DNA of 64,000 bases. Source: Mariprofundaceae bacterium (GTDB taxonomy: Bacteria; Pseudomonadota; Zetaproteobacteria; Mariprofundales; Mariprofundaceae). The translations under genes were made by a program, and so were the position numbers. A model generated the notes under the pieces. It was given only the letters and a program-made list of their open reading frames with translations. It was not told the origin of the DNA and did no database searches. This document shows, one piece after another, positions 1-64,000 of this stretch (position 1 is its first letter; each line of letters starts with the position of its first letter). The stretch spans positions 62,001 to 126,000 of the forward strand of contig JAJFLC010000015.1 of assembly GCA_021772895.1 (NCBI GenBank), in the 5' to 3' direction.

Positions 1-2721
1 GTAAAATCATCCGCAGCAACTGATAAAGCAACTGATTCTGATGAATCAAAGGCATCTGACAAAGCAGTAACTACCGAGGAAAAAAAGGACAAAAAAGAGC
101 CCGCAACAGATGAAAACGCACCATGGAAACTCATGGTGATTGATGATGATAAAGAGACCCACGATGTAACCGACATGGTGCTGAGCGGTTTTTCATATAA
201 TGATCGTAAACTTCAGATCGTTGATGGTTATTCAGGTCAGGATGTGCGTCGTTTAATGGCCGAACACCCCGATACAGCCGTTGTACTGCTTGATGTCGTG
301 ATGGAATCAGACCATGCAGGGCTTGAAGCGGTCAAATACATTCGCGAAGAGCTAAAAAATCATTTTGTGCGAATTATTTTGCGTACAGGTCAACCCGGTC
401 AGGCACCTGAAACCGAAGTCATCACACAATATGACATCAACGATTACAAAGATAAATCTGATCTGACGGCTCTCAAACTCAATACCTCCATGATCGTGGC
501 GCTACGTTCCTATCAGGATCTAAAAAAGATTCAAAACCTGGCCATGTCCAAAGAATCTCTGGAGCAGCTTGTGAAGGAGCGTACCATTGAACTGAAGCAG
601 TCCAATATCAAGCTTGAGAATGAAGTGGAACAGCACTTGCTCAGCGAACAACGCCTGGCCGAAGCACAGCGAATCGCACACATTGGCAACTGGGAATGGG
701 ATATCAAAACCGATGAGTGGGAGTGGTCTGATCAGATTTATTCGGTACTTGCCCTGGATCCTTCACTTAAACCGGGTCACAAACTCTTACTCAGTGCTGT
801 GCACCCAAAAGATAGAGATTTGATCGAGAAAACCCATCAGCAGGCCATCCGTGAAAAAACACCTTTTTTCAATATCGAATATCATATTGCTAAAACAAAT
901 GATTTGACCTCTTCACACTGTTTTGTCTGCCATCAGGGCGAAGTTACGCTCGATGGCAATGGAAATGTTAGCCGTATTACAGGTACAATTCAGGATATCA
1001 CCGAACGTCGTCAGGCCGAAGAAGGGATGCGCCAGCTTTCACTTGCTGTTGAGCAGACGGCGGATTCAATCATGATCACAGATGCAGAAGGCATCATTGA
1101 ATATGTTAATCCTGCGTTTGAGCTCATTACAGGTTATTCAAGAGCTGATGCAATAGGCCAGACACCACGAATTCTCAAATCGAATCGGCAGGGTAAAGTT
1201 TTTTACCAGCGCCTCTGGACACACATTATGGCTGGTAAAGTGTTCAGCGATGTGGTGATCAACCGTCGCAAAGATGGAAAGATGTATTATGAAGAAAAAA
1301 CCATCACGCCACAAAAAAACAGCCAGGGTTTCATCACCCACTTTATCGCCACAGGTAAAGATATCACCGAGCGCATGGAGGCCCAGCAGCGGCTTCACCA
1401 TCTGGCTCACCACGACTCGCTCACCGGCTTACCCAATCGTGTGCTTCTACAAGATCGCCTGAATCAGGCGATCGCCCGTATGCGCTGGCATAAACGCAGT
1501 GTTGGCATACTTTTTCTGGATGTTGATCGTTTCAAAATTGTAAATGACTCACTCGGCCATGATGTCGGTGATCATGTTTTGAGAGAGATAGCAGAGCGTT
1601 TCAGTGCCTGCATTCGTGACGGTGATACAGTGGCTCGTCTCGGTGGTGATGAATTTGCCATTATTCTGAATGATGTTGGTTCCAAAGAAGATATAAAACC
1701 ACTGGCAGATAAAATCCTTGAAGCACTGATCCAACCCTTTCTGTTTGAGGATCATGAGTTTTATGTATCCGCCAGTATCGGCATAGCCATCTATGCTGAT
1801 GATGGTGAAGACACCCAAACCCTGCTGAAAAAAGCCGACATCGCGATGTATCGTGCCAAAGCAAATGGCGGTAACAATTATCACTTCTATTCCGATGAGA
1901 GCGATGTCAAAAGCAGCGATCGTTTATTGCTGGAAGCAAAATTAAGGCAGGCTATGGATCGGGGTGAGTTTTTTCTTCACTATCAGGCACAGATGGATTT
2001 AGAGACCGATGAAATTATCGGCCGTGAGGCGCTGTTGCGCTGGGAACATCCCGATTTCCCTGATATTTTACCCCTACAGTTCATTCCCCTTCTGGAAGAG
2101 ACAGGATTGATTGTACCCATTGGTGAGTGGATTCTGCGCACTGCCTGTCTGGATGAGATGCAACGACAAAAAGCTGGCCTTAAAGGCCATCGGGTATCGG
2201 TCAACATTTCAATTCGGCAATTTCAACAGGATGACTTTATCGACATGTTGGAACGTGTTCTCAAAGAGACAGGTATAGAGCCGAAATACCTTGAACTTGA
2301 ATTGACCGAAAGCTTGTTAATTCACGATATTGTAGAAACAGCCAAAATATTGCACAAACTTCATGATCTTGGCGTCATGCTTTCCATTGATGATTTTGGT
2401 ACGGGATATTCATCCATGAATTATCTGAAACGGCTGCCTTTTGATCGCCTGAAAATTGATCAATCCTTTATACAGGACATTATAAACAACAAAGATGATG
2501 CAGCCATTGCCACAGCCATTATCACGCTCGCCCATAGTATGGATCTGAAAGTCATTGCCGAAGGCGTAGAGACCTTCGAGCAACTTGATCATCTGAAACA
2601 GGAAGGGTGCGATGTCATTCAGGGCTATCTATGCAGTCACTCGATTCCGTTTGACGATGTGAATGCTTTTGAAAACATAGGCAAAAAGATCAAAAAACAC
2701 AAAACCGGAAAAAAGAGATAA
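1..2721 (+). CDS. Response regulator with PAS-PAS-GGDEF-EAL output (5' end outside window)
   Basis: Probable c-di-GMP turnover protein controlled by phosphorylation. The frame is open from base 1, so the true start lies upstream. The part before the Met at 133 encodes a Lys/Asp/Ala-rich linker ending PWKL just ahead of the receiver. Counting from that Met: receiver about 1-125 (acidic D4-D6, phospho-acceptor D54, T85, K106), coiled coil about 130-170, PAS about 175-280, PAS about 285-400, GGDEF domain with intact GGDEF at 504-508 and an RxxD inhibitory-site motif (RDGD, 495-498) exactly five residues before it, then an EAL domain with EAL at 632-634, DDFGTGYS and AEGVET motifs. Both catalytic signatures are intact, so either activity, or both, is possible. 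The neighbouring sensor genes suggest a partner kinase at 3485. Domain calls are firm; net enzyme direction is unknown. Confidence 0.93.
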   Translation, partial: VKSSAATDKATDSDESKASDKAVTTEEKKDKKEPATDENAPWKLMVIDDDKETHDVTDMVLSGFSYNDRKLQIVDGYSGQDVRRLMAEHPDTAVVLLDVVMESDHAGLEAVKYIREELKNHFVRIILRTGQPGQAPETEVITQYDINDYKDKSDLTALKLNTSMIVALRSYQDLKKIQNLAMSKESLEQLVKERTIELKQSNIKLENEVEQHLLSEQRLAEAQRIAHIGNWEWDIKTDEWEWSDQIYSVLALDPSLKPGHKLLLSAVHPKDRDLIEKTHQQAIREKTPFFNIEYHIAKTNDLTSSHCFVCHQGEVTLDGNGNVSRITGTIQDITERRQAEEGMRQLSLAVEQTADSIMITDAEGIIEYVNPAFELITGYSRADAIGQTPRILKSNRQGKVFYQRLWTHIMAGKVFSDVVINRRKDGKMYYEEKTITPQKNSQGFITHFIATGKDITERMEAQQRLHHLAHHDSLTGLPNRVLLQDRLNQAIARMRWHKRSVGILFLDVDRFKIVNDSLGHDVGDHVLREIAERFSACIRDGDTVARLGGDEFAIILNDVGSKEDIKPLADKILEALIQPFLFEDHEFYVSASIGIAIYADDGEDTQTLLKKADIAMYRAKANGGNNYHFYSDESDVKSSDRLLLEAKLRQAMDRGEFFLHYQAQMDLETDEIIGREALLRWEHPDFPDILPLQFIPLLEETGLIVPIGEWILRTACLDEMQRQKAGLKGHRVSVNISIRQFQQDDFIDMLERVLKETGIEPKYLELELTESLLIHDIVETAKILHKLHDLGVMLSIDDFGTGYSSMNYLKRLPFDRLKIDQSFIQDIINNKDDAAIATAIITLAHSMDLKVIAEGVETFEQLDHLKQEGCDVIQGYLCSHSIPFDDVNAFENIGKKIKKHKTGKKR

Positions 2722-2928
2722 CCCTGCTGATGATTTTTCAGACAATGTTTCTTCATATAATGGCTTTCCATTCATTGTTTTCTGTACACCAATTTTCAGT
2801 ACAAAACAACAGCCCGGACTGGTTCCCACAGACTCAAATCAGTTTGATCGAACTGTAAAATTCAAGTGCGTGAACGATAATACAATTAATACATAAATAT
2901 TAAACGATTAAAACTTAGGAGCTGTAAT

Positions 2929-3477
2929 ATGACACAATTAAAAGAAGTTAAAGAAGCAACGGTTGAAACGATTGAAATGCCGCTTGAACGTGACTGGTTT
3001 TCACGCTCCCTGATCCGACAATTATCCGGTCTTCTCGAAGAGGTGGTAGGCCTTGAAGAGGCCTCAGGTTTTATCAGTGTGGTGGGCCAAAATATTGGCA
3101 ATGATATCAACGAACTATATAAAAACGGTTTAAAGCTCTCAAACCTCAACCGTCAGCAGATCAGCGATGTGCTGGTTGACCTGAAAACGCGTATTCAGGG
3201 TGATTTTTATGTTATTGAGGCCGATGACAGCAAAATTGTCCTGGGTAATCGTGCCTGCCCGTTTGGTACTGAGATGGTAAAAGATCGCCCCTCTCTTTGC
3301 ATGATGACCTCAAACGTCTTTGGCACCATCGCAGCAGAAAACGATGGTTATGCCAAGGTGGTACTTAACGAGACCATTGCACAAGGTGCGCCGGGTTGCC
3401 ACGTAACTGTTTATCTTGAAGCAAACGATGAGGCAAACGCAGCCGATGGGCATGAGTATTTCAAAGCAGGATCATAA
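2929..3477 (+). CDS. Methanogen-output-domain-1-like (V4R-like) cysteine-containing protein
   Basis: A 182-residue soluble protein preceded by a good Shine-Dalgarno (TTAGGAGC). The C-terminal half has the pattern ACPFG (C110), LCMM (C124) and GCHVTVYL (C157) with a GxIAxxxxGYxxV segment between. This matches proteins annotated as 'methanogen output domain 1-containing', a small-ligand or sensory output fold related to V4R domains. The N-terminal part is helical. It sits between a c-di-GMP response regulator and a PAS histidine kinase, 7 bases before the latter's preferred start, so a sensory or adaptor role is inferred. The three cysteines could hold a metal or a redox disulfide. Family assignment is from motif memory only; the ligand is unknown. 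Confidence 0.7.
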
Positions 3478-3484
3478 AACCACT

Positions 3485-5551
3485 ATGCCAGATAAGAACT
3501 TACTCAAATCATTCGCACAGATTGCGAAATCGCTGCCCAACGCATTTTTTCTGCTTGATGGTGATGGAAATATCTGTGATATCAACCCGCCCGGGTGCCG
3601 AATATTGGGTATGAAGAAAGAGCAGCTGGTAAAACAAAAGCTTCATGATCTGGTAACAAGTGATAAAAAGCAGGTCGATGCATGGCTCCTTCAATGGAGC
3701 CGTAGCGGTAGCCCGATGCCCTGTAGCATCAATATAAAAAAAGAAGATGACGAAGTGCTGGCCTGCCTTGCCAGTGGCAGTGTACTTCGACCCAAAACAG
3801 AAGATGCCCCGGCTCTTCTTTTGCTGCGTGTACAGTTAAAAAAAGTCCTTAATCAGGGTTTTGCCACACTCAACGAAAAAATCACACTGCTGCAACGTGA
3901 GGTGAATGAACGAAAAACAATTGAATCCGCGCTTCGTAAAAGCGAGGAACAGGTACGCCTGCTACTCGATTCATCAGAGGAGATCATTTATGGCATTGAT
4001 CTGAAAGGTCACTGTACCTTTGCCAATCTGGCTTGCCTGAAAATGCTTGGTTATGATGAACTTTCAGAGCTACTGGGACAAAATATGCATACGTTAATTC
4101 ATCATAGCCTGCCCGATGGCTCGGCCTACCCGGCTGAAGCATGTGCAATTTTTAAGGCACATCACACGGGTGAATCCACCCACTGCGATACCGAAGTGTT
4201 CTGGCGGCGTGATGGCAGCAATTTTCCGGTCACTTACAATGCCTATCCGATTTTTCAGGATAAAGTCATTCAGGGTACTGTGGTGACTGCCATCGACATC
4301 ACGGAGCAAAAAGAGGTTCAGGATGCACTCGATCGTAGCAATGAAGCACTCTACAGAGCTCAGGAGATTGCTCACATCGGCAGTTGGGACTGGAACATTG
4401 TAACCGGTGAACTGGCGTGGTCTGATGAAATTTATCGCATTTTTGGTTTAACACGCCAGCAGTTTCCAGCCACCTATGAGGCATTTCTTAATACCATTCA
4501 TCCCGATGACAAAGAAGCTGTAGCAAAGGCTGTTGATGCAGCCGTTGCTGATGTCGATGCTGGCTACAGCATTGAACATCGTATCATCCGACCTGATGGT
4601 GAAGAACGCATCGTGCATGAACATGGTATTGTCTATTGGGATGGAAACCACAAAGCAATACGGATGATCGGTGCTGTACACGATATAACAGAGCTCAAAC
4701 AAAACGAACATGCCATCAACCAGCTCAATGAAGAGCTTGAAGAGCGTGTAGAGGCACGCACTGCTGAGCTGAAAAGAACTCAATCTGAGCTTGCACAAAA
4801 AGAAAAAATGGCTTCGCTGGGCGATCTTGTGGCTGGCGTGGCGCATGAAATTAATACACCTGTTGGTATTGGCGTTACCGCTTCAAGCCATCTGGCAGAG
4901 CAACTTGAAAGCTATCAGGAGCGCTATGATAATAACACACTGACCCGGGGAGATTTCGAAAAACTTCTCTCAACGGCCATTGAATCCACCCAGATGGTAA
5001 GCCATAACCTTAAACGTGCTGCTTCACTCATTCACAGCTTCAAACAAATCGCTGTCGATCAATCCAGCGATGAACGACGCAGCTTTTTTATTCATGACTA
5101 TATCAAAGAGATGATGTGGAGCCTGCATCCCAAACTTAAAAATACGCCGTTTGAGGTGGAAATCAACTGCCCGGAGAATATCTATATTTATAGCTATCCG
5201 GGTGTGTTTTCACAGATCATTACCAATTTTGTTGTCAACTCGCTGGTGCACGGTTTTGCAGGGGCCACATCAGGAAAAATCACGATGAATATAAGCCAGG
5301 ATGCAAACAACTTTATATTTAATTATCGTGATGACGGGAAGGGAATCAAAAAAGAAGCACTCAAACGCGTATTTGACCCCTTTTTCACCACGCGCCGTGG
5401 CTCAGGTGGCAGCGGCTTAGGCATGAATATTGTCTATAATTTGGTAACCCAAAAATTAGGCGGCACCATTGTTTGTTCAAGTTCGTCTGGCGAAGGTGCA
5501 ATATTTGAAATTTCGGTGCCCTTTAATTTATTGAAAAATATTCCGTCATAG
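3485..5551 (+). CDS. PAS-domain sensor histidine kinase
   Basis: Soluble sensor kinase with no membrane segment. From the Met at 3485 (688 residues): PAS about 15-110, PAS about 150-270, PAS about 290-400 (IAHIGSWDW opening, DITELKQ closing), a coiled coil, then the dimerisation/phosphoacceptor region with H454 in VAHEINTP. ATPase boxes follow: N box (NFVVNSLVHG), DDGKGI, and FTTRRGSGGSGLGM. The frame is open back to 3416, but that start overlaps the previous gene by 62 bases and adds a low-quality tail; 3485 lies 8 bases after the upstream stop. The HEINTP signature resembles DctB-like kinases. It has no receiver or output of its own, so the GGDEF/EAL response regulator upstream is the obvious candidate partner. 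Confidence 0.9.
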   Translation: MPDKNLLKSFAQIAKSLPNAFFLLDGDGNICDINPPGCRILGMKKEQLVKQKLHDLVTSDKKQVDAWLLQWSRSGSPMPCSINIKKEDDEVLACLASGSVLRPKTEDAPALLLLRVQLKKVLNQGFATLNEKITLLQREVNERKTIESALRKSEEQVRLLLDSSEEIIYGIDLKGHCTFANLACLKMLGYDELSELLGQNMHTLIHHSLPDGSAYPAEACAIFKAHHTGESTHCDTEVFWRRDGSNFPVTYNAYPIFQDKVIQGTVVTAIDITEQKEVQDALDRSNEALYRAQEIAHIGSWDWNIVTGELAWSDEIYRIFGLTRQQFPATYEAFLNTIHPDDKEAVAKAVDAAVADVDAGYSIEHRIIRPDGEERIVHEHGIVYWDGNHKAIRMIGAVHDITELKQNEHAINQLNEELEERVEARTAELKRTQSELAQKEKMASLGDLVAGVAHEINTPVGIGVTASSHLAEQLESYQERYDNNTLTRGDFEKLLSTAIESTQMVSHNLKRAASLIHSFKQIAVDQSSDERRSFFIHDYIKEMMWSLHPKLKNTPFEVEINCPENIYIYSYPGVFSQIITNFVVNSLVHGFAGATSGKITMNISQDANNFIFNYRDDGKGIKKEALKRVFDPFFTTRRGSGGSGLGMNIVYNLVTQKLGGTIVCSSSSGEGAIFEISVPFNLLKNIPS

Positions 5552-5662
5552 ATCGTTTTCACTGAACAATTCTGAGGCTGTTTTCCCGCGGTTTCCCACT
5601 CTGTTTCCATCATCCCCTGTCTGACCACAAGATATTTAAAAACAGATTCATTACAAATGCCT

Positions 5663-5678
5663 TGTGATTTACATCACA
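5663..5678. promoter_or_regulatory. CRP-type palindrome upstream of pcm-like gene
   Basis: TGTGA-TTTACA-TCACA is a perfect match to the TGTGA-N6-TCACA consensus of CRP-family activators. It is centred about 76 bases before the methyltransferase start at 5747. Distance and symmetry fit a class I activator site; no promoter elements were confirmed. Confidence 0.5.
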
Positions 5679-5746
5679 TTGAAGGCTTGTTTTTCCCAGA
5701 CCGCTGTTGCAAGCTTCCCCACCACTTTTTTACAGAGGACATAAGC

Positions 5747-6421
5747 ATGACAACTGCAAATTTTGAAACTGCGCGTCGAAACATGGTTGAATATCAAATT
5801 CGCTGTTGCAAGGTTTTAGAGCCTGAGTTGCTTGATATGATCGAGTCCCTTCCCCGTGAAGAGTACCTGCCTGACGATGTTCGCAGCCTTGCTTATATGG
5901 AAGGCCATGTTCCTCTCCCGACCGGACAGGAAATGCTAAGCCCACTTCAGGAAGCCAGCATGATGCAGAGTTTAAAACTCAAGGGTGATGAGCGTGTATT
6001 GGAAATTGGCACAGGCACAGGTTTTTTAACCACCATGCTTGCTATGCGCTCTGCCGAAGTGGTGAGTTGTGAAATTCATGCGGAACTTGTTGAGCTTGCC
6101 CACAATAATCTGGAATCGCATGGTGTCAGCAATGCAAGTGTGCACCATGTAAACGCCATGAACCCGGAAGCATTGGCCAACGCAGGCATCACAGGCATGT
6201 TTGATGTGATCGTTCTGACCGCTGCGATTGATAAAATCCCTGAACATATTAAAAACATGTTGAAACCACAGGGTCAAATCGTTGCATTTATCGGTAAAAA
6301 CCCCGTTCTATCATTGGTTCACATGGCTTATGAAGGGGCTGCTTGCACAAAAACGGCGCTGTTTGAAACCTTGTTGCAGGATATGGAAGGCATGCCAGTA
6401 AAACGGGAATTTATTTTTTAA
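5747..6421 (+). CDS. Protein-L-isoaspartate O-methyltransferase family protein
   Basis: SAM-dependent methyltransferase of the Pcm family, expected to carboxyl-methylate isoaspartyl residues in aged proteins. From the Met at 5747 (224 residues) it has the N-terminal ARRNMVEYQI opening typical of the proteobacterial Pcm-like group, and motif I VLEIGTGTGFLT for SAM binding. The usual DVIVLTAA segment appears in place of the canonical 'DRIIVTAA'. The start at 5747 is chosen because AGAGGAC lies 7 bases upstream; the open frame back to 5657 would add an unconserved 30 residues and run over the CRP-type site. In many proteobacteria this subgroup sits beside tolC, which is not seen here, so the substrate may differ from that of canonical Pcm. 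Confidence 0.85.
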   Translation: MTTANFETARRNMVEYQIRCCKVLEPELLDMIESLPREEYLPDDVRSLAYMEGHVPLPTGQEMLSPLQEASMMQSLKLKGDERVLEIGTGTGFLTTMLAMRSAEVVSCEIHAELVELAHNNLESHGVSNASVHHVNAMNPEALANAGITGMFDVIVLTAAIDKIPEHIKNMLKPQGQIVAFIGKNPVLSLVHMAYEGAACTKTALFETLLQDMEGMPVKREFIF

Positions 6422-6468
6422 TAAACCTTCCTCTATCGATTTCAACTTCTTAGCGTTAGATTCCCGGA

Positions 6469-7536
6469 ATGCCTGAACAGACAAAAACACACACACCTGA
6501 CATCACACGTCGCAAACTCATTCTACATACATTAGCGACACTCGCAGCCATCTCGGTCGCACCTTCGATGGCTTTTTCCAGCTCAAAAAGCAGCTCTGAA
6601 CGTCAAAAAATCATTCATGAATTAAAAGGTCAAACCGGACTCGACATTCAATTTATCGAACAGGCTATTAACAGCGCAATCTTTGATAAAAGCGTCATCA
6701 AACGAATAAAAACACCCTACGAATCAAAAAGTTATGCTGAATATCGCCCGCTTTTTGTGCACCAGCGCTTAGCAGACAAAGGCACTGCTTATCTGAAAGA
6801 ACATCAACAGATATTTGATCATTGTAAAAAGAAATATCAGGTTCAACCACAGATCATTGCTGCCATTCTTGGTATGGAAACACGTTACGGACATTACAAA
6901 GGCAAAGATCGTGTGCTTGATGCCCTGTATACACTGGCAACAGGTTATCCAAGGCGTGCTAATTTTTTCCGCAATGAACTGGGTGAATTTTTACTTCTTT
7001 GTCACGAAGAAAAACTTTCTCCCACATCGATCCATGGCTCTTATGCGGGTGCTTTTGGAACCACTCAGTTTATTCCCTCTTCATTTCGCGGTTATGCGGT
7101 TGATGCGGATAAGGATGGTTATCGGGACGTCTGGGAATCACCTGAGGATATCATCAACAGTGTTGCCAACTATTTTCATCGCTACCATTGGAATGCCGAA
7201 CGCCCGGTAGCGCACTGGCTGGATGAGACGTTTGATAAACAATCAAAAAAACACCCCGGATATTCACTGGTTCAAAAAATGCTCAAAGATGAAACAAAAC
7301 AATGGCGTAAACTGGGCGAGCTCAAAAAACATATGACACTGAATCTTCCTGATCTATGGCAGGATGATGATAAAGTCGCGTTGATTCAGCGGACGACCAG
7401 CCTGGGCAAACAAACGGCGCTTGTGCATTACAATTTCCATGTTATTACCCGCTGGAACCGTTCTTATAACTACGCCATGGCCATCACAGAACTGGCTCAT
7501 ATGTTAGGATGTGCCAATTGTGAGGTACAATCATGA
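6469..7536 (+). CDS. mltB: Lytic murein transglycosylase B-like enzyme
   Basis: Cleaves the glycan strand of peptidoglycan with formation of 1,6-anhydro ends. The 355-residue protein carries the MltB catalytic segment GMETRYGHY, with the acid Glu at 137. The downstream conserved blocks GAFGTTQFIPSSF and DADKDGYRDVW are also present. The N-terminus reads TRRKLIL (R14-R15) followed by a hydrophobic stretch ending SMAFS, so export may be through Tat rather than as a Sec lipoprotein; there is no lipobox. Its last four bases overlap the rlpA-like gene, so the two are almost certainly co-transcribed and probably act together on septal or daughter-cell wall. Family is secure; the Tat route is inference. 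Confidence 0.9.
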   Translation: MPEQTKTHTPDITRRKLILHTLATLAAISVAPSMAFSSSKSSSERQKIIHELKGQTGLDIQFIEQAINSAIFDKSVIKRIKTPYESKSYAEYRPLFVHQRLADKGTAYLKEHQQIFDHCKKKYQVQPQIIAAILGMETRYGHYKGKDRVLDALYTLATGYPRRANFFRNELGEFLLLCHEEKLSPTSIHGSYAGAFGTTQFIPSSFRGYAVDADKDGYRDVWESPEDIINSVANYFHRYHWNAERPVAHWLDETFDKQSKKHPGYSLVQKMLKDETKQWRKLGELKKHMTLNLPDLWQDDDKVALIQRTTSLGKQTALVHYNFHVITRWNRSYNYAMAITELAHMLGCANCEVQS

Positions 7537-8429
7537 AAGCTTCTGCCATGAGAACCGAAACAGCTCTTTTGCTCACCGCCGGTGTACTCGCCCTGCTTCT
7601 GGCAGGCTGTGGTAAGCCTCATGTAAATTATTCATCATCAAGCCAAACACAGGACTCTGCACCACCGGCTTCATCATACCCTGCCAACCATACAGCCAGG
7701 CTACCAAGTGGTCAGGGTGGTTATCATAAAACCGGCAAATCATACAAAGTCAGAGGCCATCGTTATTACCCGCTTGCCACCGCAGATGGATACAATGAAA
7801 CCGGTACCGCCTCCTGGTATGGAACCAAATTTCATGGTAAAAAAACAGCCAACGGTGAACGTTATGATATGTATGCCATGTCTGCCGCACACAAAACATT
7901 GCCCCTGCCAACCATGGTGCGTGTAACCAATCTCAACAATGGCCGCTCCGTGGTTGTACGTGTGAATGATCGTGGTCCTTTTGCGAAAGGCCGTTTGATC
8001 GATCTTTCCTATGCCGCAGCCAAAACACTTGCATATGATCATGCTGGCACTGCGCCAGTGCGTGTTGAAGTATTGGGAAACACAAGAGCAGCTTACAATC
8101 ATAAAAAAGCTTCTAACCCTGTTCAAAACACTCCCATCCAACGTGTTTCACTGCCACGATCCGAAACAACACCTTCGGCGCTTACAGGCAACAATAGAGG
8201 CATGATGTACATCCAGCTCGGGGCCTTTGCCTCACGTAACAATGCAAAACAGCTGCAAACATCACTTCAAGATGAGTATCCATCGGTTCAGGTTTATACA
8301 AAAAACGGCGGCTATTCTGAGCTTTACCGTGTCCGGGTTGGCCCGTTTCATGATGTAAAAAACATTGAAAACAAAGTGCTTTCACTTCAGGAACAGGGGC
8401 ATGTTAACGCCATTGTGGTGATTGAATAA
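7533..8429 (+). CDS. rlpA: RlpA-family septal lytic transglycosylase lipoprotein with SPOR domain
   Basis: Outer-membrane lipoprotein that acts on septal peptidoglycan. Signal peptide with lipobox LLAGC (C26); a double-psi beta-barrel at about 90-185 with GTASWYG, FHGKKTANGE and VRVNDRGPF, which hold the residues linked to denuded-glycan cleavage in the Pseudomonas enzyme; then a Ser/Pro-rich linker and a C-terminal SPOR domain about 220-298 (YIQLGAFASRNNA ... YRVRVGPF) for binding denuded septal glycan. The ATG overlaps the mltB stop (ATGA), indicating translational coupling; Met6 at 7548 is an alternative start. All family hallmarks are present. Confidence 0.93.
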   Translation: MKASAMRTETALLLTAGVLALLLAGCGKPHVNYSSSSQTQDSAPPASSYPANHTARLPSGQGGYHKTGKSYKVRGHRYYPLATADGYNETGTASWYGTKFHGKKTANGERYDMYAMSAAHKTLPLPTMVRVTNLNNGRSVVVRVNDRGPFAKGRLIDLSYAAAKTLAYDHAGTAPVRVEVLGNTRAAYNHKKASNPVQNTPIQRVSLPRSETTPSALTGNNRGMMYIQLGAFASRNNAKQLQTSLQDEYPSVQVYTKNGGYSELYRVRVGPFHDVKNIENKVLSLQEQGHVNAIVVIE

Positions 8430-8431
8430 TC

Positions 8432-8968
8432 ATGTCTTCCTCTACACGCAAACGCATCGCGGCTTTTGGTTCATCCCGTATTGGCTCTGAAGCATCATCA
8501 TTCACAGATGTTCAGGCGCTTTCATGCAAACTGGCCCAACAAGGCTGGGATGGTATGACAGGCGGTCATCAAGGCATGATGGCAGCCTTCTCACAGGGCA
8601 TCCATCAGGGCGGTGGGCACATACGTGGCATTACGCTGGAACGCTTCCCTACGCCGCCCGACAACACACTGAGTGAAGAGGTTCGTGCAAAAGATTTTTT
8701 TGAACGGATGCAAGTGATGATCGAAGATGCCGATGCCTACATTGTATTGCCCGGTGGACTCGGAACGTTGGCTGAACTGGCCATGACATGGGATCTTCTG
8801 GCTATCAATGTATTGGAATCAAGGCCGCTCATCCTTTATGGTGAGATGTGGTTTGAGATTGTCAAACAGATGCAAACTTCACTGGTCATGTCAGTGGATC
8901 ACACATTTGACCTGATCAGCATATGTGAAAATCATGATGAGGTGCTCTCAACTCTGAGTCGGGCCTGA
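8432..8968 (+). CDS. LOG family nucleotide phosphoribohydrolase-like protein
   Basis: Rossmann-fold protein of the LOG (lonely guy) / TIGR00725-730 type, 178 residues. Opens with AAFGSSRIGSE, has TGGHQGMM, and carries the family signature PGGLGTLAELAMTWDLL from residue 107, which forms the nucleotide 5'-monophosphate site. In plants and some bacteria such proteins release cytokinin bases from their riboside monophosphates; in most bacteria the substrate is a nucleotide monophosphate of unproven identity. It begins 2 bases after rlpA and ends 5 bases before the RluA-type gene, so it lies within one transcription unit. Confidence 0.88.
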   Translation: MSSSTRKRIAAFGSSRIGSEASSFTDVQALSCKLAQQGWDGMTGGHQGMMAAFSQGIHQGGGHIRGITLERFPTPPDNTLSEEVRAKDFFERMQVMIEDADAYIVLPGGLGTLAELAMTWDLLAINVLESRPLILYGEMWFEIVKQMQTSLVMSVDHTFDLISICENHDEVLSTLSRA

Positions 8969-8973
8969 TTCTG

Positions 8974-9843
8974 ATGGATGATTTTCAGGATTTTTCACTG
9001 ACCGTGCCTGTCCAATCACAGGATATACAACTTGATCAGTTTTTGAGCAAGAGCCTCCCCCTATCCAAAGCCCGCATTCATCAGGCCATTGAGGAAGGTG
9101 GTGTTTACATCAATAAAAAACGCTGTCAGGAGGCAGCTCTACAGCTTCAGGGCGGTGAAAAGCTCCGAATTGTTACGCTTGCACATGAAACACTGATCCC
9201 TTTCTCAAAAAAGCAAATCATCTGGCAACAGTCTCCATTTTTTCTTGTCCATAAAAAAAGCGGGCAATACGCTCAGGAAGCACTCCACCGTAGTCAGGGA
9301 ACCTTACCTGACGAGCTCGCCAGACATTTGCGATTAAACCCTGAACAAACAAAACAGTTTCGCCCGGTACATCGGCTTGATCGTGATACTTCAGGCCTGA
9401 TGCTGCTGTGTTCTGATCCAAAGCAGCTGCAACAGATTCAAAACCTCTGGCACAGCCATGTTCAGAAAAGTTATCTGGCGGTTGTGTCTCCTGCTCCTGA
9501 CTGGGATCACAAACGCATGACTTTCCCGATTGGTAAACGCCGAAACCAACAAGGCAACTATGCTGTGGATCAACAGGGCAGAGCCTGTGATACAGAAGCC
9601 AAAGTTCTGGAAAGGAGCGATGGAAAAGCATTGCTCCAGCTCATACCTCACACAGGTCGAACCCATCAATTGCGTATCCATCTTTCACACATAGGATGCC
9701 CGATTCTTGGCGATCATCGATATGCTGGAAAAAAACATGCACGGCTAATGTTGCACGCACATACGCTTTGTGTTCAGGTTCCGGCACTTTCGAAAAATCA
9801 TACGTGGCGTACCGACCCTGAGGAGGACTGGCAATGGCAGTAA
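8974..9843 (+). CDS. RluA-family pseudouridine synthase
   Basis: Isomerises uridine to pseudouridine in rRNA or tRNA. The 289-residue protein has an N-terminal S4 RNA-binding domain (about 18-70) and a catalytic domain with HRLDRDTSGLMLL, in which D136 is the nucleophile. GRTHQLRIHLSHIGCPILGDHRY near the C-terminus is the usual RluA/RluC/RluD closing block. Which RNA position it modifies (RluC- or RluD-like) cannot be told from the sequence alone. It overlaps the next gene by 10 bases. Confidence 0.93.
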   Translation: MDDFQDFSLTVPVQSQDIQLDQFLSKSLPLSKARIHQAIEEGGVYINKKRCQEAALQLQGGEKLRIVTLAHETLIPFSKKQIIWQQSPFFLVHKKSGQYAQEALHRSQGTLPDELARHLRLNPEQTKQFRPVHRLDRDTSGLMLLCSDPKQLQQIQNLWHSHVQKSYLAVVSPAPDWDHKRMTFPIGKRRNQQGNYAVDQQGRACDTEAKVLERSDGKALLQLIPHTGRTHQLRIHLSHIGCPILGDHRYAGKKHARLMLHAHTLCVQVPALSKNHTWRTDPEEDWQWQ

Positions 9844-11018
9844 AAACAAGAATTCAATGGGTGATTTTTTGCATACTCATGCTGGTTCCGCTTACTGCAT
9901 CTGCAATCAACTGGCCACAATCTCCAGCCATTGAAGCAAAATCATGGGCGTTGGTTGATGCCCGTTCAGGTCAGGTTTTAGCCAGCCACAACGAAACCAT
10001 TGAACTGCCACCTGCCAGCCTGACTAAAATGATGACACTTTATCTGACATTTCAGGATATTAAACTCGGTCGGCTTGATCTGGAGGAGCGTATCCCCGTC
10101 AGTCAAAAAGCCTGGAAGATTGGTGGCAGCACCATGTTTCTTGAACCTCGCATGAAACCAACCGTTCGCGAAACCCTGCATGGCATCTCCACACTTTCCG
10201 GTAATGATGCATGCATTGCGATGGCTGAACATATCGCTGGCAGTGAAGAAGCCTTTGTAGTCCGCATGAATGAAACCGCCAAAAAACTTGGCCTGACCCA
10301 CACCCGTTTTGTAAATGCAACAGGCTTCCCGGCTGAAGGCCATCACAGTTCAGCCATCGATATGGCCCATCTTGGCGCAGCACTGTGGCGTGACTTTCCT
10401 GAGCAGTACAAGCTGGTGAGCGAAAAAAGTTATACGTTTGACCGACGCACCCAATGGAATCGAAACAGACTTCTTTGGAGCATGCCGGAATCAGATGGCA
10501 TTAAAACCGGCCATACTGATGAGGCGGGTTATTGCCTTGTGGCTTCGGCAGAACGAGATAACACCCGGTTTGTCTCTGCCGTATTCGGGGCAGAGTCGGA
10601 CAAAGCACGCCAGCAACAATCCCGCACACTTTTGCTGTATGGCTTTCGCAATTTTGTCACGCTCAGGCCAGCGGAACGTGATATTCGCCGTCAGGTCGAA
10701 GTCTTTGAAGGCGAAAGCGAACATGTCTGGTTAAAACCTTCTGCACCTGTCTGGGTTACGGCCCCCAAAGGCAATGAAAAATCTGTAGCGTTCAGGCTTC
10801 GTTATGATTCACCCTTAAAGGCACCCATTAAGCAAGGTGATAAAATTGGTACCATTGAAGCGGTTGTCCGTGATGAGAGCGGTGAACAGATTCTTACATC
10901 TGTATCAATGCAGGCGGCGCGAAATATTGAGCAGGCTTCATGGCTTGGGCGTCAGTGGGATGGTGCACGCCTTTGGTGGCGCAATAACGGCGAAGAGAAT
11001 CCAGCACCGGGTGAATAA
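9834..11018 (+). CDS. dacA: D-alanyl-D-alanine carboxypeptidase (PBP5/6 type)
   Basis: Periplasmic serine peptidase that trims the terminal D-Ala from peptidoglycan pentapeptides. Signal peptide about 1-24 (ending TASA), then the three penicillin-binding motifs in order: SLTK (S62-K65), SGN (S122-N124) and KTG (K224-G226). A C-terminal beta domain follows, and a Trp/Arg-rich tail (GRQWDGARLWWRN) could be the amphipathic membrane anchor used by PBP5. At 394 residues it matches the family. Translation overlaps both neighbours, and the next gene is a D-amino-acid aminotransferase, a natural partner for the D-alanine it releases. Confidence 0.93.
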   Translation: MAVKTRIQWVIFCILMLVPLTASAINWPQSPAIEAKSWALVDARSGQVLASHNETIELPPASLTKMMTLYLTFQDIKLGRLDLEERIPVSQKAWKIGGSTMFLEPRMKPTVRETLHGISTLSGNDACIAMAEHIAGSEEAFVVRMNETAKKLGLTHTRFVNATGFPAEGHHSSAIDMAHLGAALWRDFPEQYKLVSEKSYTFDRRTQWNRNRLLWSMPESDGIKTGHTDEAGYCLVASAERDNTRFVSAVFGAESDKARQQQSRTLLLYGFRNFVTLRPAERDIRRQVEVFEGESEHVWLKPSAPVWVTAPKGNEKSVAFRLRYDSPLKAPIKQGDKIGTIEAVVRDESGEQILTSVSMQAARNIEQASWLGRQWDGARLWWRNNGEENPAPGE

Positions 11019-11874
11019 CAAACGTCTGACTGCGTATGTCAACGGCAGCTTTCTGCCACTTGATGAAGCCAAAATTCATATTGAAGATCGGGGTTTTCAG
11101 TTTGCGGATGGCGTGTACGAAGTCATTGCCTGTTTGGGTGGAAAGTTTCTGGATATCAAGCCACATCTGAAACGTCTTGAGCACTCCTGTCAGGCCATTC
11201 AAATGAAGCTTCCCTATCCAGCTGACAGACTCGAATCGCTTATTCAACAGCTTTATCAGAAAAACCCGTTCGAAGATGCCATGATATATATGCAAATCAC
11301 CCGTGGTGTCGCCCCCCGTTCGCACACCATCAATGCTCCAATGAAGCCATCACTGGTGATGACAGTACGTGAACTTCCTGCCCCTTCCGAAGAAAAACTG
11401 GCCGATGGTGCATCCGCCATTACGATCAGGGATTTTCGCTGGGGTCGCTGTGATATTAAATCCATTGCGCTTCTGGCCAGCGTTATGGGCAAGCAGGAAG
11501 CCGCCAGACACGGTGTCGATGAAAGCTTCTGGCTGGATGATGATCATCACCTTCTTGAAGGGTGTGCGACCAACGTATTTGCGATCATTGATGGAACACT
11601 GGTGACACACCCGCTCGATCATCAAATATTGGGTGGTATTATGCGAGACATGGTGCTGCGTACCGCTCGAAGCGAAAACATTCCCGTGCAGGAAAGACCA
11701 TGGCGGCTGGACGAAGAACATTTAAGCGAATGCATGATGAGCAGCACAACCAATGCCCTGTTGCCTGTTTGCCATATTGATCAAAAAACAATCGGGCATG
11801 GCAAACCCGGGCCTGTTGCCAAACATCTGCGCACGCTTATGCTTAAAAAACTTGAGGCATTCAGAAATTCATGA
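11011..11874 (+). CDS. dat: D-amino-acid aminotransferase (PLP fold type IV)
   Basis: Interconverts D-alanine plus 2-oxoglutarate and pyruvate plus D-glutamate, linking wall precursor and D-amino-acid pools. The chosen GTG at 11011 gives 287 residues opening with AYVNGSFLPLDEAKIHIEDRG, the standard DAAT N-terminus. The frame is open to an ATG at 10837, but that would lie wholly inside dacA. RWGRCDIKS places the PLP lysine at K150 (K145 in the Bacillus enzyme), and LLEGCATNVF gives the conserved Glu. It overlaps the dacA end by 8 bases. A branched-chain aminotransferase is the main alternative, but the RWGRCDIKS block favours DAAT. Confidence 0.9.
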   Translation: MNNKRLTAYVNGSFLPLDEAKIHIEDRGFQFADGVYEVIACLGGKFLDIKPHLKRLEHSCQAIQMKLPYPADRLESLIQQLYQKNPFEDAMIYMQITRGVAPRSHTINAPMKPSLVMTVRELPAPSEEKLADGASAITIRDFRWGRCDIKSIALLASVMGKQEAARHGVDESFWLDDDHHLLEGCATNVFAIIDGTLVTHPLDHQILGGIMRDMVLRTARSENIPVQERPWRLDEEHLSECMMSSTTNALLPVCHIDQKTIGHGKPGPVAKHLRTLMLKKLEAFRNS

Positions 11875-12572
11875 CACCTCTCCCATCTACGCCATCTTCC
11901 TCTCAGCCTTCCTCTCAAAAATCCATTCAAGACATCAAAGGTGTGCTGTTTGATCTGGATGGAACCCTGATTGATGCCTTCCCTCCAATTATCCATGCAT
12001 TGAACCAAACACTTGAAGAGTTTGGTAAACCCATCATGACAGCTGAAGAGATTAAACGACATACTGGTCGTGGTGATTGTGGCATCAAGGCATTTTTTAC
12101 AGCAGTTGAAGTAGAAAAAGCCTCAGCTCGTTTTTTAGAGCTTCACGATGCCGTTTATCTCGAACAGGTGGAAAAAATAAACGGGGCAGAAGAAATACTC
12201 TCCTGGTTACAAAAAAACGCGATTCCAACAGCAGTGGTCACAAGTAAAGGTCAACATCGTGCCGAAGCGCAGATTGAAAAACTTGGCTGGCAAAATTATT
12301 TTCAAGTGGTTATTGGCAAACTCGATGGCAGGCCTGAAAAACCGAGCCCCGTACCACTGCAAATGGCCTGTGATGCACTGAATATTCTTCCAACTGAATC
12401 CATCATGATCGGCGATGGCATTGGCGATATGAAAGCAGGCCGGAAAGCAGGCCTGTTTAACATTGGTTTGGTCGACTCGTTTTCCAGGAAAGAACTGGAG
12501 GATGTTGGCGCATCTATTTGTTATTATTCATTAAATGAGGTTCATCAATGGTTCATAAAAAAGATCGCCTGA
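11871..12572 (+). CDS. HAD-superfamily phosphatase, phosphoglycolate-phosphatase-like
   Basis: A 233-residue HAD hydrolase with nucleophile block VLFDLDGTLID (D28, D30), a helical cap, the Ser/Thr motif AVVTSKGQ, a lysine in GRPEKPSP, and the acidic motif MIGDGIGDMKAG. The cap and the DLDGTLID/PEKP/GD spacing resemble Gph and PpaX enzymes, but the substrate cannot be fixed. A Ser/Pro/Gln-rich N-terminal extension of about 20 residues precedes the fold. Start ATGA overlaps the dat stop; its end overlaps hslO by 25 bases. Confidence 0.85.
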   Translation: MTPLPSTPSSSQPSSQKSIQDIKGVLFDLDGTLIDAFPPIIHALNQTLEEFGKPIMTAEEIKRHTGRGDCGIKAFFTAVEVEKASARFLELHDAVYLEQVEKINGAEEILSWLQKNAIPTAVVTSKGQHRAEAQIEKLGWQNYFQVVIGKLDGRPEKPSPVPLQMACDALNILPTESIMIGDGIGDMKAGRKAGLFNIGLVDSFSRKELEDVGASICYYSLNEVHQWFIKKIA

Positions 12573-13387
12573 TCCGGTTTTTATTGCCTGATGCACATAC
12601 GCGTGGTGCCATCATTCGTGCAGAAAATATTGTACAGGATGCAAGTCGTCTGCATGGACTCTCTGATGCCCCGGCAGAAATATTCGGACAATCCCTTATC
12701 GCATCCATTTTGCTGCTCAGTATCAGCAAAGGCGGTATGCGTCAGGTATTGCAACTTGATGCTCAGCCTGAGCAAATTCAGGCTCCGATCAAGCGCATAC
12801 TTGCAGAAGCGCGTATCGGCACTGTACGGGGTTATGTCAACTGGGGTGAAGATGGTCTGCAAACAAGAACACAGAATGAACATGGTGTTTCCGGCTGGAT
12901 GGGCAAACCCATCAAAACCACAGTACTTCGCGATCTGGGCATTGGGCAGCCTTATGTTTCAACCGTTGAACACGAATCAGAATATATGGCAGATCATATC
13001 CTGCAATTTTTAACACAGTCGGTGCAAATCCAGAGTGATGTAGTCTTACATGGAAACCTTGGTATTTTACTTGAAGCAATGCCTGGCTCTGATCAGAAGC
13101 ACTGGTTTAAAGCCGTTGAGGCATTGGCAAAGATCAGCACAAAACAACTGCACGATGATGAACCGGAGACGTTACTGGAAGCTTTTTCCGCACTCGGTTG
13201 TAAGATTGTCGGTGAAGATGAGTATGCTTATCAATGTCATTGTAAACCGGAACTCATGAGTGCCGCACTTCAAAATATACCTGCCGAAGAGCTACATGAA
13301 CTGGCAAGTGAGCAAGGCACGGTTACCTTATCATGCCAGTATTGTAATCAGGCTTATGAACTGAATATCCATTCGCTTGATGCCTGA
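12548..13387 (+). CDS. hslO: Redox-regulated chaperone Hsp33
   Basis: Holdase chaperone activated by oxidation and unfolding. The 279-residue protein has the Hsp33 N-terminal domain (RAENIVQDASRLHGLSDAP) and the C-terminal zinc-binding redox switch with all four cysteines: CHC (C230, C232) and CQYC (C263, C266). It starts inside the HAD gene and ends the forward operon; with the peroxiredoxin 1 kb downstream it makes a small oxidative-stress neighbourhood. Confidence 0.95.
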   Translation: MVHKKDRLIRFLLPDAHTRGAIIRAENIVQDASRLHGLSDAPAEIFGQSLIASILLLSISKGGMRQVLQLDAQPEQIQAPIKRILAEARIGTVRGYVNWGEDGLQTRTQNEHGVSGWMGKPIKTTVLRDLGIGQPYVSTVEHESEYMADHILQFLTQSVQIQSDVVLHGNLGILLEAMPGSDQKHWFKAVEALAKISTKQLHDDEPETLLEAFSALGCKIVGEDEYAYQCHCKPELMSAALQNIPAEELHELASEQGTVTLSCQYCNQAYELNIHSLDA

Positions 13388-13478
13388 GGTTCATTCTCTC
13401 TAATTTCCATTGATTTAACTGGCACCAACTTTGCTTTCAAATGTTTCAAAGCATTTTAGAGCTCAGGAGGGCACGAGT

Positions 13479-14195
13479 TTGATAACGGATAAAGAAGTAT
13501 CTGAACTGCTTTCTGAAGATTCGGATAAAAAGATGAAAAAAATGAATATGCTTGGGCAAATGACGTTTGGAATTGTTCATGACATCGGCAATTCACTACA
13601 AATTTTGCGCGCCTCATCCTACATGATCAGAAAAGGCGCCCCTGACATCACTGTGACAAAAAATGTGGATGCTATTGACGCTGCTGTCGAAAACATGGCA
13701 CTCATGGTTGAGCGTGTGCTTTCTTTCTCAAACAACTCCAATGACCTCGTTCAGGAAATTGACATTTTAACAGCTCTGGATGAAACCATTATACTCAGTG
13801 AATATCTCGTCCCCCCTCATATTACAATTGATTTTCAAAAACCCGATAAAAAAATATTACTCATGGCAAATTTACTTGAACTTTCTCAGGCTGTTTTAAA
13901 CCTTATTAAAAATTCAGTTGATGCAATTGAACCAATGAAAAGAGAAGGCCTGATCTTGATTAGCATTAAAGAATGTTTTCCCTGGGTTGAGGTGAAAGTG
14001 AAAGATAATGGCTGTGGCATTGCACCCAAACATCTGGAAAAAGTGTTTGATCCACTCTTCACAACCAGAGAGGGAGGCACAGGCATCGGGCTGGCAAATG
14101 TATGGGCAACTGTCGAAAGTCATGGTGGTGTTGTTGCGGTGACCAGCGAACTGGGACAAGGCTCTGAATTCACCATCATGCTTCCAAGAAAATAA
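13479..14195 (+). CDS. Small soluble sensor histidine kinase, TTG start
   Basis: A minimal kinase with no recognisable sensor domain. A phosphoacceptor helix GIVHDIGNSLQIL (H34) is followed by an ATPase domain with NLIKNSVDAIEP, KDNGCGI, FTTREGGTGIGLANV. I place the start at TTG 13479 because a full AGGAGG lies 8 bases upstream; the frame is open to another TTG at 13431 with no ribosome site. The HDIGNSLQ box replaces the more usual HELNNPL. No response regulator adjoins it; input probably comes through a partner protein. Confidence 0.82.
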   Translation: MITDKEVSELLSEDSDKKMKKMNMLGQMTFGIVHDIGNSLQILRASSYMIRKGAPDITVTKNVDAIDAAVENMALMVERVLSFSNNSNDLVQEIDILTALDETIILSEYLVPPHITIDFQKPDKKILLMANLLELSQAVLNLIKNSVDAIEPMKREGLILISIKECFPWVEVKVKDNGCGIAPKHLEKVFDPLFTTREGGTGIGLANVWATVESHGGVVAVTSELGQGSEFTIMLPRK

Positions 14196-14229
14196 CCACT
14201 GCATTTCACAGAACCACGAACCATCAACA

Positions 14230-14266
14230 AAAAGCGACCCAATAGACATACCATTGAGCCGCTTTT
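14230..14266. terminator. Probable bidirectional terminator between convergent genes
   Basis: AAAAGCG (14230-14236) pairs with CGCTTTT (14260-14266), with a short inner CAAT/ATTG pairing, in the 99-bp gap between the converging kinase and peroxiredoxin genes. The A-run and T-run on the two arms would serve both directions. The stem is interrupted, so strength is uncertain. Confidence 0.4.
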
Positions 14267-14294
14267 CACATTTAAGACATTTACTGATGAATGA

Positions 14295-14942
14295 TTATAG
14301 TTTTCCAGCTTCTGCCGCAAGGTAAGATGCAACACCATCCGCATCAGGAACCATGCCTTTATCGCCTTTATTCCAGCCCGCCGGGCAAACTTCACCGTGC
14401 TCTTCTGTGAACTGAAGTGTATCCACCATACGCAGCATTTCGTCGATATTACGACCCAATGGCAAGTTGTTGACAACCTGATGTTGCACGGTGCCATCTT
14501 TATCAATTAAAAATGAACCACGCAGTGCCACACTACCGCCCAGCAGGTGGAATTGATCACCACCTTCATCTTCAACGGTTGTGTTATCGATCAAAACATC
14601 ATAATCAGCTGCAATTTTTTTGGTTATGTCTGCCACCAACGGGTATGAAACATGGCCAATACCACCCTGATCAACCGGTGTATTCCTCCACGCCGCATGG
14701 GTAAATTGGGAATCCACAGAGACACCGATCACCTGTACACCTTTTGCTTCAAAATCTTTGGTGCGATGATCAAACGCGATCAATTCACTCGGACATACAA
14801 AAGTGAAATCCAGAGGATAGAAAAACATAACCACATATTTACCCTTGTAGTCAGATAGGGAAAAGCTCTCATTGATGGAACCGTCAGCCATGACAGCTGC
14901 AGCAGTAAAATCAGGTGCTTCTTTGCCAACTAAAACGCTCAT
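14295..14942 (-). CDS. Typical 2-Cys peroxiredoxin
   Basis: Reduces peroxides using thiols. The 215-residue protein has peroxidatic C50 in PLDFTFVCPSE and resolving C186 in GEVCPAGW, i.e. the AhpC/Prx1 arrangement. GGIG is present in the mid-region, but the C-terminal YF motif of hyperoxidation-sensitive enzymes is not. An acidic insertion (TTVEDEGGD) precedes the VALRGSF block. AAGGAG lies 8-9 bases before the ATG. No AhpF is adjacent, so thioredoxin is the likely reductant. Confidence 0.93.
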   Translation of the reverse strand: MSVLVGKEAPDFTAAAVMADGSINESFSLSDYKGKYVVMFFYPLDFTFVCPSELIAFDHRTKDFEAKGVQVIGVSVDSQFTHAAWRNTPVDQGGIGHVSYPLVADITKKIAADYDVLIDNTTVEDEGGDQFHLLGGSVALRGSFLIDKDGTVQHQVVNNLPLGRNIDEMLRMVDTLQFTEEHGEVCPAGWNKGDKGMVPDADGVASYLAAEAGKL

Positions 14943-15013
14943 ATAACTCTCCTTGGGAACAATAACTATTCAGACTGCCAGTTTAGCAGCGCAAAAAGTG
15001 GATGCACCCTAAT

Positions 15014-15985
15014 TTATTCATGGTCTTTCCGTTCAGGAAGTCCAACAAACTCAATAAAGATATGCTGAGCCTGTGGAGAAACTTTTTTCACTTCCGCCTC
15101 AAGCGATTTCCGAATCTCATCCTGATGTTTCATGAACTTCACAGCGGTTGCCACTTCTTCCTGACTCATATCTGCAAAAAGCTCCTCTTCGCGCAGTTCA
15201 AGTTCAGCCATCAGAACACTATCTTCGGGCGAAATTACAATGCTATTCACTCGCTGGAGTCTTTGGACACGTTCATCACCTTCCCAAACTTCAACAGCCA
15301 AAGCATCCATGTCTGGATCTGCCGCATTGATCAGGTATTTTTTATTCACGGTTGCAAGGAAAAAGGCTAACACACCCATTAAAACACCAATAGATAGTGC
15401 TGCGATCCCATCAAAGACACTTGAGCCTGTATAGGCAGAGATCGACATACCCAATAAGGCCAACACCAAACCAAGCATCGCAACGGCATCTTCAATCAGC
15501 ACAGCAACCGTTGTTGGATCATTGGATTCATGAAAATAAGCGAAAAACGTACTACCCTTCTCCTTCCTTTGGCGATTAAACTCATCCAAAGCAACGATAA
15601 AAGAGTAACCTTCAACAAGAAATGCAATGCCAATAATCGAAAAAGCAATCAAACTTAATTCAGGCTGGTTGCCCTCTTTCAAACTACCTATCGCATGCAT
15701 CATGGTATAAACACAGCCGACAAAGAAAATGGTAACCGCTGAAACCAGATTCCAGAAATACCGTTCCTGTCCATAACCAAAGTGATGTTTCTCATCAGCT
15801 TCTTTCTGTGAACGACGAATACCCAGATACAAAAGCGCCTGATTGGCAGTGTCTGCCAAAGAATGCACTGCTTCAGCCAGCAAGGCGCTGGAGCCTGAAA
15901 ATGCAAAACCCACAAACTTGGCAACTGTTACAACACTATTACCAGCTACGGCTGTAAGCACAGCCTTCGTTGAACCATGTGACAT
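15014..15985 (-). CDS. Cation diffusion facilitator family transporter (ZnT9-like subgroup)
   Basis: Inner-membrane divalent-cation/proton antiporter. Six hydrophobic helices are visible in about residues 5-215, with LAEAVHSLADTANQALL in helix 2 giving the conserved H/D metal site. In helix 5 the usual HxxxD is replaced by IEDAVAMLGL, a change seen in the ZnT9/CDF subgroup that has this longer loop (FHESNDPTTVAVLIED). The cytoplasmic tail about 220-323 is the CDF C-terminal domain. Metal specificity is unknown. It is transcribed away from glyoxalase II across a 28-bp gap. Confidence 0.85.
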   Translation of the reverse strand: MSHGSTKAVLTAVAGNSVVTVAKFVGFAFSGSSALLAEAVHSLADTANQALLYLGIRRSQKEADEKHHFGYGQERYFWNLVSAVTIFFVGCVYTMMHAIGSLKEGNQPELSLIAFSIIGIAFLVEGYSFIVALDEFNRQRKEKGSTFFAYFHESNDPTTVAVLIEDAVAMLGLVLALLGMSISAYTGSSVFDGIAALSIGVLMGVLAFFLATVNKKYLINAADPDMDALAVEVWEGDERVQRLQRVNSIVISPEDSVLMAELELREEELFADMSQEEVATAVKFMKHQDEIRKSLEAEVKKVSPQAQHIFIEFVGLPERKDHE

Positions 15986-16013
15986 TAAAACTCCTTCCAG
16001 ATAAACTAGCCTG

Positions 16014-16811
16014 ATGTGGGCTTATCAACATAACCGGCACAAACATTTTACCGTGCACCAGCTTGCAGTCCTGAGTGACAACTATATCTATCTGATTGAA
16101 GATCACAATTCGGATGCACTGGCTGTTGTTGATCCAGCCGATGCATCTGCTGTGCGAAATGCATGCAAAACAATAAAAAAACCGCTTACGCACATTATCA
16201 ACACCCATCACCATTGGGATCATACGGATGGAAACAGATCACTGAAAGAAACTTTTCACTGCAAAATCATCGGTGCGGCGGCCGATGCCGAACGAATCCC
16301 AGCTATCGATATTCAGATTGATGAAAGCACCGCTTTAAAAATCGGGGATTTAGACATCAGCGTTCTGTTTGTTCCAGGCCATACCCGTGGCCATATTGCT
16401 TATCTCATTGATGATGCCCTGTTTTGCGGAGATACCTTGTTTGGTGGTGGCTGCGGACGTTTGTTTGAAGGTACAGCTGAACAGATGTGGCACTCACTCT
16501 CAAAACTTGCTGAACTCCCGGAAAAAACCAGCGTTTATTGCGCACACGAATACACGTTAGCCAACCTGAATTTTGCGCATGAAATGGATACAAACAACCC
16601 GGATCTGGATCTTCGTATCACAGCTGATACACAGAGACGCATGAAAAACCTGCCGACCATTCCATCATCCATCGAACTTGAAAAAAAAACCAACCCCTTT
16701 CTTCGACCCCTTGATAAGAATTTTTGTCTTCAATATGCAACAACGCATGATCTAAAAAGTGATGCACTGACAGTTTTTACACACCTAAGAACCAGCAAAG
16801 ATCAATTTTAA
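16014..16811 (+). CDS. gloB: Hydroxyacylglutathione hydrolase (glyoxalase II)
   Basis: Hydrolyses S-D-lactoylglutathione to D-lactate and glutathione in methylglyoxal detoxification. Metallo-beta-lactamase fold with THHHWDHTDGN (H65, H67, D69, H70), PGHTRGHIAY, LFCGDTLFGGGCGR and AHEYTLANLNFA, all diagnostic of GloB rather than of generic metallohydrolases. Its 265 residues are slightly more than the usual 250-258; there is no clear ribosome site before 16014, and a GTG at 16053 would give the usual length. No gloA is in the window. Confidence 0.92.
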   Translation: MWAYQHNRHKHFTVHQLAVLSDNYIYLIEDHNSDALAVVDPADASAVRNACKTIKKPLTHIINTHHHWDHTDGNRSLKETFHCKIIGAAADAERIPAIDIQIDESTALKIGDLDISVLFVPGHTRGHIAYLIDDALFCGDTLFGGGCGRLFEGTAEQMWHSLSKLAELPEKTSVYCAHEYTLANLNFAHEMDTNNPDLDLRITADTQRRMKNLPTIPSSIELEKKTNPFLRPLDKNFCLQYATTHDLKSDALTVFTHLRTSKDQF

Positions 16812-16913
16812 CGCATTCGATTCGACATTGCTTTCGGTGGCAAGTGGCTTCGCAATCTCTTCAACCAGTTAAATACTGGACGCCATCCATCGATAAAACG
16901 TAGATTCGATTCC

Positions 16914-17297
16914 ATGTCAAAAACGACAGCAACATACTGGAACCCTCTGTCTGCTAAAAACAAAAGCCAGTGGACGCCTGTTGAAGGTTTGGAAGGCGTT
17001 GCAGAAGAACTCACGCTGGCAATGGATACAGAGACAGGTGATTACACACGCCTGACCCGATTCAAACCGGGTGCAGACACATTGGCATTTGGTGCTAAAA
17101 GCCATACATACCCAGAAGAAATCATAATTATGGAAGGCAGCCTTTACGATGCAGCCTTTGACCGTTGGCTTGAAACCGGTGATTATGCAAGCAGACCGCC
17201 TGGAGAAATCCACGGCCCATTCAAAACTGAAACAGGTTGTGTGGTTCTGGAAATGTCTTATCCAAGCCAAACGATCACTGATGATATGGATACATAA
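16914..17297 (+). CDS. Cupin-domain protein
   Basis: A 127-residue single-domain beta-barrel. SHTYPEEIIIMEGSLYD followed by RPPGEIHGPF matches the cupin 1 and cupin 2 metal-binding blocks (His and Glu in the first, His in the second). The layout resembles ChrR-type cupins often annotated as anti-sigma or sensory domains, but no sigma factor adjoins it. The substrate or ligand is unknown. Confidence 0.78.
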   Translation: MSKTTATYWNPLSAKNKSQWTPVEGLEGVAEELTLAMDTETGDYTRLTRFKPGADTLAFGAKSHTYPEEIIIMEGSLYDAAFDRWLETGDYASRPPGEIHGPFKTETGCVVLEMSYPSQTITDDMDT

Positions 17298-17454
17298 CTG
17301 ACCATCTTTAAGCTGTCACAGCTGATCAGTCCGCCAAACAGATGCGACAGATAACCGAATGATTTGTGTTGTGCCCTGAATCACGCTATAAATCCGATTG
17401 AATGAATATCAATCTCAGCACAGCCAGCATACACAGCATTATCAGGAGCCAGCC

Positions 17455-17850
17455 ATGAGCGAAACAGTCAAAGAGATCCTTGAAAAACATGGTCTGTTTT
17501 CGCTTTTATCTGATGTTGCACAAAAAAAGTTACTCAGTCACAGCACAACCATTTTATTCAAGCCTGAAGAAAAAATCATCACTGAAGGCGAGTTCAACGA
17601 ATACCTCTATCTCATCATTGGCGGCACAGTTCGAATCGCCAATGCAGGTGAAACCATCGCAACCGTTGAAGGCCATAAAATTGTGGGTGAAATTTCTTCT
17701 TCCGGCATGAGTTCACCTGTTGCCGATGTCATTGCCGATACAGATGTCACCGTGATTGCATTTCCACTGGATGTGATTACAGATACAGGTGTTGAACACC
17801 ATGATTTTGCTGAAATGCTGCGCAAGATTGGCATGGAACGTTTTGATTAA
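17455..17850 (+). CDS. Stand-alone cyclic-nucleotide-binding-domain protein
   Basis: A 131-residue protein consisting of little more than a Crp-like beta-barrel (LFSLLSDVAQKKLLSHS, then ILFKPEEKIITEGEFNEYLYLIIGGTVRI, then KIVGEIS). It has no helix-turn-helix, so it is not itself a transcription factor. The start at 17455 has AGGAG 8 bases upstream; the frame is open to 17398, which adds a Gln/His-rich tail of low complexity. The phosphate-binding cassette is degenerate (GEISSSGMSSPVADV lacks the usual Arg), so it may not bind cAMP. Role unknown. Confidence 0.72.
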   Translation: MSETVKEILEKHGLFSLLSDVAQKKLLSHSTTILFKPEEKIITEGEFNEYLYLIIGGTVRIANAGETIATVEGHKIVGEISSSGMSSPVADVIADTDVTVIAFPLDVITDTGVEHHDFAEMLRKIGMERFD

Positions 17851-17942
17851 GGAAAAACCGATGATTGTAATGATGCTGTAATAAAAAAAGCTGTTTAAAA
17901 AAAGAGGGTCAAACAGAAGTTGAGTCTGCTGAATGATTGCTG

Positions 17943-18533
17943 CTATTTACAAGCCCGGGCTAAAAAATCTATATGATCGACACCAAAAAACATTTCCGCA
18001 CGACGCGTTTGTCCTTCGCAATCTCCCCTGTGCAAAATAAATGTAGGTACACCAAAAGCCCCTGCTTTTAATGCTTTTTCACTGTTTTCATTCAATACAT
18101 CATGACAAAGATTAATCCATGTTTTAGGAAGTTTTTTCAATGTCAAAACCTGAAGCAACCAATCTTCTTTTCGAGGATCAATGTCACCTGACCAGATGGC
18201 CTCAAACAGAGCCAGACAAAGTCGTGAACGTGTTTCACCTTCAAGTGCTGCGGCAATCCTCAGTGCAGGTCTGCTATCAAAGCTTCCCGGCCGGATCATT
18301 TTAAAAGGTAGTTCAAGATAGTCAGCCCAGCGTTTTAAATCCTTAAGTGAATAAATCGCCTTGTTTTTAATCATGGCAGGCGATGTGTTGCCTGATTGAT
18401 TGAGCAGCTTTGGAAGGTTGACCGGTATCCATTCAAAACATACTTGATGTTTTTCAGAAAATATCGGGATCTGCATCGCTGCCAAATAACTGTACGGGCT
18501 AATAAAATCGAAATAAAATTCAACCTTGTTCAC
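17943..18533 (-). CDS. DsbA-like / 2-hydroxychromene-2-carboxylate isomerase family protein
   Basis: Thioredoxin-fold protein of the HCCA-isomerase/kappa-GST type. It opens with VEFYFDFISPYSYLA, where Ser replaces the catalytic Cys of DsbA and contacts glutathione, and has the cis-Pro block GAFGVPTFILH. In naphthalene degraders this family isomerises 2-hydroxychromene-2-carboxylate; here nothing suggests aromatic degradation, so a general glutathione-linked role is more likely. It begins 4 bases after the glgB stop and is probably read from the same transcript. Confidence 0.85.
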   Translation of the reverse strand: MNKVEFYFDFISPYSYLAAMQIPIFSEKHQVCFEWIPVNLPKLLNQSGNTSPAMIKNKAIYSLKDLKRWADYLELPFKMIRPGSFDSRPALRIAAALEGETRSRLCLALFEAIWSGDIDPRKEDWLLQVLTLKKLPKTWINLCHDVLNENSEKALKAGAFGVPTFILHRGDCEGQTRRAEMFFGVDHIDFLARACK

Positions 18534-18537
18534 AGTG

Positions 18538-20712
18538 CTATTCTTTTTTCAAAATCACACATGAGAGCGGCGGCAACGTCACCAGAATCGAATGCGGCTT
18601 GTTCATACATGCAACATTTTCACTATCGACTCCTCCTACATTACCCACATTACCGCCACCATAAGCTATCGCATCCGTATTCATCAGTTCACGATAATAA
18701 CCGGCTTCAGGTACCCCCAGACGATAATGATCTCTGGGTACCGGTGTCAGGTTCAGTGCCACAACAACAAAACCGCCATGTTTATCTCGACGGATATAGC
18801 TCATGGTTGAATTTACAGCATCATTACAATCAATCCATTCAAATCCGTGTGATTCAAAATCCACTTCATACAATGCTGGCGTATCACGATAAAGGTGATT
18901 CATATCCCGCATCATCAATTGTAAACCACGATGCGGCATGAAATTCGATTGATCCCACGAAAGCGATGTATCGTGATCCCACTCCGGCCACTGACCAAAC
19001 TCAATGCCCATAAACTGAAGCTTCTTACCGGGATGGGTATACATATAAGCATACAACGCTCTTAAATTAGCAAAACGTTGCCAGTCATCTCCCGGCATCT
19101 TACCCGGCATTGAACCCTTTCCATGCACCACTTCATCATGAGAAAATGGCAGGATGAAATTTTCGGTATGGGCATACACAATCGAGAAAGTGAGCTGATC
19201 CTGATGATAGCTACGGTGGATCGGTTCATTTTCAAAATAACTCAATGTATCGTTCATCCAGCCCATGTTCCACTTCATGGTAAACCCGAGTCCACCCAGA
19301 TAGGTCGGACGGCTTACCATCGGCCATGCAGTGGATTCCTCAGCCATGGTTACGGCACCGGGATGGCGCTCATGCACCAGATGGTTGAACTGCTTCAGAA
19401 ATTCCGCCGCTTCAAGGTTTTCACGGCCACCATATTTATTGGGGCTCCATTCACCCGCTTCCCGTGAATAATCCAGATAAAGCATTGATGCCACCGCATC
19501 CACACGCAGCCCATCAATGTGATATTCATCCAGCCAAAACAGTGCGGATGCAATCAGGAAGTTCCGCACCTCATTGCGACCAAAATTGAAGATATAGGTT
19601 CCCCAGTCTTTGTGTTCACCCAAACGCGGATCTTCATGTTCATAAAGCGGTGTTCCATCAAAGCGGGCCAGCCCGTGGGCATCTTTAGGAAAATGAGCCG
19701 GAACCCAATCCAAAAACACACCGATACCATTTTGATGGCAGTGATCCATGAAATAGCGGAAATCATCCGGTGTTCCAAAGCGACTTGTCGGCGCAAAATA
19801 ACCCACAGTCTGATAACCCCAGGAACCATCAAAGGGATGTTCAGTCATCGGAAGCAGTTCGATATGTGTATAGCCCATCCACAGGCAATATTCGACCAGT
19901 TGATGCGCAAGCTCACGATAACCTAAATATTCATGAGCTTCTCTACGCCAGGAGCCCAAATGCACTTCATAGATACTCATCGGCTGGTCTAGCGATTGAC
20001 GTTCAGGCCGTTTCTTCATCCACGCTGAGTCATGCCATCGATATTGTTTTGGATTATGAACAATACAGGCTGTTTTTGGACGCACTTCCATCTGCTGCGC
20101 ATAGGGATCGACTTTTTCAAACACATCACCATTGCTGGCACGAATCTCAAATTTATAAACTTCCTCTTCACATAACGCAGGGATGAATATTTCCCAAATA
20201 CCGGATGATCCCCGTGTACGCATCTGATGTTCGCGGCCATCCCAATGGTTAAAGTTTCCGACCACACTGACGCGCTCGGCAGACGGAGCCCAAACCGCAA
20301 AACCAACACCTGATACACCATTTATTTCACGAAGATGTGCGCCCAGAATTTTGTATTTCTCAAAATGATTGCCTTCAGCAATCAGGTGCATATCCAGTTC
20401 GCCCAACATTGGCGGGAATCGATAGACATCTTCTTCTTCCCAGGCATGACCTTCGCGATTCTCAATACGGAATCTGTATGATGTATCGAATGAACCTTTG
20501 GCAAGCTTGATTTCAAAAAGCTCTGTGCCTTCAATACGCGGCATCGATCTGGCGTGCTTACCCTCTTCAAGCAGCCACATTTTTTCTGCACGGGGTTTAA
20601 GTGCTCGAATGACAACACCACTTTTGGGCAGCTCATGTCGTCCAAGATAGGCAAAAGGATCGTGCCCTTTTGCTTCAATTACTTGATAGGCATCTAATGA
20701 CAATTTTTTCAT
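18538..20712 (-). CDS. glgB: 1,4-alpha-glucan branching enzyme
   Basis: Introduces alpha-1,6 branches into glycogen. The 724 residues comprise an N-terminal beta domain (about 1-110), a CBM48 (about 120-215, [20 protein letters not shown]) and a GH13 barrel. Catalytic residues are D405 (GLRVDAVAS), E458 (AEEST) and D526 ([13 protein letters not shown]). The all-beta C-terminal domain ends near the stop. Length and order match E. coli GlgB. It is followed by the HCCA-like gene and preceded, 49 bases upstream, by pgm on the same strand. Confidence 0.96.
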
Positions 20713-20761
20713 AAAATCTCTTTTTTATTAATATTATACAAAGCTATATGAAAGTATAACA

Positions 20762-22435
<1,674 letters not shown>

Positions 22436-22591
22436 TCAATTTAAAATAGTATATAAATGCTTTGTATAATCAAAACACCGGAAAGACCATACACATCTCC
22501 CTTATCATTCCCGTTTGCCCATCGTAGCCTCTATATGATATAACTGGTAGCCTTTCTTCCATCATCCGATATGGGAAATTGGGAGGGGCTA

Positions 22592-23857
22592 ATGCCTAAA
22601 AAACACATCGAACGTAATATCAGTCAACTGACAGCCAATACTGTAGCTCTGGTTTTAGCTGGCGGTAAAGGTTCAAGACTCAAAGCGTTGACGACATGGC
22701 GTGCCAAACCTGCCGTTCCTTTCGGTGGCAAATTTCGCATCATTGACTTCCCTCTTTCCAACTGTATCAACTCCGGAATTCGCCGTATTTCAGTGGTCAC
22801 ACAATATAAATCACATTCCCTGCAACGCCATTTGCAACGTGGCTGGAGCTTCCTCTCCGGTCAGTTCGGTGAGTTTCTGGAAGTGCTGCCTGCTCAACAG
22901 CGCCGCGGTGAAGGCTGGTATGAAGGCACCGCTGATGCCATATATCAGAATCTCGATATTATCCGGCATTACGATCCTGAATATATTGTTGTTCTTGCCG
23001 GTGATCATATTTACAAAATGGATTACGGTAAAATGATTGCTGCACACGCAAACAAGGGTGCAGATATCACCGTTGGTTGTATTCCCGTTTCATTAAAAGA
23101 GGCCAGTGACTTTGGCGTCATGGCGGTCAATCAGGAAGATCGTATCGTAGAGTTTGCAGAAAAACCTGAAAAACCCAAACCTATGCAGGATGATCCTTCC
23201 AAAGCACTTGCCTCGATGGGTATCTACGTCTTTACAGCCGAATACCTGCGCAACCGCCTGCTTGAGGATGCAAGCAATAAAAACTCCACCCACGATTTTG
23301 GTCATGACCTGATTCCAGCCGCTATTCTACATGACAATGCTTTTGCCTTTTCATTTGTAAATGCAAATACCGGCGCTCCGGGTTACTGGCGTGACGTTGG
23401 TACCGTCGATGCCTACTGGGAAGCCAATATTAATCTGGCGACTCTGGATCCCGAATTAAACATGTACGATGCAGATTGGCCTATCTGGACACAGCAGGAA
23501 CAACTGGCACCTGCCAAATTTGCCTTTGATGATGATGAACGCCGTGGCATGGCTGTGGATTCACTTGTCTCGGGAGGGTGCCTGATTACCGGTGCAACCA
23601 TTCGCAACTCTGTGCTTTTTTCCAATGTACGTGCACATTCCTATTCGAAAATCGAAGACAGTGTTATATTGCCCGATGTCACCATCGGACGTAGCTGTCG
23701 TTTGAAAAAGTGTGTGGTTGATAAAGGCAGCATCATTCCAGAAGGAACCGTGATTGGTGAAAACCTCGAAGAAGACGCCAGGCGTTTTTATGTTAGCGAA
23801 ACTGGCATTGTACTTGTAACACCTGATATGCTTGGGCAGGCACTTCACACTGTTTGA
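22592..23857 (+). CDS. glgC: Glucose-1-phosphate adenylyltransferase
   Basis: Makes ADP-glucose for glycogen, the committed and usually allosteric step. The N-terminal nucleotide-binding block [15 protein letters not shown], the [19 protein letters not shown] block, and FAEKPEKPK for glucose-1-phosphate are intact; the C-terminal part is a left-handed beta-helix. Start 22592 has GGAGG 5 bases upstream; ATG 22571 would place that ribosome site inside the gene. Divergent from pgm across about 180 bp, which must hold both promoters. Confidence 0.96.
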
Positions 23858-23938
23858 TTGCTGCATGTAATCATTTCATTGCGTCATCGTGTTTAACGAT
23901 ACCATTTTCATTTTATAAAAGAGAAATAAAGGAAGAAC

Positions 23939-25633
23939 ATGAGTAAACCGTTATCCGTCATTTTTTACTGGCATATGCATCAGCCATTCTACCGCGAAGC
24001 AGAGAGTGGACGTTATCATCTGCCTTGGGTCTATTTGCATGCCATTAAAGATTATACCGATATGGCGGTTATTCTTGAGCAGGTTCCCGGTGCGCGCGCT
24101 GTGGTCAATTATGTGCCATCCCTGACGGCACAGATTGAAGATTATTCCGTCCAACTGCGCGACTGGCTGAATCATGATCAGGATCTGCTTCCCGACCCAT
24201 TACTTACAGCACTTGCGCATGAAACCGGCAACTATTCAGATGCAGAGTGTGAATACCTTCTTGCAACCTGTTTCCGCCTGAATCATGAAAGAAACCTGCA
24301 TCGTTACCCGGCCTTCAGCCGACTTTGGAACCTTGCCGAGCACGCAAAAAATCATGATGCCACCCAGTACCTTGGCAGACATTTCTATACCGATCTTGTT
24401 ACCTGGTACCACCTTGCATGGCTCGGAGAAACAGTTCGAAAAACAAGTTTTGTTGCCCGAAGATTGATCGAAAAAGAACGAAATTTTAAATATCAGGATC
24501 GCCGCGACCTACTGACACTGATCGCCTCTTTATTGAGCGAAATTCCTGAAAAACATCGCAAACTTCAAGCCGAAGGGAAGATAGAAATTTCCACAACGCC
24601 TTATGCACATCCGATTATTCCTCTCATGCTTGATTTCAACACTGCACATGAAACGGTGCCTGATGCACTGCTCCCGAAAACGCCCTATCCTGATGGCAAG
24701 GCACGTGCTATCGAACATATTGAACTGGCTAAAAAATCACATGAAAATTTGTTTGGTCAACCTGCCACAGGGTGCTGGCCGGCCGAAGGTGCTGTATCAG
24801 AAGATACCCTTGCCCTGCTCGGCGAAGCCGGCTTTCAATGGTGCGCAACCGGTGAAGGCGTGCTTCACCATTCGCTCGGTTATAATGTACGGGAAGGTAA
24901 ACCTGAAGAAGTTTATCATCCATGGCTTGTCGGTGAAGGAGAGCAACAAATTTCCTGTTTTTTTCGTGATGATCACCTCTCTGATCTGCTCGGTTTTGAA
25001 TATGCGCGCTGGGATACTCTGGATGCAGGCAATAATTTCATGCAGGAACTGGCAGGCATTCGTCACCGTACTCAGGGCATGGATAACCCGGTTGTATCCA
25101 TTATCATGGATGGTGAAAATGCATGGGAACATTATCATGAAAATGCCATGCCATTCCTGATCAATCTTTACCAATCCATCGCAGATCATGAAGATTATGA
25201 ACTCACAACCTTTAGTGATTATTTAAGCACATCACCCGCAACAGAAAAACTGAGCAAACTTACCGCAGGCTCCTGGGTGTACGGTAATTTATCAACATGG
25301 ATTGGTGACAAAGCCAAAACCCGCGGCTGGGAACTACTGATTGAAGCCAAACTTGCCTATGATAAAACATTCTCTCAGCTCACTGCTCCGCAGCAGGAAG
25401 CTGCCAGCGAACAACTTCGTATCTGCGAAGGTTCTGATTGGTGCTGGTGGTTTGGTGATTACAACCCCGGATCAGCCGTCAGAGACTTTGATAAGCTATA
25501 TCGTCAACATCTAAAGAAACTCTATTTACTACTCGGATTATCCACACCACTGTCTCTGGATGAAGATATCTCCACAGGGGGTGGAGAAGCTGAAGGTGGC
25601 GGCACCATGCGCCGAGGACACGATATTGATTGA
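23939..25633 (+). CDS. Glycoside hydrolase family 57 alpha-glucan enzyme
   Basis: Cytoplasmic alpha-amylase or 4-alpha-glucanotransferase of GH57 (564 residues, no signal peptide). Family motifs: FYWHMHQPFYR at the N-terminus, GCWPAEGAVS with the nucleophile E283, and IIMDGENAWEHYHENA with the acid/base D391. WWFGDYNPGSAVRDFDKLYRQHL near the C-terminus is the usual helical tail. It sits between glgC and malQ, so it most likely debranches or trims glycogen or maltodextrins. The acidic, glycine-rich C-terminal tail ends before malQ 21 bases later. The exact reaction cannot be read from motifs. Confidence 0.9.
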   Translation: MSKPLSVIFYWHMHQPFYREAESGRYHLPWVYLHAIKDYTDMAVILEQVPGARAVVNYVPSLTAQIEDYSVQLRDWLNHDQDLLPDPLLTALAHETGNYSDAECEYLLATCFRLNHERNLHRYPAFSRLWNLAEHAKNHDATQYLGRHFYTDLVTWYHLAWLGETVRKTSFVARRLIEKERNFKYQDRRDLLTLIASLLSEIPEKHRKLQAEGKIEISTTPYAHPIIPLMLDFNTAHETVPDALLPKTPYPDGKARAIEHIELAKKSHENLFGQPATGCWPAEGAVSEDTLALLGEAGFQWCATGEGVLHHSLGYNVREGKPEEVYHPWLVGEGEQQISCFFRDDHLSDLLGFEYARWDTLDAGNNFMQELAGIRHRTQGMDNPVVSIIMDGENAWEHYHENAMPFLINLYQSIADHEDYELTTFSDYLSTSPATEKLSKLTAGSWVYGNLSTWIGDKAKTRGWELLIEAKLAYDKTFSQLTAPQQEAASEQLRICEGSDWCWWFGDYNPGSAVRDFDKLYRQHLKKLYLLLGLSTPLSLDEDISTGGGEAEGGGTMRRGHDID

Positions 25634-25654
25634 GTCGGCCTTCGTCTCCTGCGG

Positions 25655-27148
25655 ATGCCTCCATTGAATCATTGGATAGACCGACGGCGTTCCGGTGTTT
25701 TGCTACATATCAGTTCTCTACCTGGCCCGTTTCCGCGTGGTGTTCTCGGGCAAGAGGCGCGCGACTTTATTGATACCATTGCAGATGCAGGCTTTTCAGT
25801 CTGGCAGTTTTTACCGTTAGGCCCTACCCATGCCCATGGCTCGCCTTATGAATCACTCTCTTCTTCTGCGGGTAATCCCGAGTTTCTTGATCTGCGCGAC
25901 TGTGTCAGTCGCGGTTGGCTCAGTGAAACATCGTGTCAAAATGTAATACAAGGAGAGCTTTCAATTGAAGCAGCACGATCTGAGGCTGCCAATGGATTTT
26001 GGGCACATGTTGCAGAAGATACTGCGTTGGCCAAAGTCGTTGATGCTTTTCTGATACAAAATGCCGACTGGCTGGATGATTATTCCCTCTTTGCAGCGCT
26101 GAAAAATGAATATCTGGATCGTCCATGGTGGCAATGGACGGAACCGCTGCGCAATCGCTCTGCCAACACCCTTGATACAGCCAAAACAGATCATTCAGCG
26201 TACATACGTCAGGTTCAATTTGAACAATTTCTATTTGCCTATCAATGGCAACAACTTAAACAACATGCCGAAGAGCGTGGCGTTCTGCTGTTTGGTGATA
26301 TTCCGATTTATGTTGCCCATGATTCAGTGGACGTATGGGCAGAGCGATCTTATTTCACTGTCAATCATGATGGCCTTTGTGATCAGGTGGCAGGTGTTCC
26401 CCCCGATTATTTTTCAGACAGTGGCCAGCGCTGGGGTAACCCGCTCTATCGATGGGACATACTTAAAGCGGATGATTTTAGCTGGTGGGTCAAACGCATA
26501 CGCAAACAGCTTATTCGCATGCATCTGATCCGCATTGATCATTTTCGTGGTTTAGAATCTTACTGGGCCATACCGGGAGACAGGCACGATGGACGTATCG
26601 GTGAATGGCGCCCTGCACCCGGAACGGAACTTCTGGAAACCTTGCAGGAAGCGTTTGGGCAGCTTCCATTGATCGCTGAAGATCTGGGCATGATTACGCC
26701 TGAAGTCATTGCCTTGCGAAAAGCCTTTTCTCTGCCCGGTATGAAAGTGCTCCAATTTGCGTTTGGTGATGATGCATCCAACCCCTACCTGCCACATCAT
26801 CATGAGCTCGAGAGTGTTGCCTATACAGGCACACATGATAACAACACATCTCTGGGCTGGTTCAATGCCGCCTCCGAACATGAAGCAACCCATCTGTCTC
26901 GTTATTTTGGTCTGGAAAACGGTGATAATGGTCATGACATTGTGCTCACCATGGTACGTTCCGCACTGGCCTCAGTGGCGCGATTGGCCATCATTCCTGC
27001 TCAGGATTTATTGGCCCTACCCACCGAAGCACGTTTTAATACCCCGGGTACTCTCGATGGCAACTGGTGCTGGCGACTTGATAGTCTTGAGACACTTCAA
27101 TCAACGAAAGAAAAGTTCCAACAGCTTAATCACCTCTACGGACGTTGA
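25655..27148 (+). CDS. malQ: 4-alpha-glucanotransferase (amylomaltase)
   Basis: Transfers alpha-1,4-glucan segments, recycling maltodextrins from glycogen turnover. GH77 residues: nucleophile Asp in IRIDHFRGLESYW, acid/base Glu in LIAEDLGMITPEV, and Asp in YTGTHDNNTSLGW. GVLLHISSLPGPF near the N-terminus and RFNTPGT near the C-terminus are standard. Its 497 residues match bacterial plant-type MalQ. Last gene of the forward glycogen run. Confidence 0.95.
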   Translation: MPPLNHWIDRRRSGVLLHISSLPGPFPRGVLGQEARDFIDTIADAGFSVWQFLPLGPTHAHGSPYESLSSSAGNPEFLDLRDCVSRGWLSETSCQNVIQGELSIEAARSEAANGFWAHVAEDTALAKVVDAFLIQNADWLDDYSLFAALKNEYLDRPWWQWTEPLRNRSANTLDTAKTDHSAYIRQVQFEQFLFAYQWQQLKQHAEERGVLLFGDIPIYVAHDSVDVWAERSYFTVNHDGLCDQVAGVPPDYFSDSGQRWGNPLYRWDILKADDFSWWVKRIRKQLIRMHLIRIDHFRGLESYWAIPGDRHDGRIGEWRPAPGTELLETLQEAFGQLPLIAEDLGMITPEVIALRKAFSLPGMKVLQFAFGDDASNPYLPHHHELESVAYTGTHDNNTSLGWFNAASEHEATHLSRYFGLENGDNGHDIVLTMVRSALASVARLAIIPAQDLLALPTEARFNTPGTLDGNWCWRLDSLETLQSTKEKFQQLNHLYGR

Positions 27149-27395
27149 TTTACGTTCAGACCTGTCAAGCAAACCTCCCAATCAAATCACTTCATCAAAC
27201 CATTTCATCAAAGCACCGTCATTCAACATTTACATTCATGATGAGCACACTCTCGCCGATAAATTTATAGATCATCAGGTGTATCTCGATGGCTCAAAGA
27301 CGAGTTATCAAAATCAGGCAGGTGACAGCATGATTTTGTATATGTAAATCAGTGCAAAGCAGACTGGCTTAGAGGCCTCCTAAATCGGCGGATAT

Positions 27396-28283
27396 ATGAA
27401 AAAAGAGCAGTTAACATGGCCGGACGGATTAAATGAGCTTTTTGAACATGTGAGTTCAATCCCAGCCAATGATGAATTTGAACTTCGTGTTGCCGTGCAT
27501 GATCTTCAATCTTTTGTCACACAAAAAACCGGTGAATATCAACACATTGATTCAGCGATTCTGGCCGCCTGTTGCGATATCGTTCAACAAGCCTCACAAA
27601 ACCTTGCACTCACCACATCCGAAAAAAATATAGATCGCTATCATAGCAAACCGTATATCCGAAGTATCAATGCGCTTATTTGCACCCTGCTATCAAAAAT
27701 GGAAGCACCACAATCAAAACTCTGTCTGGACGGTCTGCGCCTGCAAAAGTCCAGCCTCGATCATATTGACCTGAACCATTCCAGTTTACGCATGACCAAC
27801 CTAAGCCATTGCAGACTCTCCCGGGCGAACTTACATCATGTGGATTTTCGCTTTTCAAATATGATGAGTGCGATTTTAACCCATGCAAACCTCTCTGAAT
27901 CGATGATGGAGTTTTGTGAGATGGACTGGTGCGATCTCTCGCATGCTGATCTCCACCATTGCCAGTTAATGAAAGCTGATCTTGGCGGCTCGATTCTTGA
28001 TCATACAGACCTCTCTCATGCCATTTTATCCGGTTCAAATCTGGCAAACACAACACTCAGCCATGCCAACTTAAGCCATGCCAATTTGTTTGCAGCAAGA
28101 TTTCATTCAGCAAAACTACATGGTTGTGATTTAACAGGCACAGGTATCACGCCCGAACGCCTTGAGAATGCACACATGGATTTTCATGCAGACCCGTCAA
28201 CCATCTGGGGTACAGAAAACGATTGTTATGGGCGTAACCCTCTTGACCCAGCCTACTACGCTGAACAACAAAATCTTATATAG
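27396..28283 (+). CDS. Pentapeptide-repeat protein
   Basis: Residues about 110-255 form tandem A(D/N)LxX pentapeptides (LRMTNLSHCRLSRANLHHVDF, then ANLSHANLFAARF at the end), giving a quadrilateral right-handed beta-helix of roughly 30 repeats. A helical N-terminal domain of about 100 residues is of no family I recognise. A short acidic tail follows. Pentapeptide proteins range from DNA-gyrase mimics to scaffolds; nothing here selects one. His and Ser are unusually common at repeat positions. Confidence 0.88.
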   Translation: MKKEQLTWPDGLNELFEHVSSIPANDEFELRVAVHDLQSFVTQKTGEYQHIDSAILAACCDIVQQASQNLALTTSEKNIDRYHSKPYIRSINALICTLLSKMEAPQSKLCLDGLRLQKSSLDHIDLNHSSLRMTNLSHCRLSRANLHHVDFRFSNMMSAILTHANLSESMMEFCEMDWCDLSHADLHHCQLMKADLGGSILDHTDLSHAILSGSNLANTTLSHANLSHANLFAARFHSAKLHGCDLTGTGITPERLENAHMDFHADPSTIWGTENDCYGRNPLDPAYYAEQQNLI

Positions 28284-28342
28284 ATTTTTGTATAATTCTT
28301 TAAATAAACATATAAAAATACAAAAATGACAGAAAAAATCAA

Positions 28343-28393
28343 AAATAAACCATAGAAATAGCCATTTTATGTGTGTTTATACATGGTTTATTT
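28343..28393. repeat. 11-bp inverted repeat in the 438-bp gap after the pentapeptide gene
   Basis: AAATAAACCAT (28343-28353) is matched exactly by ATGGTTTATTT (28383-28393), with a 29-base spacer. The surrounding gap 28284-28721 is AT-rich and has no plausible gene. The palindrome could act as a terminator for the pentapeptide gene, though the T-run is short, or be the remains of an inserted element. The rest of the gap shows nothing I can assign. Confidence 0.4.
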
Positions 28394-28721
28394 CAAAATA
28401 CATTCACCAAAATAGCAACAAATCATATCCTCCTTCACCGAACCAAAACCTTTAATGATTTTTGGGTACTCCAGTTAGATACAATCTCTTGGATAGCTTG
28501 TGCCAGTGTTGTGACTTAAAAAGGGTAGCGCCCCCCAAAGATCGTTACTCACTGCGTGAATTCAGTTCTGATTGACCTTATTCTGATATGAAGCCAAAAT
28601 ACCTCCAAAGTCCTTGTTTGAAGGTTAATATCCAATAATAAGGAAATCAAGGGCGTATACAGGAGCGTAATAGATGGAAAACCAAGTCCTCTTATTACCA
28701 AGTTAGAGCCAAGGAGTTAGA

Positions 28722-29312
28722 TTGAATTTCTTTCCAAAACCACCAACAGATAATTTATACAAATTCATGGCCATTACGGGCACATGGCTAATGGCCTTTG
28801 TTACAGTTTTTATCATGTATCTTGGCTATTTAAACTACGAAATAAAAAAGATATCTGCTGAGCAAAGCAACTATTTCTTTCACAAAAACACCGTGGGAGA
28901 CATTGACATGAGACTTGGTTCTATTAATGAAGGAAAAATAAAAGAAAACATGTTGGATTGGAGTGTCATTTCTGATGGTTCTGAAAGAGAAATATCTTTT
29001 CTTAATGCTGCCAAGAAACGCCACCTAGAAATGATTCATGAGTATGAATTAAAGCCAAATAGAGATTATAGTAAGCTATTTAAATTAGCAGAAGCAACTG
29101 GGTTTATGTGGGTTGCATACCTTTTAGTATCCATTTCTGTTTTCTGTTTCTATTTTGGATTTAAGCATTGGTATAACAAAGTTCAAAAGCTCAACGATTT
29201 ATCAATAGAAAATAATATTAAAATACAAAAGCTTACGATTGAAAAAATGAACAAGGAAATTGCTCTAACAAAAAAATCGAGAGGGACGCGCTACCGCGTG
29301 CCTCTCATTTAA
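28722..29312 (+). CDS. Unknown two-helix membrane protein, possible integron cassette gene
   Basis: I do not recognise the family. The 196 residues contain a membrane helix at about 14-36 (ITGTWLMAFVTVFIMYLGY), a soluble loop of about 90 residues, a second helix at about 127-147 (WVAYLLVSISVFCFYFGF), and a Lys/Glu-rich coiled-coil tail. Start is TTG with AAGGAG 5 bases upstream. The gene is more AT-rich than the glycogen genes beside it, and its stop codon lies inside a hairpin with attC-like features, so arrival as a mobile cassette is a reasonable inference. Confidence 0.65.
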   Translation: MNFFPKPPTDNLYKFMAITGTWLMAFVTVFIMYLGYLNYEIKKISAEQSNYFFHKNTVGDIDMRLGSINEGKIKENMLDWSVISDGSEREISFLNAAKKRHLEMIHEYELKPNRDYSKLFKLAEATGFMWVAYLLVSISVFCFYFGFKHWYNKVQKLNDLSIENNIKIQKLTIEKMNKEIALTKKSRGTRYRVPLI

Positions 29313-29322
29313 ATCGTTATGT
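29263..29322 (+). repeat. attC-like hairpin site
   Basis: About 60 bases running from CTCTAAC (29263-29269) to GTTATGT (29316-29322), the AAC/GTT trinucleotides being the conserved ends of attC recombination sites. The interior folds: GAGAGGGACGCG (29279-29290) against CGCGTGCCTCTC (29295-29306) with one mismatch and a CTAC loop, extended by AAAT/ATTT. Its place across the stop of one short unknown gene and just before another is as in integron cassettes. The imperfect GTTRRRY match keeps the call tentative. Confidence 0.5.
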
Positions 29323-29953
29323 GGAGGATGAAATTAATTTACCAATTGTAGGGCTTGTAATTACCTCGTTTATTGGATCTCCGATTATGGGTATCTCCGA
29401 TGATAATATTCCGCTCACCTTTCATCATGATTCTATCGCCTTGCAGATAGAACATGATATTACCCAATATCACATCTTTTGGATTGAGATAAAGAATAGG
29501 AGCTCCAAAGCTATATCTGTCTCAAACCAGATATGCCAGAATAGAATTTTCGCCAAAAGTGTCAATCACCGTTGGCCGCTTCATGTGGTGGGGGGGACTC
29601 CCTGCTCTATTGAGATTGGCAGTCCGATTGATGGTGAATCAGGTCGTTTCACCTTAAACACTGTTGATGTTAACCCTTCCAAAACTATCATGATAAAGCC
29701 CGGTGGAGTATTGATTTGCAAATTTGACTTACGCAAAATGTTGAAAAACGATAACTGGTCATGGATGGCGCATCCCACACCTCCCAAGTCGCCGATTATG
29801 GACATGGATGGGAAAAGAAGCCAGGAACCAATTGCATTATGGGCTGAATTTCCCCAGGGGACTGACAAGACTCCGCTTCGCACCCGCCCACTTATGGTCT
29901 CAATAAAGAGGCTTTTTGATCCTACAGATAAGAAGATAGGAACGGGCCAATAA
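29321..29953 (+). CDS. Unknown soluble protein after attC-like site
   Basis: Open frame of 210 residues with no signal peptide or membrane helix and no family I recognise. The middle shows alternating beta-type sequence (IALQIEHDITQYHIFWIEIKNRS, then GGVLICKFDLRKML). The start is uncertain: GTG 29321 overlaps the GTT core of the attC-like site and has no ribosome site, whereas GGAGG at 29322-29326 points to an ATT at 29333; the ATG at 29328 is out of frame. It may be a cassette gene or one whose 5' end was altered by recombination. Confidence 0.5.
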   Translation: MEDEINLPIVGLVITSFIGSPIMGISDDNIPLTFHHDSIALQIEHDITQYHIFWIEIKNRSSKAISVSNQICQNRIFAKSVNHRWPLHVVGGTPCSIEIGSPIDGESGRFTLNTVDVNPSKTIMIKPGGVLICKFDLRKMLKNDNWSWMAHPTPPKSPIMDMDGKRSQEPIALWAEFPQGTDKTPLRTRPLMVSIKRLFDPTDKKIGTGQ

Positions 29954-29955
29954 CA

Positions 29956-30003
29956 GTTACGGTGACAGTTTACTAAATACAAGTTTTGAGGACACAATAC
30001 TTG
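29956..30003. repeat. Degenerate ends of a RAYT/MITE-type palindromic element
   Basis: GTTACGGTGACAGTTTACTA (from 29956) and GAGGACACAATACTTG (29988-30003) resemble the ends of the 98-bp elements at 50455 and 51236 (GTTCCGGGGACATAATA and GGGGACATAATACTTA on the other strand). They lie just after the unknown gene. The rest of 29954-30244 is AT-rich, with near-palindromic A/T runs around 30050-30120, and has no gene. Confidence 0.35.
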
Positions 30004-30244
30004 TCTGCGGCAGCTTTAATCACAACACTCACTCTTCTCCCAGGAAAATAACATAAAATTTAAAAATTAATTTTAAAAATAGAGTGGGAATTTATGAATA
30101 GTTTAAATTTTATATAAATTCATCAATTGTATTTACCGTAACAAGCTAAAACTGGCTCTTTTGGAAATGATAAATAAGTTAAAGATGATCAAGATTGATT
30201 GATTTTACGACATTCCTTTAAAGCGATCTCAACGTATCTATCGA

Positions 30245-30319
30245 TGGTACTCCCAAGGGGAATCGAACCCCTGTTTCCGGCGTGAGAGGCCAGCGTCCTA
30301 ACCGCTAGACGATGGGAGC
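30245..30319 (-). tRNA. tRNA-Glu (anticodon CTC)
   Basis: On the minus strand, GCTCCCA pairs with TGGGAGT (first pair G-U) in the acceptor stem. The anticodon stem CTGGC/GCCGG closes the loop CTCTCAC with anticodon CTC, and the T arm reads CAGGGGTTCGATTCCCCTT. The 3' CCA is encoded (30245-30247). The D-arm (CGTCTAGCGGTTAGGACG) is typical of tRNA-Glu. It lies 20 bp downstream of the end of the cheA-like gene on the same strand. Confidence 0.93.
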
Positions 30320-30339
30320 AAAGTACAAAAATGGGTCTG

Positions 30340-32802
30340 TTAACTTTCGTTTAAAGGCCCTACAAGCATACGAATATTTTTCAGCAGACTTTCGCTATCC
30401 AGTTGCTGTTTCACCAGATAGGCATCCGCACCCGCTTCAAGGGCGCGCACCCTGTCTTCCGCACTTTCGCGGGTCGAGATAATAAGCACAGGAATATCTT
30501 CATACTGAGACTGGTTCCTCATTCGACGTACCAGACCAAAGCCATCCAATCGTGGCATTTCAAGATCGGTCACCACCATATCATACGTTTCCATTTCAAG
30601 CTTCGCCAAAGCATCAAGACCATCAATGGCTGTATCCACACTAAATCCTAGGCTTTCAAGAATTCCCTGCTCAATTTTTCGAGCAATCAATGAATCATCT
30701 GCTAACAGCACTTTTTGATTAAACTGACCTTTTTCTTCCACCTTAATATCGAGTTCATCATTCGGAGAAGTACGACCCATTTCTTTAATACCGTAAGGTT
30801 CAAGCAACAACAAAACAGATCCATCAGCTGCAATGGTATTACCCATCAAGCCCTGCGGCTGATAACGTTTGATATATGGATCAAGATCACGAATCACAAT
30901 TTCATTATCATGAAACAGTTCATCAATAACAATGCCTACATAACCTTCAATATGCTCTGAGATCAATACATAAGGATAGTCAGAAAGTGTATCAGGATCT
31001 GTTGTCATCATGCGGCGAAGATCAACAATAGGCACCTGATGCTGGCCATAACGAACAAAATCTTTGCCGCCGGCACCTTGCTCAAGCTTTTGCACACCCA
31101 GAGGAATCACCTGATCAATCATATGCGTCAGCATACCAAATTTCTGATCACCCATTCTGAATAACAACGCGTGCTGAACAGCAATACGCACAGGCAGAGA
31201 TAAAATAAAACGTGTGCCCTTCCCTAGTTCTGTATTGATACGAATTGAGCCTGTCAGCCGGCGTATCGTGTCCTGGACAACGTTCATGCCAATACCACGC
31301 CCTGCCAAATCATCCACATTACTATATGTTGAGAAACCAGGCCGGAAAATCATCTCCAGAATCTCTGCCGAATCCATGGCATCTGCTTCAGCCCGTGTTG
31401 TTACACCGCGTTGAACCGCTGCCTCTCTAATTTTATCAGAATCAATACCACGGCCATCATCCACCACTTCAATACGGATTTCATTGCCACTTTGACGAGC
31501 CAGAATCGTAATTTGTCCGTGTTCCGGTTTTCCTTCGGCTTTTCGTACTTCAGGAGATTCAATACCATGTGCAACAGCGTTATTCAGCAGGTGTACCAGA
31601 GGTTCAACCAGTGCTTCTGCGACCCCTTGGTCAACTTCGACACTCTTGCCTGCAATTTGTAAGTTCACATTTTTACTGGCTCGAACTGCAACATCGCGAA
31701 TCGCACGCGGAAATGTAGAAAAAATACTATCGAGTGGCCTTAACATGAGCGAAAGAACCTGATCCCGAAGGTCTTTCAGCATGATTCCACTGCGGGATTG
31801 TCCATGTCTGAATTCATCAATAAAATATTGAGTTTTGCGCACCTTTGCATCAATGGATGCGTCCAGGCCATACATTGAATCAGCAAGATCTTTGCCGCTT
31901 GATAAGCCATCTTTAAACTGGCGCCACTCACGACGCAGCGCACGCATTTCAAGGTGAAGGCTATGCATGCTCTCTTCAACAGATTCGCCACGTGATTGTT
32001 CGGTACTTAATTCAATCACATGGTTGGAAAGATCTTCCAGACGCTCTGCATCCACCCGAAGAAAACGGCCCGAACTTTTTCTTTGCCCCAAAGCTGCCAT
32101 TTCAATTTGGGAAACATCCGGCCTGAAATCACTGATGTCTTCTTCAATGGGCTCTGTATCCGGAAGTGGTGTGAAAGCAAGGTTTTTGTAGTCTTCCAGC
32201 GCTTCTACAGAACCAGCTCCCAATGTTGAGTCATCTCGCTCGCTTACCAGCTCGATTTCATCATTTTCACCAGCAGCTGTTTCTGACAATGCCGATGGTC
32301 TGCTTTTTTTCCACGCTTCAGCTTCATCAGCACCAATAAGGCCACTGACGGCGCTTTTTTCTTCCTGATCATCCGTTGTTTCTGTTTCAGCAAGTGAGGC
32401 AACTGCTGAGCCACCTTTAAGGGTTTTGAGCAAGTCATCATATGTGGAACGCAAGACATCCGGATCAAGCAGCTCATTTCCATTCGGGTCATCCAGGCGT
32501 TGCGCAAGTTTGTCATGAAGATCATAAAGAAACTGGGTTGCTTCCGCTGTGCGCCAGTCAGCATGTTCAATAAACTGTTCAATCGCATCTTCAAACAGAT
32601 GCCCAACGCCACCCACATCTTTCACACCCAGCATTAAAGCTGAACCCTTAATGGTATGGGCGTCACGACGAAGCTCTACCAACTCTTCATCTGAAATGTT
32701 TCCTGATTCAAAATTAACCAGATGTTGGTCAATCGAGGCTAAACGTTCTTTTGCCTCATCAAAAAATGAGGCAAGAAAACTTGAAAGATCAAAGTCGGAC
32801 AA
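30340..32802 (-). CDS. CheA-type hybrid histidine kinase with C-terminal receiver
   Basis: Chemotaxis-family kinase of 820 residues. An Hpt domain at about 1-110 has the phosphorylated H49 in AHTIKGSALMLG. A long acidic linker follows, then a dimerisation helix pair, an ATPase domain (LLNNAVAHGIESPE, VVDDGRGID, GRGIGMNVV), a CheW-like domain (MLTHMIDQVIPL to about 680), and a receiver at about 695-815 with phospho-Asp in VVTDLEMPRLDG. There is a single Hpt, unlike the multi-Hpt ChpA/PilL kinases. It is last in a four-gene unit with an MCP, a CheW and a PilB/GspE-receiver fusion, pointing to control of type IV pili or a related surface machine rather than flagella. Confidence 0.93.
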   Translation of the reverse strand: MSDFDLSSFLASFFDEAKERLASIDQHLVNFESGNISDEELVELRRDAHTIKGSALMLGVKDVGGVGHLFEDAIEQFIEHADWRTAEATQFLYDLHDKLAQRLDDPNGNELLDPDVLRSTYDDLLKTLKGGSAVASLAETETTDDQEEKSAVSGLIGADEAEAWKKSRPSALSETAAGENDEIELVSERDDSTLGAGSVEALEDYKNLAFTPLPDTEPIEEDISDFRPDVSQIEMAALGQRKSSGRFLRVDAERLEDLSNHVIELSTEQSRGESVEESMHSLHLEMRALRREWRQFKDGLSSGKDLADSMYGLDASIDAKVRKTQYFIDEFRHGQSRSGIMLKDLRDQVLSLMLRPLDSIFSTFPRAIRDVAVRASKNVNLQIAGKSVEVDQGVAEALVEPLVHLLNNAVAHGIESPEVRKAEGKPEHGQITILARQSGNEIRIEVVDDGRGIDSDKIREAAVQRGVTTRAEADAMDSAEILEMIFRPGFSTYSNVDDLAGRGIGMNVVQDTIRRLTGSIRINTELGKGTRFILSLPVRIAVQHALLFRMGDQKFGMLTHMIDQVIPLGVQKLEQGAGGKDFVRYGQHQVPIVDLRRMMTTDPDTLSDYPYVLISEHIEGYVGIVIDELFHDNEIVIRDLDPYIKRYQPQGLMGNTIAADGSVLLLLEPYGIKEMGRTSPNDELDIKVEEKGQFNQKVLLADDSLIARKIEQGILESLGFSVDTAIDGLDALAKLEMETYDMVVTDLEMPRLDGFGLVRRMRNQSQYEDIPVLIISTRESAEDRVRALEAGADAYLVKQQLDSESLLKNIRMLVGPLNES

Positions 32803-32818
32803 TGCCTATCTGCTACGA

Positions 32819-34276
32819 TTATACGAATTTTCTGAGTTTTTCAGATGTCTCATTCAGACGATGAGAAGCATCTCGCGACTTCTGCATTTGTGTCGCTGAA
32901 TCCTGCAAAAGATCTGAAATCTGGCGCATGGTTTCCACAAATTCCTGAGAACTTTTATCCTGTTTTCCTGTCGCCTGCGCAATGGTTCGCACTGCCTGAC
33001 TTGTTTTTTCGGACATACTCTGCATTTTCTCCAACGCTTCACCGGCACGTTGAGCAATTTTCACACCTTTTGCGACCTCTGCAAGGCCTTCCTGAGTCAC
33101 GTCAATGGATTCCTTTGTTGATACATGCACATCGTTCACCACAGTCTGGATCTCCTGCGTAAAGGCACGAGCACGCTCAGACAGACGGCGCACTTCACCC
33201 GCCACAACTGCAAATCGTTTGCCAAACTCACCCGCAGCAGCGGATTCAATCGATGCATTCAATGCCAGTAAATGTGTTTCATCCGCAATCTCCTGAATCG
33301 AATCCACCGATTCAAGAATCTGCTCTGCTTTTCGACCTGCATCCGTCACCTTTTGAGCAATGGTTGTTACTTCCTGACGAATCTTATCCATGTAACCGAT
33401 GGCTTCTTTCACCGCAGAAGCTCCTTCATTGGCCGACTCTGTCGTCGCACTTGCAATCCGTTCCACACTTAATGCTGTCATCGCAATTTTCTTGGCTGCC
33501 CCGGACATATCCTCCAGCTCTGTCGTAACGCCTGCAACTGAACGTGCCTGCGTATCGGATGCGTTGGCCTGTTGATCAACCGCACCCAAAATTTCCTCTG
33601 AAGAATAAGCCACATCCTGTGCCACATCAGAGATTGTTGTCGTCACCCTGTTTACAAAGCTTCGACTCAATAAGGCGAGAATCACAACAACAAACAAAAT
33701 AATGACAATATTAATTACTGCCAGGGTTGTAATTTGGTCTGTTTTGGTTTTTGCCTCAGCAGCCAGTGCTTTTTCCAAACGCGTTGTTACCGCTGTCATT
33801 TTTTCCTGTCCCACAAAAACAAGGCTTTGCGCCACAACAGTCACGTTACCTGCCATCTCAGAAGGGATTTTTCCGCTCACAATATCATCTGCAATACCGA
33901 TCACTTCCTGCATTAACTCAAATACTTCCTGTAACTCTTTATTATCAACATCTGTTAAAACCGGCAGGGCAACCACTTCACCATACAAACCCAGAAAATC
34001 CTGAGATGCCTGATCAAGCTTGGGTATATCTTCTTCATTTTGAGTCAGTGTATAGTCATTGAGTGGGAGTAGAATATTAGGCAATGACGATTTGAATTTT
34101 TCCAGTCGTGCCTGATGATCATACAATTGGGAAAGATCCTTTAAGCCTTTTCCGGCACGATCAAATGCAAACAGAACTGCACCGATCAAAACCGCAAACA
34201 AAAGCATCGAAAGCACAATGTTTCGTTTCGCAAGTTGCCGTAAATTCTTTACATTTTCTTTTCCAGAATCTGTCAT
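32819..34276 (-). CDS. Methyl-accepting chemotaxis protein
   Basis: Membrane chemoreceptor of 485 residues. First membrane helix at about 22-42, periplasmic helical sensor domain of about 150 residues, second helix at about 190-212, then a cytoplasmic coiled coil. The tip sequence is ESVDSIQEIADETHLLALNASIESAAAGEFGKRFAVVAGEVRRLSER. No HAMP domain is obvious after helix 2. The start at 34276 has GGGGAG about 7 bases upstream; the TTG at 34291 lies over that site. It presumably couples through the CheW encoded just before it to the CheA after it. Confidence 0.93.
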   Translation of the reverse strand: MTDSGKENVKNLRQLAKRNIVLSMLLFAVLIGAVLFAFDRAGKGLKDLSQLYDHQARLEKFKSSLPNILLPLNDYTLTQNEEDIPKLDQASQDFLGLYGEVVALPVLTDVDNKELQEVFELMQEVIGIADDIVSGKIPSEMAGNVTVVAQSLVFVGQEKMTAVTTRLEKALAAEAKTKTDQITTLAVINIVIILFVVVILALLSRSFVNRVTTTISDVAQDVAYSSEEILGAVDQQANASDTQARSVAGVTTELEDMSGAAKKIAMTALSVERIASATTESANEGASAVKEAIGYMDKIRQEVTTIAQKVTDAGRKAEQILESVDSIQEIADETHLLALNASIESAAAGEFGKRFAVVAGEVRRLSERARAFTQEIQTVVNDVHVSTKESIDVTQEGLAEVAKGVKIAQRAGEALEKMQSMSEKTSQAVRTIAQATGKQDKSSQEFVETMRQISDLLQDSATQMQKSRDASHRLNETSEKLRKFV

Positions 34277-34376
34277 TTCAATTCTCCCCAAACGCTCTAG
34301 AAGGTTTGTAAAATACGTTGCTCAAATCGTGAGCTATCATGTCTTTAATCCTGGGCCATTGCAAGGTATCTCACCA

Positions 34377-34871
34377 TTATTCAAACAACATCTGAGTATT
34401 TAAAACATTGAAGATATCACCTTCAATATTCATTTCGCCCCGCAAAAAATCATGACTATCCGGATCCACATCAGGCAAGTTGCTTTTTGCGACACGGTAC
34501 AGTTCAGAAACTTCATCCACCCAGATTCCCAAATGCATCCGTGGATGGCGCAAGATTATAAAGCGAGTGTTTTCTGTCTGCTCTCCCCGTTTCTGCCCCA
34601 GATGTAAAACTTTGCCAGGGTCAATAATACATACAATCTGGCCTCGAATATTGCTCACACCCATCAGATGATCCGGAGCCATGGGTACGGGCGTGAGTTT
34701 TAAAGGTTTAAGAATTTCTTCTACTTCCTGAACAGGCAGCAGAAAAAACGCCCCATTCATCCATACCTTCATTAACTCAGCCTGTTCTTCAACAGGAACA
34801 TCTTCCGTAGAAGACGCATCCGCATCTACATCCACATCCACATCAATTTCTTCGGTTTCTTTGTCTGTCAT
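34377..34871 (-). CDS. CheW-like coupling protein
   Basis: A 164-residue adaptor. The first 30 residues are a highly acidic, repetitive tail (DVDVDVDADAS, then EDVPVEEQ), followed by a single CheW domain with PVQEVEEILKPLKLTPVP and HLMGVSNIRGQIVCIID. Probably links the neighbouring MCP and CheA. It starts 10 bases after the end of the ATPase-receiver gene and is likely co-transcribed. Confidence 0.9.
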   Translation of the reverse strand: MTDKETEEIDVDVDVDADASSTEDVPVEEQAELMKVWMNGAFFLLPVQEVEEILKPLKLTPVPMAPDHLMGVSNIRGQIVCIIDPGKVLHLGQKRGEQTENTRFIILRHPRMHLGIWVDEVSELYRVAKSNLPDVDPDSHDFLRGEMNIEGDIFNVLNTQMLFE

Positions 34872-34881
34872 CTCACCTCCC

Positions 34882-37089
34882 TCACTGCTTCACAGAGCTA
34901 CTGATGCGATCGTACATCGCAATCATCTTTCTCACGCGCGCCTGCAGTTTCATCGGTTCGACAGGTTTGCAAATATAGTCATCTGCGCCGCTATCAAGCC
35001 CTGTCACTTCATCTTCTTCATCTTTACGAGAGGTAAGCATGACCAACGCAATGCTATCGTATTTACTCTGCTCACGAACTTTTTCAACAAGCTCCATGCC
35101 GCTCATGTTTGGCATTTCACAATCTGTAAGTACAAGACTCAAGGAATCATCCATGCGTTGAATCAATTCCCAACCCTGATCACCATCTTCAGCTTCAATC
35201 ACTTCATAACCATCAGACTGAAGCACAAACTTCACCAGGCTTCGAATGCTTTTTGAATCATCAATAATCATGACACTCTTTTTACCGGATGACCTGGCTT
35301 TATCACTTCTGACCTTCTCTTTAAGCTTGTGCATATCACCGAGCGACATCAATTGCCCATCATCATTCAGGCGGTCACGCATCTTAAAACCTTCCAAAGG
35401 TGTTGAGTTACGCATCACCTCATCAAGACTTGTCACGCCTGTAAGTGCTTTGCTTAGACCATCTTCAAAGAGGGAGAACATGCCTTCTTCCCGGGCTGCC
35501 TGTGCAAGTTCACGGTCTGGTGTTCCCCGTGCAATAAGCTCACGCACATGATCACTCACATAAAACACCTCATGCATACCAATCCGGCCTTTATAACCGA
35601 TATTCATGCAATCCTTACAGCCTGCGGGCTCGTAAAAAAACACCTCGTCAGGAATATCAAAACGTTCAATAAAATCTGTAGGAGGTGTCACTTTCTTTCT
35701 GCACTGCAAACAAAGTCTGCGTGCCAGACGCTGTGCCACCACAAGATTCAATGAAGATGCAAGCATCGCCGCATCAATGCCGATTTCCAATAAGCGTGTC
35801 ACAGTTGATGGCGCATCATTCGTATGTAAGGTTGATAACACCAGATGACCTGTCTGAGCTGCGTGAAGGGCAATTTCAGCCGTTTCTTCATCGCGAATTT
35901 CACCCACCATCACGACGTCAGGGTCCTGCCTGAGGATTGAACGGAGGGCTGCGGCAAAGGTCATGCCCGCTTTCGGGTTCACCTGAACCTGATTAATTCC
36001 TTTGATTTGAAACTCAATCGGATCTTCAACCGTCACCAGATTTGTCTCTTCATCTTTAATATGATGTAAAAATGAATACAGTGTTGTTGTTTTTCCACTT
36101 CCGGTTGGCCCTGTAACCAGAACCGCACCCGTAGGGCGTCCAATACATTCTCTCACACGGGCATCTGCTTTTTTTTCAAAACCCAAAATATCCAGATTAA
36201 GCGACAAACCACTCTTATCAAGGATTCGCAACACCACTTTTTCGCCGTGCATCGCCGGCAATGTTGATACCCGCATATCGTAACTTTTACCCCACAATTT
36301 AATGCGGGTACGGCCATCCTGAGGTGTGCGGGTATTTGCGATATCCAGTTTGGACATGATTTTAATACGTGATGCCACCAAGGGGTGGGCTTTAACCGGG
36401 AATTTAAGTGCGGAACGTAACCTGCCGTCCACACGCATCCGAACAATGCTGATTTTCTCCCCGGCTTCGATGTGAATATCTGAGCTGCCCATTTTCATGG
36501 CCTGAACGATAAGACCATTCACCAGTTTGATAATAGGAGAATCTTCAGCCCCGCGTTTCAGTTCATCCAGATTGGCACTTGCAGCTTTTTCTTCACTTTC
36601 AGTTGAAAAGCTTGAATCATCATAATCGTCACTCAAACCCTCCATGGCCGCATCAAAAGCTGCATCACCTTGATAAAACTCTCTTATTTTCTTCTGAATA
36701 ACATCCGGACGGGCAAATACCGGCTTGACGCGAAGCCCCAATTTAAACTGCAGTGCATCCAGGCTTGCAAAATCCATTGGATCGCCTGTTGCGATAATGA
36801 TTTCACCAGCCTGAAAATCAATCGGAACAAATTTATATTCAATACATAACTGTTCAGCGCATTTTTTCAGCAACCCTTCATTGGCTTGAAAGTCAGAAAC
36901 ATCAAGAAATGGGACCTTATAAATACGGGCCAGCATTCTAAGCAATTCATCCGCATCAATCTCATTTATGCCCAACAGCGCCAAAAGAACAGCCCCTTTG
37001 CGACCTTCGTCGCTTTGAAGGGCATCCGACATCTGATCCTGAGTGACAACACCACTTTCAATAAGTTCCTGTTGCTGTTTTAAAAGCAT
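34882..37089 (-). CDS. PilB/GspE-type secretion ATPase fused to a C-terminal receiver domain
   Basis: A hexameric motor ATPase of type IV pili or type II secretion with an added response-regulator domain (735 residues). MshEN/T2SSE-N-like region about 1-140; ATPase core with Walker A GPTGSGKT (327-334), Asp box VEDPIEF, Walker B DPDVVMVGEIRDEE (389-402) and His box; zinc tetracysteine C460, C463, C491, C494, which marks the PilB/GspE extension class rather than PilT. After a linker, a receiver at about 605-725 has D610-D611, phospho-Asp D656 (VLTDCEMP), S687 and K708. First gene of an operon with CheW, MCP and CheA-receiver, so phosphorylation by that CheA is the natural inference. No pilin or PilC gene is in view. 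Confidence 0.93.
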   Translation of the reverse strand: MLLKQQQELIESGVVTQDQMSDALQSDEGRKGAVLLALLGINEIDADELLRMLARIYKVPFLDVSDFQANEGLLKKCAEQLCIEYKFVPIDFQAGEIIIATGDPMDFASLDALQFKLGLRVKPVFARPDVIQKKIREFYQGDAAFDAAMEGLSDDYDDSSFSTESEEKAASANLDELKRGAEDSPIIKLVNGLIVQAMKMGSSDIHIEAGEKISIVRMRVDGRLRSALKFPVKAHPLVASRIKIMSKLDIANTRTPQDGRTRIKLWGKSYDMRVSTLPAMHGEKVVLRILDKSGLSLNLDILGFEKKADARVRECIGRPTGAVLVTGPTGSGKTTTLYSFLHHIKDEETNLVTVEDPIEFQIKGINQVQVNPKAGMTFAAALRSILRQDPDVVMVGEIRDEETAEIALHAAQTGHLVLSTLHTNDAPSTVTRLLEIGIDAAMLASSLNLVVAQRLARRLCLQCRKKVTPPTDFIERFDIPDEVFFYEPAGCKDCMNIGYKGRIGMHEVFYVSDHVRELIARGTPDRELAQAAREEGMFSLFEDGLSKALTGVTSLDEVMRNSTPLEGFKMRDRLNDDGQLMSLGDMHKLKEKVRSDKARSSGKKSVMIIDDSKSIRSLVKFVLQSDGYEVIEAEDGDQGWELIQRMDDSLSLVLTDCEMPNMSGMELVEKVREQSKYDSIALVMLTSRKDEEDEVTGLDSGADDYICKPVEPMKLQARVRKMIAMYDRISSSVKQ

Positions 37090-37240
37090 TCGTTAGCAGT
37101 CCTATGCGCGCCGTTTATAATAAGAGTTTGTTAACATAAGCGGCTAACTGTTTAAAATCAAGAAGATTTTTAATTATTTCACTGCCATTGAGGCAAGCAA
37201 CTCTTCCACACGTCCAACTCTGTAGATAGTCTGCCAAACT

Positions 37241-38554
37241 ATGGCACATTCTTTTTCCGGTATTCAACTTTATCTGTCTGTTTTTGCATTGCTAACATCT
37301 GTGTTGTCAGGCTGTGTTCCCCAACAGAAAAACGAAGCTCTAGGATCGCTCCCTCCTGCTCATGCCACAGCCCCGAACACCATCATTCCGAAACAGGGTG
37401 CCGTTCCTCTTTCTGATACATATCAAAATGACATATCTAAAAACGAGCTCTTTGATTCACTTCCCCTCTCCGACATCGCGGCAGCTCAGGCAGAAGTAAA
37501 ACACCATGTGCTGCCCCATTGGCCAAAAATTTCAGAGCGCTCTGTTTTTGTCCGGCAGCGCATGTTGAATGTGCTCAACATTTTGAATGCACCTGAAGGT
37601 TTACAAGCCATTCCTGTGATTGAATCAGGATATAATCCTTATGCACTGTCGTATGCTGGCGCCATGGGACTCTGGCAACTGATGCCAAAAACAGCACGCG
37701 GACTGGGCGTTCGAAATCATCAAGGTCAAAATGGACGCAGGGACATTGAATTCAGCACCACTGCGGCCACCCGGTATCTAATCATCTTACACCAGCGTTT
37801 TGGCAATTGGCCACTTGCATTTGCAGCCTACAACTACGGCCCCTCTGCACTTAGTAAACGCCTTAAAAAACGCCCATGGAAGCCTGAAGATGGTCTGAAA
37901 ACATTGCCAGCGCCTCAAATGACACGTGCTTATGTCCGTCACGTCATTGGTTTTGCAGCATTGCTGCACATGAAAACGTTAACATTCCCCGAGCCACTCT
38001 CCACAAAAGAGATTCAGCTTCTCCCACCTGTTGATCTGCAACAACTTACTTCTCTCTCCGGGCTGGATCACAATTTATTATTCCAATTAAACCCCGAGTT
38101 GGATCAGGCACAATACCTGAAACATAAAATCACCATTCATGTGCCGGAGGAACATCTACCTGTTATTCTGGAACAAATGAAAGCGACAGCACCAAAATAT
38201 GTTCACATTGCCATCCAGCAAGGCGACTCATTATGGAGCCTGGCACGAAAACATCATACAACAACACAACATTTACGCTCACTCAATCCGAGACTTGGAA
38301 AACTTCTAAGCATTGGCAAAACAGTTAAAGTTCCCGCCAATCAGCTTGCCATGGCCAAGCCAACTTATAATCCGCTTCTTAATAAAGGGCGGCGTATTCG
38401 TTACAAGGTCCGTTCCGGCGATTCATTATGGGTCATAGCGAAGCGCTTTGGCACCACGAGCAAAGCAATCGCCCGATCCAATCAGATATCGCAAAACAAA
38501 TTGATTCGTCCCGGAGATACGTTATGGATTTTAGCACGCATTCGACCAAGCTGA
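37241..38554 (+). CDS. MltD-like lytic transglycosylase lipoprotein with two LysM domains
   Basis: Outer-membrane murein hydrolase. Signal peptide with lipobox VLSGC (C25); a family-1 SLT domain at about 110-240 with the catalytic Glu in IPVIESGYNPYA (E128) and AMGLWQLMPKTARGLG; LysM repeats at about 325-370 (VHIAIQQGDSLWSLARKH) and 385-430 (YKVRSGDSLWVIAKRFG) for glycan binding. Divergent from the PilB-receiver operon across about 150 bp. Its end overlaps the next gene's start by 31 bases. Confidence 0.92.
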   Translation: MAHSFSGIQLYLSVFALLTSVLSGCVPQQKNEALGSLPPAHATAPNTIIPKQGAVPLSDTYQNDISKNELFDSLPLSDIAAAQAEVKHHVLPHWPKISERSVFVRQRMLNVLNILNAPEGLQAIPVIESGYNPYALSYAGAMGLWQLMPKTARGLGVRNHQGQNGRRDIEFSTTAATRYLIILHQRFGNWPLAFAAYNYGPSALSKRLKKRPWKPEDGLKTLPAPQMTRAYVRHVIGFAALLHMKTLTFPEPLSTKEIQLLPPVDLQQLTSLSGLDHNLLFQLNPELDQAQYLKHKITIHVPEEHLPVILEQMKATAPKYVHIAIQQGDSLWSLARKHHTTTQHLRSLNPRLGKLLSIGKTVKVPANQLAMAKPTYNPLLNKGRRIRYKVRSGDSLWVIAKRFGTTSKAIARSNQISQNKLIRPGDTLWILARIRPS

Positions 38555-40194
38555 TCATCATACTGCTGATCGTTTTACTGATATCAGCATGCTCCTCACA
38601 AGATCAAAACACCCCAACTGTTGAGCAGCCTGATACACCTCTCGCCGCCAAACCAGCCTATGGAGGTCACCTGACTGATGCCTCTATTGGTGATGCCTCC
38701 AATCTTATTCCCATGATCGCCGGCGACTCCAGCAGCCATGAAGTTGCCGGACAGCTTTACCTCGCACTGCTCAAATATGACCGAAACCTTAATTTGGCCG
38801 GACAGCTTGCAGAAAGCTGGGAGATATCCGATGACCAGCTTAGCATCACATTCAAACTGAGAGATCATATAAAATGGACCGATGGTTTGCCATTCACCTC
38901 AGCAGACTGTGCCTTCACACTTGCCCTCATTCAAAACCCGCTTACACAAAGCGCCTACCAATCCGATTATGCCAAAGTAGCCCGTTTTGAAACACCGGAT
39001 GCATTGACCTTTCGGGTATTCTATTCCGAACCTTATTCCCCCGCACTTTCATCATGGTCGACACTCTCCATCCTTCCCAAACATGTATTTAAAAATGAAG
39101 ATATCATGAATACCAGGCTTTCACGCCAGCCAAAAGCCACGCTTGGCCCATATAGACTGACCGACTGGCAACCCCAACAATCCATCACACTGCTAGCGAA
39201 TCGTAATTATTATGATGGTGACGTCTGGATTGATAAACGAATCACCCGAATCATCCCTGATCTCGCCACTCAGTTTTTGGAGTTATCGGCTGGAAGTATC
39301 GATTCAATGGGATTAACCCCCATTCAATATCAGAGGCTCTTTGACACCAAACCGGCGTTGAAAAAAAATTATAACCGCTACAAATATCTCAAATTTGTTT
39401 ATACCTACCTCGGTTTCAACCTTACCCGAAAACCCTTTGATGATATCCGGGTACGTCAGGCGCTTGCTTTTGCGATTGATCGACAGGAGCTGGTTGATGG
39501 CGTACTTCTCGGTCTCGGTGAAACCATTGCAGCTCCTTACAAACCCGGCACCTACTGGGTCAATGAACAACTAAAACCAAGAACATACAATGTAAACAAA
39601 GCAAAAGAACTGCTGGCCAGCGCCGGGTGGAAAGACAGCGATGGCGATGGCATCCTTGATAAAGATGGCAAGCCTTTCAAATTCACGATTTTGACCAACA
39701 ATGGTAATAAACAGCGTGCAGATAGCGCCACCATTATCCAACAGCGTCTAAAAGATGTTGGCATCAAAGTCGCTGTGCGGCTGGTAGAGTGGTCGGCATT
39801 CATTGAGAACTTCATCAACAAACGTAATTTTGAAGTCGTATTGCTTGGTTGGCAAATGACGCCCGAACCTGATCAATACAGCATTTGGCACTCATCCCAG
39901 ACCGGCGCACGCCAATTCAACTTCCTAAGCTATAACAATCCTGAAGTGGATAAAGCACTGGTGGCAGCCACACGTACTTTTGACAATGAGAAACGCAAAA
40001 AATATTACGATATTGTACAACAGAACATTTACAACGATGTGCCCATAATCTTCCTCTATGCCCCCTATTCCTTACCCGTCATGCACAAACGTATTCATGG
40101 CATTGAGCCAGCACCGGCAGGCATTGCACACAATAGTGAAAAGTGGTTTGTGCCGTTAAAGATGCAAACACATCAAACAGGCATCACACCTTAA
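38524..40194 (+). CDS. Family 5 extracellular solute-binding lipoprotein (oligopeptide type)
   Basis: Periplasmic binding component resembling DppA/OppA (556 residues). The start at 38524 has GGAGA 6 bases upstream and gives a clean signal peptide with lipobox LISAC (C23); the frame is open to 38428 inside mltD. Family blocks: LAESWEISDDQLSITFKLRDHIKWTDG and VRQALAFAIDRQELVDGVLLG. No permease or ATPase genes adjoin it, so it is an orphan binding protein, or works with a transporter encoded elsewhere. Being coupled to mltD hints at murein-peptide uptake, but that is only inference. Confidence 0.9.
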   Translation: MDFSTHSTKLIIILLIVLLISACSSQDQNTPTVEQPDTPLAAKPAYGGHLTDASIGDASNLIPMIAGDSSSHEVAGQLYLALLKYDRNLNLAGQLAESWEISDDQLSITFKLRDHIKWTDGLPFTSADCAFTLALIQNPLTQSAYQSDYAKVARFETPDALTFRVFYSEPYSPALSSWSTLSILPKHVFKNEDIMNTRLSRQPKATLGPYRLTDWQPQQSITLLANRNYYDGDVWIDKRITRIIPDLATQFLELSAGSIDSMGLTPIQYQRLFDTKPALKKNYNRYKYLKFVYTYLGFNLTRKPFDDIRVRQALAFAIDRQELVDGVLLGLGETIAAPYKPGTYWVNEQLKPRTYNVNKAKELLASAGWKDSDGDGILDKDGKPFKFTILTNNGNKQRADSATIIQQRLKDVGIKVAVRLVEWSAFIENFINKRNFEVVLLGWQMTPEPDQYSIWHSSQTGARQFNFLSYNNPEVDKALVAATRTFDNEKRKKYYDIVQQNIYNDVPIIFLYAPYSLPVMHKRIHGIEPAPAGIAHNSEKWFVPLKMQTHQTGITP

Positions 40195-40219
40195 AGATGC
40201 AGATGCGTCTTCGTTTTTT
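40194..40219 (+). terminator. Rho-independent terminator after solute-binding gene
   Basis: AAGATGC (40194-40200) pairs with GCGTCTT (40205-40211), one G-U pair, loop AGAT, followed by CG and six T (40214-40219). It begins on the last base of the stop codon. Confidence 0.65.
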
Positions 40220-43200
40220 ATACATTGGAATCAATCAGCCTGCGTATTGACTGACTAAGTACATCAAAGGTGAATGGTTTATTCATCACAACCCCTTGAT
40301 TCAGTTCATCGGTAATAGTCATGGTGTTTTCTTTGTCATAACCGGTTGCAAAAATGATAGGGATATCCTGATTAAGCTTCCAGACAGTGTTTGCAAAGGC
40401 TACGCCGCCCATTTTTGGCATCACAACATCTGTGATGATCAGAGCAATCTCATCCTGGTAATGCTTGAATATGTCCAGGCCTTGCTCACCATCAACAGCC
40501 TTCAAAACCCTGTAACCTAAACTATGCAGAACTTCAGCCGTTGTGCGTCGCATGGTATCCTCATCATCCACCAAAAGAATCATCTCTCCCTGACCCTGAG
40601 AAACCGTTGTTTTTTTGTCCTTTTCCTTTTTCTGATCTTTGATCTCTTTTTTTGCCGGTAAATACAAATCAAAAACGCTGCCCACACCAAGTTCACTTTC
40701 AATCTCAAGAATACCGCCATGCGATTGCACCGCACCATAAACCATTGCCAGTCCCAGTCCCGTGCCTTTACCAACCTCTTTGGTTGTAAAAAACGGTTCA
40801 AAGACCTTGTTTAGATGTCCCTCTGCAATACCACAGCCATTATCTTTAATAGTAAGTCTGGCAAAATTTACTGCATAGATATTCGGATGTGTTTTTTTGA
40901 ATTCATCCGTAGCAGTAAATGCACTCAGTTCGCATGAGATTCTGGGTTGATCGATACCGGACACTGCATCACGGGCATTGTTCAACAGATTCATCAGTGC
41001 CTGTTGCAGCTGGGTTGCATCACCATGAACAGTCAACGCTTCAGGGCAACAATCACAAACAAGCTCAATACTTTCAGGAATAGCAGTTTTGCCCAGTTTA
41101 TAAGCTTCTTTAATGAAAAAATTGAAAGAAAAATCACTCATTTCAACCTTACCTTTACGGGCAAAGGTAAGTAACTGTTTAATCATCTCTGCTGCGCGTT
41201 TGCCAAGAATTTCGATATCATTCAATTTATCACTCACTTCCGGCTGATTTTTCAACTTCCGTTTAGACAGATAAATATTACCCTGTATAGCCGCCAGCAC
41301 ATTATTAAAATCATGGGCTATGCCACCGACCAGTGTACCAATCGCTTCCATTTTTTGTGCCTGAAGAAACTTCTTTTCCAATTTCTGATATTCACTCATA
41401 TCCTGCTGTAATGAAACATAGTGAGTGATTTCGCCGCTATCATTACAAATCGGAGAAATCGACATCATTGCAGGATAAAAGCTCCCGTCTTTTCTCTGGT
41501 CAATCAGCGTTCCGCTCCAGGCTTCGCCATGCGTTATGGCACTCCATACGTCTTCATGAAATGATGCGTCCTGAGCGCTGTTTTTAAACGTGTTCAGTGC
41601 CTTTCCTGCTACCTCTTCCAATGCATAACCTGTAATTTTAGTGAAGGCTGGATTCACATATTCAATCACAGCATGTTGATCTGTAATCAACACCGCCTCA
41701 CCAGTCTGTTGCACAGCCTGTGATAGTTTTTTTAAATCATGATTGAGATATGTACTACATAATATATCTGATACTTTCATGGCAACGGTTTCAAACAATT
41801 CACGCTCTTCATCGCTCCATACCCTTTCATATGAACATTGGTGGAGGCCAAACAACCATGGTTTTCCAAACTTAGGCCTTATCGCAATCACCATCTGAGA
41901 ACGTACTGTAAACTGATCCACATCCACACCCAGATGAGGCATTGGGCAACAAACCACAGATTTAAGCGAATTCAACGCATCATGCATAAGCTGCCTCACT
42001 TCAGGAGACATCGGAAATTTCTGTTTCAATTCAAAAGCACCCGGATATTCAAGGGAGGTTGATTCAACAAGCACTTCCCAATAGTCAGCATCAGGATCAC
42101 ATGAATAGAGCAGCCACGCCCTATCTGATGCAAAGACTTCACGTATTGTTTTAACCGCACTTTCTAACATGTCATCCGGTGTCAAAGCGCTGCTAACCGC
42201 ATCTGCGATTTGCTGCATACTTTCCAGATGTTTGATATGAATACGACTCCTCTCTTCAAGCTGTTTGCGCTCAGTAATATCCCGACAGATACCAATAAGG
42301 CCAATCACATGACCCTGAGTATTTTGAAGTGGTGCTTTCAGTGTATCGAAAAGCACTCTTTTTCCATCTGGGTATGTACCCCACTCATCATTGCGCTTTG
42401 GGATGCCATCTTTCAACACTTCCACATCTTTATCGCGAAAAAAGTTTGCCTGCTCTTTGCCACACAGGTCATAATCAGTCATACCAATAATTTCAAATTC
42501 ACTTTCTTTACCCACAAAATCACAAAATGACTGGTTACAACCGAGAAAAACGCCTTTTTTATCCTTATAAAAAATCAGATCAGGAATGCCATCTCTTAAT
42601 GCTGTCAACAAAGAGCTTGTGGTCTGAAGCGACTCATACGGTAATTTTAAACTGTGAAGAATGATCGAGTAAAAAACAAACCAGAAAGAGAATAATTTAA
42701 AAATATGCCCAACCAGATTGGAAAGACCATAAAGGCTGACATAATTTGTAAATGCAAGTTCTGCACAGATTGTGAGTACAATCGATATGGAAAGAAATGG
42801 AAATACACCCTCTCTAAGTTTATGACGATGTGTATAAAGATTCATCATCGCTAAAATAAGAATCACACAAATGATATATTCACTTATGATTTTAAAAGGC
42901 GTCAGTCCTGTCCCTTCGATAAAAGCATCAGGAAAATAACCATTCATGATCACCACATAAACGCTTACAGCGATGAATCCAAACAATGAAAACGTATAAC
43001 CGGCATGAAACCTTCGACTTAAAAAGAACGGCGCTGAAAAAAGTAACAACGATTCAAGATATCTATCAGCGATCCAAAATTGAGTTGCATGATTTGCATT
43101 GCCAACACCAAAAACAGTCATGCCTTCATAGATCAATGCATGAACCATATCAATGCCCGCAATCCAGAAATAACCGACAGCCAAATACAAAAGAAAATTA

Positions 43201-43406
43201 TCGCGTGCATAAGTATAGGTATACAACGCAACAACAAACATCAACACGCCTATCATGATCGTGAAAAATTCAGCCAGTGTATGAAACAGCAGGTAGTTAT
43301 AAAAACTGGAAAAAATGAGAAACACAGAAAGCAGAACGGGTATGAACCAAAGTTTCCAGTCCAATAAAAGATCAAATCTGCTAAATAAAGAGAAACGCTG
43401 TTGCAT
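40218..43406 (-). CDS. Membrane-bound hybrid sensor kinase: MASE3-like, PAS, GAF, PAS, HisKA, HATPase, receiver
   Basis: A 1062-residue hybrid kinase. The first 260 residues hold about seven hydrophobic helices of the MASE3/7TM sensor type ([11 protein letters not shown] closes them). Then a PAS ([14 protein letters not shown]), a GAF at about 400-550, a second PAS ([24 protein letters not shown]), HisKA with [15 protein letters not shown], ATPase ([22 protein letters not shown]) and a receiver with ILLVDDE and [13 protein letters not shown]. Start 43406 has AGGTAAG upstream; the frame reaches 43457. The closing receiver suggests a phosphorelay. No adjacent Hpt or regulator. Confidence 0.92.
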
Positions 43407-43574
43407 ATATCTTACCTGCATAGCCTGCCAAAAAGTATTCGTGAGCCCATGCAGCAATAATTTTGTAATAAAAACATCATATTTTAAAGCTACTTAGGTA
43501 CTGCTGATTTTTACTGAAAAAGGCGCTTATAAAAAAACTCAAAGAGCTTCTCTGCCTGCCAGTCTCTAAAACTT

Positions 43575-44765
43575 TCATCTGAATGAATCATCACGCATCA
43601 TATGATGTGAATGACCCAACTGGATTCTTAAGCCATACACCCACGCATTACCGCCAACATTTCCTGCGTTACTTTGACTCTGGTTGTTTGCATGAGTCCA
43701 ATACTGAATATCAGGTGAAATAGCAACATATTGATTGATTTTCCAACGGTAATACATCTCAACTACGAAAGGATTCGCAGCATTGGCAAACGTTGATTTA
43801 AAACTGGATGAAAGACCATTCCAGGCCACGCCCAGACCCAGCGCATGGGCTTCTGTATAGCTGTGTTCAAGGGCCACGGACGCATGTGTAACCACCTCAT
43901 CTGTATCTTTGGCACTGTTCCAGCCCAAACGAGTTGACCAAAGCATGTTTTCAGCTATTTCACCATCAATATTACCATAAATGCCATATGCGAAACTTTT
44001 ATTCGCCTCACCAAGGTGCTGTGGAAGCTCAGATGTACGTATCCAGCCTCCCAGTGTGAAGTCCACCGCTTCCGGTACGCGGATTTCAGCCAATACAAAC
44101 ATGCCTTTTTTCAGCCCTGTGTTTGCATCTCTGCCAAATTTAAACAGATCACGGTAATTTGCACTTTCGTTATCACTTAAACCATAAGCATTTGCCAACA
44201 GTGCTGTAGCGTTAAGTTTATCTTCATCGCCATAAGTGAATATCACTGAAGGGGTATAATCAGGAAAACTTATGCTTGGGTTGTTCACCAAACTATCTGC
44301 CAAAAACTGACTGCCTTCGTCATTGGATGTCACCGTTGCATCGGTAAAGTCTGTCAGATCCTGTACACCAACGGAGATATTCAATGGCTCCAGATCAAAA
44401 CGATAAGCAATCTCGGAGAGCTGAATACGGCCCTTTCCATTTTTATTCAAAGCCGTGCCCGCATCCGCATTCGAACCTGAAACCACATCGCTGGCACTGA
44501 CTGAAGGTGTGACAGCCCCTTCCCCATAAAGATGTAATGTGCCGAGGCCCATATCAACATCCATAATCATATCCACACTGCCAAGCACATCTTTGTTAAT
44601 CGTGCCGTTCTGTTTACTCGTTTGCTGGCCCACAATGGTCGTGCCTGCTTCAATCATGACATCTGCAATCGCATAGCTATTAAAACTTAAACTAATGAAT
44701 GTAGCTATCATCACCAAGCGCAAAATTGAACTCCTCATCATCACCGTCAATATTCCGATCACCAT
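43575..44765 (-). CDS. OprB-like carbohydrate porin
   Basis: Outer-membrane beta-barrel of about 395 residues. Signal peptide near the start (SSILRLVMIATFISLSFNSYAIAD), then alternating beta strands with many Gly/Asn turns and a C-terminal aromatic strand (AWVYGLRIQLGHSHH). The YYRWKINQYVAISPDIQYW segment is typical of OprB-type porins. The start is uncertain: ATGs at 44765, 44741 and 44738 are in frame, and the longest frame (44822) is less likely. No sugar transporter is near, so the substrate is unknown. Confidence 0.75.
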   Translation of the reverse strand: MVIGILTVMMRSSILRLVMIATFISLSFNSYAIADVMIEAGTTIVGQQTSKQNGTINKDVLGSVDMIMDVDMGLGTLHLYGEGAVTPSVSASDVVSGSNADAGTALNKNGKGRIQLSEIAYRFDLEPLNISVGVQDLTDFTDATVTSNDEGSQFLADSLVNNPSISFPDYTPSVIFTYGDEDKLNATALLANAYGLSDNESANYRDLFKFGRDANTGLKKGMFVLAEIRVPEAVDFTLGGWIRTSELPQHLGEANKSFAYGIYGNIDGEIAENMLWSTRLGWNSAKDTDEVVTHASVALEHSYTEAHALGLGVAWNGLSSSFKSTFANAANPFVVEMYYRWKINQYVAISPDIQYWTHANNQSQSNAGNVGGNAWVYGLRIQLGHSHHMMRDDSFR

Positions 44766-45071
44766 CTCTTCAATACCTTCCAAACACCTTCCACAAATAA
44801 TCAACAGCAAAAGTTCTGCCACTTTCCGAATACGGACGAGCTAACTGGTTTCACATGTTTTATCTATCATCCTGAAAGGCGATGGAATGAGCGATAGGAT
44901 AAACGCTACAAAAATTCGCTATACCCACCAGCTGCACCACCCTTATCCCCAGCGAACAATATCGACACGATATAAAAAAACATCATGAAAATAAATTTCC
45001 ATTCGACAAATCCAAACCAAATTCAAACAGATAAAAACAATCCACACTTGCAGTACAAATGTATCACCGCG

Positions 45072-46031
45072 ATGCTTCGAACAATGATCAAAAAGCAATC
45101 AACCAAAACCTCTCAATTACTACAGCAAGGTTATCTGTGTTGTTTAAGAGATGCCTATGCCGTCATCAAGATTTCAGGTGCGACTGCCCTTGAATATCTG
45201 CAAGGGCAAATCACACGCGACATCCAACACATGACAGCGCATCAAGGGCTTTACACGGTAATTTTAACACCCCAGGGTAAAATCATATGCGATTTTCATT
45301 TGATTTCCGGCCATCTTCAGGAATGGCTTATCCTTGTCAATAAAGACTACGCAGTACCTCTGGTTGGCCGCCTCCGGCAGTATGCTTTAGGGCATGCGTT
45401 AAGAATCGGCATCGTTGATTCACTCAAAATCATCTCAGTTCAGGGGCAACGCTGTGATGATTTTTTACAGGAGAACAATCTTCCTGTTCCTGCGAAACCC
45501 CCACTCTCCACAAAAATTTCAACTGACATCGAATCTTATGCCATACGCATGCCAGAAACCTCAGAGCATGGCCTCTGGGTTGTCAGCGATGATGCAGAAG
45601 CGCTCATACAAACAAATTCAGCTCAAGTCGATGAAGCTGAGGTCCAGATGGCACGAGTTTTAAAAGGCATGCCAACTTTTGGCATCGACTGGAACGAAAA
45701 AGTTTTTCCTCTCAATGCAAACCTGATCGAATTTGAAGGTGTCTCGTTTGAAAAGGGATGTTACGTGGGTCAGGAGGTTACAAGCCGCATGCACTGGCGT
45801 GGTGGCATCAAAAAACGATTTTATCGCGTGCAACTTGCATCAGCTCCGCAGGAAATCCCCGGCCCGATTTCCACGACTGTGAAGATAGGCAGCATAACTT
45901 CTGCTGCCATCAATGTCGATGATAAAGTATTTGGCATCGCTCACCTGCCCATTGAAAGCGTGGAAAGCGGTCTGCAACTAATCGATGCACAAAATCACCC
46001 TGTACAAGTTCTGGAGGCCTGCCATGTCTGA
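45072..46031 (+). CDS. ygfZ: Folate-binding YgfZ/IbaG-type iron-sulfur maintenance protein
   Basis: Tetrahydrofolate-dependent protein needed for maturation or repair of some Fe-S enzymes (GcvT-like fold). The diagnostic KGCYVGQEVTSRMHWRG block, with the functional cysteine, is present near residue 230. The N-terminal region has GATALEYLQGQITRDI. I chose ATG 45072 for a length of 319, near the family norm; 44985 and 45084 are also open and none has a clear ribosome site. Overlaps the next gene by 8 bases. Confidence 0.88.
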   Translation: MLRTMIKKQSTKTSQLLQQGYLCCLRDAYAVIKISGATALEYLQGQITRDIQHMTAHQGLYTVILTPQGKIICDFHLISGHLQEWLILVNKDYAVPLVGRLRQYALGHALRIGIVDSLKIISVQGQRCDDFLQENNLPVPAKPPLSTKISTDIESYAIRMPETSEHGLWVVSDDAEALIQTNSAQVDEAEVQMARVLKGMPTFGIDWNEKVFPLNANLIEFEGVSFEKGCYVGQEVTSRMHWRGGIKKRFYRVQLASAPQEIPGPISTTVKIGSITSAAINVDDKVFGIAHLPIESVESGLQLIDAQNHPVQVLEACHV

Positions 46032-46338
46032 CATGCAGACAAATATTCAGGCAAACACTCAGGCTCAAAACAAAAACTCACTGTTTATATGGTATCACGC
46101 GGCTCCCGATTCGGTACCCCTTATCAAACAATGGCTGGAACATTTATTTCAAACAACCGGAATCCGTGGCTCACTCTTTGTTCGTCACACGGATGCAAAA
46201 AGCACGTTCATGGAAACCTATGAAAACATAGAATACAAGGCATTAAAGAAGATTGAAGATCTTGCAGTCAAACAGCCATGTTTTAAAACCGTGCAACGCC
46301 AATGTGAATCTTTTGAAAAAATTCACCCTAGCCAGTAA
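46024..46338 (+). CDS. DUF4936-like small protein
   Basis: A 104-residue protein with LFIWYHA at the start of the fold, TGIRGSLFVRHTDAKSTFMETYENI in the middle, and a Cys near the C-terminus. This pattern fits DUF4936 proteins, which have a ferredoxin-like fold and often sit next to ygfZ in beta/gamma-proteobacteria. Start at 46024 overlaps the ygfZ stop; the frame is open to 45985. Function unknown. Confidence 0.7.
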   Translation: MSDMQTNIQANTQAQNKNSLFIWYHAAPDSVPLIKQWLEHLFQTTGIRGSLFVRHTDAKSTFMETYENIEYKALKKIEDLAVKQPCFKTVQRQCESFEKIHPSQ

Positions 46339-46409
46339 TCTCTTGATAAAACATCAAATCACGTTAAAAATGCTAAACAAACATGTCTATGCGGAGCTAA
46401 AAAACAGCC

Positions 46410-46601
46410 ATGAATAAAAACACCAAAATTACTGGCATTGCGTTTTTATTGATATGGCTCGTTATCATGGCACTCGATCAGTTTGACCTGATCCCATGGC
46501 CTGATACACGCATCAAACGTATATTTCTTTGGACTCCAACGGTTGTTTTTGGTCTCTATTTTCTATTTTTTGGTGGTAAAACCAAAGAGAACAAAAAGTA
46601 A
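46410..46601 (+). CDS. Small unknown two-helix membrane protein
   Basis: A 63-residue protein with hydrophobic stretches at about 7-23 (ITGIAFLLIWLVIMALD) and 37-54 (RIFLWTPTVVFGLYFLFF) and a Lys-rich tail. No family recognised. It ends 2 bases before the next gene, with which it is probably co-translated. The short size keeps confidence moderate, but the amphipathic layout and tight spacing favour a real gene. Confidence 0.6.
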   Translation: MNKNTKITGIAFLLIWLVIMALDQFDLIPWPDTRIKRIFLWTPTVVFGLYFLFFGGKTKENKK

Positions 46602-46603
46602 CC

Positions 46604-47041
46604 ATGAAAAACTATGTCACAGTCAACCTGCCTTTCTCTTTCAGAGGAAAAATGTTCAATCCGGGTAGCCGCATCAATCTTGATGAATGGATGGAAAAAG
46701 GTTCCATGCCTTGCTTTTATACCCATATAGCCAATGAAAATGCGATTGATATCTACTCTCACGAATATGACGTTATGATGATGGGTACATTGGAATTCAA
46801 AGATGCAGAAGGTATGGCCGCAGAATTTATTCAGAATGGTTGTTTTGATCGTGAAGGATTCCAGGTTAAATGGAAACAAAATTCGAAACAAAACGATAAA
46901 CAAAATGAGCTGGATAAACGTTTGTATAACATTGCAACAAGCTGCATGGGCCAGACAGATTTTAACAAAAATCCGGGCCTAAAAAATGCACTCAACGAAG
47001 CATACCAGTTAGGCAAAAAAGCAGCGCAACCCGATACATAA
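46604..47041 (+). CDS. Unknown soluble protein
   Basis: A 145-residue protein of no family I recognise. It opens with YVTVNLPFSFRGKMFNPGSRINLDEWM, continues with a mixed alpha/beta pattern, has a Gln/Asn/Lys-rich hinge at about 88-102, and a helical C-terminus. Close spacing to the two-helix gene upstream and dapE 43 bases downstream suggests one transcript. Confidence 0.65.
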   Translation: MKNYVTVNLPFSFRGKMFNPGSRINLDEWMEKGSMPCFYTHIANENAIDIYSHEYDVMMMGTLEFKDAEGMAAEFIQNGCFDREGFQVKWKQNSKQNDKQNELDKRLYNIATSCMGQTDFNKNPGLKNALNEAYQLGKKAAQPDT

Positions 47042-47084
47042 ATTCACAGTACCACCCCGCCCTGCTTTTGATTAGGGTGCTGCA

Positions 47085-48251
47085 ATGCCTGAATCTTCAC
47101 ACACAACAACGATACAAAGTACCGCAACCCAAATTGCCATCAAACTGATTCGTCGGGAATCTGTCACACCTGAAGATGGTGGTTGCCAAAACTATATTGA
47201 ATCCTTACTTGCCCCCTTGGGTTTTGTCCGCACACACGTTGATACAGGTGGCATCACCAACAGTATCTATACACGTATGGGTGAGTTGAACGGCACATTG
47301 GCCTTTGCAGGGCATACCGATGTTGTGCCCACTGGCCCGCTGGAAGACTGGCCGCACCCGCCTTTTGAGGCCGTGATTGCAGATGGGCCGGATGGAGGCA
47401 TTCTGCATGGTCGTGGCACACAGGATATGAAAGGCGCAATTGCATGCTGGATTGCCGCCATTTCGAGTCTGTGTTCAGCGTTCACACCATTGCCCACACT
47501 TCAGCTTTTAATCACATCCGATGAAGAAGGTGACTCCATTGATGGCACCATCCGTATCGTTGAAAAAATGCAGGCCGACAGCACCCTTCCTGATGCTGTG
47601 ATTGTAGGTGAACCTTCATCTTCTCAACAGGTGGGTGATGTGATTCGTCGGGGGCGTCGAGGCGTTGTGCAAATCGCAGCGGTATTTGAAGGCAAACAGG
47701 GACACTCGGCTTATCCAGACGATGCCGACAATGCCATACATATCGCGGCACCCGCATTAGAAAAAATCACAAAAATCAACTGGGGAAAAGCTACTGAAGG
47801 TTTTCCTGCCACCACATGTCAGATCACAAACATACAGGCAGGTACAGGTGCCACCAATGTGATTCCCGGCTCATGCTTTGTATCGATTGATATACGTTAC
47901 AATCCCGGCATTGATTTTGAAGGCATAGAACAACGCATTTTTGCAGCATGTGAAGATGCCGAGGTTGTTTTGGATATTCAGCATCAGGCCGAAGTCTTTT
48001 CCACACCGGATGGTGAATTTCTCGATCAGGTCTGTGCATCCATCAAACAGATCACAGGCATTGAAACCCTCCGCGATACCGGGGGAGGCACTTCGGATGG
48101 GCGTTTTCTGGCCGCAGCAGGCATCCCTGTTGTCGAGTTAGGACTTACCAACAGCACCATTCATCAGGTAGGCGAATGTGTTGCACTGCACGAGCTTGAA
48201 ACGCTCACATCGATCTACTCCGATATCATCATAAACTTTGAGGCCAAATAA
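47085..48251 (+). CDS. dapE: Succinyl-diaminopimelate desuccinylase
   Basis: Lysine/DAP pathway: releases succinate from N-succinyl-LL-DAP. M20 metallopeptidase fold with metal ligands in FAGHTDVVPTGP and GRGTQDMKG, the catalytic Glu in TSDEEGDSIDG, and GGTSDGRF; length 388 is close to the norm of 375-380. Directly abutted by queF, then dapF, so lysine and queuosine genes share a transcript. Confidence 0.95.
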   Translation: MPESSHTTTIQSTATQIAIKLIRRESVTPEDGGCQNYIESLLAPLGFVRTHVDTGGITNSIYTRMGELNGTLAFAGHTDVVPTGPLEDWPHPPFEAVIADGPDGGILHGRGTQDMKGAIACWIAAISSLCSAFTPLPTLQLLITSDEEGDSIDGTIRIVEKMQADSTLPDAVIVGEPSSSQQVGDVIRRGRRGVVQIAAVFEGKQGHSAYPDDADNAIHIAAPALEKITKINWGKATEGFPATTCQITNIQAGTGATNVIPGSCFVSIDIRYNPGIDFEGIEQRIFAACEDAEVVLDIQHQAEVFSTPDGEFLDQVCASIKQITGIETLRDTGGGTSDGRFLAAAGIPVVELGLTNSTIHQVGECVALHELETLTSIYSDIIINFEAK

Positions 48252-48626
48252 ATGTCAACAAAATTGGGTGCAAACACAACCAATCCAAACAAAGAACTGG
48301 AAACCTTCCCCAACCCCAACCCGGAACGGGATTATCATATCAAAATTGATTCACCGGAATTCACCTGTTTATGCCCAAAGACGGGTCAACCGGACTTCGC
48401 TGAGATCAAGCTGGATTATATTCCAGATCAACTCTGTGTGGAGCTGAAATCATTGAAATTATATTACTGGAGCTTCCGCGATGAAGGCCACTTCCACGAA
48501 AAAGTAACCAATATGATCGCCTCCAACCTGATTAACCTGCTTGATCCCCGTTATTTGAAAGTTGAAGCGGTGTTTAACGTACGTGGCGGTGTTTATACAA
48601 CCATCGAAGTCGAACACACAAAGTAA
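48252..48626 (+). CDS. queF: 7-cyano-7-deazaguanine (preQ0) reductase
   Basis: NADPH-dependent nitrile reductase of queuosine synthesis. A single T-fold unit of 124 residues (YkvM/short type): nucleophilic Cys C41 in [15 protein letters not shown]48, and the substrate/NADPH block [16 protein letters not shown]. Start codon follows the dapE stop with no gap. Confidence 0.94.
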
Positions 48627-48635
48627 GCCGTTTAT

Positions 48636-49337
48636 ATGTTCCCTTTCACCAAAATGCAGGCTCAGGGCAATGATTTTGTCATTCTCAACAGCCTCTCCCA
48701 GCCACTTCCTGAACTGACTGATGCGTTTGTCAAAAAAATAACCGAACGTCGCTATGGCATCGGCTGTGATCAACTGTTGGTTTTACTTCCAAACGATGAT
48801 GCAGATGCATCCATGCGCATTTTTAACAACGATGGTTCCGAAGCTTTCAACTGTGGCAATGGCCTGCGTTGTGTTGGGGAGCTGCTGTTAAGTGAATCAG
48901 GCGCTGAATCCGTATCTATTGCTTTAAAAGATCGCACTGTCATTGCAAGGCGTTCTGATCATGGTATTGCAGTAGAAATGGGCACTGCAATCGTGAAGGA
49001 GCAGACTGAAAGCCATGTGGACATTGAAATCGGCAATGAACATCGTGTGTTTTTTGAAGCAACCGAAACCTTTCCAGAAGATAAAAACATCGAAATTGTG
49101 ACAGGTCAGGTAGCCGATCATGTCTATCTGGACGTTATTGAGCGTGGTGCAGGGCGAACGCTGGCCTGTGGTTCAGGTGCATGTGCAGCCACGGCTGCAA
49201 TCTGGCACGTTGAAGGTCATACCCGCCCTCAAACCATCGAAATGCCTGGTGGTGAAGTGACTGTATCGGGGAATTCTGAGAATCTTGTTTTAGAGGGCTT
49301 GGTGAAGACGGTATTCAGCGGACACTTCCGCCTTTAA
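48636..49337 (+). CDS. dapF: Diaminopimelate epimerase, short form
   Basis: Converts LL-DAP to meso-DAP. Both catalytic cysteines are present: C73 in NCGNGLRC and C178 in ACGSGACA. The N-terminal KMQAQGNDFVIL and ERGAGRTLACGSGA blocks are standard. At 233 residues it is about 40 shorter than usual, the saving being in the middle of both lobes; the GNPH substrate motif reads GNEH. No frameshift is visible, and the C-terminus (VKTVFSGHFRL) is complete. Its stop directly abuts the last cassette-like gene on the other strand. Confidence 0.9.
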   Translation: MFPFTKMQAQGNDFVILNSLSQPLPELTDAFVKKITERRYGIGCDQLLVLLPNDDADASMRIFNNDGSEAFNCGNGLRCVGELLLSESGAESVSIALKDRTVIARRSDHGIAVEMGTAIVKEQTESHVDIEIGNEHRVFFEATETFPEDKNIEIVTGQVADHVYLDVIERGAGRTLACGSGACAATAAIWHVEGHTRPQTIEMPGGEVTVSGNSENLVLEGLVKTVFSGHFRL

Positions 49338-49991
49338 TCACCTTCCCGGTACTTCATTCCGTATAATCGTATGCCTTTGTGTTAAAAAAATATTGAAGGC
49401 AAACAAAAATGTCCATAAAAGACATATAAATGCGGTGATTCGTTCCGTTAACCCCATTATTGGCGTCCCTAGCTTGGTGGCTGCGAACACGCCCGTAATA
49501 AGAATCAAGCCTACAGTCATGAATGTATACCACATAAAGGATGGCAAGATATTAACTTTCTTGAGAAACACACCAATTAACAAAGTAGACAGAATAGAAA
49601 GAAGGACAAGAATTCCTACCAAGACTTTATGTATCTCGCCGGAAAGGGTTGCGGGGCTACCCCATGCATCCTGCGGGAAAAAAGATGCCGTTGATATATT
49701 GATGACTCCCATGAGAATAATCATCCACGCAGCACCGATTCCAACAATTTCAATTTTAGAATATTTTTTAATAAATTTCAAAACGCCAACACCAAAAAGT
49801 ATTGTTAATATTGCACTGATATTATGCATACTCATGAGTAATAACTGATTTGGGGAACCGGGGGAAAACAGTTCGCTCATTGTGTCTGAAATATGACTAT
49901 AATCTGATCGCAATGCGCCACCTAGAATGATCATCACTATAAAAATGATTGGTGACATCATTCCACATATTGGAAATATTTGTTGTTTCAT
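49338..49991 (-). CDS. DUF998-like membrane protein, third cassette of relic integron
   Basis: A 217-residue integral membrane protein with six hydrophobic helices; ALRSDYSHISDTMSELFSPGSPN between helices 1 and 2, and FFPQDAWG, fit the DUF998 family. Function unknown. AT-rich compared with dapF next to it. ATG at 49991 has GGAG 5 bases upstream and lies 14 bases after the GTTAGGC end of an attC-like site, as a cassette gene would. No attC is seen after its stop, which touches the dapF stop. Confidence 0.72.
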   Translation of the reverse strand: MKQQIFPICGMMSPIIFIVMIILGGALRSDYSHISDTMSELFSPGSPNQLLLMSMHNISAILTILFGVGVLKFIKKYSKIEIVGIGAAWMIILMGVINISTASFFPQDAWGSPATLSGEIHKVLVGILVLLSILSTLLIGVFLKKVNILPSFMWYTFMTVGLILITGVFAATKLGTPIMGLTERITAFICLLWTFLFAFNIFLTQRHTIIRNEVPGR

Positions 49992-50005
49992 TACCGCTCC
50001 GGTTC

Positions 50006-50087
50006 GCCTAACGCCGTGATAAGGAACGCACGTCAGCCTTTCTCAGTGAGGAACAAAGTGATGAGTGACGTCATTGCCTTGTTAGCG
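50006..50087 (-). repeat. attC-like recombination site (best match)
   Basis: Read on the minus strand, CGCTAAC (50087-50081) opens and GTTAGGC (50012-50006, a perfect GTTRRRY) closes an 82-base site. Pairing steps inward: CTAAC/GTTAG, AAGG/CCTT, AA/TT, ACGTCA/TGACGT, with unpaired bases between, as in attC folds. It begins 4 bases after the stop of the methyltransferase-like gene and ends 14 bases before the DUF998 start, the standard cassette spacing. Confidence 0.75.
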
Positions 50088-50091
50088 GGGT

Positions 50092-50469
50092 TCAAAGCCA
50101 CCGCCGCGTCCTTGATTTGTATGCTTCATAAGATTTCCCAAATTGTAGAATCAGGTAACGTTCTTCACGAAGCACCACGCCCCAATGCATGATAGCCAAT
50201 AGCGGAACCAGAAAAAGAAACGGCCACTGTGAATCGCCTAACAGAGTAATGCCAACGTAAAGACCTGTCATGGCAACGTAGATTGGATTGCGAGACAACT
50301 TAAATGGACCATCGGTGATCAGAGCGACAGATGATTCACGTGGACTCGCACTCGTACCTCTTTTCTTCATTGTGACAAAGGCCCAACGAGCAAACGCACC
50401 GCTTAAAATAATAAGTGCAACGCCACCCACATACGACGTAAATGTTGCCAATGAAAGTTCCGGGGACAT
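50092..50469 (-). CDS. Isoprenylcysteine carboxylmethyltransferase-like membrane protein, 5' end remodelled
   Basis: A 125-residue ICMT/PEMT-type protein with about three membrane helices and the family block GPFKLSRNPIYVAMTGLYVG, then LREERYLILQFGKSYEAYKSR. These enzymes methylate membrane-anchored or lipid substrates; the substrate here is unknown. The ATG at 50469 lies inside the terminal repeat of an inserted 98-bp element, so the first residues (MSPEL) derive from that element; the frame runs on through it to 50499. The family's first helix may be missing. Second cassette of the relic integron. Confidence 0.7.
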   Translation of the reverse strand: MSPELSLATFTSYVGGVALIILSGAFARWAFVTMKKRGTSASPRESSVALITDGPFKLSRNPIYVAMTGLYVGITLLGDSQWPFLFLVPLLAIMHWGVVLREERYLILQFGKSYEAYKSRTRRWL

Positions 50470-50552
50470 AATATATAATTCAACCGCATCTACTTTCAAA
50501 CCTCTGCTTTATCCTTCCATAGACAGCAATTAAGTATTATGTCCCCAGAATT
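50455..50552. mobile_element. 98-bp MITE-like palindromic element, copy 1
   Basis: Identical over 98 bases to the copy at 51236-51333. Ends GGGGACATAATATATAATT (50462-50480) and AATTAAGTATTATGTCCCC (50528-50546) are inverted repeats, 17 of 19 matching. This is the layout of non-autonomous elements mobilised by IS200-like/RAYT tyrosine transposases. No transposase is in the window. It covers the start region of the ICMT-like gene. Confidence 0.75.
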
Positions 50553-50585
50553 TCGGTTTGAAGCTGTGTAGTTCTCATTACGATC

Positions 50586-50648
50586 CTCTAACGACTTAGG
50601 TAAGATGCGCGCGACTTTTTCGCATCGTACTTGGCCTGCTTGTTATAT
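50586..50648 (-). repeat. attC-like recombination site
   Basis: On the minus strand, ATATAAC (50648-50642) opens and GTTAGAG (50592-50586) closes a 63-base site. Inside, GTACGATGCG pairs with CGCATCTTAC (one mismatch) around a short loop. It lies 22 bases after the stop of the unknown membrane gene at 50671 and before the element-disrupted start of the next cassette. Confidence 0.65.
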
Positions 50649-50670
50649 GCTATTTTCATATTCTCTTTTA

Positions 50671-51171
50671 TCAAAAAATTCTATTGTATACATAAACAGT
50701 ATGTGAGACATGAAATATTGAAAAGGCTATTGAAGGTAATATGAAATGCCACTTTGAATAGACCAATTTGAAATAATAGGATTCTACCAACAGACTTAGA
50801 CCTATTAGCCATATAATTGGAGTATATGCCGGTGCAGTAAATCCCAGAACACTATTGCTCCAGCCAGAATTTGGTGCATAAATAAGCATTAACCAGGATG
50901 AAAAATAAAGCGCAACGCCTAAAGAAAAAGTAATCACCCCTTTTCTTTCGAAAGATGATGATATATTGAGTCGGAAAAACAATGGCAGAAGAAAAATAAT
51001 TGATCGGAATATATTTTCCCCAATGATAATGGCAAAAGGAATATCGCTATTAAATGATTTTGGATTAAATGCTGGAGGTAACTTTGAAGTTAAGAAAATA
51101 TTCCAAATAAAAATCGGCAATAATGCTATGTAACCATTTGTTAATATTTTCCGTAAACGATCCATCTCCAT
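50671..51171 (-). CDS. Unknown integral membrane protein, cassette gene
   Basis: A 166-residue protein with about five hydrophobic helices, no signal motif and no family I recognise. The C-terminus is aromatic (ESYYFKLVYSKWHFILPSIAFSIFHVSH). AGGTAG lies upstream of the ATG. Strongly AT-rich relative to the flanking core genes, consistent with foreign origin. Followed by an attC-like site. Confidence 0.65.
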   Translation of the reverse strand: MEMDRLRKILTNGYIALLPIFIWNIFLTSKLPPAFNPKSFNSDIPFAIIIGENIFRSIIFLLPLFFRLNISSSFERKGVITFSLGVALYFSSWLMLIYAPNSGWSNSVLGFTAPAYTPIIWLIGLSLLVESYYFKLVYSKWHFILPSIAFSIFHVSHTVYVYNRIF

Positions 51172-51194
51172 GTATGTCTACCTATTTATCCTAC

Positions 51195-51212
51195 ACATAA
51201 CCCGTGTTACAT
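51195..51212 (-). repeat. Collapsed att-like remnant
   Basis: ACATAAC-CCGT-GTTACAT: the two end heptamers expected of an attC lie only 4 bases apart, as if the central arms had been lost. It sits just upstream of the cassette gene at 51171. Short, so tentative. Confidence 0.3.
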
Positions 51213-51215
51213 GCC

Positions 51216-51251
51216 CGAAGTTCCGGGGACATACGAAGTTCCGGGGACATA
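51216..51251. repeat. 18-bp tandem duplication of the MITE end
   Basis: CGAAGTTCCGGGGACATA occurs twice in tandem (about 51217-51234 and 51235-51252), the second copy being the true left end of element copy 2. It looks like a partial duplicate or abortive insertion of the element end. Confidence 0.55.
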
Positions 51252-51333
51252 ATATATAATTCAACCGCATCTACTTTCAAACCTCTGCTTTATCCTTCCA
51301 TAGACAGCAATTAAGTATTATGTCCCCAGAATT
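51236..51333. mobile_element. 98-bp MITE-like palindromic element, copy 2
   Basis: Base-for-base identical to copy 1 at 50455-50552 and in the same orientation. Here it lies between the attI-like core and the first cassette gene. The identity implies recent movement or gene conversion. Confidence 0.75.
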
Positions 51334-51371
51334 CGTAGCTAATGTCGTGCTTCCATAGTGCATTTTTTTGT

Positions 51372-51378
51372 GCCTAAC
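51372..51378 (-). other. attI-like core site
   Basis: GCCTAAC, i.e. GTTAGGC on the minus strand, a perfect GTTRRRY crossover core, 109 bases upstream of the intI remnant's ATG and pointing toward the minus-strand cassettes. Position and orientation are as expected for attI; the wider attI accessory sequence was not identifiable. Confidence 0.45.
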
Positions 51379-51486
51379 TAACACAATATGAGTCACTGAT
51401 TTTCCACATATTATGCTCCTATAGGTGGACATATTTTCCATCATATTGCATATATTAAGGCTTAAAGGTGGACTTGAAAATACAAT

Positions 51487-51607
51487 GCCTAGCTATTCGA
51501 ATCAGGTCAATAAAACACCATTATACCGCCCTCAAGCTACGCGTTTGATGGAGCAGGTTAGTGAAGTCATGCGCTATCATCAGGATGATATTTACATCTA
51601 TTCTTAA
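51487..51607 (+). pseudogene. Truncated integron integrase (intI) N-terminus
   Basis: Only about 40 codons remain. NKTPLYRPQATRLMEQVSEVMRYH matches the opening of IntI tyrosine recombinases (which read on with HYxxRTExxYxxWIxxFIxFH). After RYH the sequence becomes QDDIYIYS and stops, so the catalytic R...H-R-Y domain, about 280 residues, is gone. It is divergent from the cassette genes, as intI normally is. ATG 51487 is the likely start; the frame is open to 51425. The break lies at the junction with the DUF6159-like gene. Confidence 0.65.
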
Positions 51608-51613
51608 ACATCG

Positions 51614-52543
51614 TTATGGCCATGGACGAGGTTCATTTCCTTGCTCGAAAGAACCGAGAGAATTTTGTAGCTTTTTCACATCAATATCTGAATCCATATC
51701 ATGACCTGTTGCGCATGCATAAAGCAACGTTGAATAAATTGTACTAAGGGTGCTGGTTAATAAAATGACAAGCAAAGAAGGTACGGTAATAACAGCGAAG
51801 AAAATAGTATGATAGAAGTCAGTAAGGTTATCTGGCATTAGCTCCTTTGATATCCAAGCAATAAATAGTATTGGAATCATCAAAAGAAACCCAATCAATG
51901 CAAATGAAATATTGCCGCCAATAATTTCGCCCCAAGTTGATTTAAAGATTTGAAAGGACTTTTTCATTGCATTGATTGGGCCTACCCCCTCAACGACTAC
52001 TGTTGGTAGCACAAAATAAGCAATAAGTGACCATGTAGTTCCTAGAAATGCAGAAACGGTTTCTCCGAATCGATTTCCCATTTTTTCAATCACTCTCAAT
52101 AGCAAACCAAATATAGCAGAAATAAATGCCCATCCTATAATTTGAGGCAATCTTGTCACAGCCAGAGAAATTCCAGTTGAAAATGATGCTTTTTCACCCG
52201 TAATTATTATTAGTGTACTTGAAACCAGCCCTGCATTGAAAAAGATAATGATAAAGTAACTTAGGAAATAGTATAAAAACAGAAGTATTCCAATCATAAT
52301 CTCTTTATTACTATTTCGCTCATTTTCAAAAACCTGGAACCAATCAGGCTCCAGAAAAGGTATCACAAAGCTGGCAATCAGTATAAGCATTACTATGGAT
52401 GATACTATTGGGAAAAATACAAGTTCCTTATGATCTTTTAGAAACGAATAACTCAACTTGGTCATTTCCCAACTTCTGGAAATAGTGCCTCGCAACTGAC
52501 TTAAGAAGCTCTCAGATTCTGGCATTTTTCTTTCTACAACCAA
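51614..52543 (-). CDS. DUF6159-like polytopic membrane protein
   Basis: A 309-residue membrane protein with six or more hydrophobic helices and the segment PTVVVEGVGPINAMKKSFQIFKSTWGEIIGGN, typical of the membrane family annotated DUF6159 (related to glycerophosphodiester-phosphodiesterase membrane domains). Function unknown. TTG 52543 has GGAG about 7 bases upstream; ATG 52525 is the alternative. Its stop overlaps CCATAAC and a GTTATG core lies upstream, so it may itself be a captured cassette whose insertion or rearrangement removed the rest of intI. Confidence 0.68.
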   Translation of the reverse strand: MVVERKMPESESFLSQLRGTISRSWEMTKLSYSFLKDHKELVFFPIVSSIVMLILIASFVIPFLEPDWFQVFENERNSNKEIMIGILLFLYYFLSYFIIIFFNAGLVSSTLIIITGEKASFSTGISLAVTRLPQIIGWAFISAIFGLLLRVIEKMGNRFGETVSAFLGTTWSLIAYFVLPTVVVEGVGPINAMKKSFQIFKSTWGEIIGGNISFALIGFLLMIPILFIAWISKELMPDNLTDFYHTIFFAVITVPSLLVILLTSTLSTIYSTLLYACATGHDMDSDIDVKKLQNSLGSFEQGNEPRPWP

Positions 52544-52576
52544 TATACAGCTCCTTTAGAAAAACTTAGATATTCC

Positions 52577-52612
52577 GAGGGCATAACACTTGATTTGATT
52601 CATAACGCCCTC
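52577..52612. repeat. Short inverted repeat with paired GTTATG cores
   Basis: GAGGGC (52577-52582) pairs with GCCCTC (52607-52612) around 24 bases that contain ATAAC twice, i.e. two GTTATG cores on the minus strand. It lies between the thiO stop and the DUF6159-like gene. It could be a weak terminator or the remains of an att site. Confidence 0.35.
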
Positions 52613-52624
52613 TCTAGCCTGAGC

Positions 52625-53767
52625 TTAAACAACCTTTTCAGGAAAACCAACTTTGGGAGAATTGAGTAGAGGGCGATCTACGGCGAAAGTAGAGAGGTCG
52701 ATAGATGGCTTCTCTCCTGTCATCCACTGGCTCATAATTTTTGCTGTGATTGGTGCCAACGCCACCCCATTGCGATAATGGCCTGATGCCACCCAAAGGC
52801 CCGGAATAGATGCAACAGAGCCAAGATATGGCATACCATCCGGGCTGCCCGGTCTGAATCCCATCCATTGTTTTTCTATTTCACAATTTTTTAAACCCGG
52901 TGCGATTCGAACCATGGATGCCATCAAGTTTTCAATCACATTATCAGTATTGCCACGCTCAAAACCAACAAATTCCATACTAGCCCCAACAAGCACCCGC
53001 CCATCTGCTCTTGGCACAAAATAGGCATCATCGTGTTTAATAATCGATCGCATCAAACCCGGCTTACCTTTCAGCAAAACAATCTGCCCTTTCACGGGTG
53101 CAACAGGTAGTGCAAAACCCATTTGTTGCGCAAGTTCCCCACTCCAGCTACCGCCCGCCAATAACACCTGATCTGCAACAACTTTACGCCCATCAATACA
53201 ACACAACCCGGAAACCCGGCCTTGATCTGTCAATAACGCACTGACTTCGGCATGTTCAAGCATGCTCACGCCAAGCTGTTTCATCCAGACGTTCACCGCT
53301 TTTAACAACCTTGGATTACGTAGTTGACAGACTTCCGGCCAAAGAAGTGATTTGCGAACACCCTCTGCAATGGTCGGTTCATGTTTCAAGGTTTGTATTG
53401 CATTCAATTGCTGCACGTCCCAATCAAAACGCTCAGACCAATCCATGGCTGACTGCCAGTGATCGACTTTATCATCATCAAAAAAAGGAATCAGTAACCC
53501 GGACTTTTTCCATTCAATCGAAATGCCTGTTTTCGCTTCGATCTCTATCTGAAAATCGGGATACATCGCCAGACTTTCATTCATGAGGTGGGTAAAAGCA
53601 TCAGGATACAGCCAGGGATGGATTGGACATAAAATGCCGGCACCTGCCCAGGAAGCTTCTTTACCCGTTTCACCGCGTTCAATCACGGTCACATCAACGC
53701 CAAGTTGTTTCAAATGGCAGGCTGTCAAACAACCAATAATTCCGCCGCCAATCACTGCCACACGCAT
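52625..53767 (-). CDS. thiO: Glycine oxidase ThiO
   Basis: FAD-dependent deaminating oxidase that supplies dehydroglycine (iminoacetate) for the thiazole of thiamine. The Rossmann motif AVIGGGIIGCLTACHLKQ at the N-terminus, EASWAGAGIL, and the C-terminal block PDGMPYLGSVASIPGLWVASGHYRNGV match ThiO/DadA-type oxidases. Length 380 fits. AGGAG lies 8 bases before the start. No other thi genes or THI box are adjacent. Another D-amino-acid oxidase activity is possible. Confidence 0.88.
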   Translation of the reverse strand: MRVAVIGGGIIGCLTACHLKQLGVDVTVIERGETGKEASWAGAGILCPIHPWLYPDAFTHLMNESLAMYPDFQIEIEAKTGISIEWKKSGLLIPFFDDDKVDHWQSAMDWSERFDWDVQQLNAIQTLKHEPTIAEGVRKSLLWPEVCQLRNPRLLKAVNVWMKQLGVSMLEHAEVSALLTDQGRVSGLCCIDGRKVVADQVLLAGGSWSGELAQQMGFALPVAPVKGQIVLLKGKPGLMRSIIKHDDAYFVPRADGRVLVGASMEFVGFERGNTDNVIENLMASMVRIAPGLKNCEIEKQWMGFRPGSPDGMPYLGSVASIPGLWVASGHYRNGVALAPITAKIMSQWMTGEKPSIDLSTFAVDRPLLNSPKVGFPEKVV

Positions 53768-53843
53768 GATTCAACTCCTGTACTTGCCGAAGGCACTATC
53801 ATCCCCATACCATGGCGCCATGCAAGCTTTCAAAGGAACAAAA

Positions 53844-54809
53844 ATGTCGACAACCGAGGCCTATCGCTTTTGCACAGGTATCGCACAAAAACATTATGAA
53901 AACTTCCCGACTGCATCGCATATCATTCAAAAAAAGCTTCGCCCTGCGGTCGCTGCTATTTATGCCTTTGCCCGCGCTGCGGACGATATGGCAGATGAAG
54001 GTGATTTACCTGCTTCCAAACGTCTGAAACAGATTGATGCATGGGAAAATTTACTGGAACGCTGTGTCGAAGAGGACTTGAACCAGCCGGTATTTCTGGC
54101 ACTTGGTGACGCAATCAAAACGTTCGACCTTCCGATCGAGCAACTACACAATTTACTCATTGCTTTCAGAATGGATGTAAGCATCCATGCCTACGCCACA
54201 GTGGATGAACTGATGTTTTACTGTAAACACTCTGCCAACCCTGTCGGGCGTCTGATGCTTGCCTTGCATGGGGTTTCCGGCCCTGTAGTGGAACGTTACT
54301 CCGATGCCATATGCACGGCCCTTCAACTGACCAATTTCTGGCAAGACCTGAAAATCGATATCCCAAATGGCCGCTGCTATTTGACCGAGGAGTGGCTAAA
54401 AGCTGCGGGACTCACCAGCAATGAAGTATTGAAAAACGTTATCCATTCAAAAGAGAGCTCAGATGAAACATCTGAGACAACATCTGAACAATCACCTGAA
54501 ACATTATCTGAGCCATTCGCAAAACTATCATCGGAACAATTACGGCCTGCATTGAAACTGGCTTTTGCCAAAACGGAACAACTGTACCATGAAGGTGCTA
54601 AAATATTGCCCTTATTACCCTTTCGCTTGCGCCTGCAAATCGCTGCAACACTACATGGTGGCATGGCTATCCTCCGGGCAACAACACAGTTAAATGACCC
54701 CATCAATGTGCGCCCTGCATTAACAAAATATGATTGGTACAAACTGACCGGAAATATTCTTATCGCTACGTTACGTCCCCGCAGAGCATTACAAATGGAG
54801 ATTGCATGA
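53844..54809 (+). CDS. hpnC: HpnC-type squalene/phytoene synthase family enzyme
   Basis: Acts in the three-step bacterial route to squalene, turning presqualene diphosphate into hydroxysqualene. The 321-residue protein has the two Asp-rich motifs: DDMADEGD for diphosphate/Mg binding and QLTNFWQDLKIDI with NGRCYL. The start at 53844 has AAAGGAA 6 bases upstream; the longer frame to 53583 runs antisense into thiO. A Ser/Glu/Thr-rich insertion (about 195-225) is unusual. Stop overlaps the hpnD start. Confidence 0.9.
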   Translation: MSTTEAYRFCTGIAQKHYENFPTASHIIQKKLRPAVAAIYAFARAADDMADEGDLPASKRLKQIDAWENLLERCVEEDLNQPVFLALGDAIKTFDLPIEQLHNLLIAFRMDVSIHAYATVDELMFYCKHSANPVGRLMLALHGVSGPVVERYSDAICTALQLTNFWQDLKIDIPNGRCYLTEEWLKAAGLTSNEVLKNVIHSKESSDETSETTSEQSPETLSEPFAKLSSEQLRPALKLAFAKTEQLYHEGAKILPLLPFRLRLQIAATLHGGMAILRATTQLNDPINVRPALTKYDWYKLTGNILIATLRPRRALQMEIA

Positions 54810-55699
54810 CCCCTCGTCAATATTGTGAAGAGAAAACAAGGGGCTCCGGCTCTTCTTTTTTCTATGCTTTTCTATTCCTTGAAGAAAATCAGCGGCGTGC
54901 GATGCTGGCATTGTATGCTTTTTGCAGAGAAGTGGACGATATTGCTGACGAAACCAGTGAGCAATCCATCGCCATGCAAAAGATTCTATTCTGGCGCGAA
55001 GAGCTTCAACGCGTCTTTCATGCCACACCTCAACATCCGGTGGGCAAAGAGTTGAAATGGGCAACAGAACACTTTTCACTTGATGAAGAGTTATTTGTTG
55101 AAATTTTGGATGGCATGCTGATGGATATCAGTGGCAAACCCATGATCAAAGCATCTGATTTATCATTGTATTGTTATCGTGTTGCTGGCGTTGTCGGCCT
55201 TTTATCCATTGAAATTTTTGGTTATCACTCCAGACAAGCACGGGATTTTGCCACCTCGCTCGGTGAAGCCTTGCAATTGACCAATATTCTTCGCGATTTG
55301 AAAGAAGATGCAGAGATTGGCCGCATTTACCTGCCACAGGAGATGCGTATTCGTTACAAAGTCGCTGATCAGGATTTCAAAGAAGGTAATATGAGTGAAG
55401 GTATGAAATCACTGCTTCAACATTATGCCGATAAAACTGAAGAAGCCTATGATCGAGCTATGCAGAAACTTCCGAACGAAGACAGAAAGTCGCTTCGGCC
55501 TTCGTTGCTGATGGCATCGATCTACCACGCACAATTCAGACGTTTAAAAGCATTTGAACTGAATTCATGGCAACACTCCGCACGCATATCACCGTTGCGT
55601 AAAATCTGGATTGCATGGCGTGCATGGCGCTATGAGAAGAAAGCTGAAAAAAGAGCATTAAAATCAAACAATCCAATCCCGGTTAGGTTGTCATTTTGA
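54806..55699 (+). CDS. hpnD: Presqualene diphosphate synthase HpnD
   Basis: Condenses two farnesyl diphosphates to presqualene diphosphate. The 297-residue protein carries REVDDIADE and QLTNILRDLKEDAEIGRIYLP; SSFFYAFLFLEENQRRAMLALYAFCREVDD is the usual N-terminal region. The ATG overlaps the hpnC TGA, with TGGAG 6 bases upstream; the frame open to 54734 lies inside hpnC. The C-terminus is Lys/Arg-rich, likely membrane-associating. Confidence 0.93.
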   Translation: MTPRQYCEEKTRGSGSSFFYAFLFLEENQRRAMLALYAFCREVDDIADETSEQSIAMQKILFWREELQRVFHATPQHPVGKELKWATEHFSLDEELFVEILDGMLMDISGKPMIKASDLSLYCYRVAGVVGLLSIEIFGYHSRQARDFATSLGEALQLTNILRDLKEDAEIGRIYLPQEMRIRYKVADQDFKEGNMSEGMKSLLQHYADKTEEAYDRAMQKLPNEDRKSLRPSLLMASIYHAQFRRLKAFELNSWQHSARISPLRKIWIAWRAWRYEKKAEKRALKSNNPIPVRLSF

Positions 55700-55806
55700 T
55701 TCAATTCTATTGGATTTGATAAGTTTGATGGGACTGAGTGCACTTCAATGGATTTGATTTTTTATGAACTGGTTCGGCATGAGCTAATTCGATATGAGTT
55801 GATGCA

Positions 55807-57069
55807 ATGACACCTCACCCCATTGCGATTATCGGTGGTGGTCTTACCGGGCTGACATGCGCCATTCGACTGGCTGAACAAGGTTATCAGGTCCATCTAT
55901 TTGAGGCAGCGCCAAATCTTGGTGGTCGTACAAAATCATTTTATAGTCCTGTTGTGGATCACTGGGTCGATCATGGCCCTCACTTATTGATTGGAGCTTA
56001 CCAGGCAACTCAGAAATTATTACATGATGTCGGCGCTTCATCCAACGTCACATGGCAACCTTCCCTTCATCTACCGCTCTGGGATAAACAGCGAAGTTTT
56101 TTTTCGCTTAAGCCAAAGCCATACCTCCCGTTCCCCGTTGCCCTGCTTATATCGCTCATGCAGTTGCCGACGCATGGTTTTAAAAGTGTTCGGAGCATGC
56201 TGAAAATAGCCCTAAACATGAAAAAACCACCTGCCAAATCAGTTCAGGTATGGATGGAACAGTTAAATATTTCATCAGCGCTGCAACGTGACCTGATCGA
56301 ACCTTTGTGTCTGGGTGCAATGAATGAACCGATGCATCGTGCCGATTGTAAAAGTTTTGCCCGTGTTTTAAACGAAGCTTTTGCAAATCATCACAACGCA
56401 CGCCTTGGCTGGTTTAATCAACCGATATCTCAAGCTTTCATTGACCCATTAAAAAGTCATCTCAAAAATCTTGGCATCTCAATATTTACTTCAACCACCA
56501 TTCGTGACATTGAGCAAAACAATGGCATTTGCACTTTAAACACAGGAACATCTCAAACCAAACCTTATTCAACAGCCATCATTGCATTGCCAGCCTATGC
56601 CCGAAATCGTTTATTAGGCATCAGACAAGACGTCAAAACAGAAGCCATTACCAATGTTCATTTGTGGTTTGAAACAGACATCACACTGCCCCAAGCACTG
56701 ATTGGCAGCATCGGCACATACAGCCAGTGGTTTTTTGATGTATCCTCTCAAACAGGACAAAAGGGATTATCACATATTTGCGCAGTCATCAGCGCTGAAA
56801 CACCTATAAATCGAAAACAGTCATTTAAAAAAGTATGCACTGAATTGGGAGCCTTATTGCAAATGGAATTACCCGCGCCCGTATACCATAAAATCATCTG
56901 TGAACAACGGGCAACCGTACTGACATCTTATGAAAATCAAACACTCAGTTCTGGCACAATTCTTGATGCCTCCGAAGCACCTCGCCCAGGCGATTTGCCG
57001 GCAACCATTGAATCAGCAATATTGCGCGGTGAAGAAGCTGCAAAGACCCTTTGTTTTCAACAAAAGTGA
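55807..57069 (+). CDS. hpnE: Hydroxysqualene dehydroxylase HpnE
   Basis: FAD amine-oxidase-fold enzyme that reduces hydroxysqualene to squalene. N-terminal FAD motif IAIIGGGLTGLTCAIRLAEQGYQVHLFEA followed by GGRTKSF; WVDHGPHLLIGAYQ and LWDKQR are typical of HpnE. C-terminal FAD block IESAILRGEEAAKTL. The 420 residues fit. With hpnC and hpnD it completes FPP to squalene; the squalene-hopene cyclase gene is not in this window. About 107 bp separates it from hpnD. Confidence 0.9.
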   Translation: MTPHPIAIIGGGLTGLTCAIRLAEQGYQVHLFEAAPNLGGRTKSFYSPVVDHWVDHGPHLLIGAYQATQKLLHDVGASSNVTWQPSLHLPLWDKQRSFFSLKPKPYLPFPVALLISLMQLPTHGFKSVRSMLKIALNMKKPPAKSVQVWMEQLNISSALQRDLIEPLCLGAMNEPMHRADCKSFARVLNEAFANHHNARLGWFNQPISQAFIDPLKSHLKNLGISIFTSTTIRDIEQNNGICTLNTGTSQTKPYSTAIIALPAYARNRLLGIRQDVKTEAITNVHLWFETDITLPQALIGSIGTYSQWFFDVSSQTGQKGLSHICAVISAETPINRKQSFKKVCTELGALLQMELPAPVYHKIICEQRATVLTSYENQTLSSGTILDASEAPRPGDLPATIESAILRGEEAAKTLCFQQK

Positions 57070-57219
57070 CAGGTTATCCACCGCAAAGACAATGAAAAAA
57101 GAAAGTCATGATGTTTTGACGGTTTTCACATGGGTAGCTGGAAGAAATCATCATAACCTATTGATATTAAATAAATAATTGTGGTGCCTGTTTTTTAACC
57201 ATAGTCTTGCGGCCATTCA

Positions 57220-57285
57220 TTTTGTCATATTCCTGCAACAAAACCTGTAACTTATCCACTAAGTTATCCACAGCTTCTGTGGATG
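57220..57285. repeat. 66-bp intergenic repeat with clustered DnaA-box-like sites, copy 1
   Basis: Contains TTATCCACT (57252-57260), the perfect box TTATCCACA (57264-57272) and an inverted TGTGGATGC (57279-57287), preceded by a 24-base segment TTTTGTCATATTCCTGCAAC... shared exactly with copy 2 at 59513. Another TTATCCACC lies at 57074, 178 bases ahead of the first box, and an AT-rich stretch at about 57160-57180 lies between. The 287-bp gap 57070-57356 holds no gene. Confidence 0.6.
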
Positions 57286-57356
57286 CATCTTCTAAGCCTT
57301 TATTATACAGGCATTTAGCCCTTGCAGGATAAAATTACAGGCGTAGATTTCACCAT

Positions 57357-58010
57357 ATGCGCAACCCTGAAATTCGCCACTATTCGCTTGCTGATTCGCT
57401 GATCGGACACCTCGATCAAGCGCTGAATAACATCTTTTGCAAACAGCCAACTCAGCGTCCTTATCCAGTTGAAGAATCAAACGATGATGCTGCGCTCTCA
57501 GCAGCCGAAAAGAAAAAATCTGCCGGACTCATGCGTGTCAATCATGCCGGAGAAATGGCAGCCCAAGCGCTATATCATGGACAGAGCCTGATCGCCCGCG
57601 ACCCATCACTTAAGGATCAGCTTTATCATGCCTCCGTTGAAGAAGGTGATCATCTCAACTGGTGCCGCCGCAGGCTTGATGAACTGGGTGAACGTCCTTC
57701 TGTTTTTGACCCACTCTGGTATGCAGGGTCATTCGCTATCGGTATCACTGCTGGTATAGCTGGTGATCGTTGGAACCTTGGTTTTCTTGCTGAGACAGAA
57801 AAACAGGTGGTTCGTCATCTGGATAGCCATCTTGAGCGTCTGCCTGCAAACGACAGCAAAAGCCGTACGATTGTTGAGCAGATGAAAATTGATGAACAGG
57901 GACACGCGAATCTGGCTGAGAGCCTCGGTGCGGCAGCGCTTCCACAACCAATCACAGGCCTGATGAAACTAACTTCAAAGGTAATGACCAATCTGGCGCA
58001 ACGAATTTAA
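57357..58010 (+). CDS. coq7: Demethoxyubiquinone hydroxylase
   Basis: Di-iron monooxygenase for the C6 hydroxylation in ubiquinone synthesis. The 217 residues contain the carboxylate/His ligands in RVNHAGEMAAQALYHGQ, SVEEGDHLNWC, FLAETEKQVVRHLDSHL and DEQGHANLAE. Implies ubiquinone-based aerobic respiration. Isolated between two repeat-bearing gaps. Confidence 0.94.
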   Translation: MRNPEIRHYSLADSLIGHLDQALNNIFCKQPTQRPYPVEESNDDAALSAAEKKKSAGLMRVNHAGEMAAQALYHGQSLIARDPSLKDQLYHASVEEGDHLNWCRRRLDELGERPSVFDPLWYAGSFAIGITAGIAGDRWNLGFLAETEKQVVRHLDSHLERLPANDSKSRTIVEQMKIDEQGHANLAESLGAAALPQPITGLMKLTSKVMTNLAQRI

Positions 58011-58358
58011 CGACTTCTCCCTTGTGTTTTAGTGGCTTCGAGACACATAGAATTTTCTCTATAAACGCAATTTCGATTGGCAGCCTGCAATCAAAAAAAA
58101 ACGGACGATCAAAATATTATGGTACTGGTGTAATCTATGCTTTGGGTAAGCCCGCTACTATTGAATTGCTATTGAATAAATTGGATTGATGTGCATTTAT
58201 CTTAGCTCATGCTATCAACCCTGCTCTCGAGCAGCTCTTTAAAGATGCTCTGGAAAAGGCAAAGTAGTCGTGCAGGCTATAAATGATCTGCTAAAATCAT
58301 GCATGCTAAGTATTTTATTTTGTAAGTAAGGGCAAAAGCGCGGTTTCACCTTTGCGTG

Positions 58359-58388
58359 CTGAAAAACTACATAGGCGTAGTTTTTCAG
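58359..58388. repeat. 12-bp perfect stem-loop in a decayed 0.88-kb gap
   Basis: CTGAAAAACTAC (58359-58370), loop ATAGGC, GTAGTTTTTCAG (58377-58388). It could be a bidirectional terminator or an element end. The enclosing gap 58011-58892 has no intact gene. The forward frame just after the hairpin (about 58389-58590, IPKWERLETIIRVLRCEF, then a stop) faintly resembles the middle of ISAs1-family transposases, and about 58200-58270 holds another short broken frame; both are low-confidence debris. Confidence 0.45.
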
Positions 58389-58892
58389 AGTATCCCTAAG
58401 TGGGAACGGCTCGAAACAATAATTCGTGTTTTACGTTGCGAATTTTAGCTGTTGAAATCGTTCAGTTCTGTTTTCCCTAAAGCTATCGACTGGCGCTATC
58501 GGATTACCGTCTCCAAACAGCAACAAGAGCGTCTTTGCAATTCATTTCCCACTCGCATCCACCACTGCAAACGTCTCGTTCATCAGATCTGAAACAAGAA
58601 GAAATCCCCTCTTTACGTTGAATGTGGCGAACGAGCTTTGTTGCTGTTGTATATGTCGTAGCAAGGATGCCATGTTCCGCCGCACGCTTTTTTAACTTTG
58701 ATATATCCACTATAACTACCTACCCTTCTTTTATTACTTCCACTAGAGTGCGCAAGTATAAATAACATTTTTTAGATTCGCAAACTAATCGCTTCAAACC
58801 AATCATCATAAATAACCTGACGATGCTTAAATCAGCATCTGTTTTAACAATCAATGGACTGCCTTGGATCACTCCATCAGAATGTTGGCGAT

Positions 58893-59360
58893 ATGAACAC
58901 CCCGCTTCACATTGTCCTTTATCAACCTGAGATACCACCTAACACAGGCAACATTGCCCGTCTGTGTGCCTGTACAGGCTGTCAACTTCATCTTGTACAC
59001 CCTTTAGGATTTACTCTGGATGAAAAACAGGTGAGGCGCGCCGGATTGGATTATTGGGAACACCTTGAAGTGCTGGAACATCCAGACTGGAAAAGTGCTA
59101 GAGAAACACTTGGAAAAAAACGAAACTGGTATGCGCTGAGTACCAAAGCCAACAAACTTACATGGGATGTTCAATTTTCACATGGTGATGTGCTGGTGTT
59201 TGGGCCTGAAACAAGAGGTTTACCTGCTGACATTCTCAGAGAGATCTCTCCTGTCCGACTCTTCATGCGCGATGATGCACCGGTTCGTTCTCTTAATTTA
59301 TCTTCGGCCTGCTCAGCCGTGTTATATGAAGCACTTAGACAAATACATATTACCAAATGA
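58893..59360 (+). CDS. trmL: tRNA (cytidine/uridine-2'-O-)-methyltransferase TrmL
   Basis: SPOUT methyltransferase that 2'-O-methylates position 34 of tRNA-Leu. The 155-residue protein shows IVLYQPEIPPNTGNIARLCACTG at the N-terminus, VFGPETRGLP, and the knot segment RLFMRDDAPVRSLNLSSACSAVLYEALRQ (normally '..MRSLNLSN'). The start at 58893 is preferred to ATG 58854, which adds 13 unconserved residues. Confidence 0.9.
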   Translation: MNTPLHIVLYQPEIPPNTGNIARLCACTGCQLHLVHPLGFTLDEKQVRRAGLDYWEHLEVLEHPDWKSARETLGKKRNWYALSTKANKLTWDVQFSHGDVLVFGPETRGLPADILREISPVRLFMRDDAPVRSLNLSSACSAVLYEALRQIHITK

Positions 59361-59493
59361 TAATTATTATCCACCGCTGAAACGCATTTATATTAAATTT
59401 CTTTAATTACTCCTCGGCGCTATTGCTTAACGCTTAGATGTGATTACAAGACATTGTTTTAAAAGGATTAATTCTAATGCACAATAATTAGGC

Positions 59494-59516
59494 ACTACCT
59501 TTCGGGTGGTTGTTTT
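59494..59516 (+). terminator. Possible terminator after trmL
   Basis: ACTACC (59494-59499), loop TTTCG, GGTGGT (59505-59510), then TGTTTT. The stem is short, with one G-U pair, and lies about 130 bases after the trmL stop. The rest of the 339-bp gap 59361-59699 holds the second DnaA-box repeat and no gene. Confidence 0.4.
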
Positions 59517-59578
59517 GTCATATTCCTGCAACAAAAGCGAAAAGTTATCCCCTAAGTTATCCACAGATTCTGTGGATG
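59513..59578. repeat. 66-bp intergenic repeat with clustered DnaA-box-like sites, copy 2
   Basis: Matches copy 1 (57220-57285) at about 59 of 66 positions. Boxes: TTATCCCCT (59545-59553), TTATCCACA (59557-59565), inverted TGTGGATGT (59571-59579). As in copy 1, a TTATCCACCGC lies exactly 178 bases ahead of the first box (59367), although the sequence between is not alike. Confidence 0.6.
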
Positions 59579-59699
59579 TTTTTATAAGCTCTTTAACTAC
59601 AAGAACTTAGCGCCAATCACCCCTAATCCGGGCACGTGATACATTAATCAGAAAAACAAAAAACTTTACCAAATTACTGATATCCGTCATAAACCGCCT

Positions 59700-60287
59700 A
59701 TGCAATGGACACTCTCAAATCAGCTCACCGTTGGACGCGTCCTACTCATCCCTCTTTTCATGATTGCTTTTTATATTCCAGGTTTTCCGGGTTATACCGT
59801 CGCAGCCCTAATCTTTGCCATTGCATCGGCAACAGACTGGCTAGATGGTTATCTGGCACGAACACGAGGCGAAGTTACCGCATTTGGACGTTTCCTCGAC
59901 CCGGTCGCAGATAAACTTCTGGTTTCAGCGGCACTGGTATTACTGGTCGAGGCAGAACGGGCTCCCGCGCTGCTGGCTGTTATTATCATTGGACGGGAAA
60001 TTGCAATCAGCGCACTGCGTGAATGGCTTGCTGAACGTGCAACAGTTGTGCATGTATCCATGCTTGGAAAACTGAAAACTGCAACCCAAATGCTTTCAAT
60101 TGTTGCCCTCCTGCTACATATCGATGTGTTAGGCATCAATATGCACGCCGCAGGTTTGATTCTTCTCTGGGTTTCTGCTGCTCTGACTCTTTGGTCCGGC
60201 TATGAATATATCCGTGCGGCATGGCCGGAATTGGTAGGTAAAGAATCTATATCTACGAACACAAACGCTACAAACACAGACGAATAA
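59700..60287 (+). CDS. pgsA: CDP-diacylglycerol-glycerol-3-phosphate 3-phosphatidyltransferase
   Basis: Inner-membrane enzyme committing CDP-diacylglycerol to phosphatidylglycerol. CDP-alcohol phosphotransferase motif DWLDGYLARTRGEVTAFGRFLDPVADK, i.e. D-x2-D-G-x2-A-R-x8-G-x3-D-x3-D, is complete. Four to six hydrophobic helices in 195 residues. A Thr/Asn-rich tail ends 20 bases inside the convergent alcohol-dehydrogenase gene. Confidence 0.94.
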   Translation: MQWTLSNQLTVGRVLLIPLFMIAFYIPGFPGYTVAALIFAIASATDWLDGYLARTRGEVTAFGRFLDPVADKLLVSAALVLLVEAERAPALLAVIIIGREIAISALREWLAERATVVHVSMLGKLKTATQMLSIVALLLHIDVLGINMHAAGLILLWVSAALTLWSGYEYIRAAWPELVGKESISTNTNATNTDE

Positions 60288-61449
60288 TCTCTGAAATTTC
60301 ATGATCCCGTAGCAAAATCGGGTTCGTTTGCATGCTGTTGCCCCGACTGTTGGCAACGATGCGATCGATATCCAGTTCAGACACACCATAATACGAAAGC
60401 GGAGACATTTGAAAACGTCCGCTCCATGCTTGAATGATGCCTAACAAAGACTCTCTGGCAGCATCGTCATCCATCGTATGGTTCTGTGTAAAAAGTCGCC
60501 CAATCGTCGCATATTTCTGTAATGCGGGATGCGCAGAGTCCCGCTCTTTAAGTGCCTGAATATTGATACGGCTCGCCTCAAATAAAAGTGTTCCACAGAC
60601 CACCCCGTGCGGAATCGGAAAGAAAGCTCCGAGTGGCGATGCCAGCCCATGCACAGAACCAAGCCCTGCATTGGCCAGTGTCAGACCGGATGTGGAAGAC
60701 GCATAAAGCATGCCTGCACGGGCATCTAAATTTTCTCCATCCTCAACGGCAGAGACCAGACAATCACGAATATACCTCAAACCACTCATCGCCAAAGCAT
60801 CGGTGACCGGGTTAGTATTGAAAGAAACATAAGATTCAAGCAATTGTGTGAATGCATCCATACCGCATGCAGCAGTAATATCGGCAGGACAGTCCAATGT
60901 CAGCTCAGGATCAAGAATAATGTGTTTTGCAACAAGCGACTCGTGTCTGAAAGACTTCTTAAAACCATCGTCACCAATGTTTGACAACACAGCATTTTTA
61001 CTCGTTTCACCGCCTGTTCCTGCCGTGGTAGGCACTGCGATAAATGGTGTGGAAGGCCCTTGATATGCCTTGCCCTTGCCTACCCCTTCAAGGTATTCAA
61101 AAACCGAATCACCACTTGGTAACAGGCCTGCAATCGCCTTCCCTGCATCGACAGCGCTACCGCCTCCAAGTGCAACAACACAATCAGCAAAAAAATCATG
61201 GTGTTCAGCCACAATTTTATCCACCAGTTGCGGCGAAGGCTCCCCCGGAACCTTAACTCTTCGCACCTCCAGACTCTGACCCAATGCCTGCCAAAGCTTC
61301 TGGCAACGATCTGAATCATCAAACGAACTTTCGCCAGTCACCAGCAATACCTTTTTACCAAAAGTCTCAATAAGATCCTTTAATATCAAATGCTTACCCG
61401 GTCCAAAATGAATATGTGGCGTTGATGAAAAGAGAAATTCAGGAATCAT
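60268..61449 (-). CDS. Iron-containing alcohol dehydrogenase family protein
   Basis: Group III NAD(P)-dependent dehydrogenase of 393 residues. NAD-binding VALGGGSAVDAGKAIAGL and VPTTAGTGGETSKNAVL, metal-binding DAFTQLLESYVS and GLGSVHGLASPLGAFFPIPHGVVCG (the His ligands). It opens with FLFSSTPHIHFGPGKH. The substrate is unknown; close relatives act on butanol, glycerol, propanediol or lactaldehyde. Confidence 0.92.
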   Translation of the reverse strand: MIPEFLFSSTPHIHFGPGKHLILKDLIETFGKKVLLVTGESSFDDSDRCQKLWQALGQSLEVRRVKVPGEPSPQLVDKIVAEHHDFFADCVVALGGGSAVDAGKAIAGLLPSGDSVFEYLEGVGKGKAYQGPSTPFIAVPTTAGTGGETSKNAVLSNIGDDGFKKSFRHESLVAKHIILDPELTLDCPADITAACGMDAFTQLLESYVSFNTNPVTDALAMSGLRYIRDCLVSAVEDGENLDARAGMLYASSTSGLTLANAGLGSVHGLASPLGAFFPIPHGVVCGTLLFEASRINIQALKERDSAHPALQKYATIGRLFTQNHTMDDDAARESLLGIIQAWSGRFQMSPLSYYGVSELDIDRIVANSRGNSMQTNPILLRDHEISEIIRLCL

Positions 61450-61624
61450 GCAGACAGCTTAACCGATCAATCTTCCTGTTTCACTATCTGACGTTTTTAG
61501 AAGACATAAACTTGCCATCCACTTAATGCTGAAATATTGGTTGCTTTCATCTTCACTTTACTATGAACTTATGAATTGAAACACCCGTGAAAGTCGGGAA
61601 TTTTTTTTAAACTAAGAGAGTAAT

Positions 61625-61834
61625 ATGTCAAACGAAGTAACAGGTACAGTAAAGTGGTTCAATGACGAGAAAGGTTTCGGCTTTATCGAACAGGAAGATG
61701 GAAAAGATGTTTTTGTACACCATAGCGCAATCAATGGTGGCGGTCGCAAGACTCTACATGAAGGTCAAAAAGTTACATTGGAAGTAACTCAGGGCGAGAA
61801 GGGTCCACAGGCAGAAAACGTAACCCCACTTTAA
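61625..61834 (+). CDS. Cold-shock-domain protein (CspA family)
   Basis: A 69-residue OB-fold RNA/DNA chaperone with both RNP motifs, KGFGFIEQ and DVFVHH, and the opening GTVKWFND. Single gene with a 175-bp upstream region; within it CCCG-TGAAAGT-CGGG followed by eight T just before the ribosome site (AAGAGAG) could be a leader hairpin. Long structured leaders are usual in temperature-controlled csp genes, though control here is inferred. Confidence 0.95.
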
Positions 61835-61846
61835 CCCAAGCATTTT

Positions 61847-61880
61847 ATCTGGCCGCGTATTTTGCGCGGCCAGATTTTTT
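61847..61880 (+). terminator. Strong Rho-independent terminator after csp gene
   Basis: ATCTGGCCGCG (61847-61857) and CGCGGCCAGAT (61865-61875) form a perfect 11-bp GC-rich stem with a 7-base loop, followed by a T-run to 61880; it lies 13 bases after the stop. Confidence 0.92.
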
Positions 61881-62060
61881 GATGGCCTTTGAATAAACAC
61901 ATTCAGCATTTATTCTCAAGCATAAAAACAGATCCCTTATAATAGAAATCAAGCTCATGTTTGATTTCCACTTGCTATGATTGTTCTTATTTACAGAAAT
62001 ATCTACCAGACATCCTGCCCCATACAGCTTCCACATCGCATTTTAAACCATCAACAAGCT

Positions 62061-63356
62061 TTAAAGATGGATAATATGATCCCTGTCCGGGCCAGTTGAG
62101 AGCATTGTCACCGGGCATTCACACACCTGCTCAATACGTTTCAGAAGAGCCTTTGCGTTGGTCGGCAACTGATCCAGTGAAGTGGCACCAAATGTATTTT
62201 CACTCCAACCCGGCAGTGTTTCATAAACAGGTATACACGCATTAAGTTTCTCACAATCAGCAGGAATCGATTCCTGTTGTATGCCATCCAACTCATAACC
62301 AATGCAAAGCTTCACCGCTTCCAGACCATCAAGAACATCAAGCTTGGTGATTGCCAGCCCTGTCACACCATTAATACGAACAGCATGCTGCACAACAACA
62401 GCGTCGAACCATCCTGTACGGCGTGGGCGACCCGTCGTCGCACCAAATTCATGGCCTCGCTCAGCCATATGTTTGCCTGAATTTTCGGTATCACACAGAC
62501 CTTCAGCATTATAAAGTTCTGTCGGGAATGGGCCTGCACCGACCCTTGTTGTATAAGCCTTACAGATACCAAGTACTTCATCGACTTGACCCGGGCCAAC
62601 GCCAAGTCCTGCAAGTGCAGCACCGGAAACAGTGTTCGATGAAGTCACAAAAGGATAGGTACCATGATCCACATCCAGCATGGAACCTTGTGCACCTTCA
62701 AACAGGATAGAATCACCCGCTTTGTTGCGGCGATGCAAAATCAGAGGCACATCAGCAGCCAATGGCAACAGACGTTCACGTGCCAGCTCCAGAGCTTCAA
62801 CAACCTCTTCACGGGAAACCACTTCAGCACCAAGAAATTCAGTTAACATGAAGTTCACATAACGGAGGTTTTCATCAATCCGCGCCTCCAGCGTATCCGA
62901 GGTAAGATCCACAAGGCGGATACCACGGCGGGCAGTTTTATCTTCATAACATGGGCCGATTCCACGGCCTGTTGTGCCAATTTTGGCTTTGCCTTTGGCT
63001 TGCTCGCGCGCTGCATCCAATGCACGATGATAAGGCAGGATAAGCTGACAACGTTCAGAAATGCGAAGCCTGTCCAGCACTGGCACATCAGCCGCCAATA
63101 ACATGTCGATCTCTTCAACCAAGCGAAAAGGATCCACACCCGTGCCGTTACCAATCAGGCTCAACGTATCTGCATGCAAGATGCCAGATGGGATATGATT
63201 CAGAACCGTTGTCTGATCACCAATCACCAATGTGTGGCCAGCATTTGGCCCACCCTGAAAGCGGGCAACCACATCCATTTTAGGAGCCAGAAGATCAACG
63301 ATCTTGCCTTTACCCTCATCACCCCATTGGATTCCAATTGCAACTGTATTTGACAT
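62061..63356 (-). CDS. purA: Adenylosuccinate synthetase
   Basis: GTP-dependent condensation of IMP and aspartate toward AMP. The P-loop and catalytic block IQWGDEGKGKIVDLLA opens the protein; GGPNAGHT, GTTGRGIGP, and the C-terminal STGPDRDHII are standard. The start at 63356 has GAGGAA 6 bases upstream; ATG 63368 would overlap that site. 431 residues. Directly downstream of hisZ, a common proteobacterial order. Confidence 0.96.
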   Translation of the reverse strand: MSNTVAIGIQWGDEGKGKIVDLLAPKMDVVARFQGGPNAGHTLVIGDQTTVLNHIPSGILHADTLSLIGNGTGVDPFRLVEEIDMLLAADVPVLDRLRISERCQLILPYHRALDAAREQAKGKAKIGTTGRGIGPCYEDKTARRGIRLVDLTSDTLEARIDENLRYVNFMLTEFLGAEVVSREEVVEALELARERLLPLAADVPLILHRRNKAGDSILFEGAQGSMLDVDHGTYPFVTSSNTVSGAALAGLGVGPGQVDEVLGICKAYTTRVGAGPFPTELYNAEGLCDTENSGKHMAERGHEFGATTGRPRRTGWFDAVVVQHAVRINGVTGLAITKLDVLDGLEAVKLCIGYELDGIQQESIPADCEKLNACIPVYETLPGWSENTFGATSLDQLPTNAKALLKRIEQVCECPVTMLSTGPDRDHIIHL

Positions 63357-63569
63357 ATAATTCCTCAATAAAACTTACAAACCAGCATGACTAAAACGAT
63401 TTCAACAACGCTGGCTCAACAAAGCAGGCCAGCAAATCCACCATTCAAAAATGAATGTTCAAAGCAGTAAAAATCACACTTTTATCACTTAAAAATTAAC
63501 AACCATCAAGCCTTTGCGCACATCTCTTTACACATCGCTTTCGATAGTTTTACTTACCTGACCTTTAAC

Positions 63570-64000
63570 TTAAACAGCATCCAACCATGCCCAAAGATCA
63601 AATGAAAACCCTGTTGCAGGCATGTCTCTGCCATGCAAAGCCATCATTGCGTCATAACGACCGCCATGAAGTAAAGCCTGAGAAGCGCCTGCTGAAAAAC
63701 CTGAAAAAACAATCCCACTGTGGTAGAGGAAACGAGGCATCACTGCAGCATCAATATTAACTTCCACCTCACCACTCAATCGAGTGTTAACTGTATCCAC
63801 CAGATGCATCAATTCTGATGCCGCATGATTGAATTCATCACCCAGCAGCGTTTTTCCTGATTCAAGCCAGTCTCTGTCCGCCTGCCCGGACACCATGACA
63901 ATCAATGCATCTTTATGATCCTGACTCATTGATTCACTTTGCAAATGCGCCTTCATATCTTCAGGAGAACGACGGGACAGCAATTTTGACCAAACTTCCA
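63570..64000 (-). CDS. hisZ: ATP phosphoribosyltransferase regulatory subunit HisZ (partial, start outside window)
   Basis: C-terminal part of the HisRS-like regulatory subunit that partners short HisG in histidine synthesis. The frame is open to base 64000 (EVWSKLLSRRSPED), so the start is beyond the window; the TTG at 63983 is not a start. Recognisable blocks: DAAVMPRFLYHSGIVFSGF, LLHGGRYD and PATGFSFDLWAWL, matching the HisZ/HisRS class II aminoacyl fold. Separated from purA by about 210 bp in which I see no gene. Confidence 0.85.
   Translation of the reverse strand, partial: EVWSKLLSRRSPEDMKAHLQSESMSQDHKDALIVMVSGQADRDWLESGKTLLGDEFNHAASELMHLVDTVNTRLSGEVEVNIDAAVMPRFLYHSGIVFSGFSAGASQALLHGGRYDAMMALHGRDMPATGFSFDLWAWLDAV

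Follow-up and report, generated by a model that had tools for sequence, protein, structure and literature searches.

Integrons are described as one integrase gene (intI) beside one attI site, at which the cassette arrays grow, and CALINs and decayed intI genes are also well known. An example of intI decay comes from Xanthomonas (PMC12444791), and pieces of attI carried in cassettes are known and functional (PMC12901181). In attI1, a short reading frame, ORF-11, boosts first-cassette translation (PMC8876359). Outside class 1, attI sites are poorly described and are not searched for; IntegronFinder 2 does not detect them, and by default it leaves out single attC sites (PMC9024848). Searches of open-licence papers yielded no account of dispersed solo attI sites, nor of Mariprofundus integrons.

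We analysed a window of 64,000 nucleotides (positions 62,001-126,000 of contig JAJFLC010000015.1) from the genome of a marine iron oxidiser of the Mariprofundaceae, which measures 2.45 Mb and is 98.5% complete. The original prediction for positions 49338-51613 was a relic chromosomal integron. The locus is indeed a decayed integron platform, in which an attI of about 100 bp and a stub of 32 intI codons are joined by one good cassette and two worn ones, but the view of a single relic is too small, because the genome holds about 15 attI platforms, of which this is one. Judging from sequence comparisons, it probably belongs to a dispersed set of solo attI platforms that received their cassettes from an IntI acting in trans, a set that should be frozen here.

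Like a complete chromosomal integron, the locus has an attI homologous to intI-adjacent attI sites (70% identity over 229 nt to that of an intact integron), co-oriented cassettes, at least one attC downstream in array orientation (50586-50648, 26.4 bits) and an intI divergent from the array. It differs in that no full-length IntI stands beside the attI, where a 32-codon stub alone is left, in that no full intI is found genome-wide, and in carrying not one attI site but about 15. CALINs likewise contain attC sites and cassettes without intI and are considered mobilisable in trans. However, they are defined as attC clusters (at least two attC without intI at the IntegronFinder 2 default), and this locus has one supported attC; moreover, each small array here has its own attI and leader, with mostly one or two attC, and would therefore not be reported by IntegronFinder 2 at its default (PMC9024848).

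The locus at 49338-51613 and a second unit in the window

Two models were used, both with small training sets. R1 is a covariance model built from 11 attC in relatives' arrays, aligned with MAFFT on padded sequences, with own-genome sequences excluded. R2 describes the attI module by sequence alone; its training set included five own-genome copies and left out the other 10 of 15. The features of the locus are as follows.

51485-51580, plus strand: intI 5' stub, 32 codons (tblastn match to complete IntI in relatives, E 8e-12)
51373-51474, minus strand: attI module 1, comprising left dyad, intI promoter region, right dyad and core (R2, 88.1 bits)
51372-51378, minus strand: attI core GTTAGGC (from sequence; cores aligned in attI alignments A1 and A4)
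51374-51409, minus strand: leader mini-ORF MWKISDSYCVS*, its TAG inside the core (module mini-ORF analysis)
51195-51212, minus strand: attC remnant candidate, loop deleted, ATGTAAC-ACGG-GTTATGT (R1, 8.8 bits, E 1, weak)
50671-51171, minus strand: cassette ORF 1, 166 aa, hydrophobic, no family (ORF list, Pfam)
50586-50648, minus strand: attC of cassette 1 (R1, 26.4 bits, E 1e-5)
50092-50499, minus strand: cassette ORF 2, PEMT-type methyltransferase, 5' end within a repeat copy (PF04191, E 1.6e-15)
50006-50087, minus strand: proposed second attC, right ends, fold unsupported (R1, 7.1 bits, E 3.1)
49338-49991, minus strand: ORF 3, DUF998 membrane protein (PF06197, E 2.7e-19)

The plus-strand ORF 51425-51607 holds MPSYSNQVNKTPLYRPQATRLMEQVSEVMRYH, starting at the ATG at 51485. 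It is the IntI N-terminus that had been proposed: tblastn aligns it over 43 aa with the complete IntI of one relative (L030; 56% identity, E 8e-12) and gives a similar match to another (L032; E 2e-11). The proposed truncation is also borne out: homology stops at 51580 (codon 32), and eight unrelated codons and a stop follow. Detection of the stub by a family profile, on the other hand, failed, as it is so short that the Pfam and NCBIfam profiles did not recognise it. At the DNA level, the stretch from attI into intI aligns with the intact region of L032 at 70% identity over 229 nt, and blastn gives 64-70% identity between the attI region and the attI-intI regions of relatives. The GTTAGGC core, placed by the prediction about 110 bp upstream of intI, lies 107 bp from its ATG within this homologous attI. 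The attI copy of the locus was a training member of R2, whereas the blastn comparison with relatives is independent of that model.

All three minus-strand ORFs of the predicted cassette run are present. Of the two attC sites assigned to them, the one at 50586-50648 stands, with an R1 E-value of 1e-5 when 4.1 kb is searched and 5e-4 for 179 kb, and the one at 50006-50087 does not, its fold z-score being about 0 (0.2-0.3). The latter site lies directly behind the PEMT stop with the right ends and may be a decayed attC. The DUF998 ORF ends where dapF ends, and therefore no attC lies behind it. A strict RYYYAAC/GTTRRRY motif scan overlooked most genuine attC of this family, because their cores are looser. 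A relaxed fold scan recovered the relatives' attC and returned 0 sites in the window; since it was blind to the window attC, the covariance model R1 was built. An Rfam search gave nothing relevant.

Three features had escaped the original prediction. The remnant candidate at 51195-51212 is possibly an attC minus its loop. A repeat is present in two copies (50458-50554 and 51239-51331), one of which runs into the PEMT ORF at its 5' end; the repeat also separates attI from the first cassette. Its inverted ends are GGGGACATAATA...TATTATGTCCCC, further copies occur in the genome (L002, L007, L008), and it resembles an element of the REP or MITE type. The third is another attI with its attC, so that R1 and R2 together give exactly two attI and two attC matches in the window, forming pairs.

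28567-28597, minus strand: stub of another intI, some 10 codons long, reading LASYQNKVNQ (L096; tblastn match of 83% over 18 aa, E 5e-7)
28609-28706, plus strand: attI module 2, outside the R2 training set (R2, 76.8 bits, E 5e-23)
28674-28706, plus strand: leader mini-ORF MENQVLLLPS* (module mini-ORF analysis)
28722-29312, plus strand: cassette ORF behind attI module 2 (L096)
29263-29322, plus strand: attC behind attI module 2 (R1, 37.9 bits, E 3e-7)

This attI is of another type than that of the reported locus. It is among the copies that are closest to other genera, with 91% identity to a copy in G032 (Mariprofundaceae SZUA-1372; the other labels that stand for named genomes are G007, Zetaproteobacteria SZUA-181; G019, Mariprofundus sp. 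UBA1536; and G020, Mariprofundus sp. KV).

Dispersed attI modules and their leader

A full intI, which the original prediction suggested seeking elsewhere, is missing from the own genome, where searches gave XerC/D-like matches only and none over the TIGR02249 cut-off; it is common in relatives, with 28 of 100 genomes, mostly of the same family, over the cut-off. This supports the earlier view that the array is frozen unless an IntI acts in trans. Blastn of the own genome with the locus found four additional copies of the attI region, and R2 found 15 modules in all, the weakest with an E-value of 3e-4. Most of these platforms are without an intI remnant, and some, such as L104 and L106, have no attC behind them. 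They adjoin lexA (L101), ftsY (L099), tadA (L098), dbpA (L097) and others, gene names being assigned by eye. In the R2 survey of 61 genomes, the module was found in 26 of the 37 Mariprofundaceae genomes (112 copies, an undercount due to strict filters) and in none of the 24 genomes outside the family.

Flanks, intI and attC were analysed at 82 attI loci. An intI or stub, ranging from a few codons up to full length, is retained beside 26 of them, and the remaining 56 gave no intI signal, a number that is an upper bound since stubs shorter than about 15 codons elude tblastn. In these 56 copies the left flank has about 0.05 bit per column until the module boundary, where conservation rises to about 1-1.4 bits within three bases. 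Each of the 36 good attC has an attI upstream of it on its own strand, and for 22 of them the closest attI is one that lacks an intI signal. For 30 of the 82 copies the nearest neighbour is in the same genome, compared with 4.7 expected, and copies have thus multiplied within genomes.

The attI pattern also matches Mariprofundus ferrooxydans PV-1 and Ghiorsea. Cultured strains, namely Mariprofundus sp. KV (L193) and M. ferrooxydans PV-1 (L200), carry attI modules without adjacent intI, and the pattern is therefore not a metagenome artefact. In strain KV the attI sits behind a 720-aa catalase-peroxidase-like ORF. The pattern was also seen in contigs titled Gammaproteobacteria OFTM143 (L190) and Flavobacteriales NORP312 (L201), for which misbinning and transfer are the candidate readings.

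The module contains two dyads, one at the module ends (TTCC..GGAA) and the second near the core. Their positions covary, with 122 double-change cells compared with 61.5 in shuffled and 20-35 in slid controls; this covariation fits a folded strand and a palindromic protein site alike. From the aligned attI sequences, RNAalifold derived no consensus structure. Between the dyads are a ribosome-binding site and an ORF of 10-12 codons, whose stop is usually the TAG of the core (e.g., MRNFDYSYSVS* and MENQVHVLPS* in relatives). Among 67 copies, the mini-ORF is open in 61, compared with 25% of shuffles, and 35 combine the common phase with a Shine-Dalgarno sequence, compared with 0.9% of shuffles; the shuffles ignore the kinship of the copies in both cases. 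The peptides diverge strongly among attI types, but length and phase are constant. As in ORF-11 of attI1, there is a GGAG-type ribosome-binding site and a short frame that is open across the crossover and stops at a TAG in the cassette core (PMC8876359). The modules differ from attI1 in their peptides, in the covarying dyads and in that most copies are without intI. Based on this anatomy, the module may be a loading dock combined with an expression leader.

Origin of the platforms

We propose that the docks are loaded in trans by an IntI whose gene resides elsewhere, in relatives or ancestors. A cassette would insert at the GTT core, where the mini-ORF ends, and the mini-ORF would act like ORF-11 of attI1 in coupling its translation to that of the first cassette; the own-genome set would be frozen unless IntI comes from outside. 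In its widest and more tentative form, for which we would give somewhat less than an even chance on sequence grounds, the proposal is a distributed integron, in which attI and leader form a discrete, dispersed unit of about 100 bp and one IntI, resident or passing, loads many promoter-equipped docks around the chromosome. If solo docks exist and serve in trans, most platforms of the Mariprofundaceae escape integron surveys, first cassettes could be expressed at many loci at once, and the trans action of IntI would be directly testable with one intI and several natural targets.

The best evidence for IntI in trans is a solo attI in genus g8 (L147), which is orthologous in G010, G032, G052 and G040. 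Left and right flanks are common to these orthologues, and the ORF is different in each of the four species; the site has a separate attC in G010 (44.1 bits), G032 (44.8 bits) and G052 (38.2 bits). The left flank common to G010, G032 and G052 is without intI, so the junction is older than the split of the species and the cassettes changed afterwards. TTAGAG-AAAAGTCG is common to G010 and G052 immediately after the crossover. Loading in trans would account for this pattern, although homologous exchange could also explain the cassette differences; furthermore, G052 and G040 are 87-88% complete, and an unseen IntI is thus possible there. In G040 (L181, contig C51), the orthologous attI is without its left dyad and retains ribosome-binding site, mini-ORF and core.

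Solo attI sites could instead be remnants of full integrons with IntI in cis, from which intI was repeatedly deleted while attI was kept as cassette promoter and leader. The graded lengths of the pieces at about 26 of the 82 copies, the reported locus and the unit at 28609 among them, speak for this, as does the progressive loss of IntI in Xanthomonas (PMC12444791). Random deletions, however, should scatter, whereas the 56 intI-less copies have one left boundary amid unrelated flanks, and at the g8 site the intI-less flank predates the split and yet the cassettes differ. Repeated deletion is consequently a possible origin, though one we hold to fall short of even odds. It is less likely, and in our assessment rather unlikely, that IntI spread the attI sites as attI-ended cassettes of the DeltaattI type, inserting at secondary chromosomal sites. 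Class 1 and class 2 integrons do hold such cassettes, which recombine (PMC12901181), and attI pieces are duplicated here too, an attI with a short intI stub inside the array of G019 and a 207-nt piece with attI in the own genome. But the DeltaattI cassettes of mobile integrons carry 14-244 nt of attI1 or attI2 (PMC12901181), whereas the present units are whole chromosomal modules of about 100 bp; such a spread would leave their fixed left boundary unexplained, and the flanks inspected showed no recognisable cassette core immediately to its left. Insertions at attG resemble the platforms in placing cassettes at numerous chromosomal positions, but attG sites are unrelated short targets, unlike the one module of about 100 bp that is found everywhere here. 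A reading of the module as a common intergenic repeat or promoter that takes no part in recombination and resembles attI by accident is highly improbable. The module is dispersed, intergenic and dyad-bearing, and the reported locus holds an unrelated repeat as well, but it is the attI at all full intI loci of alignment A1, and the attC downstream of it lie on its strand in 36 of 36 cases.

Gain or loss of a whole platform is visible at lexA (L101), where about 760 bp, comprising attI, two ORFs and two attC-like sites, are missing from the sister species G003. The flanks in G003 join within about 30 bp, and the left breakpoint is the module start; the difference may have arisen in either direction. 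Candidate terminal inverted repeats of the insert were seen by eye, at this one locus only. In G002, other sequence is present at the lexA site. The dapF-thiO interval of G002 likewise holds a different sequence, with no match to DUF6159, and was thus ruled out as a clean empty site. No syntenic empty site was found in the sister genomes for L102 and L097.

Several individual copies depart from the common form. In L097 (contig C4 of the own genome, G000), a direct repeat of 207 nt with 96% identity (2126-2332 and 3367-3573) takes in the attI plus some 120 bp to its left; the core is lost from the second copy, in which the mini-ORF start now begins a 128-aa ORF. In Mariprofundus sp. UBA1536, the attI with a short intI stub is doubled within the array (L064, 696-794 and 1501-1599), adjoins a full intI and has a broken attC in between. 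The gene ending just left of the solo attI in L091 and L152 terminates in ..YTHV.., which is tyrosine-recombinase-like, and an inverted-integrase arrangement is possible there. A copy upstream of a xerC-like gene (L108:2339-2444, G000:C10) contains a run of 14 C inside the attI, and its left flank recurs in L107 over some 75 bp and may code for ..PNxYCEWKVDVRQ...
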